A model generated the notes under the pieces. That model had not been told where the DNA came from and did not search any database. It was given only the letters and a program-made list of their open reading frames with translations. Made by a program: the position numbers and the translations under genes. 64,000 nt of DNA. It comes from Hanleya hanleyi (Eukaryota > Mollusca > Polyplacophora > Lepidopleurida > Hanleyidae). The stretch lies in the NCBI GenBank assembly GCA_036873755.1, contig JAVTVY010020273.1, positions 1-64,000 of the forward strand, given 5' to 3'. How positions within the stretch are numbered: the stretch's first letter is position 1; every line of letters begins with the position of its first letter. This document shows, one piece after another, positions 1-64,000 of this stretch.

Positions 1-99
1 CAGGATATCGCTCCGCGATAATGGAGACACGGAAGCCATCTTATGACTGGCGAAGTGTACGCAAAAGATTGGAAAGCTAAAAAGTGAAATACCACAGCG

Positions 100-380
100 T
101 GGCTGAGATACATCATTCTCTAGATGACGACTTTACAACGAAACTCTGATGGGTTAAGGGTACTGATCAGCTATATGGATATTGATATTTTTGAAAGATC
201 CTAATGTCTTGTCGGCATCATTGAAAACTGTTGACCGCTTCTCTCTTGAAGGAACGTAGATGGTGTTTATGTATACCATGACTTTTTTAATGTGGTGCTA
301 ATGCTGTTACATGAATTAGGTCAAAAATATTGAATGACGGACTAGACCCGTGTATTTATCAAAATGCGAAAATTAAAATT
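100..380 (+). repeat. R1 family, partial direct copy
   Basis: Begins with 'GTGGCTGAGATACATCATTC', contains 'GGCATCATTGAAAACTGTTG' and ends with 'GAATGACGGACTAGAC'. These are the three landmarks of R1. The block recurs in units 2 (near 9,306) and 3 (near 18,110), and diverged in unit 4 (near 26,935). Confidence 0.7.
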
Positions 381-657
381 TGAGACATGAACTTCAAGAA
401 CCATAGATATAATTATTGGTGTCTATCTCCTACAAGGTAACATAGTACGCGTTTCCCTAAATCATGAAGTTCAGTAGAGCCAGTCGCCTCATTTATTCAA
501 ATCATCTGTTCCCATCACTCTGGGGTCCAGCCCTGTATGGAAATGTCAAGCAGCCTCTGTGGACCGGAATGTTTATCAACAAGGTCATGAATATGTTATG
601 AAGACAAGAGAAAACTGAGTGGCATAGATCACGATCATTTTGTGATCACTAGACATG

Positions 658-917
658 CAGGATTCTTTTCGATCGACCAGAACTTTTCTTAGATGGAGCT
701 GAGATCAAGGTGGCTAAAGAAGTTAAATTGTTGGAGATCTTGTTTGACCACCGACTAACATTTTTATTCCATATAAAGTGACCTGCACAAAAGCTCTTGA
801 TTTGTAGAATGTGGTTGCCAGCTATAAGTGGGGAGAAGATGAGAAAACACTTCATCTATATCGATCACTTGTTTCTTCTAAGCTCGATAATGGCTCTTTT
901 GTTTACAACGGTGCTTG
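658..917 (+). pseudogene. LINE ORF2 fragment (Jockey/CR1-like reverse transcriptase thumb region)
   Basis: The plus strand encodes, across frameshifts and stops, the segment that follows the RT core in Jockey/CR1-type non-LTR retrotransposons. One frame reads ELFLDGAEIKVAKEVKLLEI then FDHRLTFLFHIK and a stop. After a frame change it reads KWGEDEKTLHLYRSLV and then LDNGSFVYNGA, matching the family pattern 'VKEVKFLG.IFD..LTF..HIK ... WGAD...LLRLYR.LV.SKLDYG..VYG'. Several in-frame stops and frameshifts show it is dead. It is interrupted at 917 by an R1 insert; related sequence resumes near 1,575. Clade assignment is from remembered motifs and is only approximate. Confidence 0.72.
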
Positions 918-1574
918 GAATTACAAGTGTCTAGTCCGTCGTTCATAATTCAGCCGTCATCCATTAAAGAATATCCGCCTCCATAATCCAAAGACCTATT
1001 TCATATTCCATATAACAGTGTTAGCACCAAATTCAAACAGACAATCATAGTATACATATAAATAGAGAAGCGGTCAACAGTTTTCAATGATGCCGACAAG
1101 ACATCATGATGTTCCAAAAATATAAAATCCGTATCGCTGATCAGTATTCTAAATCCATAATAATCGTTGTAAAGTCGTCATCTAGAGAATGATGTATCTC
1201 AGTCACGCTTTAATTGAGTCTGTTCATATGAACACCATGAGGATCTTGAAGTACATTGGTTCATACGGCCCCTAGCCCCGAGTTAAGAGGAATTAGACAC
1301 AAGTTGCGAAGCGTAACGCCATGGATCTTGCACGCTACGCTCGTATTTTGCTATCAGCATGCGATATGTATCGCCAAATTTGAGAAACTTTGAGTGGAGG
1401 CGCTTGTTGGAATAGCCCTGTAACAATGTTTTGTGACATTGATTAAAATCGTCACATTTGACACATGATCTAGCAAATGCTACTAGGCGAGATATGTATA
1501 CGCCTATGCAGGTCCCACTGGAATATTACTGTCCAGAAAGGGATATTTTACCATGTCGAAATTGTAATCATCAC
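918..1574 (-). repeat. R1 insert (inverted) splitting the LINE fragment, unit 1
   Basis: A 657-bp block absent from unit 4, where the flanks join directly ('GGTGCTTG' to 'CAAGTCC'). It is an inverted copy of the dispersed family R1, recognisable by the reverse complement of 'GGCATCATTGAAAACTGTTG' and of 'GGGGCTAGGGGCCGTATGA'. Its two ends carry a short inverted match, ATTACAA at 920-926 and TTGTAAT at 1,562-1,568. I see no clear target duplication. The rest is probably R1 sequence plus an unidentified piece (1,400-1,574). Confidence 0.75.
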
Positions 1575-1984
1575 CAAGTCCATCTTGGCCCAGTTGGATC
1601 TGCTTCTGTGCTCCGGATATACGCCAAGAGCTGACAAATATATATGGAACAGGCCAATTCATTATGAATTCCTGATTTACGAAATATAGTCGACGTCTTA
1701 CGATGTGAATCATCAGCAAACATAAACATTTCCAGCATATACAGAGAGCCACTTAATTTAATTATCAATGTGGAAAGAATTTGAATGGAATGTACAACGA
1801 TTTTTATCGACTGTTTTTTGTCATGCCAATAGAGTACCCCTATTATATATACCCAGATGTTCGCCTTCGTACCTTACCATTACGCTTATCTTGCAGACGC
1901 ATGTACCGAGAACAAAAATGTATCACTTATCTCTGTAATATGTCACATGATTATTCACACTTGCGTCGGTGACCGGTTTTGAGC

Positions 1985-2240
1985 TATTGTATTTCATACT
2001 TAGCCAGGCTTGAAAGCAAACGCGACAAGAGTCTAATTTGCAATATGGACTACGTAATTTAAAGGAAATCTATGAGTCTTACCTTTTAACAGGAGTTGCT
2101 GATTTTCAGCGACCTTGACCTTTGACATGTTAATATGAACTTTGTTAAACGACACAACGCTTCCCACTAATGCATCCACTGACGAAAATGTGATTTCCAA
2201 TGGGTTCCTGAGTGAGTTCCTGCATTTTTGTTATCCCCAG
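1985..2240 (+). repeat. 'TTTGACC' repeat R2, first copy in the unit
   Basis: Runs from 'GCTTGAAAGCAAACGCGA' to 'GTTATCCCCAGTGACC' and includes 'GACCTTGACCTTTGACAT'. The same string of blocks appears at 7,490-7,960, near 11,230, 16,290, 20,010, 25,050, 28,190 and, in its second half, at 29,066-29,300. Repeats containing CTTGACCTTTGACC are common in molluscan DNA. No protein is evident. Confidence 0.7.
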
Positions 2241-2639
2241 TGACCGATCATGTCAATTCAAGTCCACATGAACAGCTACAATCAAAGCGTGGCTGGGATA
2301 CAAATTATTACAGGGATCACTTTTGGCTCTTATGATGTTTTAGAAATATGCAGTCAGTACATTTTTCTGTGGAGTCGTACTTCTTGTCAGTAGGCCGGCA
2401 TCATTATCCGCCACCCTTTTAATGTTGCGTTTAATTGTTGCCTGTAAATGGTGAAATCCTGCTGGTGGACGTTTCGTCCCCGAGGTTTGCCCTGTAAAAA
2501 TCATTGTGATTGTAGTTTTTTGAATTGTAAACATGGTGGAGAATGAAGAGCTTGGTCGGCGTCGGACCTCACAGGTATTTGTTCTGAATACGAACTTGCA
2601 TTGAATAAATACTTATTTGGACACATGGGAATTATCTAG

Positions 2640-4790
2640 CAGATAATCGTTCGTGATATGACGTCACTGGAGATATATGTATTGAAGGCGGACTTTCTAA
2701 TCGAAGTGTAAGAAACCAGTATTTCCTCAAAAGCATCTCCCCTGACATTGCCATTGAATTAATTTCAAGCACGTTAGATATCGGAGTGTAGAGGTTTTCC
2801 GAAATCGGATTGTGTGGATCTGTGTGAGCGTACCACGCGAACTTCTCTGGGCCTACACCACATTTGTCAGTTTATCCTGGATCACTAAATTCCTACACAT
2901 CTCTAAGATCCCAGACAGAACCAGTAAGAATAAAGCCTATGTTTATTAAAGCCGATTTGTCTGTACCAGTTTTAAGTACATAGCTGAATGTTATAAACTG
3001 TTGGCGGGTTTCCCTGTTGCTCATTTGGTCATAAAAATGGATGGTATGTTGACGAAACGTCAAGATATTAACACATATAATGGTTCCTTCTATAATAACA
3101 TGGAAAATTAAAGACAAAACTGAAATAAAAATGCCATTGATCATGTCTGCAATCAACCGTCGCGGATTTATTCCCCACGATGGGTGCAAATCATTGTGTT
3201 TGTGATTCTGGAATGACTGAGTACATGTATGTGTACTCATATTCTGAATAACAAAGATGAATCGACAATGAGGGTTTTCTTCAATAAGAATAATATAGGG
3301 TTATCAGGGAAATCATACTGTTAGCGTAATAACGTGTGTATAGTTATATCATTGATTTATCCTGCTATATCTAATCGTGTGGAAAAAACTTGTAAATATC
3401 AAACGTGTAGGTAGATGATCACTGGTTAATAAGAACGATGTTGAAGATCTCCACAGATACTTGCAATTGGCCGGAGTATTCTGCCCGTGTACTTATTTGT
3501 TGGGATATCTGCCAAGAACCAAAATAAGTCATTCTCCACCTCTTTCTTGTGAAGCTCTCGGTGGGTGCCCTACCCTTCTCCCCCACCTTACACACGAACA
3601 CAAATTACAAACAAGATACCTTAATATTTTCTCCAAGATATTGAAGTTTTTTTGTTGTTGACTGTAAATGTATCGGGGAATGTGTTGATGTCTCCGTATA
3701 AGACAGATTGCTATGTTGATGGATGATCCGAACCGTGATGAGTGACGTAGGTTGCGGTGATTCTATATGCAGATGACATCACCGGAAATCAAGTAATTGG
3801 ACAACAGCTGTGTCATGTTGGATCATTCTCCAGGGGGAAATCAATGAGATAGTCAGTGTATGAACGCAATCCTGTCTTCCTGTGATCCCATCTAGACGAT
3901 ACAGTTACTGTAGAATTTGCCGATGAAGTATTAGCAGATGGCTGACCTGGTTAACTATAACCAAAGTGCAGAACTAAACTATATATTCTAAACAAATACA
4001 CAGATATGTCCTCCGACAGAATGTTTGGTGCATTGGTATAGAATTGTCAAATTTGGACAGATAAGAATTTTTGGCGAAATGGATAGATCAACGTAATATT
4101 TGTTTAAGTACACATGGATTTCAAGATGGTTGCATATTTGGTTAAGCCCTGATCCACACTCTATAGGCATCTGAACTTTAGCAATGTCCCACCAGGTATG
4201 CACTATCATTAACCTAAACAAAATCCAAGAGGATTAAGGATCGTATACTGGTTCCTAAAAACATAATTAGATAAAAAAAATCCACATCATTTGAGTCTTG
4301 CGTGTAACAGCTTTATTGCCACTTACAGGCATACCACGACGTTTGACACCAACGAGTGAAATCTTCCTTAACGATTAACAATCAACAACTGCAGCAGCCT
4401 ACTTCCAGACACTCATTATTTTAGAAAAAAATGACCATTAATTGCCGGTTAATTCAGATAAAATTTACATGCGTTGGAATACTAAAATAGTTCCAGTGTA
4501 GGTATGCTGATCCAGCTTAAATATTAATAATTATATTTGACAACATTTCATCTATATAGCGCAAAGTATAGGAAATGCCTTGAGCATTAATAGTTACTCT
4601 ATTAGATATTCACGGAATGTGTTTAAGATTAGAAAATTTGCCTGATTCACCAATCATTTTAGCCAGTCAGTGAATTGATACCAGCAAAATCCGCCACAAA
4701 GCAACCCAAATGTTTTCATTAACTAAAACGAGAGCAGCTTTTTAATTATAATAGAGCATTTGCTTTCAATGAATAATTTATCTTATCGTG
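2640..4790. other. Unique part of the tandem unit, no gene supported
   Basis: Not repeated elsewhere in the window except in units 2 and 3 at the matching offset. Open frames here are short and their translations look like chance. The longest, on the minus strand at 2,893-3,240 (115 codons), has one hydrophobic stretch but no recognisable domain. It is unchanged between units only because the DNA itself is nearly unchanged. Confidence 0.5.
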
Positions 4791-4963
4791 AAAAATGAAT
4801 ACATTGTATATGTCTCCAAGAACTAACAAGCTTTGCTCACCTCGTTTATTCCTTCTTGCTACGCACACATCTCAGTACAGCCTATGCAAGTATTTACATT
4901 TCAAGAAATGGGTATTGTCACAGAAAGAGTTGTTTACATTCAAAATTGCTGATATTATTATAG

Positions 4964-5040
4964 GCGACAATGTGATCACCTGGCTGTGTCAGTACCCCCA
5001 CAGCCAGTATGAAATCAGATGCACCGTGGCATTAGATGAG
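4964..5040 (+). CDS. Candidate 77-bp exon (unit 1)
   Basis: A pyrimidine-poor but AG-ending stretch ('TTATTATTATAG') precedes a 77-base segment that ends GAG and is followed by GTAAAA, a good donor. The frame in the segment is open (NVITWLCQYPHSQYEIRC at its centre). No family is recognised. Units 2 (14,187-14,263) and 3 (22,973-23,049) keep both splice-like dinucleotides. The four base differences seen among copies in the segment all change an amino acid, which does not suggest purifying selection. No partner exon was found, so this may be a chance match or a dead exon. Confidence 0.25.
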
Positions 5041-5799
5041 GTAAAAGTATAAACCGATAAAACTTTCGCATGCTATGTCGCCATGGAATGTTTATTTGAT
5101 TGCTAGAATTTTGTGGAATTATCATTATATATCATAACAATGTCTTTGTGAATTTCGGCAATAGGATACACCAACGACGTGTAGGTATTTCAATGGGTAC
5201 AAATTATGCACCAGTTTCGCCAGACCTATATCTCCTCTCGTATGAATACACCTATGTGCAGAAACTGTAAAAAAAAATACATTCCAAAATCCGTTCCGTC
5301 TCATTCAGCCAACGCTATAGCGTCGCTGTGAAGGGCATATTCTCCCTCCACTGAACTTGAAGGAAACAATGAACAGCGTGTTGAATATTTGGCACTATCG
5401 TCTAAATATTGGGGTCATGACATGTGAGTTGGTTGCGATTGTGACCGGGGACCCCTTTTCGAGCGCTAATTTTACCATAAAACCACGATACAACCGGCAA
5501 ACCTATTTTTCTGAGCAGTGAGTGTGAGTGAGTTAATATGGCTTAACATCGCTTTCAAAAAAAATTTCAGCTACATCACGACGAAGAAGGGAAGGGAGGG
5601 GAGGAGCGGGGGCACCAGATCTGCTCTGTTACAGAGCTGATCTAATGCTGCCATTTCCCATAACTCCACCTGCTCTGATATATATATTTTTTTTTCATTA
5701 ATTGTGTGAACAAAAATTGTGTGAAATCCCGTACAAAAATATCTAATATCAAGAAAAGTTTTACGAAAAACTAAACAACAAAACAAATAAAACATGCAG

Positions 5800-6475
5800 G
5801 TCTACATACCCACAAAAGTTCGTTACAAGAAACGAAAATATTATTCTGAAAGGCCTAATGGTCAATGAGTATGTGGCCACAGTGACACCGGAGCATACAT
5901 TTGACCAACATAGATTTGCAGCCCATCTGACAATGACAAAATCACATGCCGCCCTCTTACATGTCTTATACAGGTTCTTCTCAGACGATGTACTTATTAA
6001 ATATACTAATTATCAGTTTAGCTATCAGACTGGCTACATTTAATACTCAATCGTCATCTAACACATCTGGTCTCACTAGTCACCTGTCTCGATATGCACC
6101 ATTGTTGACGTTCAGTTCCATGCCTGACAGTCCTAATTTCCGGATCATAGACCTAGTAGACCATCACAACTCCCTTGCTGTTTCTATGTACCGTCTTTGT
6201 GGGGGTGTTTACACAATTTTCTTCAGCCAGTGTAATTTTGCCTTCTTACCCGTGAATGTAGCTGAACTTTGTTGACCGATTGATACTCGCACAAACTTCA
6301 TGGACCTTACACATGCAAAAGGACAGCCCTTCGTTTACACTATTATCAATATTTTGCAGTTTAATTCCTATTCTCAGGTGAGTTCTCGTGTATCGAACAT
6401 TATATAATTTACACATCAATATGGAATATTTATAATTGGAATATCTCCTCAAGTGTAATCCATTTCTTCTTACAG
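5800..6475 (+). repeat. Internal duplication R4, first copy (unit 1)
   Basis: From 'CTACATACCCACAAAAG' through 'GACACCGGAGCATACATTTG' to 'CTCCTCAAGTGTAATC'. It is repeated in the same order, more diverged, at 8,050-8,705. Both copies occur in units 2 (15,010-15,685; 16,854-17,509) and 3 (23,790-24,450; 25,600-26,250). Open frames of up to 109 codons exist in the first copy but are broken in the second and match nothing I know, so I call no gene. Confidence 0.8.
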
Positions 6476-6490
6476 TATAGTCAGGTCTTG

Positions 6491-6896
6491 TAACTTGTGT
6501 CTAATTCCGCTTAACCCGGGGCTAGGGGCCGTATGAACCCATGTACTTCAAGATCCTCATGGTACTCATATGAACAGTCACAATCAAAGCGTGACTGAGA
6601 TACATCTTTTTTAGATGACGACTCTATAACGAATATTATGGATTAAGAATACTGATCAGCGATACGGATTTGATATTTTTGGAACATCATGATGTCTTGC
6701 CGGCATCATTGAAAACTGTTGACCGCTTCTCTCTTGCAGGAAACAAGCCTATGTTTATGTATACTATGATTGTCTTTTTGAATTTGGTGCTAATACTGTT
6801 ATGTGGAAAATGGAATAGGTCTTTGGATTATGGACGCGGATATTCTCTAATGGACGACGGCTGGATTATGAATGACGGACTAGACGCTTGTAATTG
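6491..6896 (+). repeat. R1 family copy present only in unit 1
   Basis: A 406-bp segment between 'CAGGTCTTG' and 'TCAACATC', which are adjacent in unit 2 (near 15,700) and, slightly altered, in unit 3. It starts TAACTTGTGTCTAATTCCGC and ends GACTAGACGCTTGTAATTG. It is a direct copy of the R1 sequence that is inverted at 918-1,574. Either it inserted into unit 1 after amplification or units 2 and 3 lost it. Confidence 0.75.
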
Positions 6897-7084
6897 TCAA
6901 CATCTGCTTTACTGCCAGCCTTCCACGACTTAGAATTCACCTTATGTACATATATCAAGGTAAAAGAATCCAGGCTCAAGATTATGGCTGTTATTTAGTA
7001 ATATATTGTTACAGTAGGAAATATTACAGTGCATATTGTGACACCGACTTAGAAGTGAAATATTACTGGTAATTCAAGATCATC

Positions 7085-7400
7085 ATGGCATTCATACGAA
7101 CAAGTACAATGAAAGCGTGACTGAGATACATCATTTTCTAGATGACAGCTGTACAGCGAAACCCTTATGAGTTAGGAATACTGACTGGCCGTAGGATTTG
7201 ATATATTTAAAGCAATCTGATGTCTTGCCGGCATCATTGAAAACATTTTGACCGATTCTATCTTGCAGGAAAGTAGACTGTATTCACGTATATTATGGTT
7301 GTTGTTTTTTTTATGTGATGCTAATGCTGTTATATGAGTTAGGTCAGGAATATTGAATGACGGACTAGACACAAGTTTATTTATCAAAATGCGAAAAATA
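7085..7400 (+). repeat. R1 family, second partial copy in unit
   Basis: Same landmarks as 100-380: 'GTGACTGAGATACATCAT', 'CCGGCATCATTGAAAAC' and 'GAATGACGGACTAGACAC'. Unit 3 has a deletion in this block (near 24,875). Confidence 0.68.
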
Positions 7401-7489
7401 AAATTTGAGGGAAGCCATAGTTTATCGGTGTCCATATCCTCCTACAAGGTAACATAGTACACGTTTCCTCAAGTATAGTTCAGTAGAGC

Positions 7490-7960
7490 CCATGCTTGAA
7501 AGCAAACGCGATTATAGGCTAATTGGCACTATGGACTACGTAATTCAAACGAAATCTAGGAGTTCTAATGTTTTACAATGAGTTACTAGTGATCAGTGAT
7601 CTTGACCTTTGACATTTTGATTTCAACTTTGTCAAACGACACATCGCTTCGCACTAATGCATCTACTGACGAAAATGTGATGAATGGGTTCCTGGTGTTT
7701 TGTTATCCCCAGTGACATTGACCTTTCGGCTTGTACATGTTTCTTGATTGCCAAAAGCTAGATGAATTTTCGAAGTTTGTTCACAATCCAAATCCTTGGA
7801 GAGGAGCAATAGCACAATGTTTTCAATACTTTCGTGTTAAGGGGGCCGTAACATTAACCTTTGACCTATTTCGGTACCTGACATATCGTCTCTTACCGAT
7901 TTATTCAGTCAACCAAAAAATGGATTGCTATATTTTCTTATTTTTAGGTCGCATGTTTAT
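7490..7960 (+). repeat. 'TTTGACC' repeat R2, long copy (unit 1)
   Basis: Starts like 1,985-2,240 but continues with 'GTTCACAATCCAAATCC', 'GGAGAGGAGCAATAGCACAA' and 'CTGACATATCGTCTCTTACC'. Corresponding copies are at about 16,294-16,764 and 25,045-25,515. The second half recurs at 29,066-29,300. It carries two GACCTTTGACC-like motifs, at both ends. Confidence 0.72.
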
Positions 7961-8049
7961 TGTGTGAAATCCCATGCAAAATATTTAACATTAAGAAAAG
8001 TTAAACGAAAAAACAACAACAAAAAACAAATAAAACCAAACAAATATAA

Positions 8050-8705
8050 CATACATATCTACATACCCACAAAAGGTCCTTACAAGAAACGCAAATATTA
8101 TTCTGAAAGGCCCTATAGCCAATGAGTATGTGATCACAGTGACACCGGAGCATACATTTGACTAATCACATGTGGCATAATCATATGCTGTCCTCTTACA
8201 CGTCTTATATCGATTCATCTCAGACGATGTAGTTATTCGAAATACAAATTGGCAGTTTAGCAATCAGAATGGCTTCGTTCAAGACCCCACCTTCATCTAA
8301 CACACCTGGCATCACTAATTGCCTGTGTTGATATGCACCACTGTTGGCATTTAGTTCCATGCCTTTCAATCTTAGTTTCATGATCATAGGGCTAGACCTC
8401 GCAACTCTCCCCGTGTCGCTATTTACCTTCTTTGTAAGGGTGTTTACACAATTTTCATCAGTCGGTACCCGTGAATGTAACTGAACTTTGTTGACTGATT
8501 GATACTCACACAGACTTCATGGACCTTACAAATGTACAAGGATTTCCCGTACGTTTACACTATTATCAGTATTTTGCAGTGAAACTCCTATTCTTAGGTT
8601 CTCGTGTATCGAACATTACATAAGTTACACATCAATTTCGGAATATTTATAATACGGAATATTTATAATTAGAATATCTCCTCAAGTGTAATCTATTTTT
8701 CTTAC
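8050..8705 (+). repeat. Internal duplication R4, second copy (unit 1)
   Basis: Diverged partner of 5,800-6,475 with several small deletions. Its end carries a short duplicated 'GGAATATTTATAAT'. The two copies enclose the R1 and R2 blocks, so the long unit itself contains an older duplication. Confidence 0.8.
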
Positions 8706-9863
8706 AATATAGTCAACATGTGCCTTTTTGTGGCCGGACTTACACGACTTAGAATTCACCTTATATACATATATCAATGTCAAAAAATTATCCCAGCTCA
8801 AGATTGTGGCTGTTATCCGGTAATCTATTGTCGGTAAAACCTACAGTCCAAACTGGAACCGTCATCAGCGCCTATCACCAATCACATCACTATTTTATGA
8901 AGATGAGAGCACATTGGAAAGCAACGAATTTCGAGAAATCAATACCACGTGACTTTGTCAGCCAATCAGCTAAAGTCCACCGATGTAACCCCAACGTTAC
9001 CCGCCATTTTCGAGTCATGTGATGTCCTACTTGTTCAAAATTACACATCTACCACACCTCTTGGATGATACGGAAGTTATTCATACCTATATGTTTTGTA
9101 AGCCCAGGCAGTATGTGTTTCCGAAGTGGTATGAAAACCTGTAATTTATCAGATTTCTCGAGTCTGTTCTCCGCCGGATGAAGGCCGAACAGAATACGGT
9201 AAAGTACAGGATATCGCTCCGCGATAATGGAGACACGGAAGCCATCTTATGACTGGCGAAGTGTACGCAAAAGATTGGAAAGCTAAAAAGTGAAATACCA
9301 CAGCGTGGCTGAGATACATCATTCTCCAGATGACGACTTTACAACGAAACTCTGATGGGTTAAGGGTACTGATCAGCTATATGGATATTGATATTTTTGA
9401 AAGATCCTAATGTCTTGTCGGCATCATTGAAAACTGTTGACCGCTTCTCTCTTGAAGGAACGTAGATGGTGTTTATGTATACCATGACTTTTTTAATGTG
9501 GTGCTAATGCTGTTACATGAATTAGGTCAAAACTATTGAATGACGGACTAGACCCGTGTATTTATCAAAATGCGAAAATTAAAATTTGAGACATGAACTT
9601 CAAGAACCATAGATATAATTATTGGTGTCTATCTCCTACAAGGTAACATAGTACGCGTTTCCCTAAATCATGAAGTTCAGTAGAGCCAGTCGCCTCATTT
9701 ATTCAAATCATCTGTTCCCATCACTCTGGGGTCCAGCCCTGTATGGAAATGTCAAGCAGCCTCTGTGGACCGGAATGTTTATCAACAAGGTCATGAATAT
9801 GTTATGAAGACAAGAGAAAACTGAGTGGCATAGATCACGATCATTTTGTGATCACTAGACATG

Positions 9864-10123
9864 CAGGATTCTTTTCGATCGACCAGAACTTTTCTTAGAT
9901 GGAGCTGAGATCAAGGTGGCTAAAGAAGTTAAATTGTTGGAGATCTTGTTTGACCATCGACTAACATTTTTATTCCATATAAAGTGACCTGCACAAAAGC
10001 TCTTGATTTGTAGAATGTGGTTGCCAGCTATAAGTGGGGAGAAGATGAGAAAACACTTCATCTATATCGATCACTTGTTTCTTCTAAGCTCGATAATGGC
10101 TCTTTTGTTTACAACGGTGCTTG
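9864..10123 (+). pseudogene. LINE ORF2 fragment, unit 2 copy
   Basis: Same decayed reverse transcriptase fragment as in unit 1, with the same stops and frameshifts. They were therefore already present before the array was amplified. Confidence 0.72.
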
Positions 10124-10798
10124 GAATTACAAGTGTCTAGTCCGTCGTTCATAATTCAGCCGTCATCCATTAAAGAATATCCGCCTCCATAATCCAAAGA
10201 CCTATTTCATATTCCATATAACAGTATTAGCACCAAATTCAAAAAGACAATCATAGTATACATATAAATAGGCTAGTTTCCTGCAATAGAGAAGCGGTCA
10301 ACAGTTTTCAATGATGCCGACAAGACATCATGATGTTCCAAAAATATAAAATCCGTATCGCTGATCAGTATTCTAAATCCATAATAATCGTTGTAAAGTC
10401 GTCATCTAGAGAATGATGTATCTCAGTCACGCTTTGATTGAGTCTGTTCATATGAACACCATGAGGATCTTGAAGTACATTGGTTCATACGGCCCCTAGC
10501 CCCAGGTAAAGAGGAATTAGAAACAAGTTGCGAAGCGTAACGCCATGGATCTTGCACGCTACGCTCGCATTTTGCTATCAGCATGCGATATGTATCGCCA
10601 AATTTGAGAAACTTTGAGTGGAGGCGCTTGGTGGAATAGCCCTGTAACAATGTTTTGTGACATTGATTAAAATCGTCACATTTAACACATGATCTAGCAA
10701 ATGCTACTAGGCGAGATATGTATACGCCTATGCAGGTCCCACTGGAATATTACTGTCCAGAAAGGGATATTTTACCATGTCGAAATTGTAATCATCAC
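10124..10798 (-). repeat. R1 insert splitting the LINE fragment, unit 2
   Basis: Same insert as in unit 1, with about 17 extra bases near 10,270-10,290 that restore sequence also seen in the direct R1 copy at 6,740. Confidence 0.73.
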
Positions 10799-13700
10799 CA
10801 AGTCCATCTTGGCCCAGTTGGATCTGCTTCTGTGCTCCGGATATACGCCAAGAGCTGACAAATATATATGGGACAGGCCAATTCATTATGAATTCCTGAT
10901 TTACGAAATATAGTCGACGTGTTACGATGTGAATCATCAGCAAACATAAACATTTCCAGCATATACAGAGAGCCACTTAATTTAATTATCAATGTGGAAA
11001 GAATTTGAATGGAATGTACAACGATTTTTATCGACTGTTTTTTGTCATGCCAATAGAGTACCCCTATTATATATACCCAGATGTTCGCCTTCGTACCTTA
11101 CCATTACGCTTATCTTGCAGACGCATGTACCAAGAACAAAAATGTATCACTTATCTCTGTAATATGTCACATGATTATTCACACTTGCGTCGGTGACCGG
11201 TTTTGAGCTATTGTATTTCATACTTAGCCAGGCTTGAAAGCAAACGCGACAAGAGTCTAATTTGCAATATGGACTACGTAATTTAAAGGAAATCTATGAG
11301 TCTTACCTTTTAACAGGAGTTGCTGATTTTCAGCGACCTTGACCTTTGACATGTTAATATGAACTTTGTTAAACGACACAACGCTTCCCACTAATGCATC
11401 CACTGACGAAAATGTGATTTCCAATGGGTTCCTGAGTGAGTTCCTGCATTTTTGTTATCCCCAGTGACCGATCATGTCAATTCAAGTCCACATGAACAGC
11501 TACAATCAAAGCGTGGCTGGGATACAAATTATTACAGGGATCACTTTTGGCTCTTATGATGTTTTAGAAATATGCAGTCAGTACATTTTTCTGTGGAGTC
11601 GTACTTCTTGTCAGTAGGCCGGCATCATTATCCGCCACCCTTTTAATGTTGCGTTTAATTGTTGCCTGTAAATGGTGAAATCCTGCTGGTGGACGTTTCG
11701 TCCCCGAAGTTTGCCCTGTAAAAATCATTGTGATTGTAGTTTTTTGAATTGCAAACATGGTGGAGAATGAAGAGCTTGGTCGGCGTCGGACCTCACAGGT
11801 ATTTGTTCTGAATACGAACTTGCATTGAATAAATACTTATTTGAACACATGGGAATTATCTAGCAGATAATCGTTCGTGATATGACGTCACTGGAGATAT
11901 ATGTATTGAAGGCGGACTTTCTAATCGAAGTGTAAGAAACCAGTATTTCCTCAAAAGCATCTCCCCTGACATTGCCATTGAATTAATTTCAAGCACGTTA
12001 GATATCGGAGTGTAGAGGTTTTCCGAAATCGGATTGTGTGGATCTGTGTGAGCGTACCACGCGAACTTCTCTGGGCCTACACCACATTTGTCAGTTTATC
12101 CTGGATCACTAAATTCCTACACATCTCTAAGATCCCAGACAGAACCAGTAAGAATAAAGCCTATGTTTATTAAAGCCGATTTGTCTGTACCAGTTTTAAG
12201 TACATAGCTGAATGTTATAAACTGTTGGCGGGTTTCCCTGTTGCTCATTTGGTCATAAAAATGGATGGTATGTTGACGAAACGTCAAGATATTAACACAT
12301 ATAATGGTTCCTTCTATAATAACATGGAAAATTAAAGACAAAACTGAAATAAAAATGCCATTGATCATGTCTGCAATCAACCGTCGCGGATTTATTCCCC
12401 ACGATGGGTGCAAATCATTGTGTTTGTGATTCTGGAATGACTGAGTACATGTATGTGTACTCATATTCTGAATAACAAAGATGAATCGACAATGAGGGTT
12501 TTCTTCAATAAGAATAATATAGGGTTATCAGGGAAATCATACTGTTAGCGTAATAACGTGTGTATAGTTATATCATTGATTTATCCTGCTATATCTAATC
12601 GTGTGGAAAAAACTTGTAAATATCAAACGTGTAGGTAGATGATCACTGGTTAATAAGAACGATGTTGAAGATCTCCACAGATACTTGCAATTGGCCGGAG
12701 TATTCTGCCCGTGTACTTATTTGTTGGGATATCTGCCAAGAACCAAAATAAGTCATTCTCCACCTCTTTCTTGTGAAGCTCTCGGTGGGTGCCCTACCCT
12801 TCTCCCCCACCTTACACACGAACACAAATTACAAACAAGATACCTTAATATTTTCTCCAAGATATTGAAGTTTTTTTGTTGTTGACTGTAAATGTATCGG
12901 GGAATGTGTTGATGTCTCCGTATAAGACAGATTGCTATGTTGATGGATGATCCGAACCGTGATGAGTAACGTAGGTTGCGGTGATTCTATATGCAGATGA
13001 CATCACCGGAAATCAAGTAATTGGACAACAGCTGTGTCATGTTGGATCATTCTCCAGGGGGAAATCAATGCGATAGTCAGTGTATGAACGCAATCCTGTC
13101 TTCCTGTGATCCCATCTAGACGATACAGTTACTGTAGAATTTGCCGATGAAGTATTAGCAGATGGCTGGGCTGGTTAACTATAACCAAAGTGCAGAACTA
13201 AACTATATATTCTAAACAAATACACAGATATGTCCTCCGACAGAATGTTTGGTGCATTGGTATAGAATTGTCAAATCTGGACAGATAATAATTTTTGGCG
13301 AAATGGATAGATCAACGTAATATTTGTTTTAAGTATACATGGATTTCAAGATGGTTGCCTATTTGGTTAAGCCTTGATCCACACTTTATAGGCATCTGAA
13401 CTTTAGCAATGTCCCACCAGGTATGCACTATCATTAACCTAAACAAAATCCAAGAGGATTAAGGATTGTATACTGGTTCATAAAAACATAATTAGATAAA
13501 AAAAAATCCACATCATTTGAGTCTTGCGTGTAACAGCTTTATTTCCACTTACAGGCATACCACGGCGTTTGACACCAACGAGTGAAATCTTCCTCAACGA
13601 GTAACAATCAACAACTGCAGCAGCCTACTTCCAGACACTCACCATTTTAGAAAAAATGACCATTAATTGCCGGTTAATTCAGATAAAATTTACATGCGTT

Positions 13701-14186
13701 GGAATACTAAAATAGTTCCAATGTAGGTATGCTGATCCAGCTTAAATATTAGTAATTAGATTTGACAACAGTTCATCTATATAGCGCAAAGTATAGGAAA
13801 TGCCTTGAGCATTAATGGTTACTCTATTAGATATTCACGGAATGTGTTTAAGATTAGAAAATTTGCCTGATTCACCAATCATTTTAGCCAGTCAGTGAAT
13901 TGATACCAGCAAAATCCGCCACACAGCAACCCAAATGTTTTCATTGACTAAAACGAGAGTAGCTTTTTAATTATAATAGAGCATTTGCTTTCAATGAATA
14001 ATTTATCTTATCGTGAAAAATGAATACATTTTATGTCTCCAAGAACTAACAAGCTTTGCTCACCTCGTTTATTCCTTCTTGCTACGCACACATCTCCGTA
14101 CAGCCTATGCAAGTATTTACAATTCAAGAAATGGGTATTGTCACAGAAAGAGTTGTTTACATTCAAAATTGCTGATATTATTATAG

Positions 14187-14263
14187 GCGACAATGTGATC
14201 ACCTGGCTGTGTCAGTACACCCACAACCAGTATGAAATCAGATGCACCGTGGCATTAGATGAG
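14187..14263 (+). CDS. Candidate exon, unit 2 copy
   Basis: Matches the unit 1 segment with two substitutions, which change proline to threonine and serine to asparagine. Flanking AG and GT are kept. Confidence 0.22.
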
Positions 14264-17200
14264 GTAAAAGTATAAACCGATAAAACTTTCGCATGCTATG
14301 TCGCCATGGAATGTTTATTTGATTGCTAGAATTTTTTGGAATTATCATTATATATCATAACAATGTCTTTGTGAATTACGGCAATAGGATACACCAACGA
14401 CGTGTAGGTATTTCAATGGGTACAAATTATGCACCAGTTTCGCCAGACCTATATCTCCTCTCGTATGAATACACCTATGTGCAGAAACTGTAAAAAAAAA
14501 TACATTCCAAAATCCGTTCTGTCTCATTCAGCCAACGCTATAGCGTCGCTATTCTCCCTCCACTGAACTTGAAGGAAACAATGAACAGCGTGTTGAATAA
14601 TTGGCACTATCGTCTAAATATTGGGGTCATGACATGTGAGTTGGTTGCGATTGTGACCGGGGACCCCTTTTCGAGCGCTAATTTTACCATAAAACCACCA
14701 TACAACCGGCAAACCTATTTTTCTGAGCAGTGAGTGTGAGTGAGTTAATATGGCTTAACATCGCTTTCAAAAAAAAATTCAGCTACATCACGACGAAGAA
14801 GGGAAGGGAGGGGAGGAGCGGGGGCACCAGATCTGCTCTGTAACAGAGCTGATCTAATGCTGCCATTTCCCATAACTCCACCTGCTCTGATATATATATT
14901 TTTTTTCATTAATTGTGTGAACAAAAATTGTGTGAAATCCCGTACAAAATATCTAATATCAAGAAAAGTTTAACGAAAAACTAAACAACAAAACAAATAA
15001 AACATACAGATCTACATACCCACAAAAGTTCGTTACAAGAAACGAAAATATTATTCTGAAAGGCCTAATGGTCAATGAGTATGTGGCCACAGTGACACCG
15101 GAGCATACATTTGACCAACATAGATTTGCAGCCCATCTGACAATGACAAAATCACATGCCGCCCTCTTACATGTCTTATACAGGTTCTTCTCAGACGATG
15201 TACTTATTAAATATACTAATTATCAGTTTAGCTATCAGACTGGCTACATTTAATACCCAATCGTCATCTAACACATCTGGTCTCACTAGTCACCTGTCTC
15301 GATATGCACCATTGTTGACGTTCAGATCCATGCCTGACAGTCCTAATTTCCGGATCATAGACCTAGTAGACCATCACAACTCCCTTGCTGTTTCTATGTA
15401 CCGTCTTTGTGGGGGTGTTTACACAATTTTCTTCAGCCAGTGTAATTTTGCCTTCTTACCCATGAATGTAGCTGAACTTTGTTGACCGATTGATACTCGC
15501 ACAAACTTCATGGACCTTACACATGCAAAAGGACAGCCCTTCGTTTACACTATTATCAATATTTTGCAGTTTAATTCCTATTCTCAGGTGAGTTCTCGTG
15601 TATCGAACATTATATAATTTACACATCAATATGGAATATTTATAATTGGAATATCTCCTCAAGTGTAATCCATTTCTTCTTACAATATAGTCAGGTCTTG
15701 TCAACATCTGCTTTATTGCCAGCCTTCCACGACTTAGAATTCACCTTATGTCCATATATCAAGGTAAAAGAATCCAGGCTCAAGATTATGGCTGTTATTT
15801 AGTAATATATTGTTACAGTAGGAAATGTTACAGTGCATATTGTGACACCGACTTAGAAGTGAAATATTATTGGTAATTCAAGATCATCATGGCATTCATA
15901 CGAACAATTACAATGAAAGCGTGACTGAGATACATCATTTTCTAGATGACAGCTGTACAGTGAAACCCTTATGAATTAGGAATACTGACTGGCCGTAGGA
16001 TTTGATATATTTAAAGCAATCTGATGTCTTGCCGGCATCATTGAAAACATTTTGACCGATTCTATCTTGCAGGAAAGTAGACTGTATTCATGTATATTAT
16101 GGTTGTTGTTTTTTTTATGTGATGCTAATGCTGTTATATGAATTAGGTCAGGAATATTGAATGAAGGACTAGACACAAGTATATTTATCAAAATGCGAAA
16201 AATAAAATTTGAGGGAAGCCATAGTTTATCGGTGTCCATATCCTCCTACAAGGTAACATAGTACACGTTTCCTCAAGTATAGTTCAGTAGAGCCCATGCT
16301 TGAAAGCAAACGCGATTATAGGCTAATTGGCACTATGGACTACGTAATTCAAACGAAATCTAGGAGTTCTAATGTTTTACAATGAGTTACTAGTGATCAG
16401 TGATCTTGACCTTTGATATTTTGATTTCAGCTTTGTCAAACGACACATCGCTTCGCACTAATGCATCTACTGACGAAAATGTGATGAATGGGTTCCTGGC
16501 GTTTTGTTATCCCCAGTGACATTGACCTTTCGGCTTGTACATGTTTCTTGATTGCCAAAAGCTAGATGAATTTTTGAAGTTTGTTCACAATCCAAATCCT
16601 TGGAGAGGAGCAATAGCACAATGTTTTCAATACTTTCGTGTTAAGGGGGCCGTAACATTGACCGTTGACCTATTTCAGTACCTGACATATCGTCTCTTAC
16701 CGATTTATTCAGTCAAACAAAAAATGGATTGCTATATTTTCTTATTTTTAGGCCGCATGTTTATTGTGTGAAATCCCATGCAAAATATTTAACATTAAGA
16801 AAAGTTAAACGAAAAAACAACAACAAAAAACAAATAAAACCAAACAAATATAACATACATATCTTCATACCCACAAAAGTTCCTTTCAAGAAACGCAAAT
16901 ATTATTCTGAAAGGCCCTATAGCCAATGAGTATGTGATCACAGTGACACCGGAGCATACATTTGACTAATCACATGTGGCATAATCATATGCTGTCCTCT
17001 TACACGTCTTATATCGATTCATCTCAGACGATGTAGTTATTCGAAATACAAATTGGCAGTTTAGCAATCAGAATGGCTTCGTTCAAGACCCCACCTTCAT
17101 CTAACACACCTGGCATCACTAATTGCCTGTGTTGATATGCACCACTGTTGGCATTTAGTTCCATGCCTTTCAATCTTAGTTTCATGATCATAGGCCTAGA

Positions 17201-18667
17201 CCTCGCAACTCTCCCCGTGTCGCTATTTACCTTCTTTGTAAGGGTGTTTACACAATTTTCATCAGTCGGTACCCGTGAATGTAACTGAACTTTGTTGACT
17301 GATTGATACTCACACAGACTTCATGGACCTTACAAATGTACAAGGATTTCCCGTACGTTTACACTATTATCAGTATTTTGCAGTGAAACTCCAATTCTTA
17401 GGTTCTCGTGTATCGAACATTACATAAGTTACACATCAATTTCGGAATATTTATAATACGGAATATTTATAATTAGAATATCTCCTCAAGTGTAATCTAT
17501 TTTTCTTACAATATAGTCAACATGTGCCTGTTTGTGGCCGGACTTACACGACTTAGAATTCACCTTATATACATATATCAATGTCAAAAAATTATCCCAG
17601 CTCAAGATTGTGGCTGTTATCCGGTAATCTATTGTCGGTAAAACCTACAGTGCAAACTGGAACCGTCATCAGCGCCTATCACCAATCACATCACTATTTT
17701 ATGAAGATGAGAGCACATTGGAAAGCAACGAATTTCGAGAAATCAATACCACGTGACTTCGTCAGCCAATCAGCTAAAGTCCACCGATGTAACCCCAACG
17801 TAACCCGCCATTTTCGAGTCATGTGATGTCCTACTTGTTCAAAATTACACATCTACCACACCTCTTGGATGATACGGAAGTTATTCATACCTATATGTTT
17901 TGTAAGCCCAGGCAATATGTGTTTCCGAAGTGGTATGAAAACCTGTAATTTATCAGATTTCTCGAGTCTGTTCTCCGCCGGATGAAGGCCGAACAGAATA
18001 CGGTAAAGTGCAGGATATCGCTCCGCGATAATGGAGACACGGAAGCCATCTTATGACTGGCGAAGTGTACGCAAAAGATTGGAAAGCTAAAAAGTGAAAT
18101 ACCACAGCGTGGCTGAGATACATCATTCTCTAGATGACGACTTTACAACGAAACTCTGATGGGTTAAGGGTACTGATCAGCTATATGGATATTGATATTT
18201 TTGAAAGATCCTAATGTCTTGTCGGCATCATTGAAAACTGTTGACCGCTTCTCTCTTGAAGGAACGTAGATGGTGTTTATGTATACCATGACTTTTTTAA
18301 TGTGGTGCTAATGCTGTTACATGAATTAGGTCAAAAATATTGAATGACGGACTAGACCCGTGTATTTATCAAAATGCGAAAATTAAAATTTGAGACATGA
18401 ACTTCAAGAACCATAGATATAATTATTGGTGTCTATCTCCTACAAGGTAACATAGTACGCGTTTCCCTAAATCATGAAGTTCAGTAGAGCCAGTCGCCTC
18501 ATTTATTCAAATCATCTGTTCCCATCACTCTGGGGTCCAGCCCTGTATGGAAATGTCAAGCAGCCTCTGTGGACCGGAATGTTTATCAACAAGGTCATGA
18601 ATATGTTATGAAGACAAGAGAAAACTGAGTGGCATAGATCACGATCATTTTGTGATCACTAGACATG

Positions 18668-18927
18668 CAGGATTCTTTTCGATCGACCAGAACTTTTCTT
18701 AGATGGAGCTGAGATCAAGGTGGCTAAAGAAGTTAAATTGTTGGAGATCTTGTTTGACCACCGACTAACATTTTTATTCCATATAAAGTGACCTGCACAA
18801 AAGCTCTTGATTTGTAGAATGTGGTTGCCAGCTATAAGTGGGGAGAAGATGAGAAAACACTTCATCTATATCGATCACTTGTTTCTTCTAAGCTCGATAA
18901 TGGCTCTTTTGTTTACAACGGTGCTTG
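18668..18927 (+). pseudogene. LINE ORF2 fragment, unit 3 copy
   Basis: Same decayed fragment as in units 1 and 2, again cut by the R1 insert at its 3' side. Confidence 0.72.
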
Positions 18928-19583
18928 GAATTACAAGTGTCTAGTCCGTCGTTCATAATTCAGCCGTCATCCATTAAAGAATATCCGCCTCCATAATCCA
19001 AAGACCTATTTCATATTCCATATAACAGTTTAGCACCAAATTCAAACAGACAATCATAGTATACATATAAATAGAGAAGCGGTCAACAGTTTTCAATGAT
19101 GCCGACAAGACATCATGATGTTCCAAAAATATAAAATCCGTATCGCTGATCAGTATTCTAAATCCATAATAATCGTTGTAAAGTCGTCATCTAGAGAATG
19201 ATGTATCTCAGTCACGCTTTAATTGAGTCTGTTCATATGAACACCATGAGGATCTTGAAGTACATTGGTTCATACGGCCCCTAGCCCCGAGTTAAGAGGA
19301 ATTAGACACAAGTTGCGAAGCGTAACGCCATGGATCTTGCACGCTACGCTCGTATTTTGCTATCAGCATGCGATATGTATCGCCAAATTTGAGAAACTTT
19401 GAGTGGAGGCGCTTGTTGGAATAGCCCTGTAACAATGTTTTGTGACATTGATTAAAATCGTCACATTTGACACATGATCTAGCAAATGCTACTAGGCGAG
19501 ATATGTATACGCCTATGCAGGTCCCACTGGAATATTACTGTCCAGAAAGGGATATTTTACCATGTCGAAATTGTAATCATCAC
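18928..19583 (-). repeat. R1 insert splitting the LINE fragment, unit 3
   Basis: Same insert as in unit 1, one base shorter near 19,030. Confidence 0.73.
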
Positions 19584-22500
19584 CAAGTCCATCTTGGCCC
19601 AGTTGGATCTGCTTCTGTGCTCCGGATATACGCCAAGAGCTGACAAATATATATGGAACAGGCCAATTCATTATGAATTCCTGATTTACGAAATATAGTC
19701 GACGTCTTACGATGTGAATCATCAGCAAACATAAACATTTCCAGCATATACAGAGAGCCACTTAATTTAATTATCAATGTGGAAAGAATTTGAATGGAAT
19801 GTACAACGATTTTTATCGACTGTTTTTTGTCATGCCAATAGAGTACCCCTATTATATATACCCAGATGTTCGCCTTCGTACCTTACCATTACGCTTATCT
19901 TGCAGACGCATGTACCGAGAACAAAAATGTATCACTTATCTCTGTAATATGTCACATGATTATTCACACTTGCGTCGGTGACCGGTTTTGAGCTATTGTA
20001 TTTCATACTTAGCCAGGCTTGAAAGCAAACGCGACAAGAGTCTAATTTGCAATATGGACTACGTAATTTAAAGGAAATCTATGAGTCTTACCTTTTAACA
20101 GGAGTTGCTGATTTTCAGCGACCTTGACCTTTGACATGTTAATATGAACTTTGTTAAACGACACAACGCTTCCCACTAATGCATCCACTGACGAAAATGT
20201 GATTTCCAATGGGTTCCTGAGTGAGTTCCTGCATTTTTGTTATCCCCAGTGACCGATCATGTCAATTCAAGTCCACATGAACAGCTACAATCAAAGCGTG
20301 GCTGGGATACAAATTATTACAGGGATCACTTTTGGCTCTTATGATGTTTTAGAAATATGCAGTCAGTACATTTTTCTGTGGAGTCGTACTTCTTGTCAGT
20401 AGGCCGGCATCATTATCCGCCACCCTTTTAATGTTGCGTTTAATTGTTGCCTGTAAATGGTGAAATCCTGCTGGTGGACGTTTCGTCCCCGAAGTTTGCC
20501 CTGTAAAAATCATTGTGATTGTAGTTTTTTGAATTGCAAACATGGTGGAGAATGAAGAGCTTGGTCGGCGTCGGACCTCACAGGTATTTGTTCTGAATAC
20601 GAACTTGCATTGAATAAATACTTATTTGAACACATGGGAATTATCTAGCAGATAATCGTTCGTGATATGACGTCACTGGAGATATATGTATTGAAGGCGG
20701 ACTTTCTAATCGAAGTGTAAGAAACCAGTATTTCCTCAAAAGCATCTCCCCTGACATTGCCATTGAATTAATTTCAAGCACGTTAGATATCGGAGTGTAG
20801 AGGTTTTCCGAAATCGGATTGTGTGGATCTGTGTGAGCGTACCACGCGAACTTCTCTGGGCCTACACCACATTTGTCAGTTTATCCTGGATCACTAAATT
20901 CCTACACATCTCTAAGATCCCAGACAGAACCAGTAAGAATAAAGCCTATGTTTATTAAAGCCGATTTGTCTGTACCAGTTTTAAGTACATAGCTGAATGT
21001 TATAAACTGTTGGCGGGTTTCCCTGTTGCTCATTTGGTCATAAAAATGGATGGTATGTTGACGAAACGTCAAGATATTAACACATATAATGGTTCCTTCT
21101 ATAATAACATGGAAAATTAAAGACAAAACTGAAATAAAAATGCCATTGATCATGTCTGCAATCAACCGTCGCGGATTTATTCCCCACGATGGGTGCAAAT
21201 CATTGTGTTTGTGATTCTGGAATGACTGAGTACATGTATGTGTACTCATATTCTGAATAACAAAGATGAATCGACAATGAGGGTTTTCTTCAATAAGAAT
21301 AATATAGGGTTATCAGGGAAATCATACTGTTAGCGTAATAACGTGTGTATAGTTATATCATTGATTTATCCTGCTATATCTAATCGTGTGGAAAAAACTT
21401 GTAAATATCAAACGTGTAGGTAGATGATCACTGGTTAATAAGAACGATGTTGAAGATCTCCACAGATACTTGCAATTGGCCGGAGTATTCTGCCCGTGTA
21501 CTTATTTGTTGGGATATCTGCCAAGAACCAAAATAAGTCATTCTCCACCTCTTTCTTGTGAAGCTCTCGGTGGGTGCCCTACCCTTCTCCCCCACCTTAC
21601 ACACGAACACAAATTACAAACAAGATACCTTAATATTTTCTCCAAGATATTGAAGTTTTTTTGTTGTTGACTGTAAATGTATCGGGGAATGTGTTGATGT
21701 CTCCGTATAAGACAGATTGCTATGTTGATGGATGATCCGAACCGTGATGAGTAACGTAGGTTGCGGTGATTCTATATGCAGATGACATCACCGGAAATCA
21801 AGTAATTGGACAACAGCTGTGTCATGTTGGATCATTCTCCAGGGGGAAATCAATGCGATAGTCAGTGTATGAACGCAATCCTGTCTTCCTGTGATCCCAT
21901 CTAGACGATACAGTTACTGTAGAATTTGCCGATGAAGTATTAGCAGATGGCTGGGCTGGTTAACTATAACCAAAGTGCAGAACTAAACTATATATTCTAA
22001 ACAAATACACAGATATGTCCTCCGACAGAATGTTTGGTGCATTGGTATAGAATTGTCAAATTTGGACAGATAAGAATTTTTGGCGAAATGGACAGATCAA
22101 CGTAATATTTGTTTAAGTAGACATGGATTTCAAGATGGTTGCCTATTTGGTTAAGCCCTGATCCACACTCTATAGGCATCTGAACTTTAGCAATGTCCCA
22201 CCAGGTATGCACTATCATTAACCTAAACAAAATCCAAGAGGATTAAGGATCGTATACTGGTTCCTAAAAACATAATTAGATAAAAAAAATCCACATCATT
22301 TGAGTCTTGCGTGTAACAGATTTATTGCCACTTACAGGCATACCACGGCGTTTGACACCAACGAGTGAAATCTTCCTTAACGAGTAACAATCAACAACTG
22401 CAGCAGCCTACTTCCAGACACTCATCATTTTAGAAAAAAATGACCATTAATTTCCCGTTAATTCAGATAAAATTTACATGCGTTGGAATACTAAAATAGT

Positions 22501-22972
22501 TCCAATGCAGGTATGCTGATCCAGCTTAAATATTAATAATTAGATTTGACAACATTTCATCTATATAGCGCAAAGTATAGGAAATGCCTTGAGCATTAAT
22601 AGTTACTCTATTAGATATTCACGGAATGTGTTTAAGATTAGAAAATTTGCCTGATTCACCAATCATTTTAGCCAGTCAGTGAATTGATACCAGCAAAATC
22701 CGCCACACAGCAACCCAAATGTTTTCATTAACTAAAACGAGAGCAGCTTTTTAATTATAATAGCGCATTTGCTTTCAATGAATAATTTATCTTATCGTGA
22801 AAAATGAATACATTGTATATGTCTCCAAGAACTAACAAGCTTTGCTCACCTCGTTTATTCCTTCTTGCTACGCACACATCTCAGTACAGCCTATGCAAGT
22901 ATTTACATTTCAAGAAATGGGTATTGTCTCAGAAAGAGTTGTTTACATTCAAAATTGCTGATATTATTATAG

Positions 22973-23049
22973 GCGACAATGTGATCACCTGGCTGTGTCA
23001 GTACCCCTACAGCCAGTATGAAATCAGCTGCACCGTGGCATTAGATGAG
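22973..23049 (+). CDS. Candidate exon, unit 3 copy
   Basis: Matches the unit 1 segment with two substitutions, which change histidine to tyrosine and arginine to serine. Flanking AG and GT are kept. Confidence 0.22.
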
Positions 23050-23618
23050 GTAAAAATATAAACCGATAAAACTTTCGCATGCTATGTCGCCATGGAATGT
23101 TTATTTGATTGCTAGAATTTGTTGGAATTATCATTAACAATGTCTTTGTGAAATTCGGCAATAGGATACACCAACGACGTGTAGGTATTTCAATGGGTAC
23201 AAATTATGCACCAGTTTAGCCAGACATATATCTCCTCGCGTATGAATACACCTATACGCAGAAACTGTAAAAAAAAAAATACATTCCAAAATCCGTTCCG
23301 TCTCATTTAGCCAACGCTATAGCGTCGCTGTGAAGGACATATTCTCCCTCCACTGAATTTGAAGGAAACAATGAACAGCGTGTTGAATAATTGGCACTAT
23401 CGTCTAAATATTGGGCTCATGACATGTGAGTTGGTTGCGATTGTGACCGGGGACCCCTTTTCGAGCGCTAATTTTACCATAAAACCACGATACAACCGGC
23501 AAACCTATTTTTCTGAGCAGTGAGTGTGAGTGAGTTAATATGGCTTAACATCGCTTTCAAAAAAAAATTCAGCTACATCACGACGAAGAAGGGAAGGGAG
23601 GGGAGGAGCGGGGGCACC

Positions 23619-23645
23619 AGATCTGCTCTGTAACAGAGCAGATCT
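23619..23645. repeat. 27-bp perfect hairpin in unit 3
   Basis: AGATCTGCTCTGT, one A, then its exact reverse complement. Units 1 and 2 have the same site with one arm mismatched (GCTGATCT instead of GCAGATCT). It follows a GGGAAGGGAGGGGAGG purine tract. Confidence 0.8.
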
Positions 23646-26600
23646 AATGCTGCCATTTCCCATAACTCCACCTGCTCTGATATCTGTTTTTTTCATTAAT
23701 TGTGTGAACAAAAATTGTATGGAATCCCGTGCAAAATATCTAATATCAAGAAAAGTTTAACGAAAAACTAAACAACAAAACAAATAAAACATACAGATCT
23801 ACATACCCCAAAAAGTTCGTTACAAGAAACGAAAATATTATTTTGAAAGGCCTAATGGTCAATGAGTATGTGGCCACAGTGACACCGGAGCATACATTTG
23901 ACCAACATAGATTTGCAGAATCACATGCCGCCCTCTTACATGTCTTATACAGGTTTATCTCAGACGATGTACTTATTAAATATACTAATTATCAGTTTAG
24001 CTATCAGACTGGCTACATTTAATACCCAATCGTCATCTAACACATCTGGTCTCACTAGTTACCTGTCTCGATATGCACCATTGTTGACGTTCAGTTCCAT
24101 GCCTGACAGTCCTAATTTCCGGATCATAGACCTAGTAGACCATCACAAATCCCTTGCTGTTTCTATGTACCGTCTTTGTTGCGGTGTTTACACAATTTTC
24201 TTCAGCCAGTGTAATTTTGCCTTCTTACCTGTGAATGTAGCTGAACTTTGTTGACCGATTGACACTCGCGCAAACTTCATGGACCTTACACATGTAAAAG
24301 GACAGCCCTTCGTTTACACTATTATCAATATTTTGCAGTTTAATTCCTATTCTCAGGTGAGTTCCCGTGTATCGAACATTATATAATTTACACATCAATA
24401 TGAAATATTAATAACTGGAATATCTCCTCAAGTGTAATCTATTTCTTCTTACAATATAGTCATGTCTGGTCAACATCTGCTTTATTGCCAGCCTTACACG
24501 ACTTAGAATTCACCTTATGTACATATATCAAGGCCAAAGAATCCAAGCTCAAGATTATAGCTGTTATTCAGTAATCTATTGTAGAAAATGTCAAAGTTAC
24601 AGTGCATATTGGGATACCGACGCTCATACTATTACTACTTTTTGTGCTACTGACAGTACACGGAGAAGTCTGGACTATCCTGAACTGGTATGCTTTTCTC
24701 TGTGGAACCAGGTCTGGAAAAGTCATCATCGTCTGCTGACCAGAATGTCTATCACCAACCACATCATTCTTTTTATGAAGACGAGATCACATTGAAAAGC
24801 TTAGAAGTGAAATATTACTGGTAATTCAAGATCATCATGGTGTTCATACGAACAAGTACAATGAAAGCGTGACTGAGATGCTAATGCTGTTATACGAATT
24901 AGGTCAGAAATATTGAATGACGGACTAGACACAAGTATATTTATCAAAATGCGAAAAGTAAAATTTGAGGGGGGCCATAGTTTATCGGTGTCCATATTCT
25001 CTTACAAGGTAACATAGTACACGCTTCCTTAAGTATAGTTCAGTAGAGCCCATGCTTGAAAGCAAACGCGACTATAATTGGCAATATGGACTACGTAATT
25101 TAAACGAAATCTAGGAGTCCTAATCTTTTACAATGAGTTACTAGTGATCCGTGATCTTGACCTTTGACATTTTGATTTCAACTTTGTCAAACGACATATC
25201 GGTTCCCACTAATGCATCTACTGACGAAAATGTGATGAATGGGTTCCTGATGTTTTGTTATCCCCAGTGACATTGACCTTTCGACTTGTACATGTTCCTT
25301 GATTGCTAAAAGCTTGATGAATTTTTTTAAGTTTGTTCACAATCCAAATCCTTGGAGAGGAGCAATAGCACAATGTTTTCAATACTTTCGTGTTAAGGGG
25401 GCCGTGACATTGACCTTTGACCTACGTCCGTACCTGACATATCGTCTCTTACCGATTTATTCATTCAAACAAAAAATGGATTTCGATATTTTCTTATTTT
25501 TAGGCCGCATGTTTATTGTGTGAAATCCCATGCAAAATGTTTAACATTAAGAAAAGTTAAACGAAAAAAAAACAAATAAAACCAAACAAATAAAACATAC
25601 ATATCTACATACCCACAAAAGTTCGTTACAAGAAACGCAAATATTATTTTGAAAGGCCTAACAGCCAATGAGTATGTGATCACAGCGACACCGGAGCATA
25701 CATTTGACTAATCACATGTAGCATAATCACATGCTGTTCTCTTACACGTCTTATACCGATTCATCTCAGACGATGGAGTTATTCGAAATACAAATTGGCA
25801 GTTTAGCAATCAGAATGGCTTCGTTCAATACCCCACCTTCATCTAACACACCTGGCCTCACTAATTGTCTGTCTTGATATGCACCATTGTTGGCATTTAG
25901 TTCCATGCCTTTCACTTCTAGTTTAACGATCATAGGCATAGACCTTCGCAACTCTCCCCGTGTCGCAATTTACCTTCTTCGTGAGGGTGTTTACACAATT
26001 TTCATCAGTCAGTACCCGTGAATGTAACTGAACTGTTGACTGATTGATACTCACACAGCCTTCATGGTATTTCCCGTACGTTTATAATATTATCAATATT
26101 TTGCAGTGAAACAACTATTCTTAGGTTCTCGTGTATCGAACATTACATAAGTTACACATCAATTTTGGAATATTTATAATTAGAATATCTCCTAAGAATA
26201 TCTAGAATATCTCCTAAGAATATCTCCTAAGTGTAATCTATTTTTCTTACAACATAGTCAACATGTGCCTTTTTTTGGCCGGACTTACACGACTTAGAAT
26301 TCACCTTATGTACATATATCAATGTCACAAAATTATCCGAGCTCAAGATTATGGCTGTTATCCGGTAATCTATTGTGGGTAAAACCTACAGTGCAAACTG
26401 GAAATGTCATCAGCATCTATCACCAATCACATCACTATTTTATGAAGATGACAGCACATTGGAAAGCAACCTGTAACTATCTAGGTCATCTGTACTCGGT
26501 AAGACTGAACACTAGGATCGTGTGTATCCATGTTCAGCCTACTTTCGGCAACTGCAAGAGGGAATTTCCAGAAATCAATACCACGCGACTTCGTCAGCCA

Positions 26601-26838
26601 ATCAGCTAAAGTCCACCGACGTAACCCCAACGTAACCCGCCATTTTCGAGTCATGTGATGTCCTACTTATCCAAAATTATAGATCTACCACACCTCTTGG
26701 ATGATACGGAAGTTTTCCATACCTATATGGTTTGCAAGCCCAGGCAATATCTGTTTCCGAAGTGGAATGAAAAACCTGTAATTTATCAGATTTCTCGAGT
26801 CTGTTTTTCGCCGGATGTAGCCCGAATACGGTAAAGTA

Positions 26839-28767
26839 CCGGATATCGTTCCGCGATAATGGAGACACGCAAGCCATCTTATGACTGGCGAAGTGTACGC
26901 AAATGATTGGAAAGCTTAAAAGTAAAATATCACAGCGTGGCTGAGATACATCATTCTCTAGATGACTACTTTACAACGAAACTCTTATGGTTTAAGAATA
27001 CTGATCAGCTTTTTGATATTGATATTTTTGAAACATCCTGATGTCTTGCCGGCATCATTGAAAACTGTTGATCGTTTCTCTCTTGAAGGAAAGTAGATTG
27101 TGTTGATGTATACTATGATTTTTTTAATGTGATGCTAATGCTGTTACATGAAATAGGTCAAAAATATTGAATGACGGACCAGGCACGTGTATTTATCAAA
27201 ATGCGAAAATTAAAATTTGAGACATGAACTTCAAGAACCATAGATATAATTATTGGTGTCCATCTCCTACAAGGTAACATAGTACGCGTTTCCCTAAACC
27301 ATGGAGTTCAGTAGAGCCAGTCGCCTCATATATTTAAATCATCTGTTCCCATCACTATGGGGTCCAGCCCTGCATGGAAATGTCATGCAGCCTCTGTGGA
27401 CCGGTATGTTTATCAACAAGGACATGAATATGTTATGAAGACAAGAGAACACTGAGTGACATAGATCACGATCATGTAGTGATCACTAGACATGCAGGAT
27501 CCTTTTCGATCGACCAGAACTTTTCTTAGATGGAACTGAGATCAAGGTAGCTAAAGAAGTTAAATTGTTGGGGATCTTGTTTGACCACCGACTAACATTT
27601 TTATCCAATATAAAGTGACTTAAAGCTGCACAAAAGCTCTTGATTTATAGAATGTGGTTGCCAGCTATAAGTGGGGAGGAGATGAGAAAACACTTCATCT
27701 ATATCGATCACTTGTTCCTTCTACACTCGATAATGGCTCTATTGTTTACAACGGTGCTTGCAAGTCCAACTTGGCCCTTTTGGATCTGCTTCTGTTCTCC
27801 GGATATACGCCAAGGGCTGAACATATTTTTATGGAACAGGTCAATTCATTATGAATTAATGATTTACGAAACATAGTCGACGTGTTATGATGTGAATCAT
27901 CAGCAAACATAAACATTTCAAGCATATACAGAGAGCCACTTAATTTAATTATCAATGTGGGAAGAGTTTGAATGGAACGTACAACGATTTGTATCGACTT
28001 TTATTTATCATGCTAATACAGTACCCTTATACCCAGATGTTCGCCTTCGTACCTTACCATTACTGTTATCTGGCATACGCATGTACCGGGAAGAACAAGT
28101 GTATCACTTATCTCTGTAATACGTCACATGAGTATCCGCACTTGCGTCGGTGGCCGGTTTTGAGCTGTTGTATTTCATACTTAGCCAGGCTTGAAAGCAA
28201 AAGCGACAAGAGTCTAATTGGCAATACGGACTACGCAATTTAAAGGAAATCCACGAGTCTTACCCTTTACAAGGAGTTGCTGGTTGTTAGTGATCTTGAA
28301 CTCTGACATGTTAAGATGAATTTTGTTAAACGACACCTCGCTTCCCACTAATGCATCCACTGACGACAATGTTATTCTCAATGGGTTCCTGGGTGGGTTC
28401 CTGGATTTTTGTTATCCCAAGTGTGGCTACAATAAAAGCGTGGCTGGGATACAAACCATTACAGGGTTCACTTTTGGCTCTTATGATGTTTTAGAAATAT
28501 GCAGTCAGTACATTTTTCTGTAGAGTCATATGACTTCTTGTCATTAGGCCGGCATCATTGTCAGCCACCCTTTTGATGTTGCGTTTAATTGTTGCCTGTA
28601 AATGGTGAAATTCTGGAGGTGGACGTTTCGTCCCCGAGACTTGCCCTGTACAAATCATTGTGATTGTAGTTTTGTGACTTGTAAACATGGTGAGAATGAA
28701 GAGCTTGATCGGCGTCGCACCTCACAGGTATTTGTTCTGAATACGAAATGGCATTTAATAAATACTC
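26839..28767 (+). repeat. Long tandem array, unit 4 (truncated, diverged)
   Basis: The sequence matches the start of the other units with many substitutions, roughly one in ten to fifteen bases by eye, and stops matching after 'AATAAATACT' at about 28,767, which is the array boundary. It does not carry the ~657-bp insert that splits the LINE fragment in units 1-3, so it shows the pre-insertion arrangement. Confidence 0.9.
27495..27960 (+). pseudogene. LINE ORF2 fragment, uninterrupted copy in unit 4
   Basis: The most informative copy. The reverse transcriptase fragment runs on through KWGGDEKTLHLYRSLV, then STLDNGSIVYNGACKSNLAL, without the insert seen in units 1-3. The order of blocks matches Jockey/CR1-like LINE ORF2 between the RT core and the RNase H domain. 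Stops and a frameshift remain, so it is a relic. It also keeps about 8 bases (near 27,621) missing from units 1-3, which supports unit 4 being the older form. Confidence 0.74.
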
Positions 28768-28879
28768 CCTCGTTTAGACCGTTTTTACTATCTGGCGGTC
28801 ACATAGATCATAATTTGCCAACAGATGACTTGATAGGGCTCTGAAATATTTGTATCTAATACCTCTCAAGCCGGAGCTG

Positions 28880-29330
28880 GGGGCCGTGTGGTCATGTCAA
28901 TTCAATATGTCCACATAAACATCTACAATCAATGCGCGTCTGGGATACAAATCTTTATGGATATCACTTTTGGTTATTGGGGTGTTTTAGAAATATGCAG
29001 TCAGTATATTTGTCTGTGGAGTCATACGACTTCTTGGCAGTACACCGCCCTTTTAATGTTGTTTTACTTGATCTTACGACTTCTACAAGTTTCATGTTTT
29101 CCAGAAGCGCGAGGTATTCCTGAAATTTGTTCACAATCCAAATCCATGGAGAGGAGCAATAGCACAATGTTTTCAATAATTTCGTATCAAAGGGGACCGT
29201 GACATTGACCTTTGATCTCTTTTCTTACCTAACATTTCCTCTCCTACCGATTTATTCACTCAAAAAATGGATTTCGGTATATATATTTTTTGTTTTTAGG
29301 CTGCAAGGGCCATGGACCTACATATTTCAA
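28880..29330 (+). repeat. Array-flanking patchwork of R-type repeats
   Basis: 28,890-29,065 matches 2,245-2,420 of the unit ('ATGCAGTCAGTA' and 'TGTGGAGTCAT' blocks). 29,066-29,300 matches the second half of R2. These are diverged and lie just outside the array, so related repeats existed here before or beside the amplification. Confidence 0.65.
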
Positions 29331-30200
29331 TTTTATTACATCACATGTTTATACTGTCTAATTTGAGATGAATCGGCCGATGTGTTGAAATGTTATGAAA
29401 CTAAACAACGAGAAGGAGGAAAAGTAAAATGTGCATTCCATAAGATTTAACTGGCTGTAGCTGACGTAGCGCAAACATAAAACCGATGAAACTTGGTATG
29501 CAGCCCCTTTAATCCACTCTGATGTCCTAACACAACCGCGCATTGAGACATTTCAGATGCTAGACTACTTTTATTGAATACATACAGGTTGGGTAATAGC
29601 AATATTGCCGTCAATAGTCAGTTTCTCGTGTTTATCACCGGCATGTTAAATATTACGATGTACAATGTAGCTTTCCATGAAATCGCTTTCGAGAATGGAA
29701 TGTTTTGGTAACTTATATGAGAGAATATCGCACTGATCCTATGGAATATTGTTCACGTGGATGAACGTTGAAACCTTGAGTTAATCATGAAATCCACGTA
29801 AAAGCGTCCGTCAACAAAAAGCTTTTTCCACAAAATTCATCCCACAGTTTTTCGTAGTCCATATATGTGCATGCGGTTTATTCTATTCGCTTCCTATAAT
29901 GTCCGGGAACACACCAATACCAGGGAAGATATGTTTTAATCTGGAATTACTTTTCCAACAATCTCTAAACCGTATCAACTCGGGAAATCCGAAATTTTTA
30001 GGGAAGAAAAGTTGCATTTCACTGAAATGCACACCATTTTAAAACATCAGTAGAACAGTATAATAACTGTATACAATGGACAAATTAACAGTTCAGAGTC
30101 TTAAGTTTATAATTAGAAGTGATAAATTCCTTCTTTGAATATTTGTTGGACAAATTGTGTTATTAATAAAGCCCTTTTACTGAGAATATTAACAATATGC
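29331..30200. other. No supported feature
   Basis: AT-rich sequence with only short open frames whose translations show no recognisable domain and no clear repeat. Confidence 0.5.
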
Positions 30201-30204
30201 ACTC

Positions 30205-30568
30205 GTGATTCTGTCACGACTTTTTTTGTGATTCAGTCACAGACTAGATTTAACACTCTGTGATGACCCACTCGCTCTTTTCTCTTTGGATATCGTATGT
30301 TAGAAGGAGATGGCATATATAAGTAATCAGCTCGAAACAGAACCACAAAAAAATAGACAAAGCAACACGGAGGACTTTCACTGTGATTCCGTCACGGACA
30401 ATTCCAAAGATTATATAAAGAAACATCTGCGATATTTCGGAGGATATTATACTGTATTTGAAACGGACAGCAGTCACTAAGACGTAGAAATTCTGGTTAA
30501 ACATAATACATTTTCAGTAATGGACGTTTCAAACGTTTGAAGTACATTCCAAATCGTGATTCCGTCAC
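30205..30568. promoter_or_regulatory. Four copies of GTGATTCNGTCAC
   Basis: The near-palindromic 13-mer GTGATTCNGTCAC occurs at 30,205-30,217 (N=T), 30,228-30,240 (N=A), 30,383-30,395 (N=C) and 30,556-30,568 (N=C). Four matches to a 12-base-fixed motif in 364 bp is far more than chance. The half-sites GTGA/TCAC recall dimeric transcription-factor sites, but they could also be relics of a small repeat. No neighbouring gene is recognised. Confidence 0.5.
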
Positions 30569-31655
30569 GCTGGAATACATGTGATACTACCTTGATACTG
30601 AAATGAACATACACGTACAGCTGATTGTATAATATTTCATGTGTTTCTGTTGACTAGAAGTAATAGTGTGTTTTACAAAGTATTGCATCGTCGATTAATA
30701 CAATTATAGCAAAACGGACATATCATATACCGGTGACTGACTTTCTCCCATATTTGCTTAGCACAGTATACATGTAACAAGAATACAAGCAGCATCGAAT
30801 ACATTATACCATTATGCAGCTTGAGACGACATAGTGCTGGATATTTCGTTTTGTCATCAGGTAACTATATAATTCTGTGGATAGCGGGTTTTTCTTTATG
30901 TGAAACAATTTTAACTACATGTATTTTCAAATCGTATCTTCCAATTTTCAAATAGTATATTCTCACGCACATAAACATCGCGTTAGATTCCCCGGTAATA
31001 CTGGCGGCAATTTTCGCTGTCATGTCGTTGAATTTCGTACTCCATTCAACCACTTTCCTGAAAGGTGCTTCTGATTTCGGCAAAGAAACTCTGTGTTTGA
31101 ATTCTGAATTTAACTCTCTCTGTACCGGCATTTTTAACAGTTCCAAGCTGGTATAAACACTGACATGAACATGAACGAACTGAAGAAATACTTCAATCTA
31201 CGTCTACGGAGTTTCAAAGAAGATACTCCTGGCTCCCGAACAAAGTATAATATGATAAAAATATTTGCTAAGAAATGCTTCATTTTTGTATATCAATGAC
31301 AGGCAATCATTGAACTCGATGTGCATCGGTATAATTGTACCGATACGGTACAGAGGGGGCTAAACGAGCATTTAGCTTCATCGTGTTGAACGAAACCCAC
31401 CAAATGAGTTTCATAAGTTATATGTTACTATAAGTACGGTTGAATAACTAGTTACATGTTACCTTACGTACGAGTATAAATTTAAATAAGTTAATTATTC
31501 CACCATGTCGGCAATTTACAGCTCAGTTGTTCATATTAGTTCAGTGCCAAATCCTATCTGTATTTGTGAAGAAACCTTTTGAGCTGATGTATGTTTTCCG
31601 ATATAAGAGATAGACATGCTGGAGGTAGGCTTTGCGCTGGGCAGATCTACCCTGA
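30569..31655. other. No supported feature
   Basis: AT-rich intergenic-type sequence; nothing recognisable on either strand. Confidence 0.5.
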
Positions 31656-31659
31656 TCGT

Positions 31660-31910
31660 GTTTCAAAGTTACGGCAAGTCGAGCATTCACCCACCAATTA
31701 AGGTAAGCCATACCGTTTCATCGCGAGGTTGGTAATCAAACTGGAAACAGTCTAAGTGATCTATTGTGACTTTAAATCGAACTCGATGAAGCAGACTTCG
31801 TTGCCGCGATAGCGTCTTCGCCAGTTAATGTCGCTGTAAATCTTATTATCCCGGAGGCCACTGACTCTATGACTGAACAAATAACCGCCTAAAACTCAAT
31901 CTCTAAATTT
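31660..31910 (+). repeat. Diverged duplicated segment, copy A
   Basis: Shares ordered blocks with 46,120-46,350: 'CACCCACCA-TTAAGG', 'CTTCGTTGCCGCGA' and 'ACAAATAAC-GCCTAAA'. The spacing between blocks is similar, so the pair is homologous rather than a chance match. Confidence 0.55.
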
Positions 31911-32286
31911 AACTTTCGATATGATTAGATGTCCTGGGTTCTGTAGGATACGATGTAAACACGTGGAGTGTATGTTGAACTAAACGCAATTTCCAGTAGG
32001 AATTGTATGCCTGGAGATAACAATGCCACAGTTTGGTAACAGAAAATGGAGCCATCAATATACAAAAAATCACTGAATCGTACACATGTACGTCCTCTCA
32101 AGACATGAACAAAAACCTATCAAACGCTCAAGAACAAGCTATACAAACCAAACGTTAAGGGCATTGTGATGGTACCCAACCTTGCAATCTCACTTAGACA
32201 AGACTTTCACTCCATTGGTAGCTCTAATACTAGAATGTGTTCCCGCGATATGTTTTGTCCACGTCGAAGTAGCATAAGGAGGGAAA

Positions 32287-32532
32287 TTAACACTACCATG
32301 ACTGGGTGGGGAGGGGCATTATGCCGTACCTACCAAACGTTCTACACCATCTCTGGAACGGCAGCAATTTAAGACCTGATACTCCACGACATTATAACAT
32401 ATCATTGTGGGGATCATTGTGACCCTACTTATATATCCGTTCGAGCACAGGATCACGAGTAAACCCAAACTGGCGGCCATAGTGGTGTGACTGAAAAGTT
32501 GTGTTTTCGTCGTTTTTCATCAAAGTGTTAGT
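32287..32532 (+). mobile_element. TTAA-type MITE, diverged left part
   Basis: Starts at a TTAA and follows the left half of the element at 36,082 block by block: a G-rich tract, 'CATCTCTGGAACGGC', 'CATTGTGGGGATCATT', 'AGGATCACGAGTAAA', 'GGCGGCCATAGTGG' and 'TTTTTCATCAAAG'. It stops where the middle of the family would be. No coding capacity. Confidence 0.65.
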
Positions 32533-32546
32533 TTTGTCGTCAATCT

Positions 32547-32576
32547 CAGATATAATATCACGGAATATTATATCTG
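32547..32576. repeat. 12-bp stem hairpin
   Basis: CAGATATAATAT, six bases, then its exact reverse complement. It lies directly after the truncated MITE. Confidence 0.7.
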
Positions 32577-35440
32577 AATTCAGCCCTATATAAATCCCGT
32601 GCGAGTTGAAACTACTATTGTTAGCCAATCAGATGGATATCTGGTTGTAACTATTTCAAAATCACGCCCACAGTAATTACACACGGTATCTTGTGGTCTA
32701 ATGTATAAACATTATCCTGAAACAGTTTCCAAATATGGCATCATTTCCAGACAGGGTCCGTAAATGTGTGTGTGTGTGTGTGCTTGATCATTTAATTACA
32801 TGTTTTCTATCAATAGTGAATACAATCGCCGGGCAGTCTGAATCAATTTCAAAGGTCGCTTTTCACAGTAGCCGTTCAAGGAATCGAGCACGGAAACAAA
32901 AGCGACCCAAACATTGTTCACTAATATTCTGCACGGGGATAATCTCCAGGAGTTGCTAAGTCAGGCTAGCTCAAGTACATGCAGATAGTTGTATTTCACT
33001 GGTAGGCAAATAAAAATGGTTTGTCCTGCGTACAACACGACACGGAAACGGGCCAACAATTCAATTGTAAGACTACGTTGCTTCATGTGCGAAACAAATT
33101 CTAGAAATACTTGTCAAACTGATCTGGACATATGGACTAGTATATTGTCCTATTTTATCATATTTTCATTGCGTAAATGGATACCATCGCAATTCCTATG
33201 AATATATTGATAACATGAGATTCCTGACATGTAACAGAAGCTTGGCCATCAAAACTCTCGTCCAAGGTACATTTATAAAATCATATTTTACACAGAAAGT
33301 TATAACAGACTAATCTAAAGACGAGATAATTCAACAGTGTAATTGACTACGGTTATCATCGTGGGACGGTTAAAAAAATGATGAAATGTAAATTGCGGAA
33401 AGAAAGTCGGAGAAACGAAGAAAAAATTTAGTTTACTGGTATATGTAATACGAGGAGCCGACTCTTCGTGTCTTTATAATGATTGCATCCTCTGCATAAT
33501 TTAGTATCTTTGATTACTTCCCGTACTTAATTCAGTGCCTTTGATGAATTTCCGCGCCATAACTTTGGTGTTGATCAATTTTCACTGTATGATGAAGGCT
33601 TTGTATATATGGAATAATGAGGTTTCCAGCAGCTATTCGGAATAAATTACGCTATTGACCAATCAATGACTATCGATCTTCTAGTCCAAGTCCTGGTGGG
33701 AGTAAATATAGTAAATGGTAAAATTCTAAGAAGACATACAAAATGGTAATTACTGTAGCTTTTCCAACACATTTCTTTTCTGAAGCAGGGTCTGTGTGTG
33801 TGAGTTAGTACCGGAACACATACATATTTATTCTTGTTCCTGTCACGAGCGTACGTTTAGAATAACAGCCAAGGAAATTGTGATCGATGTGGTCCCTGTC
33901 GACAGCTATCTGTTAGATGTCTCGCTGAAGGCCATTCTCTTCCGTTCGGTCTTTTTCGTATATTTACCGACGTCGGGTAAAGGACATCTCTCATTGTACT
34001 CATAACTTATTAAAATATTTGGCGGCTTGCTTTGTCGTGAGAATTGGAACAGAAGTAACACAATATTGGTCTCTCTTCGATCCTAGTTATACTCTAACAC
34101 GTATTTATCGCACAAATTCAGAATAACTAACTGGGCCGTCTACCGCTTTATGACGTATTTCCGTCAACCCATTCCACCACGGGCCAATCGTTCGGTTGGC
34201 AGACACTAACCCTAATTCCAGGATGGTTTAAGGGTAGAGACACCGAGGATCACTGTGCGGAATTAACTCGGTTCGTATGATAAAAGTTCCCTACATTATG
34301 TCTCATTTCCGTTTGATTATACCGCCGTTGTTGATCGCGTGGTATCGCTCATGTAACAACTTTCAGTGCTGGATCTGCTGGATTTTGATTCAAATCGAAC
34401 ACAGTTTTATGTTCCGGATAAGGAAGCACTGGGAGGGGGATAGTCACTTTCAACTGTACCTCTCTCGCACGTGAAGATTCCGCTTTGACATGTTTTCCAG
34501 TATTCTTTTCGCTGGTGCTTCGAAATTGACACGAATTGATATCTGAAACATTGAATGTGTCGCTATAGTGTATCGGACTGTATCAATTGTGAGCATATTT
34601 GCGAACCCTTCCAAGCAAGTCATCTAATAGAATGTTTATCACTGATCTCGGCGCCCAACAAAGCGCATACAATTGAGTTTACAAAAGTGTCTAGGCCTAA
34701 ATAAAAAAAAATCGATTTTGGTCGTTTTCTGAGTAGAAATGCACACAATACTGTTTAACCTGATTTTAGTTCACTGCGCATACTGAAAACTTAGAAAGAA
34801 TCGGACAAACACAATGTAGTACGAGAATATTGCGTCAAAGAGTGTTTATATAATTCTTCAAATAATATTATTACTTATTTTCCCCAGCCAGATACGATCG
34901 ACCAATGCAATGTTGCGAAACCGGTGATGGTAATCAAGAACTGACAAGAACAAAAATCAGGGGAAAGTAGCAAAGCAGCAGATCACAGCAAAGCATTTGC
35001 TGCATCAGGGGATCACATATTCAGTATATGGTTTGCCTGTATCACGGTACTGTTGTAATATAATACCGTTCCCCGCTTCTGTATACCAGACGTGTCTGAT
35101 CGGGACCTGTTGGTACAAATGTCGATGCTGCTTAATCAGAAGGATGTATTACAGCAATTGGTCGACGTATAATATTTTGTCATCACTACCCATGCGCCTT
35201 AGGCATGCACACACACATAAACTGCCCGAACTCCATAAGCTTTTCGTTGCATGGGATTATTGCATCTGAGGCTAAATTAGAAATAGCTTTCTCATCCAAA
35301 CATCTTGGAAGAACACTTTATTTTCAGAATAACTCATTCCCGGCGGATTGTGAATGTCAGTAAATGTAAACTAAATATATAATCTTACTGAAATAGATGC
35401 ATTTGGCTTCCCATAGGAGCACTTCCGTATCCTGATGTTC
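32577..35440. other. No supported feature; one TG microsatellite
   Basis: A (TG)n run is near 32,766-32,781. Open frames are short and unrecognised. Confidence 0.45.
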
Positions 35441-35499
35441 TGAGTTATTTTCAACAATGGATTCCGTTGATCTTTTGTTTCGAAAACATCAGTTACTTT

Positions 35500-36020
35500 T
35501 GAATGATACGAGGAAATTCCGCACAAAGTTTCTCAAATTTGGTGATAGATATCGCATGCTGCTAGCAAAACTCGAGAGTAGCCTACAATATCTATGGCGT
35601 TACGTTTCGTAACTCAACTCTAATTCCGGTTAACCCGAGGCTAGGGACCGTATGATCCCATGTACCTCGAGATCCTCATGTTGTTCATTTGAACAACACA
35701 ATTTAAACGGGACTGATATTTTCCAGATAAAGACTTCCAACGAAATCATATGGATCAGCCATACGGATTTGATATATTTGGAACATCACGATGTCTTGTC
35801 GGCATCATCGAAACTCGTTGATCGCTTCTCACTTACAGGCATCTAGCGTACGTTTATCTATAGTACAATTGTTTATCTATAGTATAATTTTTCTCCTTTC
35901 AATTTGATGCTAATGATGTCTAGCATGTTTTATCTGATGATGAATTAGGTCTTGGGATTATGGACCTGGAAATTCTTTAATGGACTACGGCTGAATATTG
36001 AATGACGGACTAGACGCTAG
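35500..36020 (+). repeat. R1 family, near full-length diverged copy
   Basis: The longest direct R1 copy outside the array. It has an upstream block 'TTTCTCAAATTTGGTGATAG' and 'TGGCGTTACGTTTCGTAAC', then 'GAGGCTAGGGACCGTATGA', then 'GGCATCATCGAAACTCGTTG', and ends 'GAATGACGGACTAGACGC'. This order defines the family. It may be the 3' part of a retroelement, but no coding domain proves that. Confidence 0.65.
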
Positions 36021-36081
36021 TATTCCTTAATTTAATTCTTAGTGTAATAACTCTGAAGAAAATCTCCTCGTCACTAAAATG

Positions 36082-36663
36082 TTAACCCTACCTGGCCTAA
36101 GGTGGGGGGCCGAAATGGCCCCCCCCCCTACTAAACTTCCTGCGCTATCTCCGGAACGACAAAAGCTGAAACTCCGTGACTTTATAGTTTATCATATTGG
36201 GGTCATTTTGAGCGATTGGCATAACCCCCGAGCAAAGGATCATGGGTAAATTCAAGATGGCGGCCACGTGGGGTCCCAGAAAAATGATGTTTTTGTCATA
36301 TTTGTTCAAAATTCCTGCTTTTTCGCGATGAAAAGTGGTCAAAAACTATTTTATTTCGCATCACATTAATATTTACTAATTTATCATGCAGTTTTTGCTG
36401 AGAAATTGCATAAATAAAAAATTTGGAAAATCTGACTGAAAAATCGACCAAAAAATACCATTTTTGAAAATGACGCCACTGTGACATCATCAAGGCGGCC
36501 ATCTTGGATGTTTGTACATTTTCTGGTAGAGCTTGACCAAAGGGTATAGTGTGGTAAGTTTCAGCCCCCTAGCTCAAGGGGTAAGGAAAATAATTAGGGG
36601 AGGGGCATTTCGCCCCCCCCAGGCCACAACCGGTCCCCAAAAGCCCAGACCAGATAGGGTTAA
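36082..36663 (-). mobile_element. TTAA-flanked piggyBac-like MITE, uninterrupted
   Basis: A 582-bp element bounded by TTAA (36,082-36,085 and 36,660-36,663). Its ends read CCCTACCTGGCC inward from the left and CCCTATCTGGTC inward from the right. TTAA targets with CCCTA-starting termini are typical of piggyBac-type elements. It is non-coding. Read in reverse, it is the same sequence as the two outer parts of the 52,214-60,498 composite joined together. At the join (36,327-36,332) it carries GATGAA, the single-copy counterpart of the TTCGTC duplicated around the inner palindrome. Confidence 0.82.
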
Positions 36664-37186
36664 AAGGCCATCATGACCCCCTTGCCAAACTTTCTACCCT
36701 ATCTTCGGAACGATGAAAGTTGTGACCTGACACTCGGTAACATTGTAGTTTGAGCCTATTTACAAAAACACCCGGGCAGAAGATCATGGGTAAAGTCAGA
36801 ATGGCGACCTTGCTGGGTCCCAGAAAAGTGATCTTTTTGTCACTATTCTTCAAAATTCCTGCTTTTTATCGAGGTAATGTGGACAAAAGTTATTTTATTT
36901 CACAATAGATTATTTACTAATTTAGCATGTAGTTTTTGCGAAGAAAACATACAAATGTAAAATTCGAAAAATCCTCCAAAAATGCTCTTTTCGAAATGAC
37001 GTCACTGTGACGTGATTATGGCTACCATCTTAGATTGTTTTCACATTCCCTAGTGGAGCTTGGACCAAAGTCATAGTGTGGTTAGTGCCAAAGGGGGTGA
37101 AGAATATATTTAGGGAGAGGAAGACGAAATGCCCCCCTCTCACAGTCCTGAACAGGTCCCACGTCTCTCAGGTGAGATAGGGTTAA
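36664..37186 (-). mobile_element. TTAA-type MITE, second copy in tandem
   Basis: Follows the first copy directly and shares the TTAA at 36,660-36,663 as its left boundary. It ends with GATAGGG and TTAA at 37,183-37,186. It repeats the same internal blocks ('TATCTTCGGAACGAT', 'AGATCATGGGTAAA', 'GACGTCACTGTGACG') with more divergence and a shortened left terminus. Confidence 0.75.
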
Positions 37187-37189
37187 TCA

Positions 37190-39190
37190 CAAAGAAATTA
37201 ATTATGAGTAGAAGGATATGTGCCACAACTGCTACAAGATATCGCGGTAGATCACGTGGCAGTCGACAAAATGAAAACATGCCATGGATTACCAAATCAG
37301 TTTACGGCTCTTTACTGTGCTACAGGCGATGTCATACAGGCAATGAGTTATTAACTGCCAGGTGTTTTTGAACAACCCACCATCTTCAACAGTCTAATAT
37401 TTGTGGTTATTATGCGGTCATATTCAACGATTATTACATCGCGGCTTAGAGCTTGCATCTTAATTCAGACAGATAGTTAAACAAAATAATTAACAAGGCG
37501 ATAACTTGTTAGATACTTGACGTTGATATAACTTAAATTAGCATTACCTAAAATTAACCACCACGGATGCAGATCTCCGATAGGTGTGTCCAAATCAGTT
37601 ATATACTTAGCCTTTTTGTTTCAGCTATGTCTTTGTAACAAAACATAGCGTATTCTCATGATATGCGGTAATCCACCAAAATATCTGTTCAGTTCCCAGA
37701 TCTGCAATTTTAACCTTGTAATCAAGCATATGATAAAATGACGGTCTTAATATTCGATCTAATATAAGGTATTATGCGAAAACTATGCGATTATTACTGT
37801 CTATTTTTGATAGGTTGCGTATTTCGCAAACTATCCTACATAGTAATTTAATAGACAGGATAAAAATATCAGTTCCGAGAACATCTAACCGTTCAAATCA
37901 ATAGACAGGACCTTATATGCTGCTGCTGCTTCAGAGATCGTGATGCCAATGGTTTGGGAATGAGATATTCAGCGTCTAAAATAATCTGCCCAGTTCACGA
38001 GTAATCCGGGCTTTTTTGTGGTGATTACCTATGGAGACGGTATAGAACCAAGTAATTAGGTAACAGCTGTGTCACTCTGGTCACTGGCACAGGATTTTCA
38101 ATCTATTAGAGGCGGACCCGTCTTACCTTTCCGTGATTCTATCTGAACACAAAGGATACACACTTTTGTGATCTAAGAAAGCTATAAGGCCTGCTGGTTT
38201 CCTGCGTTACGACCTGACTGTTCTCAGTGGCTTATCAGCTATTATTTAACATTAGAAATCTTCAGTAATTCCCATTCTACTTTTCCTACATATCTCACAA
38301 CTAAATAACCTGTGTTCTGATAGTATAAGGTTACGAATGGGAAATTACATCCGGAAATTAATATATCTTTGAGTAGTTTCCATCTTTTTCTGTTGTCCAA
38401 CGAAGATGGAAGCTGTCCGGGGGAGCTCTAATATTAGTACACGATTAACTTGCGCACAGCGTGGTAGCAAGAATTACACATGCTCATTAAATTCTTGAAT
38501 AATCAGGTGAGGATGAACAAAGCTGCTCACAAGAATCTCTGTTCACTTATGAAGGGCCAATGCAGATTTTGAACCGAATATACCCCCAAAAACTGTTTTA
38601 GTTATAGGCAAGAGTTATTCAATGTTATTGGATCGACAGGTTTATATAGTTTGGTCGAAATGAGCAACCCAAAATTTGTTTAGACCAATCAAATATCGAT
38701 GTGTCGCAGCGACCAAATGAAATGGAAGTGTAAGGGTACAACGGAATTAACAGTTCTACATCGCGGCATCAGCATATGAGCAAGGCCTGACACAGGGATT
38801 GGCTAATTGCAGGTCGGCCTAGTAGTTGGAAACAGGTGATAAATTCTTACTTGATATTTGGAAATGTCACAACATCCGAATCCCTATTTACAAGGGTTTG
38901 TTGATATTTCGCAGGGCCTTGTTCAGATAACCTTCTGTGCAGATTAGTTTAAAGATGACCATATGATATGTTTCTCTCCGAAATTTGCTGTGGTTTCCGT
39001 CTGTCGGAATCAAAATTGATTCCGGGTTTTGTTATATGGATATTCAACTTGTCTGAAGAGAACGTTTCAGCTAACATTAATTGACGTTTGACTCCATTAG
39101 TCTTCCCCAGCATTGTTTGCGTCATCGAGTGAAATGTATAACGCAGTACAAATATTATATTTATCGATATTATTTTGTGTTTATCTGTAC
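37190..39190. other. No supported feature
   Basis: AT-rich, short unrecognised frames only. No repeat of note was seen. Confidence 0.45.
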
Positions 39191-39199
39191 ACAAATCAG

Positions 39200-39650
39200 C
39201 GTCAAATTTGGCGATAAATATCGCAGGCTACTAGCAAACTACGAGCGTAGCGTGCAAGCTCTATGGCGTTACGTTTCGTAACTTGTTTAATTCCGCTTAA
39301 TCCGGGAATAAGGATCGTATGACCCTATGCGTTTCAAGATCCTCATGGCGTTTCTTTGAACAAACACAATCAAAGCGTGACAGATACATCGTACACTAGA
39401 TGAGGAATTTTCAGCGTAAATCATATGGATTAAAATACCGTTCAGCGTTACGGATTTGATGTTTTTGGAACATCACGACATTTTACTGGCACCATTGAAC
39501 ACTGTTGACCGCTTCTCTCTGCTTTATGTATACTATGAGTTATTCTTTTAATCTGATGCTAATTATATTATATGAATTAAGTCTTTGGATTATGAACGTG
39601 GAAATTATTTAATGGACGACGGCTGAATAGTGAATGACGCACTAGGCATT
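39200..39650 (+). repeat. R1 family copy
   Basis: Begins 'GTCAAATTTGGCGATAAATA', includes 'CTATGGCGTTACGTTTCGTA', an altered 'CCGGGAATAAGGATCGTATG', 'CACCATTGAACACTGTTGAC', and ends 'GAATGACGCACTAGGC'. Same block order as 35,500-36,020. Confidence 0.65.
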
Positions 39651-41035
39651 TGTATCACACGAATAGAACAAGGGCGATGAAGGCATTGATAAAAATGTTA
39701 AAGACTCTTGTTAGCAGTGGGTATAGTTTGCATGTATATATCATTCGCTATGGCGGAACAGCTGTCAGATCCGACAGCCAGTATCCAGTCGTCATCCACA
39801 AAAGAATTTCCGAGTCAATAATCTTCAGATCCATTGTTTGCGACAGTTATCATCAATTCCAAATAAGCATAAAATAAAAACTAAAATACACACACAATAT
39901 GATTTCGCTGAATAACGATACCAAGATTGAGTAGTATTACTTCAATAATGGAACAAAGATATTAACTGTATCCAAATAATTTCGGTCGATGTCGTGGTAA
40001 TAAATATTAGCTTTGGCTTCCGCACATAACAGAATATTTCTTGCTTGCTGGATGAGTGAAGTGACCAGTGGGGACAGAGGCTGGATCTCTGCGCATTACT
40101 CTAAATTAGTCTAACACACACCAGGTAGCGTTTTATTTACATGACTAAATTACACGTATATACTGTTAAATATGCGCTTTTACTATTACGGCCCTCTGTC
40201 TTGTCGCTAACGGATCGCGGTGAAGTTAATATTGAACCAACATTCTATTCTCAAGAGGTTCGGCTACAGTAGAGGATTACATCTGTGGAACATTAAAACT
40301 TCATTAGTCGTCCCCAGCAATCAATAATGCATACCGCCTTCGGATGAGTGTGTCTATCGTCTAAGTTCTAAGTATTTTGTGGAGACGGAAGGCACAACGG
40401 AAGGCTTAAAAATAAAAGATTAAAGCAGATTCAGGAGATATATATTCTGCTCACTTGGATATCCCAATGTGTCCGTCTATATTGATCTATTCTGTTGCAA
40501 AACTATCAGAGCGACAGTGTGTTGGATGGTGAAACACATTGAACTTGGTTCCACAGACGCGAATTCCCCGAAGTGGTGCGATTGCCAGGCGATATGGTAC
40601 ATACATGAGCAACTTATTTTATTCTGTAGAGATTTGCCACATAATATCATTCAGTAGTGAAGTAAGCCAGAATCAAGACAAAGCAAACGTAAAACACATA
40701 TTTGGCCACCTACAGTACATAGAATATAACGACAGGACAATTCATGTCTGACGTCCCGTGATGTCCTCTTGATTGAAATGGAAATGAGAGAAACTGAACA
40801 TATATTCATCTGTATTCGATGATGGTGCATAGCTTGTTTTACTTTCAAACTATATGACACAGTTTCAATATGATATCATTGGTATATTACTGTTCATCAG
40901 CTTGCGATTATACGAAATATATTTGTGGAAATCAAGAGAGAAAATCCAATCTGTGACTAGTACGTACGTCTGTCTCATGAAGTTCCTCTACCCCAATCTG
41001 CAATCTTGATGAGGGTAAATTATATTAGCAACTTC
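39651..41035. other. No supported feature
   Basis: Short open frames without recognisable domains. No repeats were noticed. Confidence 0.45.
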
Positions 41036-41059
41036 GTAATTAAAATATATCAATCGTAT

Positions 41060-41430
41060 GAGTTGGAGCGATATGCAAGAGATGGGAAAATTTTGCGACG
41101 TCTGGCGACTAAAAAACAACCATATAACTCCACAGGTACATCACATTCAGACCCGATACTACGGTAGATTCTCGGACGTAGCCTTATTATCTCAGCATCG
41201 TTTTTATTGCGGCTGTTCCATGTTGTAGAAATTTTGTACATGTGTCATTGGAGCGATATACAAGAGGAAGGGAAAAATTGATGACGTCTGGTGACTAAAA
41301 AGCAACCATACGACTCGACAGAAAAGCATCCCTCGGCACCTTACATTCAGATCCAAGAATACGGTGGATTCTCGGACATAGCCTGGGTATCTCAGCCGCG
41401 CTTTTATTGCGGCTGTACATGTGGAAACTA
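41060..41430 (+). repeat. R3 tandem duplication (two ~190-bp units)
   Basis: 'TTGGAGCGATATGCAAGAG' followed by 'GACGTCTGGCGACTAAAAA' and 'CAACCATA', then 'GATTCTCGGACGTAGCC' and 'TTTTATTGCGGCTGT', is repeated once in tandem with changes. The first block recurs twice at 48,455-48,680. A downstream block 'GACATGTACAGAGGG' is shared by 41,678 and 48,556. Confidence 0.68.
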
Positions 41431-41439
41431 TGAAGTATC

Positions 41440-41480
41440 CACACGGTCCCTAGCACCGGCTTAAGCGGAACTAGATACGC
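41440..41480 (-). repeat. R1 fragment (inverted)
   Basis: Contains the reverse complement of the conserved R1 core: 'ACGGTCCCTAGCACCGG' corresponds to 'CCGGTGCTAGGGACCGT'. Confidence 0.5.
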
Positions 41481-42074
41481 TAGCTTAGGAGCTTTGATGG
41501 CAGATCAGCTTAAACAAGTAACTCATCTGATCGTAATGGATGAGCATCGAGGACCTCTGATGGAGTAAACGCCCCAACATGAAGTGCAAGAATACCCAGC
41601 AAAACTAAACCTATAATGCTCGACATAGTACGGCTTAAATTTCCCACCAAACAATACACCTACATATATTTGTCGAATGACATGTACAGAGGGCCGACAT
41701 CGGGGACAGCTGATAGAGGTTACTATTCACTGATAACTGTACAACAAATTGCTGTACACCAAATACTGGACAAAGTGTTGGAAGGAGCAAACCTAGTTTT
41801 ACTCACGAAAACTACATTTTATCATGTACGTGTTAACTTCGGAATATAGCTCTGTATTTTAGGCTGATGCGTATGTGTGATACTTTTCGTTTATACAATG
41901 ATACCTTGACTTCTTAAACAATAACCATATAGGCCGCTGGTGGAAACTGTCGGTTAGCCTACTTTAATTTTGTAATGTAATTTTATTCCAACGCTATATT
42001 GGACAGAAACCAATATCGACGTCTGTCATTGCATAGTACCTCAATATTTATAAGGCACCGTTTCCAATTATCGT

Positions 42075-42325
42075 TCGCGAATGAATCGTTTATTTCGTCA
42101 CATTTTCTCGAAGTCGCGATTTTCCAAGGCGCGAGGGAATGGTTTTTTTTCTTCAAAATAAACGATTCATTCGCGATCGCTGTTCGAATGGGGTTTTTTT
42201 CTGTTGGCAATCGTTTTTCAATCGAGAAAATTCTCGCGAATAAAAAGCGATATCGCGATTCAATCGTTTTTTAATCGAGAAAATATAAGCGATTGAAAAA
42301 AAAAACGATTGAGGATTATTGCCGA
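42075..42325. repeat. AATCG-rich low-complexity tract
   Basis: Dense in AATCGTTTTT, CGCGAATGAATCG, ATCGAGAAAA and their reverse complements, so the tract can fold on itself many ways. A similar tract lies at 45,440-45,730. Small open frames on both strands are by-products. Confidence 0.75.
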
Positions 42326-42329
42326 AAGT

Positions 42330-43425
42330 AGTACGGCAAGGTTCAGCCTGACTGACTCGCATACACGTTCGAGTTGCTATATCATAAACACTTCAGTCAG
42401 ACTATATAAAGTTCGATCATGTTTTCTTCTTCCTTTTCCATTCTTCTTTGCCTTGTGTAAAACTATAGCGTGTTTCACTTCAGTTGGCGGTTATATAGAT
42501 ACGATGGGGATATTGAAAGAAATTGAAGAAAACAAATATATACATGGCAGTGTGACTAACGTCACAGGACCTACGAAGTACAGTAGGCATTAGGACTCGA
42601 ACGCGAACTGAACTCTTGGAAATCCCCACCCCCAGTTGAAATCCTGCCTATATTAAGATGGGCACCGCCCAAGTCAGAATCGCCAGTGATTTTCATCAAA
42701 AATCACCAGAAATTTTCATCAAAAATAGGTCAGCTCAGATCTTGTTGGTAACAGTCTCCTAATGCGCCTTCATTCCAAAATAAATAACGATCGCCGATTT
42801 AATTTTACAATTTTTTAATTAAAGGAAACAGATTGAATAATATAGGTTCAGTAGATTTCAAGCTTTACGTGTGAAAATACATTTACATCTCTTTAATGGT
42901 TTTCAGTGCCCTTGTCCAGGATCAAAACAACTTTTTGAATCACATTATTTTCCCAACAATACAACATTTTTTTATATATAGTACTATAGTAGAAAGGTAG
43001 CATTTATGTAGTTTACGGTAATTCAACTCAAGACCAACACTTATATTATATTATTTCAATGATATGGTTTAACAATTTAAGTTATGGAAACAGCGCTGAT
43101 TGTTTGAGGGTATATGCAGTAGTTAAGATTAACCTCAGTAATAGGGCCATGTGGCATACAGTGGGACAGGGTATTTTTAGCTGTGGGTAATTTGACCTGA
43201 ATTTGAAGGCTCAAGCCTGATGTGGCCAATGTGAAATAGGATACACGTTAAAGGCTACAGTTCACATATATCTATAACAATATACTGAAGTGTTAATTAT
43301 CAATCTAATTTTAATCAGAATTATTTCAGATCAGAACTTGCTGGTAACAATGCCCTAATGCACGTTCATGCCAAAAATCAAGGTTCTAATGTCAACGGTT
43401 CTCCTTATTTTGCCGACGAAAGGAT
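42330..43425. other. No gene; weak duplicated block
   Basis: A ~55-bp block ('CAGATCTTGTTGGTAACAG' and 'CTAATGCGCCTTCATTCC') at about 42,733 returns diverged at 43,330-43,383. Nothing else was recognised. Confidence 0.4.
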
Positions 43426-43429
43426 TTGG

Positions 43430-43461
43430 ATGGACTGACTGACTGACTGACTGACTGACTC
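43430..43461. repeat. (GACT)n microsatellite
   Basis: About seven consecutive GACT units. Confidence 0.9.
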
Positions 43462-43994
43462 ATTATCGGACAATTTGCGATCTGTAGCCTACTTCGTAGG
43501 AATATACATAGGAATAATGGTTATGCTTTAATTATAACTTCATATTTACATATATTTTTGTATGGGACACAGGCCCGGATATGGTCAGATTGAGTCATTT
43601 GCACTTGCAATTTCGTCTATTATTTTGAGTATTTCTGTGTTTTAAAGCTGGTATTATTCCAGATTTCTTGTGTAGTATTTTTCGTGAACGTTTTTGGCAT
43701 CTGTGTGTGCTGAATGTGCGTACTGTTCGCGTGGTTTTTTGTTCTACGATCAACATTTTCCTTGTGTAGATAGATGGCGCTGTATTGAATATAACGTTGT
43801 CATACGGGGCTTTTGAGTCTTCGAAAGCACTTAAGTATTAATATATAGCGCGGGCTATTTGTAAAACTTTTCACAACTGTCATTATTTTTTTGTTTGTTT
43901 GGTTGGTTGTGTGAATTAATCTTTTCTGGAGCTCTCTGGGTGGGAGTTTTGTTGTGTGGCTCCCTAAATGGGAGTCTATAAGTGCAAAACCCCA

Positions 43995-44199
43995 CAGTTA
44001 CCTGGCTTGTGGGATATTTGATGGTAGATGAATACGTATATTTTCAATAAATTGTGAAAATTAATAAATACAAAGGATAAATATATATATAAAATATATA
44101 TATATACATGTAAATAATGATATTGATTATTTTTCACAATTTGATGAAAATACACGTATTCATTCACCATCAAATATCCCACAAGCCTGGTAATTGCAG
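43995..44199. mobile_element. Fold-back (MITE-like) element
   Basis: The left arm 'CCTGGCTTGTGGGATATTTG' and following ~65 bases return as the reverse complement ending 'CACAAGCCTGG', with few mismatches, around an AT-rich centre (TATATATA). About 205 bp in all with no coding capacity. The ends TTACCTGG/CCTGGTAA suggest the termini. I do not see a clear target duplication. Confidence 0.75.
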
Positions 44200-44204
44200 T
44201 ATGG

Positions 44205-45435
44205 AAAACACTGAAAGTGGGCTGAACGCGGTTTGCTTGGCAAGATGATCAATGTCTCGCCTTTGGCTAAAAAGGAAACCTTGACCATGCGAAGATGTGT
44301 TTCAAAAGCCCTGTATAATTCAGGTCACGTGACTTGGTTGCTGAAGAATCAAACAACGCCTCTCACCGAGTATGATACTATATGTGAAATGACTGCATTA
44401 ATATAAAATATGAATATAAAACGTCTTTCTATGTCCGACAGATTTTCAAATCCCACATTTAAATCTTTAGTTTTGCGAAGAAAAAACCCCGAAATCTTTA
44501 AACTATGATCGTACTCGGACAAGAATTTTTGTTGGTTAATCCAGTAAGAGATGAAATTATATAATATTCAGGTTTCTGGCTTGAGCTTCCCTTTGGAATC
44601 ATTCTTATTAGTTCATTTATCAAAATGTAAAATTAAAATAAAAAGTATTGTACATATGCGAATCCAACCGTTATATGCGATTCAATCACCATTGTGATAT
44701 GTATTTGATATAAATATGAAATCACTGCCGCGAATATTCTTATAATAAATAACATTAACTTGATGGTGATTTTTTGAACTTATTCACATCTCAATAGTTT
44801 AAAAACTGTACCAAAACATGAATGGATACCCTTTCCTAATGTATGTTTTACTATAACAAAATATACATATTTAATTACACTATTTTTCACCTTAATTAAC
44901 CTAGAAATTCTCGGCTGGAGGGCTAAGCTGTTCTGGGTTATCCGCCATGCACCCATTCACACCTCTATCAAGTCTGTGCCATAATCATTCTGATAATGCA
45001 ATCAACGACGAACTCAAATCCACTTATGACCTATACACGGTATTTACAAAAACAAGATATTGCGACTATCATCCTGTATTGTTTATACCAAGTTGCATGA
45101 ATATATGAGGAAATTATCGGAAGTATGAAGGGAATGACTGAACATTAATACATTGTCGACTCACACGATTATTAAATAAACATGTAATTTTGTCATTTAC
45201 GCTTCGCCCGAGTAAATCTGAGCGCGGACGTCACAGGAAGCATGGTACAGGTATGTGTATAGATATTTCCAGCATACGCCCTACCTCGGCTTGTAGGAGA
45301 TTATAGATCGTGAATCATATATATTATCCGGTTATCTCACGCATTTATACAGTATAGTATAGTAATATAGGTTTTCCATCGACAAATCCGCAACCAGCAT
45401 TAAATGTAGTTCCCAGTTCGCGGATAGAGCGCCGT
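44205..45435. other. No supported feature
   Basis: AT-rich. No recognisable gene or repeat. Confidence 0.45.
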
Positions 45436-45439
45436 ACGT

Positions 45440-45730
45440 CGGCAACACGGCCTATGTGTCAGATATCACTCCGCCTCACGATTCTCTCGCACCTTGAAAA
45501 AAACGATTCCCTCGCGATTGAAGATTCGCGATCAAGAACGGATCGCGCATGGGTAAACGATTCAAAAACGATATCGCGAGAGAATGGTTTTTTTTCAGAA
45601 AAGGTTCAATCGTTTTTTCTCATTTTTTTCTCGATATCCTCGCGACTGATTCACGAATGATCGTTTTTCAATCGAGAAAATTGAAGAAAAATCGCGACTG
45701 AAGAAAAAACGAATAATGGAAACGATCCCT
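45440..45730. repeat. AATCG-rich low-complexity tract, second copy
   Basis: Same vocabulary as 42,075-42,325: TCGCGATTGAAGATTCGCG, AATCGTTTTTTC and CAATCGAGAAAA. It is self-complementary in many registers. The 68-codon frame across it is low-complexity and not called. Confidence 0.72.
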
Positions 45731-46119
45731 AAACATTTATGATAAGGAAATACATAAGCATCAGCATGTCGGATACTAAAGCAAAAAGTTCACAGGGTTT
45801 CGTGGGCGGAACGTTTAACGTTTTTGTCATGTCCATATTGTTTGAACCCATGTATCAATGCAGATCTATGCGGACCATTTCGGATTTAGATCATGATAAC
45901 TGCATGCTAACCATTCAACCTCGCAATCTAATTGAAACATGCCATTTTGCTCTTACAATATGAATATTGGCGTATGTAATGGAGTAAAAAGTTCCAGATG
46001 ATATTTGGCAGCCATAAGTTGAGATCAGAGTAATGGAGAGAGACGTTTTTCCATCGAATTTGGGGAAGTATGGATTACTCTTTAGTTATAGTCTCCGTCT
46101 AATTCGTTGAACGACAGAC

Positions 46120-46350
46120 CAGTCATGCTTTCGCCCACCAGTTAAGGGTACTCCATAATCCTTCTTGGTAATTGATTGTGTAGTTTCTTTCGAATGAAAT
46201 CAGTGAAGTAGTCTTCGTTGCCGCGACAGGCTTGCGTCCTTAATATTCAAGACTGTGTACATAAACAACATTAATCCTTTGGCGGTCAGAGTCTTTACCT
46301 AGACAAATAACTGCCTAAACACAGTATGCCTCGATTGAATTTGCGTTGTG
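46120..46350 (+). repeat. Diverged duplicated segment, copy B
   Basis: Partner of 31,660-31,910. It has the same block order with small indels. Confidence 0.55.
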
Positions 46351-47585
46351 ACGAGGAGGGTTGAACGTTATAAGATCCGGTGTAATACTTCGAAGACCAA
46401 CTGTTTTTACGGGCAAGAAATTGTGTATACTGAGAAACTTTGGCATGATTCGTGAGCAACGTTCTGTCAGGACATGGTCATTAAATTATTCCATCACTTT
46501 AAACCCCACGAACCAAGGATCGCTGCAGAGTCTGTGTACATAAACAGGCTTTTTTTTTCGCTGCCGCACCTTTTTGACAATAAATTGTAATGAGAAAATG
46601 ATATTCTATCGTCTTATCACACGGTTTACATGCATTTGAGGCGAACCAATTCTCAGTGATATTATTAAAATAGAACGACAGCGACATAAAAATATCTTGG
46701 CTATAGCGAGCAATAAATGGACAGAATGACACCCGTAGACAAAAAAAAATGAATATGGTGGATATCATACCAATACATCAGTTATTATTTGATAGCAATT
46801 GCAGTTAATTGCACGATAATTGACAAACTGGACGCCCGTGTTGCTGGGTGCGACACTAGATCAGTTCAGCCGACTTGCATAATTTGTTGGATAAATCCAT
46901 GCTTAGGATCGCCTCATCCTTGTCCTTCCTTTGATTCATCGATGGCGGTTGGTAGGAGGAGGTTGACGATGGATCATTCACACATGTGGATATAAGCGTT
47001 TCAGTATTTTTAGCAAGCAGGCGTTTTGGATTGTAGTTAGATTCTCCAATCTGTTAACTGGGTAATCTATCTTTCATCTACGTGTGCATGAAGTATTCGT
47101 TTTTTTGTTTGCCAGAATTCTGTCCCTATGTGATCGGATTCTCATAAGACCTATCCCATTAAGCGGGTTACCGCTTGTCCGCCGGATGGATGTGGGCTAG
47201 TCTCTGTGCAATGTTTTCTTTGCAATTAGTCAACGAGAAATGTCTTACGAAAATCGCACAACATGTACATGTAGAATTCAGCATAAACCTGAATGCGCCA
47301 CAATAAGATGGGAGATCGGCAATCCCCCTGGTCAACACAAACCGACCGAAATTATACAATGAAACGTTACCTGTGCAACGGTCTTATTCTGGGCAAATTA
47401 AGACATGTTTATCGAGGTAATAACAACGGAAGAGATTGAACAACAATTTTCCTCTACATCAGTATGATCAGCGCGAGATAAAGAAACTAACCAGTGACAG
47501 AGAATCAACGGACAACATAAAAATACCCCATATTATTTTTTTTCCGATACACCATTTATAGACAGATGTTTCTCACACGAAGAAA
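46351..47585. other. No supported feature
   Basis: Short open frames only. Nothing recognised. Confidence 0.45.
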
Positions 47586-47586
47586 G

Positions 47587-47946
47587 TTAACACCACCTGG
47601 CTTGGGCGATTTGTGTCCGGCGCATGTCTGGGAAGGGACAATTTCGCTCCTCCACTACATATGTTTTTCTTATGGACTACCAAGAAATACAAAAGAAATC
47701 CAAGGTGCATGGCCCCTTTCCACAGTGACATCATATTCTAAAAATGCATTTTTTCGATATTTCAGTCAGATTTTCTAATTTTTATACTTATGCAAAAAAG
47801 TACATAATAAATTAGGAAATAATATTTTGATGGAAGGACAAACGACGAAAACGCAACTTTTCAATCTCGCCCCCATGGCCACCAGTTTTAATTTACTCCT
47901 AATTCTCTGCTTGGAGGTGTATGCAAAGATGTTCAAAATGACCCTA
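47587..47946 (+). mobile_element. TTAA-type MITE, diverged and internally deleted
   Basis: Begins TTAACACCACCTGGCTTGGG at a TTAA and follows the right-half sequence of the 36,082 element read in reverse ('ACAGTGACATCAT', 'TTTTTTCGATATTTCAGTCA', 'ATAAATTAGGAAATAATATT'). It skips to 'GTTCAAAATGACCCTA' and stops, abutting an R1 fragment. The far terminus is missing. Confidence 0.65.
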
Positions 47947-47947
47947 A

Positions 47948-48083
47948 TGACAAGCGTCTGGTCCGTCGTTCAAAATTCAGCCGTCGCTCAATAAAGAATA
48001 TCCGCGTTCATACTCTAAAAATCTATTCCATATAACAGCATTAGCACCAAATTCAAAAAGATCATAGTATACATAAACACAGG
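47948..48083 (-). repeat. R1 fragment (inverted)
   Basis: Contains 'CTGGTCCGTCGTTCAAAATT' and 'ATAAAGAATATCCGCG', the inverted end of R1 as at 930-1,030. It is cut at 48,083, next to a LINE tail. Confidence 0.65.
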
Positions 48084-48085
48084 CT

Positions 48086-48334
48086 ATTAGACGAAGTAGA
48101 ATCGGCCATACACGATTAACTCACGAGCATTTGCTGAGAAAAGAGCTAGTCCCAAGGTATATTCCATGCCACGAAGATCACACGTTGAAACATATTCTTA
48201 TCGACTGTATAGATTTTAAGATTGTAACAGATAACTTTTATCGAGCAGCTGCTTTGGAAGATCTTTTTGGTCGAGCGAAAAAAGACTGTATTTTAGATTA
48301 TTTGAGAGAGATCGGTTTGTTGTTTAAATTTTAA
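48086..48334 (+). pseudogene. LINE ORF2 C-terminus (RNase H end)
   Basis: An 82-codon open tail translating to RSRIGHTRLTHEHLL, then CHEDHTLKHILIDC, then LDYLREIGL and a stop after LLFKF. This matches the C-terminal end of Jockey/I-type LINE ORF2, where RNase H is followed by 'R.GHTRLTH.yLL ... C......EH.L..C..F ... fLk..gL'. The true reading frame continues upstream without a start, so this is a 5'-truncated copy, as expected for non-LTR retrotransposons. I see no poly(A) tail right after the stop. Confidence 0.72.
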
Positions 48335-48454
48335 TGTATTTACATGTTGTTAGTGTCATTCTCGAAGTTGACGGAACGTATCGCAGATAAGGCCTGTCTC
48401 TTTAAACCGTTGAAATGAAAACCACTACGAGAGAACTGCTCAAAGAAACGGGTA

Positions 48455-48690
48455 AAATTGGAGTGATATGCAAGAGGTGGGAAAGATTAACGACGTGTGG
48501 CGACTAAAAAGCAACCATATGACCCTACAAGAAAGCATCCCTCTCTCCGTCTCGTGACATGTACAGAGGGCGGACCTCGGGAACCACCAGAATCCTACCA
48601 TATACAGGTAATAAATTGGAGCGATATGCAAGAGGTTGAGAAAATTGACGTCTGGCGTCTAAGAAGTAACATTATGACTCTACATAGTAT
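48455..48690 (+). repeat. R3 blocks, second location
   Basis: 'TTGGAGTGATATGCAAGAGG' at ~48,460 and 'TTGGAGCGATATGCAAGAGG' at ~48,617, each followed by a GACGT(G/C)TGGCG-type block, with 'GACATGTACAGAGGGCGGAC' between them. Same family as 41,060-41,720. Confidence 0.62.
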
Positions 48691-49691
48691 GACCATAAGC
48701 CTGATCGCTATCACACACTGTTACATCATTACTCAATTCAGGCAAAGCTATTCACTGGCATAATGTGTAATATGTGTTTCATTTCTTGAACAGAAAATTT
48801 GAATCTGTCGTTATAATGATATATCAGTTTATTATTTAACATATTCTATATGACCGCCATTGAACACACATGGCAAAAATATTCCGTCGTATCCATGGTA
48901 TCGTGTGTTTGTTATCCGGAGTTACCTATAGTGACAATATAATGCGACTTTGCAGAAGGGCATCTGGGGTCAATAATATAATTACACGCCAGTATTCTGG
49001 ATGAAGAGATATCTTGATAAAGTTATTCCACCTGATCCAATCCAGCTTTATGTAATACACGTTTAAGAGTAGTTCGCGTATATTAAAATGCTGCAATATT
49101 TGCTGCCGTTTTTATATGGGGCATCTGAAAGTTATGTGATTTTGTCGAGTTTACGTGCTACATAGAGCAAATTCAGTATAATTTCTCTTGGATGGCATAA
49201 TTGTGTGCCAAATTGTTGTGCATTTCTTTGGATGTAACATACATCATACATGTTAGTGACATTGTGTGAAAAGTATATGAGAACACTGCCTGTGCTAGGT
49301 AAGTTGCATGAAATGGGCAAGCATATAATCATACGGTATTAATGTAGTGAGCTGCCTCACCTGGTAAAGTGTACTCAGAATCCATGCATGTTGTCAGGGC
49401 ACGGCAGCGGTAAGCGTGCCCCAAAATTCTCGGGCAGTACTCGACAAACCCCTTCTTGTCATGCACTTCAGTTATATAATCCCAAATAGAGGACGCTATA
49501 CGTTGGAGGCTCTATATGGGTCCGTCCATGTGTCAAGTGTTCCCAATAGACACACCATCAAACTTCAAACATCTACAGAATGGAGGATGCAGATCTGTCA
49601 ACCAGATTACTTCTAGTGTATTTTAGCACTCAGTTCGTCATCACCGTATTTGTTGGGCATACTATTTTCTCCGGGAACACGAGGTGATGGA

Positions 49692-49755
49692 TTCCGGTTA
49701 ATGATTCGTAGAATTTCCTCCATTTCCGGTTAATGATTCGTAGAATTTCCTCCAT
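49692..49755. repeat. 32-bp perfect tandem duplication
   Basis: TTCCGGTTAATGATTCGTAG plus twelve further bases, repeated exactly once, back to back. Confidence 0.95.
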
Positions 49756-49799
49756 TCTGTTTCGAGTTTATTTTAAAAGATTTCTTCCTTCGGTTTCCT

Positions 49800-50340
49800 A
49801 GAACGCTTTATCTATTTTAACCGCGGTTTACAATTATATAAATCGTTTTTTAATTGCAAAAAGGTCACACGGAAAAGTCGAAAACTATGACATGATTAGA
49901 GAATTTTTTTAACAAAATCGCAAGAAAATGTAGAGCGAATCGCAAAGAAAAATTGAATTTTAACTGGAAATTCGAAAAAAAAAAATACAAAGAAGATCAA
50001 GGATAACAAAGCAAGTCATCAATATGCCGTATGGGCTACCGTGTGTTCCGTCTATACAACCTATCGTTTGAGCTTTTATTTGTAGTCTTTTCTGTAATAG
50101 AATATAAAATTTGCTGCTTTTACAAAGAACAGTTTGATCTACATAATCCATGCTCTTTGTAGAGAACAGTTATGGGTGGGTGTAGTTTGTTTTGTGCTCT
50201 GTAGCTATTTAAATTTTGAGTTCATAAGTACCAGCAAATCAAGCATCAGCCAACAGGACATTCGAGCTAGTGATTGATTGTGTAAAGAGAAGTCGATCGA
50301 TGACTTTTTTATGTTGATAGTTATTATTATAAGAGCAGAC
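49800..50340 (+). repeat. Diverged duplicated segment, copy C
   Basis: Shares ordered blocks with 51,535-52,100: 'TTGCAAAAAGGTCAC', 'AAATCGCAAGAAAATGT', 'TAGCTATCGTTTG'-like, 'GTTTGATCTACATA--CCATGC' and 'GGTGGGTGT'. The two lie in direct orientation about 1.2 kb apart. Confidence 0.6.
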
Positions 50341-50344
50341 TGGA

Positions 50345-51530
50345 TTGCAGTCGTGAATTTTGTCAGAAAAATAATAATATTGTGTCGAGCTATCATCTGG
50401 TTTATACCGCCCTTCGTGACGTTGAAAAGTGCTGAGGTGTTGTCTTTGCAATCCCTCTACAAGTAGGGTGGCTTCGACCAAATGATACAAGTAGCGATAC
50501 TGGACGTACAATCTAACGCTAAGTATTGCCTAAACTAGAACTACATCTACATTACTACCAAAGTTTGACAGACTGCAGCAGATGCGGATGATCTCGCACC
50601 AAAAGAAAAGTCCATGCAATTACTTTCACGAATTCCTTAAAACTTCGATTTCTTTCCAGTGATTACTCCCGCACCATACATCGGATGACAGAATAACTAG
50701 GTTTGTTTGTATGTTTTATATCACTACGGTATACCACTTAAGGAACATCTATTAAATTGCACTATCGATTGGTGATTGAAAATCGATTCTCTGCTGTAAA
50801 AATTGGTGATTTAAGGAAACGAATACATGTAAAATGGCAATAACATCAACACACCCTACAAAGTGAACCGTTCTGGGGATGTTTGTGGGTTGGTACTGGA
50901 CAAGTTTTCAATCAACTAGACCTCATTTCAACATATTTGAAAGAACCTAGAGATGGATTGTGCCTCTCCTGTCGAGTCTTTTATTCTTCCACTCTAAAAA
51001 AGAGAGAAAATGAGGATCAACAAATCTATCCATAACACAAATTATTCGGTGTCATTCTTCGTGTCGTTGCACTCCAAATGCCACCTATATTTGTTTCTTA
51101 GCAACGCCCTATGCCTCTTTATTCGTTTATTCAGTTTGATCTCAAGACAGATGCTGTTTTGTGTTGAGTTCCCATAGAAGGCTATACCTTCAAGCGTCTC
51201 CATCCCAGGATTAGTGATAAACATATATCACAGATTGATGGAGGGAATGCTAACATAGGGCGAGGGTCATATAGACAGTACTAGTCACAGCACTACTTTG
51301 GGGTATTGACTGTCCGATTCACAGCGCGACTGACATTACAATGGAAAACTACAAGAAACTTCACGTAGATGAACAAATACTTGGCATTGATATAAGAAAA
51401 CCAAGATATCTAGCCGATCTCGGACTACTCCTCTATTGCAAGAAACTTGGTAAACTATTTACAGCGCGGTGTGAATATTATCACTGTGTTGTAAATACAT
51501 TTTTTTTACGAGTTTTGAATATTTCTGGGA
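50345..51530. other. No supported feature
   Basis: A 66-codon frame at 51,341-51,541 starts MENYKKLHVDEQILGIDIRK but resembles nothing I know. Otherwise AT-rich sequence. Confidence 0.4.
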
Positions 51531-51534
51531 AACT

Positions 51535-52100
51535 ATGGTAAGCCGCGTTTTACAATAAACGTTTGAATTGCAAAAAGTCACCAGAAATTTGGAAAACTGT
51601 AACGTGAATCGACGAAGCTGAAGAGAGATTGTTTCCTAAATCGCAAGAAAATGTTGGACGAACCGCAAAAATGGACAATGTTGAATATAAAGAAAATCAA
51701 AGAAACTGTTAAAATTATCAATATCCCCTGTGGGTTAACGTACGTTCTCGCTATTGCTAGCTATCGTTTGGGCTTCTGGATGTTGCCGTTCCTGTCATCG
51801 ATTATAACGCTTGTCCGATTTATTTTGCAACGAAAGGAGATTGTTTGATCTACATAGACCATGCGCTGTGTGGACAAAAGATAAAGGTGGGTGTGGATGA
51901 CGTTGTACAAGGCAGCTATAACAATTTTGGGATCTTAAATATCGGCAAATGATGTATCCGCTTAAAAAACCGACCTTGCTTTTTCTGGAAAAGATGGTTT
52001 CGGATTAAACCGGCATGTCATTTGAGCTGGTAATTGATCGTGTATATTGAGCGAAAACGATAATCATAGAACAGTCCTCGATGCTGCGATGTAGCTATGC
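51535..52100 (+). repeat. Diverged duplicated segment, copy D
   Basis: Partner of 49,800-50,340. The short frame at 51,651-51,848, with a hydrophobic stretch, is not preserved in the other copy. Confidence 0.6.
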
Positions 52101-52525
52101 CGTCAGTGGAATATAGCGTAGCTATCACACTGATTTCCTGGGCGATCACGGACTCTCTGTGTGACCAATGGCCAATATGGAAAGTCATCTCTAAACACGT
52201 TTGTGTTATTTAACCCTAACTGGCCTGGGCTTTTTGGGACCTGTTGTGGCGTGGGGGGCGAATTGGCCCCCCTAAATCCCCCCCTCCCCCTTGAGCCAGC
52301 TGCAGGGGGTTGAAACTTACCACACTATACCCTTGGGTCAAGCTCTACCAGAAAATGTAAAAAATCCAAGATGGCCGCTTCGATGACGTCACAGTGACGG
52401 CATTTTTTGGTCGATTTTTCAGCCAAATTTTCCATTTTTTTTATTTATGCAATTTCTCCGCAAAAACTGCATGGTAAATTAGTAAATATTAATGTGATGT
52501 GAAATAAAATAGCTTTTGTCCGTTT

Positions 52526-52531
52526 TTCGTC
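52526..52531. repeat. Target-site duplication TTCGTC (left)
   Basis: Identical to 60,240-60,245. The empty relative at 36,327-36,332 has one copy (TTCATC in the matching orientation). Confidence 0.85.
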
Positions 52532-52864
52532 AGTAGTAGTGTCTACGGAAAAAAGGTAACCTTTTGCCGGGGGAGGTAACTCTTGCATCCGACAGGTGGC
52601 GTTGTAGTGGCGGTTATAGATTGCATCAGCATTGGCTGTGTGCCAAGATTTGACCACTATAGGTCCGTTAACCTTTGACCTTGTATTCCTCCGCGGTGAT
52701 GCGGTCATGTCTGTCGGTGATGCGGTCGCGGAAAAAAGCTTCCGCGGAGAAAAAGTAGTCCCCAAAATTCAAATACGCTGCATGGTCCGATTGGGTCGAG
52801 TGAGGTATCAATGTGAAGCATTCGTGAAGGGGCATCCGATGGGCTGGGTGTGGGGTTGAAATAG

Positions 52865-53990
52865 CGTCATTCTGTGCATGCGCGGTGGACCAAGGGAATG
52901 GAAATAGACGTTTTGGGGTCTCGGGGAGCCACTAATGGTCCAATTGGGTCATATGAGGTATCAATGTGAAGCCTATGTGAGGGGGCATCCGACGGATGGG
53001 TGTGGGGTTGGAATATCGGCATTCTGCGCATGCGCAGTAGACCAAGGGTATGAAAATAGACGTTTTGGGGTCTAGGGGAGCCACTATTGGTCCGATTGGG
53101 TCATATGAGGTATCAATGTGAAGCCTATGTGAGGGGCCTCCGACGGGTGGGTGTGGGGTTGGAATATCGTCAATCTGCGCATGCGCGGTAGACCAAGGGT
53201 ATGGAATAGACGTTTTGGGATCTAGGGGAGCCCCTAATGGGCCGATGGAGTCGAGTGAGGTATCACTGTGAAGCCTATGTGAGAGGGCATCCGCCTGGAC
53301 TAGTATCTCGGCCGTTGTCAACATTCTGCGCATGCGCAAACAGGGAATTGTGGGAAAAAGGTATGGAAATAGACGTTTTGGGGTCTGAATGGGCCACTTG
53401 TGGTCCTATGGAGTCGTATGGGGTATCCATGTGAAGCGTATGTAAGGGGGCATCCGACGGGGTGGATGTGACGTGGAACTGACGTCATTCTGCGCATGCG
53501 CAGTAGATCAAGAGTATGGAAATAGACGTTTTGAGGTCGAGGTGGGCCACTATTGGTCCTATGGAGACGTATGAGGTATCAATGTGAATCATTCGTGAAG
53601 GAGCATCTGACTGGGTGGATCTGGGGTAGGAATATCGTCATTCTGCGCATGCGCGGTGGACCAAGTGTATGGAAGCAGACGTTTTCGGGTCTGGGTGGTC
53701 CACTAGTGGTCCTATGGAGTCGAGTGAGGTATCAATGTGAAGCCTATGTGAGGGGGCATCTGCCTGGACTAGTGTGTCGTCCGTGTTCAACATTCTGCGC
53801 ATGCGCAGACAGGGAATTGTGGGTAAAGTGCATTGCAGTGAACGTTTTAGGACATAGGGGATCCCCTAATGGGCCGATGGAGCCGTATGAGGTATCAATG
53901 TGAAGCCTATGTGAGGGGGCATCCGCCTGAACTAGTGTCTCGGCCGTTGTCTACATTCTGCGCATGCGCCAACAGGGAATTGTGAGCAAC
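52865..53990. repeat. Left-arm tandem array of TGCGCATGCGCA-bearing units
   Basis: Seven GCGCATGCGC cores begin (as TGCGC) at 53,025, 53,176, 53,327, 53,491, 53,644, 53,796 and 53,959, with a degenerate one near 52,874. Spacing is 151-153 or 163-164 bp. Between them, units share 'GACGTTTTGGGGTCT', 'TCCTATGGAGTCGTATG'-like and 'GAGGTATCAATGTGAAGCC' blocks. TGCGCATGCGCA fits the consensus of the animal transcription factor NRF1. The array lies downstream of both genes of the arm, near the element end. Open frames here are by-products of the repeat. Confidence 0.85.
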
Positions 53991-54386
53991 GTCCGCCAAC
54001 GCCAAGCTCAACGCTTCAACGCCCTGGTGAATTAGCCCAAAAGCTCTGATTTTCACCTAGCATAACGCCTTGACGCCATGATATAGACAGATGAGAGAAG
54101 AACAACAACAACAAGGATGAGAGAACAACAACAACAACAACGAGTTTTTTTCATATAGTTTATATTCCCCTCCATCATAACATACTCACGCTGGGAGTGC
54201 CGCGTTGGGTATGTTTACAATTCAAGAATACTCTTGTCCGATCAGAGACCGCCATTTGCTCCGGCCATATTCGTTCTTGCCCGTCAGATGTATTCTCGGC
54301 TGCACTTGTCCAATCAGAAGCCGTCCTTAAGAAAGTCCCATCTTCGGCCCTGTTCGCTCTCATCCGTTTGTTCTAATCGTCGTCGG
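53990..54386. other. 3' region of left-arm genes
   Basis: Holds an AACGCC-rich patch (53,988-54,080), an (ACAAC)n run and, on the minus strand, an AATATAAA-like stretch where the right arm has a clean AATAAA. This is the likely 3' end of the left-arm transcript. Confidence 0.45.
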
Positions 54387-54944
54387 TCAAGCCTGGATAT
54401 TCGTCGGCAGCATATCCTGAAACAGTTGTTTGCGCATTCTAATCGCATTTTCCAGGGCCTCGGTGGGTGGTAACCCCATAGCCTCTTCCAAGTGACGCTT
54501 GGTCTTCATGATGGACCTGTGCGTGGGGTCGCCTTTCATTTCAAGCGGTAGTAAGGTATACTGTTCATAGATCGCCATGGCTGTTTTCCTGATGCGGGGC
54601 CGCATTTCGGTGTACGCCTGTTGTAAGTTATCCTGTCCCGCGTCCTCGATCGCTTCAGGGTGAGTATTGATAGCTGCTGTCACAATACGATCCCAGAAGG
54701 TAGGTTCTGCCTCACTTTCCGGGGATGTAGGCTGACTATCTGAGGTCAAGCTCTCCATATCAGTAGATAGACTGTCAACAATCCTGGATTCGGTATCAGT
54801 CGATACACTCTCATCGATCTCTGTATCAGCATCCGATTCAACGGACTCCTCGGCGTCTTCAATCCCATGTATATTTTTCTGGTGTCGCATCATATCGTAA
54901 TGTCTGGTGAACGTGCGTTCACACTCAGAACAAGTATAAGCCAT
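54387..54944 (-). CDS. C2H2 zinc-finger protein with acidic linker (left arm)
   Basis: A 185-residue protein from the ATG at 54,944, chosen because the right-arm copy starts at the same MAYTCSECERTF; an upstream ATG adds 14 residues without counterpart. One C2H2 finger is clear: C5, C8, H21, H26 (C-x2-C-x12-H-x4-H). Residues ~30-85 are rich in Asp, Glu and Ser. The C-terminal ~100 residues look helical and contain RPRIRKTAMAIYEQY, GDPTHRSIM and AIRMRKQLFQDML. That order also occurs at the C-terminus of the neighbouring ATPase, suggesting a shared domain. A one-base deletion relative to the right arm alters the last few residues. The gene lies 149 bp downstream of the ATPase gene, same strand. 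Function unknown; a DNA-binding partner of the ATPase is a guess. Confidence 0.7.
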   Translation of the reverse strand: MAYTCSECERTFTRHYDMMRHQKNIHGIEDAEESVESDADTEIDESVSTDTESRIVDSLSTDMESLTSDSQPTSPESEAEPTFWDRIVTAAINTHPEAIEDAGQDNLQQAYTEMRPRIRKTAMAIYEQYTLLPLEMKGDPTHRSIMKTKRHLEEAMGLPPTEALENAIRMRKQLFQDMLPTNIQA

Positions 54945-54949
54945 GTTGA

Positions 54950-55093
54950 CGGTTGAACGTCGACTGTGCGTTTTTTGGGAATACACTCGCTTTCATAGAC
55001 AGTAACGCCCGCCAACGCCCACTGTTACGCCTTAACGCCCTATATGTACGCCTTAACGCTCGTCTCAACGCTTTAACACACTTTCTTAACGCT
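54950..55093. repeat. AACGC-rich spacer between the two left-arm genes
   Basis: Many short repeats of the type CGCCTTAACGC and CAACGCTTTAACG between the two genes, starting within the last ATPase codons. Similar patches flank the right-arm genes (58,075-58,170; 59,050-59,215) and the centre. Confidence 0.7.
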
Positions 55094-56329
55094 TTAACGT
55101 CGTTTAATGATGCGTTCAAACAAATGTTGCTTTTGTGCTATTGCTCTGACATACGCCGCTTTCCAGTTCATGCCCGAGATTTTCAACATCGACGCTGTTC
55201 TTTCGATTTCCATATGGACTGGATCCTTGTCCAACAATTTCATATGGGTCACGAGGTCGACATACTGCTGACGTAAAGCCCGTCGTAGTCTGGGTGCCAG
55301 TCTGTTATGGACTAAAATTGCGGTTTCTTTTTTCGAATATCCTTTGTGTTGAAACTTGTTTTCTGTGGCCCTCAACGTCTCGCCCATCTCGGCGTCCATA
55401 CTTTCTTTGAACAAATCCTTCCATAGCCTCGAGTTCACATTATGTTCATTCCCTTGTACGGGTACGGGTTGGGCCTTCACGGTTGGGTGATATTCCGGGA
55501 CTGATGGTATGAAGCGGACGCGCTGTATGGGGGTGAGTTGCTGCTGCTGCTCTGCCAGGAGTGGACTCGGCGGATGGTGTAGGGGTATATGACGTTGCGG
55601 TGATTCCTTGCCGGGTAACAGGTGGGTCGTCAGCCGACGATCTTCGGGGATATGGGCTTTTAAATTTACGAACAGGTAGCCGTACGGACGACTTGTCGCC
55701 CCTTGAAACGCCTGCATGAAATGGTCGATGTTCTGAGGATAAATTCGACTACCAAACACACGGATTTGTGCTCTGTCAATGGGATAGGAGAACAACACAA
55801 AGTATTGGCAGTTCAAGGCAATATCTATGGACGCCTTCCCTTGAGGAAAGAGATTCTGGGTCAAATAGATGACGGACAGATTCCGATGATGGGATCCTTT
55901 AGTAAACAAGTCGGCGACGTGTGAATTGTCCTTGGCCGCACTCATCAGATCATCTAGCACTACCACGTTGGTCTGCTCGGGGTCAAAGTAATACGGTTCG
56001 TTTATGTCGTGTGTAATCCCTGGGACGAAGCTCACATTCTGTAACCTTGTAGTTTCGTAGGCGGGCTGCCATTGGCTATAACACCAAACAACACGTGTCG
56101 GAGCTGGGGTTGCCACACCTGCCTCTAAGAACTTCATCACCCAGGACGTCTTTCCACATGCCGTAGGGTCGCTCACCGTCATCGTATAGGGATGCTCTAC
56201 TGCTCTTGTTGGACCTATAGGGGGACTCAGCTGTGTCTCTTGGTTGTGTTTGCGTTGAATGTGCCTGAGCATACTATCGCGACGAGAGAAGGTTCTCTGA
56301 CAGAACGTACACGTACACGACATGTTCAT
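55094..56329 (-). CDS. C2H2-P-loop packaging-type ATPase (left arm, full length)
   Basis: A 411-residue open frame. A C2H2 finger sits at C7, C10, H23, H28. The P-loop region follows: residues 54-61 read DPTACGKT, so the first glycine of the Walker A pattern GxxxxGKT is Asp. The right arm has GPTACGKT. Walker B is NVVVLDD at 121-127, then KGSHHRNLSVIYLTQNLF and a PYGYLFVNLK strand. This resembles the A32/FtsK-HerA-type ATPases of Polintons, polinton-like viruses and poxviruses, which package DNA into capsids. A basic helical C-terminus (~305-411) has APRLRRAL, DKDPVHMEIE and AIAQKQHLFERI. The start at 56,329 matches the right arm's ATG. With D54 the enzyme may be inactive. Confidence 0.75.
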   Translation of the reverse strand: MNMSCTCTFCQRTFSRRDSMLRHIQRKHNQETQLSPPIGPTRAVEHPYTMTVSDPTACGKTSWVMKFLEAGVATPAPTRVVWCYSQWQPAYETTRLQNVSFVPGITHDINEPYYFDPEQTNVVVLDDLMSAAKDNSHVADLFTKGSHHRNLSVIYLTQNLFPQGKASIDIALNCQYFVLFSYPIDRAQIRVFGSRIYPQNIDHFMQAFQGATSRPYGYLFVNLKAHIPEDRRLTTHLLPGKESPQRHIPLHHPPSPLLAEQQQQLTPIQRVRFIPSVPEYHPTVKAQPVPVQGNEHNVNSRLWKDLFKESMDAEMGETLRATENKFQHKGYSKKETAILVHNRLAPRLRRALRQQYVDLVTHMKLLDKDPVHMEIERTASMLKISGMNWKAAYVRAIAQKQHLFERIIKRR

Positions 56330-56896
56330 CAGTCGACCAATACATATGGACTGATGATGGACACAACTTCACCAACACCACCGCCACATACCACCACCAC
56401 CACCACCAACGCCACCACCAACGCCACCACCGGGCGTTGACAGGCGTCAACGCCCGGTGGTGGTGGTAGCCCCGTGTGGCAGAGCTCTTGGATCGGAGCT
56501 CTCGGAGCTCAAACCTTGTGGAGCTCAGAGCTCGCAAATGGCGTCATCGCAGGCATGCGCGTGTACCTGTGCTGCACCCGCACCATGGTGTACCCTATTC
56601 CCTACGGGCTATAGGGTACAGGGTGCAGCACAGGTACACGCGCATGCCTGCGATGACGCCATTTCCGAGCTCTGAGCTCCACAAGCTTTGAGCTCCAAGA
56701 GCTCCGATCCAAGACCTCTGCCACACGGGGGATACCACCACCCCCGTCAACGCCCGGTGGTGGCGTTGGTGGTGGTGTTGGTGGTGTGTGGCGGTGGTCT
56801 TGGTGGAGTTGGTGGTGGTGTGTGTGGTGGTGGTAGAGTCTGTAAATATAGGAATGAACATGTGTCCATCATCAGTCCATATGTATTGGTCGACTG
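56330..56896. repeat. Central palindrome / divergent promoter region
   Basis: The fold point of the element. Around ~56,605 GTACCCTA and TAGGGTAC face each other across a short loop, flanked by inverted 'GTGCTGCACCC', 'CAGGTACACGCGCATGCCTG' and 'CGATGACGCCATTT' arms. Outward lie clusters of GAGCTC (56,482, 56,496, 56,505, 56,521, 56,528 on the left; 56,667, 56,674, 56,690, 56,699 on the right), then (GGTGGT)n/(ACCACC)n tracts with GGCGTTG. The two ATPase genes start on either side and read outward, so this must hold any promoters. A hairpin of this size could also be a replication terminus. Confidence 0.75.
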
Positions 56897-58085
56897 ATGA
56901 ACATGTCGTGTACGTGTACGTTCTGTCAAGGACCTTCTCTCGTCGCGATAGTATGCTCAGGCACATTCAACGCAAACACAACCAAGAGACACAGCCGAGT
57001 CCCGCTATAGGTCCAACAAGAGCAGTAGAGCATCCCTATACGATGACGGTGAGCGGCCCTACGGCATGTGGAAAGACGTCCTGGGCTATGAAGTTCTTAG
57101 AGGCAGGTGTGGCAACCCCAGCTCCGACACGTGTTGTTTGGTGTTATAGCCAATGGCAGCCCGCCTACGAAACTACAAGGTTACAGAATGTGAGCTTCGT
57201 CCCAGGGATTCCCCACGACATAAACGAACCGTATTACTTTGACCCCGAGCAGACCAACGTGGTAGTGCTAGATGATCTGATGAGTGCGGCCAAGGACAAT
57301 TCACACGTCGCCGACTTGCTTACTAAAGGATCCCATCATCGGAATCTGTCCGTCATCTATTTGACCCAGAATCTCTTTCTTCAAGGGAAGGCGTCCAGAG
57401 ATATTGCCTTGAACTGCCAATACTTTGTGTTGTTCTCCAATCCCATTGACAGAGCACAAATCCGTGTGTTTGGTAGTCGAATTTATCCTCAGAACATTGA
57501 CCATTTTATGCAGGCGTTTCAAGAAGCGACAATTCGTCCGTACGGCTACCTGTTCGTAGATTTAAAAGCCCATACCCCCGAAGATCGTCGGCTGACGACC
57601 CACCTGTTACCCGGTGAGGAATCACCACAACGGCCTATACCCCTACGCCATCCGCCGAGTGCACTCCTGGCAAAGCAGCAGCAGAAGCCCACCCCCATAC
57701 AGCGGGCCCGCTTCATACCATCAGTCCTGGAATATCACCCAACCGTGAAGGCCCAGCAACCTTCGCCCTGAAAATGGTATAATGTGAACTTTCAGAGCAT
57801 AATTTGTTCAAAGTATGGTTGCCGGGCTCAGAGCGCGTGTGAATGAGATTTCAACACAAAGATATTCCGAAAAGCCGCTGAGCCACAGCCCATAACAGAT
57901 CGGCACCAGACTACGGCAGGCTGCGTCGCGTATGTCGTCAGTGACTATATGGCTTATTGAGACAGGGCCAGTCCATATGAAATCGAGACTAGCATCGATG
58001 CGAAATGCGGGCATAACTGGAAGCGGCATATGTCAAATCTGCTTCACTTCTTTGGCTGACTGAGCCTTCGTCGGCGACGTTAACG
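56897..58085 (+). pseudogene. Packaging-type ATPase, right-arm copy (broken)
   Basis: Inverted copy of the left-arm ATPase gene. The equivalent ATG is at 56,897, but one base is missing inside the C2H2 finger (after the second Cys codon), which shifts the frame. A long frame open from 56,788 to 57,771 exists only because an unrelated upstream frame (MAVVLVELVV...) happens to join. The ATPase core is well kept and has an intact Walker A, GPTACGKTS, with NVVVLDD and SVIYLTQNLF. It stops at 57,771, about where the left protein goes on for ~110 residues. The remaining sequence to ~58,085 is still recognisably homologous DNA but full of small indels and substitutions. Confidence 0.75.
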
Positions 58086-58213
58086 TTAAAAGTGTGTTAA
58101 GCATTGGCTGGCGCCATTCAAAACGTACGCCTGAGCGTTAAACGTAACGGCGTTGGCGCTGTCTATGGCACAGTGTATTCCAAAAAACTTGCAGTCGACG
58201 TTCAACCGTCAAC

Positions 58214-58786
58214 ATGGCTTATACTTGTTCTGAGTGTGAACGCACGTTCACCAGACATTACGATATGATGCGACACCAAAAAAATATACATGGGATTGAA
58301 GACGCCGAGGAGTCCGTTGAATCGGATGCTGATACAGAGATCGATGAGAGTGTATCGGCTGATACCGAATCCAAGATTGTTGACAGTCTATCTACTGATA
58401 TGGAGAGCTTGACCTCAGATAGTCAGCCTACATCCCAGGAAAGTGAGGCAGAACCTACCTTCTGGGATCGTATTGTGACTGCAGCTATCAATACTCACGC
58501 TGAAGCGATCGAGGACGCGGGACAGGATAACTTACAACAGGCGTACACCGAAATGCGGCCCCGCATCAGGAAAACAGCCATGGCGATCTATGAAACGTAT
58601 ACCTTACTACCGCTTGAAATGAAAGGCGACCCCACGCACAGGTCCATCATGAAGACCAAGCTTCACTTGGAAGAGGCTATGGGGTTACCACCCACCGAGG
58701 CCCTGTAAAATGCGATTAGAATGCGCAAACAACTGTTTCGGGATATGCTGCCCGACGAATATCCAGGCCTGACCGACGACGATTAG
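58214..58786 (+). pseudogene. C2H2 zinc-finger protein, right-arm copy (premature stop)
   Basis: Inverted copy of the left-arm gene, starting at the same MAYTCSECERTF. Open for 164 codons to a TAA at 58,706-58,708, where the left arm has a glutamate codon. Matching sequence continues to a TAG at 58,784-58,786. The finger (C5, C8, H21, H26), acidic stretch and RPRIRKTAMAIYETY are kept. Only a few residues differ from the left copy, in contrast to the wrecked C-terminus of the neighbouring ATPase. The truncated protein could still be made and would lack the last ~26 residues. Confidence 0.75.
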
Positions 58787-58984
58787 AACAAACGGATGAG
58801 AGCGAACAGGGCCGAAGATGGGACTTTCTTAAGGACGGCTTCTGATTGGACAAGTGCAGCCGAGAATACATCTGACGGGCAAGAACGAATATGGCCGGAC
58901 CAAATGTTTGGACAAGAGTATTCTTGAATTGTAAACATACCCAACGCGGCTCCCCCAGCGTGAGTATGTTATGATGGAGGGGAA

Positions 58985-58990
58985 AATAAA
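58985..58990 (+). terminator. Candidate poly(A) signal AATAAA
   Basis: AATAAA about 200 bp after the right-arm C2H2 gene. The inverted left-arm counterpart (near 54,167) reads AATATA. It lies just before a (GTT)n tract. Confidence 0.5.
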
Positions 58991-59229
58991 CTATATGAAA
59001 AAAACTCGTTGTTGTTGTTGTTCTCTCATCCTTGTTGTTGTTGTTCTTCTCTCATCTGTCTATATCATGGCGTCAAGGCGTTATGCTAGGGCGTTAAGGC
59101 GGACGTTGACGAGAGTCACTGCATTTCCAATGAATTAGTGACAATTCCATGAAAATCAGAGCTTTTGGGCTAATTCACCAGGGCGTTGAAGCGTTGAGCT
59201 TGGCGTTGGCGACCGTTGCTCACAATTCC

Positions 59230-60000
59230 CTGTCTGCGCATGCGCAGAATGTAGACAACGGCCGAGATACTAGTCCAGGCGGATGCCCCCTCACATAGGC
59301 TTCACACTGATACCTCATACGGCTCCATCGGCCCATTAGGGGCTCCCCAATATCCTAAAACGTTCTCTGCAATGCACTTTTCCCACAATTCCCTGTCTGC
59401 GCATGCGCAGAATGTTGAACACGGACGACACACTAGTCCAGGCAGATGCCCCCTCACATAGGCTTCACATTGATACCTCACTCGACTCCATAGGACCACT
59501 AGTGGCCCACCCCGATCCCAAAACGTCTATTTCCATACCCTTGGTCCACCGCGCATGCGCAGAATGACGAAATTTCTACCCCTCATCCACCCTCATTGAT
59601 ACCTCACACGACTCCATAGGACCAATAGTGGCCCACCTCGACCTCAAAACGTCTATTTCCATACACTTGGTCTACTGCGCATGCGCAGAATGACGTCAGT
59701 TCCACGTCACACCCACCCCGTCGGATGCCCCATCACATAGGCTTCACATGGATACCGCATACGACTCCATAGGACCACAAGTGGCCCATTCAGACCCCAA
59801 AACGTCTATTTCCATACCCTTTTCCCACAATTCCCTGTTTGCGCATGCGCAGAATGTTGTCAACGGCCGAGATACTAGTCCAGGCGGATGCCCTCTCACA
59901 TAGGCTTCACAGTGATACCTCACTCGACTCCATCGGCCCATTAGGAGCTCCCCTAGATCCCAAAACGTCTATTCCATACCCTTGGTCTACCGCGCATGCT
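59230..60000. repeat. Right-arm tandem array of TGCGCATGCGCA-bearing units
   Basis: Inverted, shorter counterpart of the left array. GCGCATGCGC-bearing 12-mers begin at 59,235, 59,398, 59,550, 59,676 and 59,840, with a truncated CGCGCATGC at 59,991. The left arm has seven full sites, so units have been lost or gained since the arms separated. Confidence 0.85.
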
Positions 60001-60239
60001 TCACATTGATACCTCACTCGACCCAATCGGACCATGCAGCGTATTTGAATTTTGGGGACTACTTTTTCCCCGCGGAAGCTTTTTTCGGCGACCGTATCAC
60101 TGCCAGACATGACCGCATCACCGCGGAGGAATACAAGGTCAAAGGTTAACGGGCCTATAGTGATCAAAACTTGGCACACAGCCAATGCTGATGCAATCTA
60201 TAACCGCCACTACACCTTTTTTCCGTAGACACTACTACT

Positions 60240-60245
60240 TTCGTC
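60240..60245. repeat. Target-site duplication TTCGTC (right)
   Basis: Directly follows the ACTACTACT terminus and matches the left copy. Confidence 0.85.
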
Positions 60246-60502
60246 GCGGAAAAGCAGAAATTTTGAAGAAATATGAAAAAAACATCACTTTTCTGGGACC
60301 CCAAGTGGCCGCCATTTTGAATTTTCCCATGATCCTTTGCTCGGGTGTTATGCAAATAGGCTCAAAATGACCCCAATATGATAAACTATAAAGTCCCGAA
60401 GTTTCAGCTCTCCATTTTTTGTCGTTCCGGAGATAGGGCAGAACGTTCTGTAAGGGGGAGTATTTCGCCCCCCCCCCTCCTCCCCAGGTCAGGTAGGGTT
60501 AA

Positions 60503-61130
60503 TTAGAATTGCTCGACCTGGAATTTACTATTATTATTTTGTGTTTACATGCATATATACGTGCATTATGTGTTTGACAACTTTAAATGAACCTTATACA
60601 TAGCTGAATTTGTTCTTGTTTACATTGTCCACGTTATTGTGCGTCGGTGGAAAGTATTCCTTTTGGCTCACACAATATATATTGATTGATTGGTTGAATT
60701 GAAAGGCTTTCGATTTAAGGTACACAGCAAGATTGATATTTTCACTTTGACGTCATTCGCGGGCTACTTTTGTTCGGTCGGGAACACACTGAAGTATCCT
60801 TGGCGTTCATCAGATTGCATCAAAAAACGATGTTACGATCGACTGTGCTTCTGTGTCGAAGTGTCAAGTTGGCCTTGCGTCACGCCGAGCTACTCCCCGC
60901 CTGATGCCCTGGTTAGCGATGCTTTGGAGAATATATATCAATTCTAGTGGATTTGAAGTAAACAACTGATAATCAAGATAGAGCATCATTTTTTACCTAC
61001 CTTAAAACGGTTCTAGAATTCTCTAGATAATGTGCACAATGAGACGATTTTATTCAACGCCACAGAACATATTTGTAGAAACTTGTCAAAAAGCTATACT
61101 GCCAAACATGTATATTTCATATTCAGTCGT
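60503..61130. other. No supported feature
   Basis: AT-rich flank beyond the composite element. The frame at 60,690-60,947 is unrecognised. Confidence 0.4.
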
Positions 61131-61134
61131 GCAG

Positions 61135-61285
61135 TGACCGAAAAATATGGTCGTAGCGTGCAAGATCTATGACGCTAGGTTACGAAGCATCTAATTACCA
61201 TTAACTCGGGGCCAGGCTTACAATGAACATCATGAGATCGTACTATCATCAACAAGAAGTGTTGATCGCTTCCCTCTTGTGTTCA
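61135..61285 (+). repeat. R1 fragment
   Basis: 'GTCGTAGCGTGCAAGATCTA', 'TTAACTCGGGGCCAGG', 'ACATCATGAGATC' and 'GTTGATCGCTTCCCTCTTG' follow the R1 order with internal losses. Confidence 0.55.
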
Positions 61286-61289
61286 TGTG

Positions 61290-63590
61290 ACACAAAAATT
61301 ATTTTGTGGAAAACAGATGAAAATTGAATGTTGGATATGACGCCTATCCTCATAGCTCCCTGTTCTCGCACAAAAAAAAACTTTTTCCAAACACAATCTA
61401 GATTTTCCCTGCTTTCCGTTCCTGTCGACCCAAATAGCACAGTTTTTATTCCGCGAAAAGCAGGAGGACGTTGGGGCAACGCTGGCTTCCGGTCGCCAGC
61501 GATGGGAGTCGTTTGGCATGGTTGGCCGTTATACATATCTACAAATATAACCAATTAATTGGATTCATCGATAACCGATTTTTCCCGGAGTGGTTTGCAT
61601 CTAGATATCGATAGCTGATCCAGATGTCGATAGTTCATAATGTAGCAATCTGAATATGGTTTTGACAGCGGGCGTCAAACACTCAAGTTCAAAGATATAA
61701 TATTAATTTACTGCTTTAAATTGGCAATTTTAGGAAAATTGCATTGGTGTGCTCCCGAAAAAGGAAGTCCATGAGCATCGCCAGAATATCTTAAAAAGGG
61801 GAAGGGGTTCCTCTGCTTACTTATTGAATACCCCATTATGCTGCTGTCCAAGACAAGGAAATTAAACGCAACATTAAAGCATATGGATGGCGATGAGAGG
61901 GGGTCGTTCAAACCAAACGATCCCCATGACGACGCCCTTGAAGTAACATATGCTGTTGATTCGTTGAAGGTCCGTCCAGATAATATTTGACTGATATCTG
62001 GATACATATCTGGCGATAATCATGGTAACCCGACACGTACAGTGCTTGGTACAATTACCGAATTTGACAAATTGTAGACCCCAATATTTATCTGGTTGCA
62101 GTCAAAGTGTTCATTTCTACATTGTTAAAAACTGTTAACCAACTGGTCTGACACCCAGTTGTGCACTCCCTTTGATCATGTCTATATCAAGTGTTATCAC
62201 ATGCAGTTGTGCATTCCCTTTGATCATGTCTCTGTGACCCCTCTTGTGTTGGCCAATTCTTCAGCGCGGACATATGTCATAATTCATGTTGACCAATGCG
62301 CGCGAGTGAAGCGATGTTCGCTTGATTGAGTTTATGACTCGTAACATGCCTTTGGATATGGACAAATTTTGCTATAAAAATCAAACCACGCGCTTTAGAA
62401 GTCTAATGGTTTAATATGTGTTGCAAAATATAGTTTACTAACACCTGTACTTTCAGAAATGTATCGTTTGCATATATACAGTGTATGAACAGATATCGGC
62501 AAAATACCTGATTTCATTTATTTACTCCTAGGTTGGAGATCAACGACAAATCTCGGCGAGCGAGGTCCGGATTTCCTTATATCGGCATATGTCTACCGCT
62601 AAATAATGCACCATACTATATTCGTGTTCTATGCCAGTACCGCCCTGAAAGAGCATTTTAATCCTGAACGATTGTTCTTGATTAAATATTGGTTTAATAA
62701 ATAAATCATCCACAAATGTGTCACGTATTTCAGAATAGCCATATCCACGTAACTCGATTCATCCATACATCTTCGGTATTACCTCACCCCGGTAGGAATT
62801 GTCTGGGGCTAACCGAGACCCGGGGACTAATTTCGCTTGTGGTCTTTTTCACATTCGTCTTTTCGATTTCGTGTTTCTTGAAAACGAACGCAAGTATACA
62901 CCTATTGTTTCCTCTATCGCATATTCCCAGGCTTTTAATCGAAAAAACTCCCAATAAAATACAAACAAACGATAATTTCACACGTTCGCTCGTTTCGTCC
63001 AGCTGACGGTCACATAGTTCGTCCTTTTCGTCATATGATTTGATAGAGTTATTACATCATTTGCTCTTGCTATCCACATTTTCAAATTGTAAAGAAATTA
63101 TCATTTTTTTATTTGAATCTTTCTTGGAATTAGAACTTTCCTATAGAATCTGTGTGCTTTATGTGTTCAGGATTTTTTTTATTCCAGATGCAGTGAGTTG
63201 GGTCAAAATCGATTGAAGGTCGGGAAGATCCAGCCCATAATCAATTGACAATTATCTGATGTTTTCACCTGTGTTTGATCAAAGTAGATTAAATTCTTTT
63301 TCCAAAGTATATCTGTGTAATTGAGATAATAGTGATCAGTCGACGAATAAAGCGTTACAATCTTAATCCTATATCTTGAGTTTTAAATTCTATGCCGTAC
63401 AGAGTTGTTTGTTTGATTAATTGGTCAGCTGTTGGGAAACCTTGTGCAGATTGCTGTAATTTTTCAACAGTGATTGGAGTTAACGTTCTCCTCAAAATAA
63501 CAAATTATTGGTATTGATTGATTTAAATTTATACGTGTGTCTTCTATACATTATACCATCACCGATCAAGCAAATACACGCGTCAAATCT
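61290..63590. other. No gene; one short tandem duplication
   Basis: A ~60-bp unit ('CAGTTGTGCA-TCCCTTTGAT') is repeated near 62,155-62,235. Open frames at 61,249-61,558 and 62,716-63,006 show no known domain. Confidence 0.4.
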
Positions 63591-63597
63591 GACAATC

Positions 63598-64000
63598 AGT
63601 AGCCAGCTGTTGTTCATGTTTACTCATTTCATGTTTACTCATTCTTGCATGATGCGGATCTGATGAGAATATCGTTACTATTCCTGTTCATTTTGGCGGG
63701 AATAAATAAGAACCTATATGTCGTACATATGTCACGAAATAACCCATTTATAATGTTGTAATGTTGGCTCAAGGTTGACTACTACATATGACATTAAATA
63801 GCCCATTTTGTAATGTTGCAATGTTGTCTCAAGGTTGACTGCTAAAGTTGGCCTCACGTTGGCTGGCCAATTCCCGGCCAACGTTGGTCCACCGAGCAAA
63901 AGGGCGTTGGACCACCGTTGTCCCAACCAAAATGACGACTCTTGGCCAACGTTGGGTTAGCCTTGCTGTGTTCTCCGGTTTAGTAAAATTGATTGATTAC
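63598..64000. repeat. Short tandem and ACGTTGG-rich repeats
   Basis: 'TCATGTTTACTCATT' is repeated near 63,615-63,645. A ~70-bp unit ('AATGTTG-CTCAAGGTTGACT') is repeated at 63,750-63,842, followed by several GGCCAACGTTGG-type motifs up to 63,960. Confidence 0.65.

Follow-up and report, generated by a model that had tools for sequence, protein, structure and literature searches.

Structure and borders of the palindrome

How could an element move that has Polinton-type ends and two genes repeated in mirror image, and has no Polinton replication, integration or capsid genes? The question is raised by a palindrome in the window, by which we mean the whole 64,000-nt stretch analysed from the polyplacophoran Hanleya hanleyi (contig JAVTVY010020273.1). 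The element spans 52,532-60,239; its left end reads AGTAGTAGTGTCTACGGAAAAAAGG from 52,532, and the reverse complement of this sequence ends at 60,239. Comparison of elements and an empty-site search placed a 6-bp target-site duplication, TTCGTC, at 52,526-52,531 and again at 60,240-60,245. The joined flanks (206 nt, with one TTCGTC) were contiguous, at 91-94% identity, in all 40 other places scored from 3,183 first-look candidates in the genome, which places the insertion within a dispersed repeat and fixes both borders exactly. The inverted Polinton-type ends and flanking repeats described in an earlier note on this DNA are thus confirmed, as is the central hairpin, which is an inverted repeat of 56,470-56,579 and 56,621-56,730 at 96%. 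This hub (56,470-56,730) has 110-nt arms flanking a 41-nt asymmetric core (56,580-56,620), can form a bulged stem that encloses a further hairpin, and is also present in three other loci (L010, L017 and L019). The two orientations of the hub core were considered as a parvovirus-like flip-flop, and this was dismissed as uninformative because a palindrome has no fixed orientation.

The two arms are approximately 96% alike; their inverted blocks, 95-98% complementary, measure 827, 573, 443, 406 and 222 nt. The right tip (60,215-60,239, reverse strand) is identical over 25 nt to the left tip (52,532-52,556, forward strand), which lies within the outermost 30 nt or so that vary between copies. The left subterminal region (52,557-54,055, forward strand) holds degenerate repeats of about 150-163 nt and seven of the twelve TGCGCATGCGCA-like sites; its mirror in the right arm (59,150-60,214, reverse strand) holds the other five. 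The arms are unequal, since 361 nt and 46 nt of the left arm are absent from the right. In addition, a right-arm segment with many small gaps (about 57,770-58,180, forward strand) diverges from every other class A copy in the comparison, and in most 100-nt bins it is only about 66-89% like those copies or the left arm. This segment is at odds with equal arms. In its appearance it resembles poor sequence.

Two genes, one of them a packaging-type ATPase

The left arm carries an uninterrupted 411-aa frame (55,094-56,329, reverse strand) with a C2H2 finger at about residues 1-28, an ATPase domain of the A32/adenovirus-IVa2-like packaging type at about 45-240, and a helical C-terminal domain at 295-411. 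Its counterpart in the right arm (56,929-57,771, forward strand) stops early, because the sequence from about 57,770 diverges from the left arm and from the other class A copies. The second gene, ORF2, encodes in the left arm (54,387-54,944, reverse strand) a C2H2 finger, an acidic linker and a C-terminal segment weakly like the C-terminus of the ATPase; the right-arm version (58,214-58,708, forward strand) has 164 aa and a shortened C-terminus. A homolog search with ORF2 found none. The mirror-image gene sets of the earlier note therefore stand in that both genes occur in each arm, but not as an exact mirror, given the unequal arms and the early stop in the right ATPase frame.

Queries for Polinton PolB (four queries), integrase, capsid and protease had no match in the element at E 1e-3, and only the ATPase query matched; the integrase of L022, a Polinton-type element of the same genome, likewise had no match within it. 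The absence of PolB, integrase and capsid genes is thereby upheld, and as to gene content the earlier description is correct: a packaging ATPase, a finger protein and hardly anything else. Using Foldseek, the ATPase matched packaging ATPases of the A32 type, of adenovirus (IVa2), of adintoviruses and of virophages. Its homologs bear PF04665 and PF02456, a Pfam search with the window protein itself gave no match to either, and it is 41% identical to the ATPase of L022. By its homologs' domains, this identity and the structural matches, the protein belongs with the A32/IVa2-type ATPases. No relative of it was found in phage records or IMG/VR viral contigs, and GTDB contigs yielded one, on a groundwater contig (L030) with PolB and ATPase. 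In a tree of ATPase matches the window protein did not group with that of L022. A separate C2H2-ATPase clade was considered and dropped, since of the 71 rows in the window-ATPase clade just 30 show the C2H2 fusion, which occurs elsewhere in the tree too (30 of 37 rows in another clade, and all five rows adjoining L022) and does not set satellites apart there.

Ends shared with Polintons of the same genome

A 17-nt tip pattern recurs exactly at 346 places in the genome, its reversed control at 4, and among the first 100 places listed the neighbours were oriented inward in 25 cases, outward in 2 and on the same strand in 4. Both tips could be read at 17 loci, of which 14 have a perfect 6-bp duplication, two match at five of six positions and one (C14887) fails; the chance of a match of at least 5/6 is 0.6%. 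The tips are on average 91% identical within a copy and 60% between copies, and adjoin a nearly invariant stretch. The outermost 30 nt or so therefore vary between copies and match within one.

Among the Polintons of the genome, C10078 has a tip identical to that of the window element over the first 18 nt. This Polinton is 19,295 bp long, is flanked by the duplication GGTCGA, and carries an integrase with chromodomain, an ATPase, capsid proteins, a protease and PolB homology, the PolB region being split over several frames; only the tip is shared with the window element. By subterminal sequence the nearest Polinton is L022, the terminal repeat of which is 85.8% identical over 1,416 columns to the left subterminal region. 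Protease, capsid, ATPase and integrase genes are found in L022/L029, and no PolB was found in L022. Both C10078 and L022/L029 are candidate helpers. Capsid-protein matches among the loci searched were restricted to L021, L022, L026, L027 and C10078, and 84 of 1,723 candidates, when scored, gave 164 matches to PolB of the PF03175 type in the genome. The end type is common to the palindromes, their single-gene-set relatives, a Polinton in which a PolB was looked for and not found, and C10078.

The element thus has the AGT-type inverted ends and 6-bp target duplication of a non-autonomous Polinton derivative, and the earlier proposal of such a relationship is supported. Like a virus satellite, it lacks capsid and replication genes of its own, and its cis signals are shared by a Polinton of this genome that may serve as helper.

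An abundant family, and the history of the arms

The 101 best-scored ATPase matches in the genome, a sample biased to good copies, were all near full length, and 75 of them had no internal stop. Listing the copies and their duplications showed both palindromic forms and a single-gene-set form with long terminal repeats. Palindromes with their own 6-bp duplications are found at the window, L009, L010 and L017; a fifth palindromic locus, L023, has its left part in another contig, and ten further contigs hold two ATPase matches head to head. The element is therefore one lineage of an abundant family and neither the lone oddity nor the chance inversion it might have seemed. A search of class A relatives for an integrase returned only a 21-aa match, located in the flank of L009. 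A short "integrase" stretch read by eye inside L012 was treated as a dispersed repeat because it is present also in the flank of L009, in L015 and in L028.

When the arms became alike was addressed by comparing copies. We expected arm identity within a copy to be clearly above that between copies, and this was not seen (93.8-98.7% within a copy; 91.2-98.2% when arms from different, independent class A loci were paired); site patterns were therefore used. Among five independent palindromes read base by base, picked for their window-like ends, 134 site-pairs were concerted, meaning that the arms of one copy agree against another copy, versus 6 that cross between arms. Each pair of palindromes gave 3-21 concerted sites, and 70-128 additional sites differing in one arm only. 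The single control was L010/L011, two assembled copies of apparently one insertion, which had no concerted sites and 10 shared arm-specific differences. The flanks of the two agree at 100% over 152 and 149 nt; they are composed of tandem repeat, which weakens a reading of the pair as alleles. From these counts, the arms appear to have been equalised, or made from one template, before or at integration. The earlier suggestion of a head-to-head dimer agrees with this in that a dimer would give identical arms at integration; the divergent segment in the right arm of the window does not fit.

A proposed Polinton-dependent satellite and the competing readings

We consider that the element is probably, with odds of roughly two in three, an integrated copy of a satellite that depends on Polintons and encodes a packaging-type ATPase itself. 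Several points weigh against it: no PolB was found in L022, the Polinton closest by subterminal sequence; C10078 has only its tip in common with the element, and its PolB region is broken up; C2H2 fusions occur in the ATPase tree beyond the clade of the window protein; ORF2 is without known relatives; the arm comparison covers five palindromes picked for their ends; and the right arm has its divergent segment. The strongest competitor is a variant of this explanation that concerns the form of the molecule, namely, in place of a 7.7-kb palindrome, a 3.8-kb monomer with one Polinton end and a closed hub hairpin, inserted as a head-to-head dimer after copying round the hairpin. It would account for arms equal at integration, for the foldable hub, and for L019, in which one full arm is followed by only about 275 nt beyond the hub. 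However, the truncated end of L019 showed no target-site duplication, the single-set relatives are bounded on both sides by Polinton ends and lack a full hub, and no resolvase-like gene is present in the element, so that we regard this form as unlikely.

Still less likely is a passive Polinton derivative, comparable to a large MITE, in which the ends alone give mobility and the two genes are roleless leftovers. The missing PolB, integrase and capsid homology is consistent with this, and so is the decay of copies once inserted, seen in a dN/dS of 0.75-0.88 for four within-lineage pairs of ATPases. Against it, six pairs between the palindromic and single-set lineages gave 0.31-0.35, all frames in both comparisons having been picked for being open, and the ATPase has thus evolved under constraint between lineages; the stop-free majority of the best-scored matches, biased as that sample is, points the same way.

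Long palindromes readily undergo gene conversion in other genomes, and such conversion between chromosomal arms after insertion might maintain their identity. The contrary control is one insertion only, flanked by tandem repeat, but it shares ten arm-specific differences and no concerted ones, and most of the differences between arms, which amount to 1.3-4.2% per locus, are confined to a single arm, which makes this reading improbable. The poor look of the right-arm segment and the ending of the L020, L023 and L025 contigs inside such elements might speak for misassembly or for an inverted duplication that happened once in the chromosome, but either is hardly credible given four palindromes with duplications of their own and a fifth locus, ten more head-to-head contigs, one hub common to four loci, and exact empty sites.

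Returning to the satellite, we propose that it is a linear mobile DNA of 6-8 kb that retains ends of the Polinton type and has two genes not taken from the Polinton replication, integration and capsid set, all of which it lacks. A Polinton in the same nucleus would provide the protein-primed PolB, initiating on the AGT-repeat tip, and the integrase that would insert the linear satellite DNA and make the 6-bp duplication. The C2H2-ATPase, perhaps directed to satellite DNA by its zinc finger, would replace the ATPase of the helper and load this DNA into helper capsids. The palindromic lineage would replicate as a molecule whose arms are equalised before insertion because a strand displaced during copying pairs with itself from the hub outward, after which the arms would be made identical by mismatch repair or by synthesis round the hairpin; tips may have been swapped with those of Polintons. 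Helper dependence, packaging and the fold-back replication form are what we infer. The sequences support the shared ends, the 6-bp duplications, tip mosaicism, a constrained ATPase, and arms that appear to have been equalised no later than integration; they also show that elements with this end type and with the genes absent here exist in the genome. A satellite that shares the ends of Polintons suggests a parasite of a parasite in a large animal genome.

More tentatively, one eukaryotic genome could hold three tiers: Polintons; satellites pirating them by means of a packaging motor that is theirs alone and is guided by its C2H2 finger; and a lineage of palindromes in which each molecule is self-templated, with both gene copies remade identical at each cycle. 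A satellite would switch helpers by taking over from another Polinton the outermost 30 nt or so, presumed to be the origin. We hold this fuller scheme to be possible and rather doubtful.

Relation to known systems and significance

Polintons/Mavericks (polintoviruses, adintoviruses) share with the element the AGT-type terminal inverted repeats, the 6-bp target duplication and an A32-type ATPase, one in this genome even having the same first 18 nt. Unlike them, the element is wholly palindromic, lacks PolB, integrase, protease and capsid homology, and has an ATPase with a C2H2 finger and helical C-domain that is 41% identical to that of L022. Protein-primed viruses such as adenovirus form palindromic defective genomes, with one end duplicated head to head round a central hub. 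The duplicated end, and hence an origin at both ends, is the same here; the difference is that the palindromes form a lineage of many copies, each arm of which has a gene under constraint. In PMC4642659, Tlr1 of Tetrahymena is a Polinton-like element without DNA polymerase that keeps integrase, ATPase and both capsid proteins, whereas the present element, likewise a relative without PolB, has only the ATPase and ORF2. Transpovirons and virophages, according to PMC3671162, are small, live at the expense of a larger DNA virus and have zinc-binding proteins; both traits recur here, the dependence by proposal, but no virophage capsid or helicase genes were seen in the element and its integration is of the Polinton type. 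Titles and abstract openings of open-licence PMC articles contained no palindromic or ATPase-only Polinton elements, which is weak evidence of absence.

Phage satellites that steal the packaging of their helpers are well known in bacteria. According to PMC6739421, PICIs redirect helper packaging with a satellite protein that acts with the small subunit of the helper terminase. The proposed logic is the same, in that a small element bears the signals of its helper and encodes a protein that would give packaging its specificity, although ours is eukaryotic, carries a second motor-type ATPase and would redirect packaging by proposal. If true, a satellite of an integrating DNA virus-transposon in an animal genome would extend the logic of bacterial phage satellites. 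The palindromic lineage would be a natural record of how protein-primed linear elements replicate, in which comparison of the arms dates each insertion. Tip mosaicism would offer a route to the 30 nt or so that a Polinton polymerase or integrase recognises, and could also reveal which helper served which satellite.

Structure and borders of the palindromic element

The palindrome at 52,532-60,239 of the window is 7,708 bp long and carries two genes per arm, a C2H2-ATPase (ORF1) and a second C2H2 frame (ORF2), and its inverted arms are about 96% identical within matching blocks. The earlier note had described a 6-bp TTCGTC on each side and had claimed that polymerase B (PolB), integrase and capsid genes are missing. 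Both claims are borne out by searches of the genome (52,793 contigs, 2.48 Gb) and of the element. Flanks joined via a single TTCGTC gave an uninterrupted match of 91-94% at all 40 scored places (from 3,183 first-look candidates), and therefore the element lies inside a dispersed repeat and has exact borders. Queries for PolB, integrase, capsid and protease found no match in the element, and a Polinton ATPase query matched both arms. The G+C content changes from about 38% outside to about 50% within. A segment of the right arm (window 57770-58180) differs from the other palindromic copies compared and shows many small gaps, in surroundings about 97% alike; this is perhaps uncorrected read sequence or a divergent patch.

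Relatives in the same genome

The genome search with terminus and ATPase that had been proposed earlier yielded many copies, palindromic and with a single gene set. Using the first 369 nt of the element as query, 40 places were scored from 4,995 candidates and 20 stretches were fetched. Class A elements, palindromes whose arms each carry both genes, are the window element, L009, L010 with L011, L017 and L023, the right arm of the last being cut by a contig end. L019 has one arm and about 275 nt beyond the hub, the central inverted repeat at 56,470-56,730; L020 and L025 run to contig ends. The same hub is present in the window, L010, L017 and L019, and the centres are altered in L009, L011 and L023. 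The flanks of L010, L011 and L020 agree at 100% over about 150 nt but consist of tandem repeats; we took the three as a single insertion, as alleles or duplicates; the repeat around this palindrome has a short period, with offsets of about 37 nt. Class B, in which long inverted repeats enclose a single gene set, comprises L012, L013, L014, L015/L016, L018, L024 and L028, and a LINE-type element with reverse transcriptase and endonuclease frames lies within one of them (L016:99-3348). Class C consists of Polinton-type elements, L021 with L022 and L026 with L027, each pair having a common flank.

Over ORF2 and the ATPase, the palindromic and single-set classes are about 90% identical, and identity within classes is mostly 96-98%, with the exceptions of L028 (about 92%) and the arms winR (window right arm) and L009L. 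In a search with the ATPase, the best 101 matches scored from 41,692 candidates were all near full length and lay on 91 contigs; the 100 besides the window itself are 92-96% identical, and 75 of the 101 have no internal stop. Ten contigs have two of these best matches, always head to head, with a spacing of 452-846 bp.

Terminal sequences

The pattern AGTAGTAGKGTCWACGG has 346 exact occurrences in the genome versus 4 for the reversed control. The 6-bp duplication is perfect in 14 of the 17 loci with both tips read, matches at 5 of 6 positions in two, and fails in contig locus C14887, which has one additional AGT at one end; this count merges L011 with L010 and L021 with L022, and leaves out L014, L018, L019, L020, L023, L025, L026 and L027, where a tip is missing or unread. 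Between copies, the outermost ~30 nt are 60% identical over nt 6-30 (136 pairs), whereas the two ends of one copy average 91% (17 loci), the low values being C14887 (24%, from a 3-nt offset), L013 (76%) and the window (84%). Bases directly inside the tips are nearly invariant in the elements of classes A and B and in L022. Six further elements of 12.5-14.2 kb, considered for their ends only with gene content unread, show more combinations: in five, different tips precede a subterminal sequence like that of classes A and B, whereas the sixth, C9637, is similar to the Polinton C10078. We read this variation as probable exchange of tips between elements. Adenovirus uses jump-back initiation of protein-primed replication, and by analogy the repeated AGT would fit such a process. 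The subterminal repeats contain 12 TGCGCATGCGCA-like sites (window 53025-59851; 0.10 expected), which resemble the NRF1 site; none occurs elsewhere in the window, and none was found in the C10078 pieces.

Equality of the arms

Overall arm identity alone does not demonstrate equalisation before integration, and we applied a site-pattern test to ORF2 and the ATPase at five independent palindromic loci (10 pairs), with the odd window segment excluded. Both arms of one copy agreed against both arms of the other at 134 site-pairs (3-21 per pair; one site can count in several pairs), versus 6 that followed the arm across copies. The single control, L010 versus L011, gave 0 concerted and 10 arm-specific sites; as separate insertions these would be expected to show concerted differences. 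Arm differences number 54/1,745 in the window, 81/1,914 in L009, 62/2,214 in L010, 28/1,335 in L011, 29/2,189 in L017 and 52/2,172 in L023, and are mostly private to one arm. Taken together, these patterns, with their one control, argue for equal or nearly equal arms at insertion, with drift afterwards.

The ATPase and ORF2

The 411-aa ORF1 combines an ATPase core with a helical C-domain and, at its N-terminus, a C2H2 finger that scores under the Pfam cut-off. Its AlphaFold model has a mean pLDDT of 70, and Foldseek viral matches include A32-type packaging ATPases, adenovirus IVa2, an adintovirus FtsK-like protein and Sputnik V3, with query-length TM-scores of about 0.3-0.4; STIV2 B204 was a weak match in the PDB (E 5.2e-4). 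A protein search gave 575 proteins at E<=0.001 from 2,754 candidates, and many of the best 120 have PF04665 or PF02456; an N-terminal C2H2 is likewise found in many. A tree was built from 117 of 125 rows, the other 8 having no anchor motif. It places the window ATPase, with a same-genome relative, within a 71-row clade (support 99/90), apart from the L022 ATPase. Both the window row and the L022 row have long branches, and the placement of the two is unsure. These two ATPases are 41% identical over 199 columns. The finger is present in 30 of the 71 rows, in 30 of 37 of another clade and in 5 rows adjoining L022, which makes the fusion a widespread one in this set of ATPase matches. ORF2 also has a C2H2 finger and weakly resembles the ATPase C-terminus (E 5e-4, single comparison); a database search found no homolog.

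Considering uninterrupted frames only (five for the ATPase), ATPase dN/dS is 0.31-0.35 across six pairs between classes A and B (dS about 0.27), versus 0.75-0.88 across four within-class pairs. On these ratios the ATPase was under constraint and mattered during the period of element movement. For ORF2 the between-class values are 0.34-0.70, with no within-class control.

Candidate helper elements

L022 and L029 form one 12.25-kb element with the duplication CTTAAG. It has genes for an integrase, an ATPase lacking the C2H2 finger, a C5-like protease, a capsid protein of 434 aa and a further capsid-like protein. The 434-aa protein has 1,908 homologs, the named ones being 'F54H12.2-like', which we take to be the Polinton capsid family. 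The terminal repeat of the L022/L029 element matches that of the window element at 85.8% identity over 1,416 columns. L027 likewise shows capsid, protease, ATPase and integrase homology. No PolB was found in L022/L029, nor in the stretches of L021, L026 and L027 that were read. A short dispersed sequence (L009:9518-9580, L012:4953-5033, L015:4408-4470, L028:3804-3875) matches the integrase frame of L022 over its final 21-27 residues, and may have interrupted the gene there.

C10078 is a Polinton of 19,295 bp with the duplication GGTCGA, encoding an integrase with chromodomain, an ATPase, capsid proteins, a protease, and CARD and RING proteins; its PolB homology (E 3e-19) is spread across several frames. 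It has the first 18 nt in common with the window element, and no terminal match was found past them. The CARD and PC4-like protein (L053:607-1920; CARD E 1.1e-14) and the RING-finger frames (L051:463-1158, 2470-2859) are possible host-response modulators. PF03175-type PolB gave 164 matches in the genome from 84 scored of 1,723 candidates, and these ends were absent from the ~1.5-kb flanks of 20 fetched PolB loci, flanks too short to tell. A groundwater MAG contig (L030, JAHFML010000006.1, 7,071 bp) encodes a 1,224-aa PolB, an A32-like ATPase and a 304-aa protein resembling, by eye, a 266-aa Polinton protein; it is possibly a piece of a free adintovirus-like virus filed under a bacterium.

A proposed satellite of a Polinton helper

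A full Polinton has PolB, integrase and capsid; the window element lacks all three and is not one. Its ends and duplication fit a non-autonomous Polinton derivative. At the sequence level it also has the features of a virus satellite; the functional ones are presumed. The simplest account, judged from sequence, is that it would be a satellite of a Polinton helper, and we infer its helper dependence, packaging and replication form. The PolB and integrase of the helper would act on ends common to both. Once displaced, a single strand of the palindromic lineage would fold back over its whole length, regenerating the end and exposing differences between the arms to repair; a 3.8-kb monomer with a hairpin end would serve equally well as replication form. 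The satellite would retain its own ATPase because this favours satellite DNA, perhaps via the C2H2 finger.
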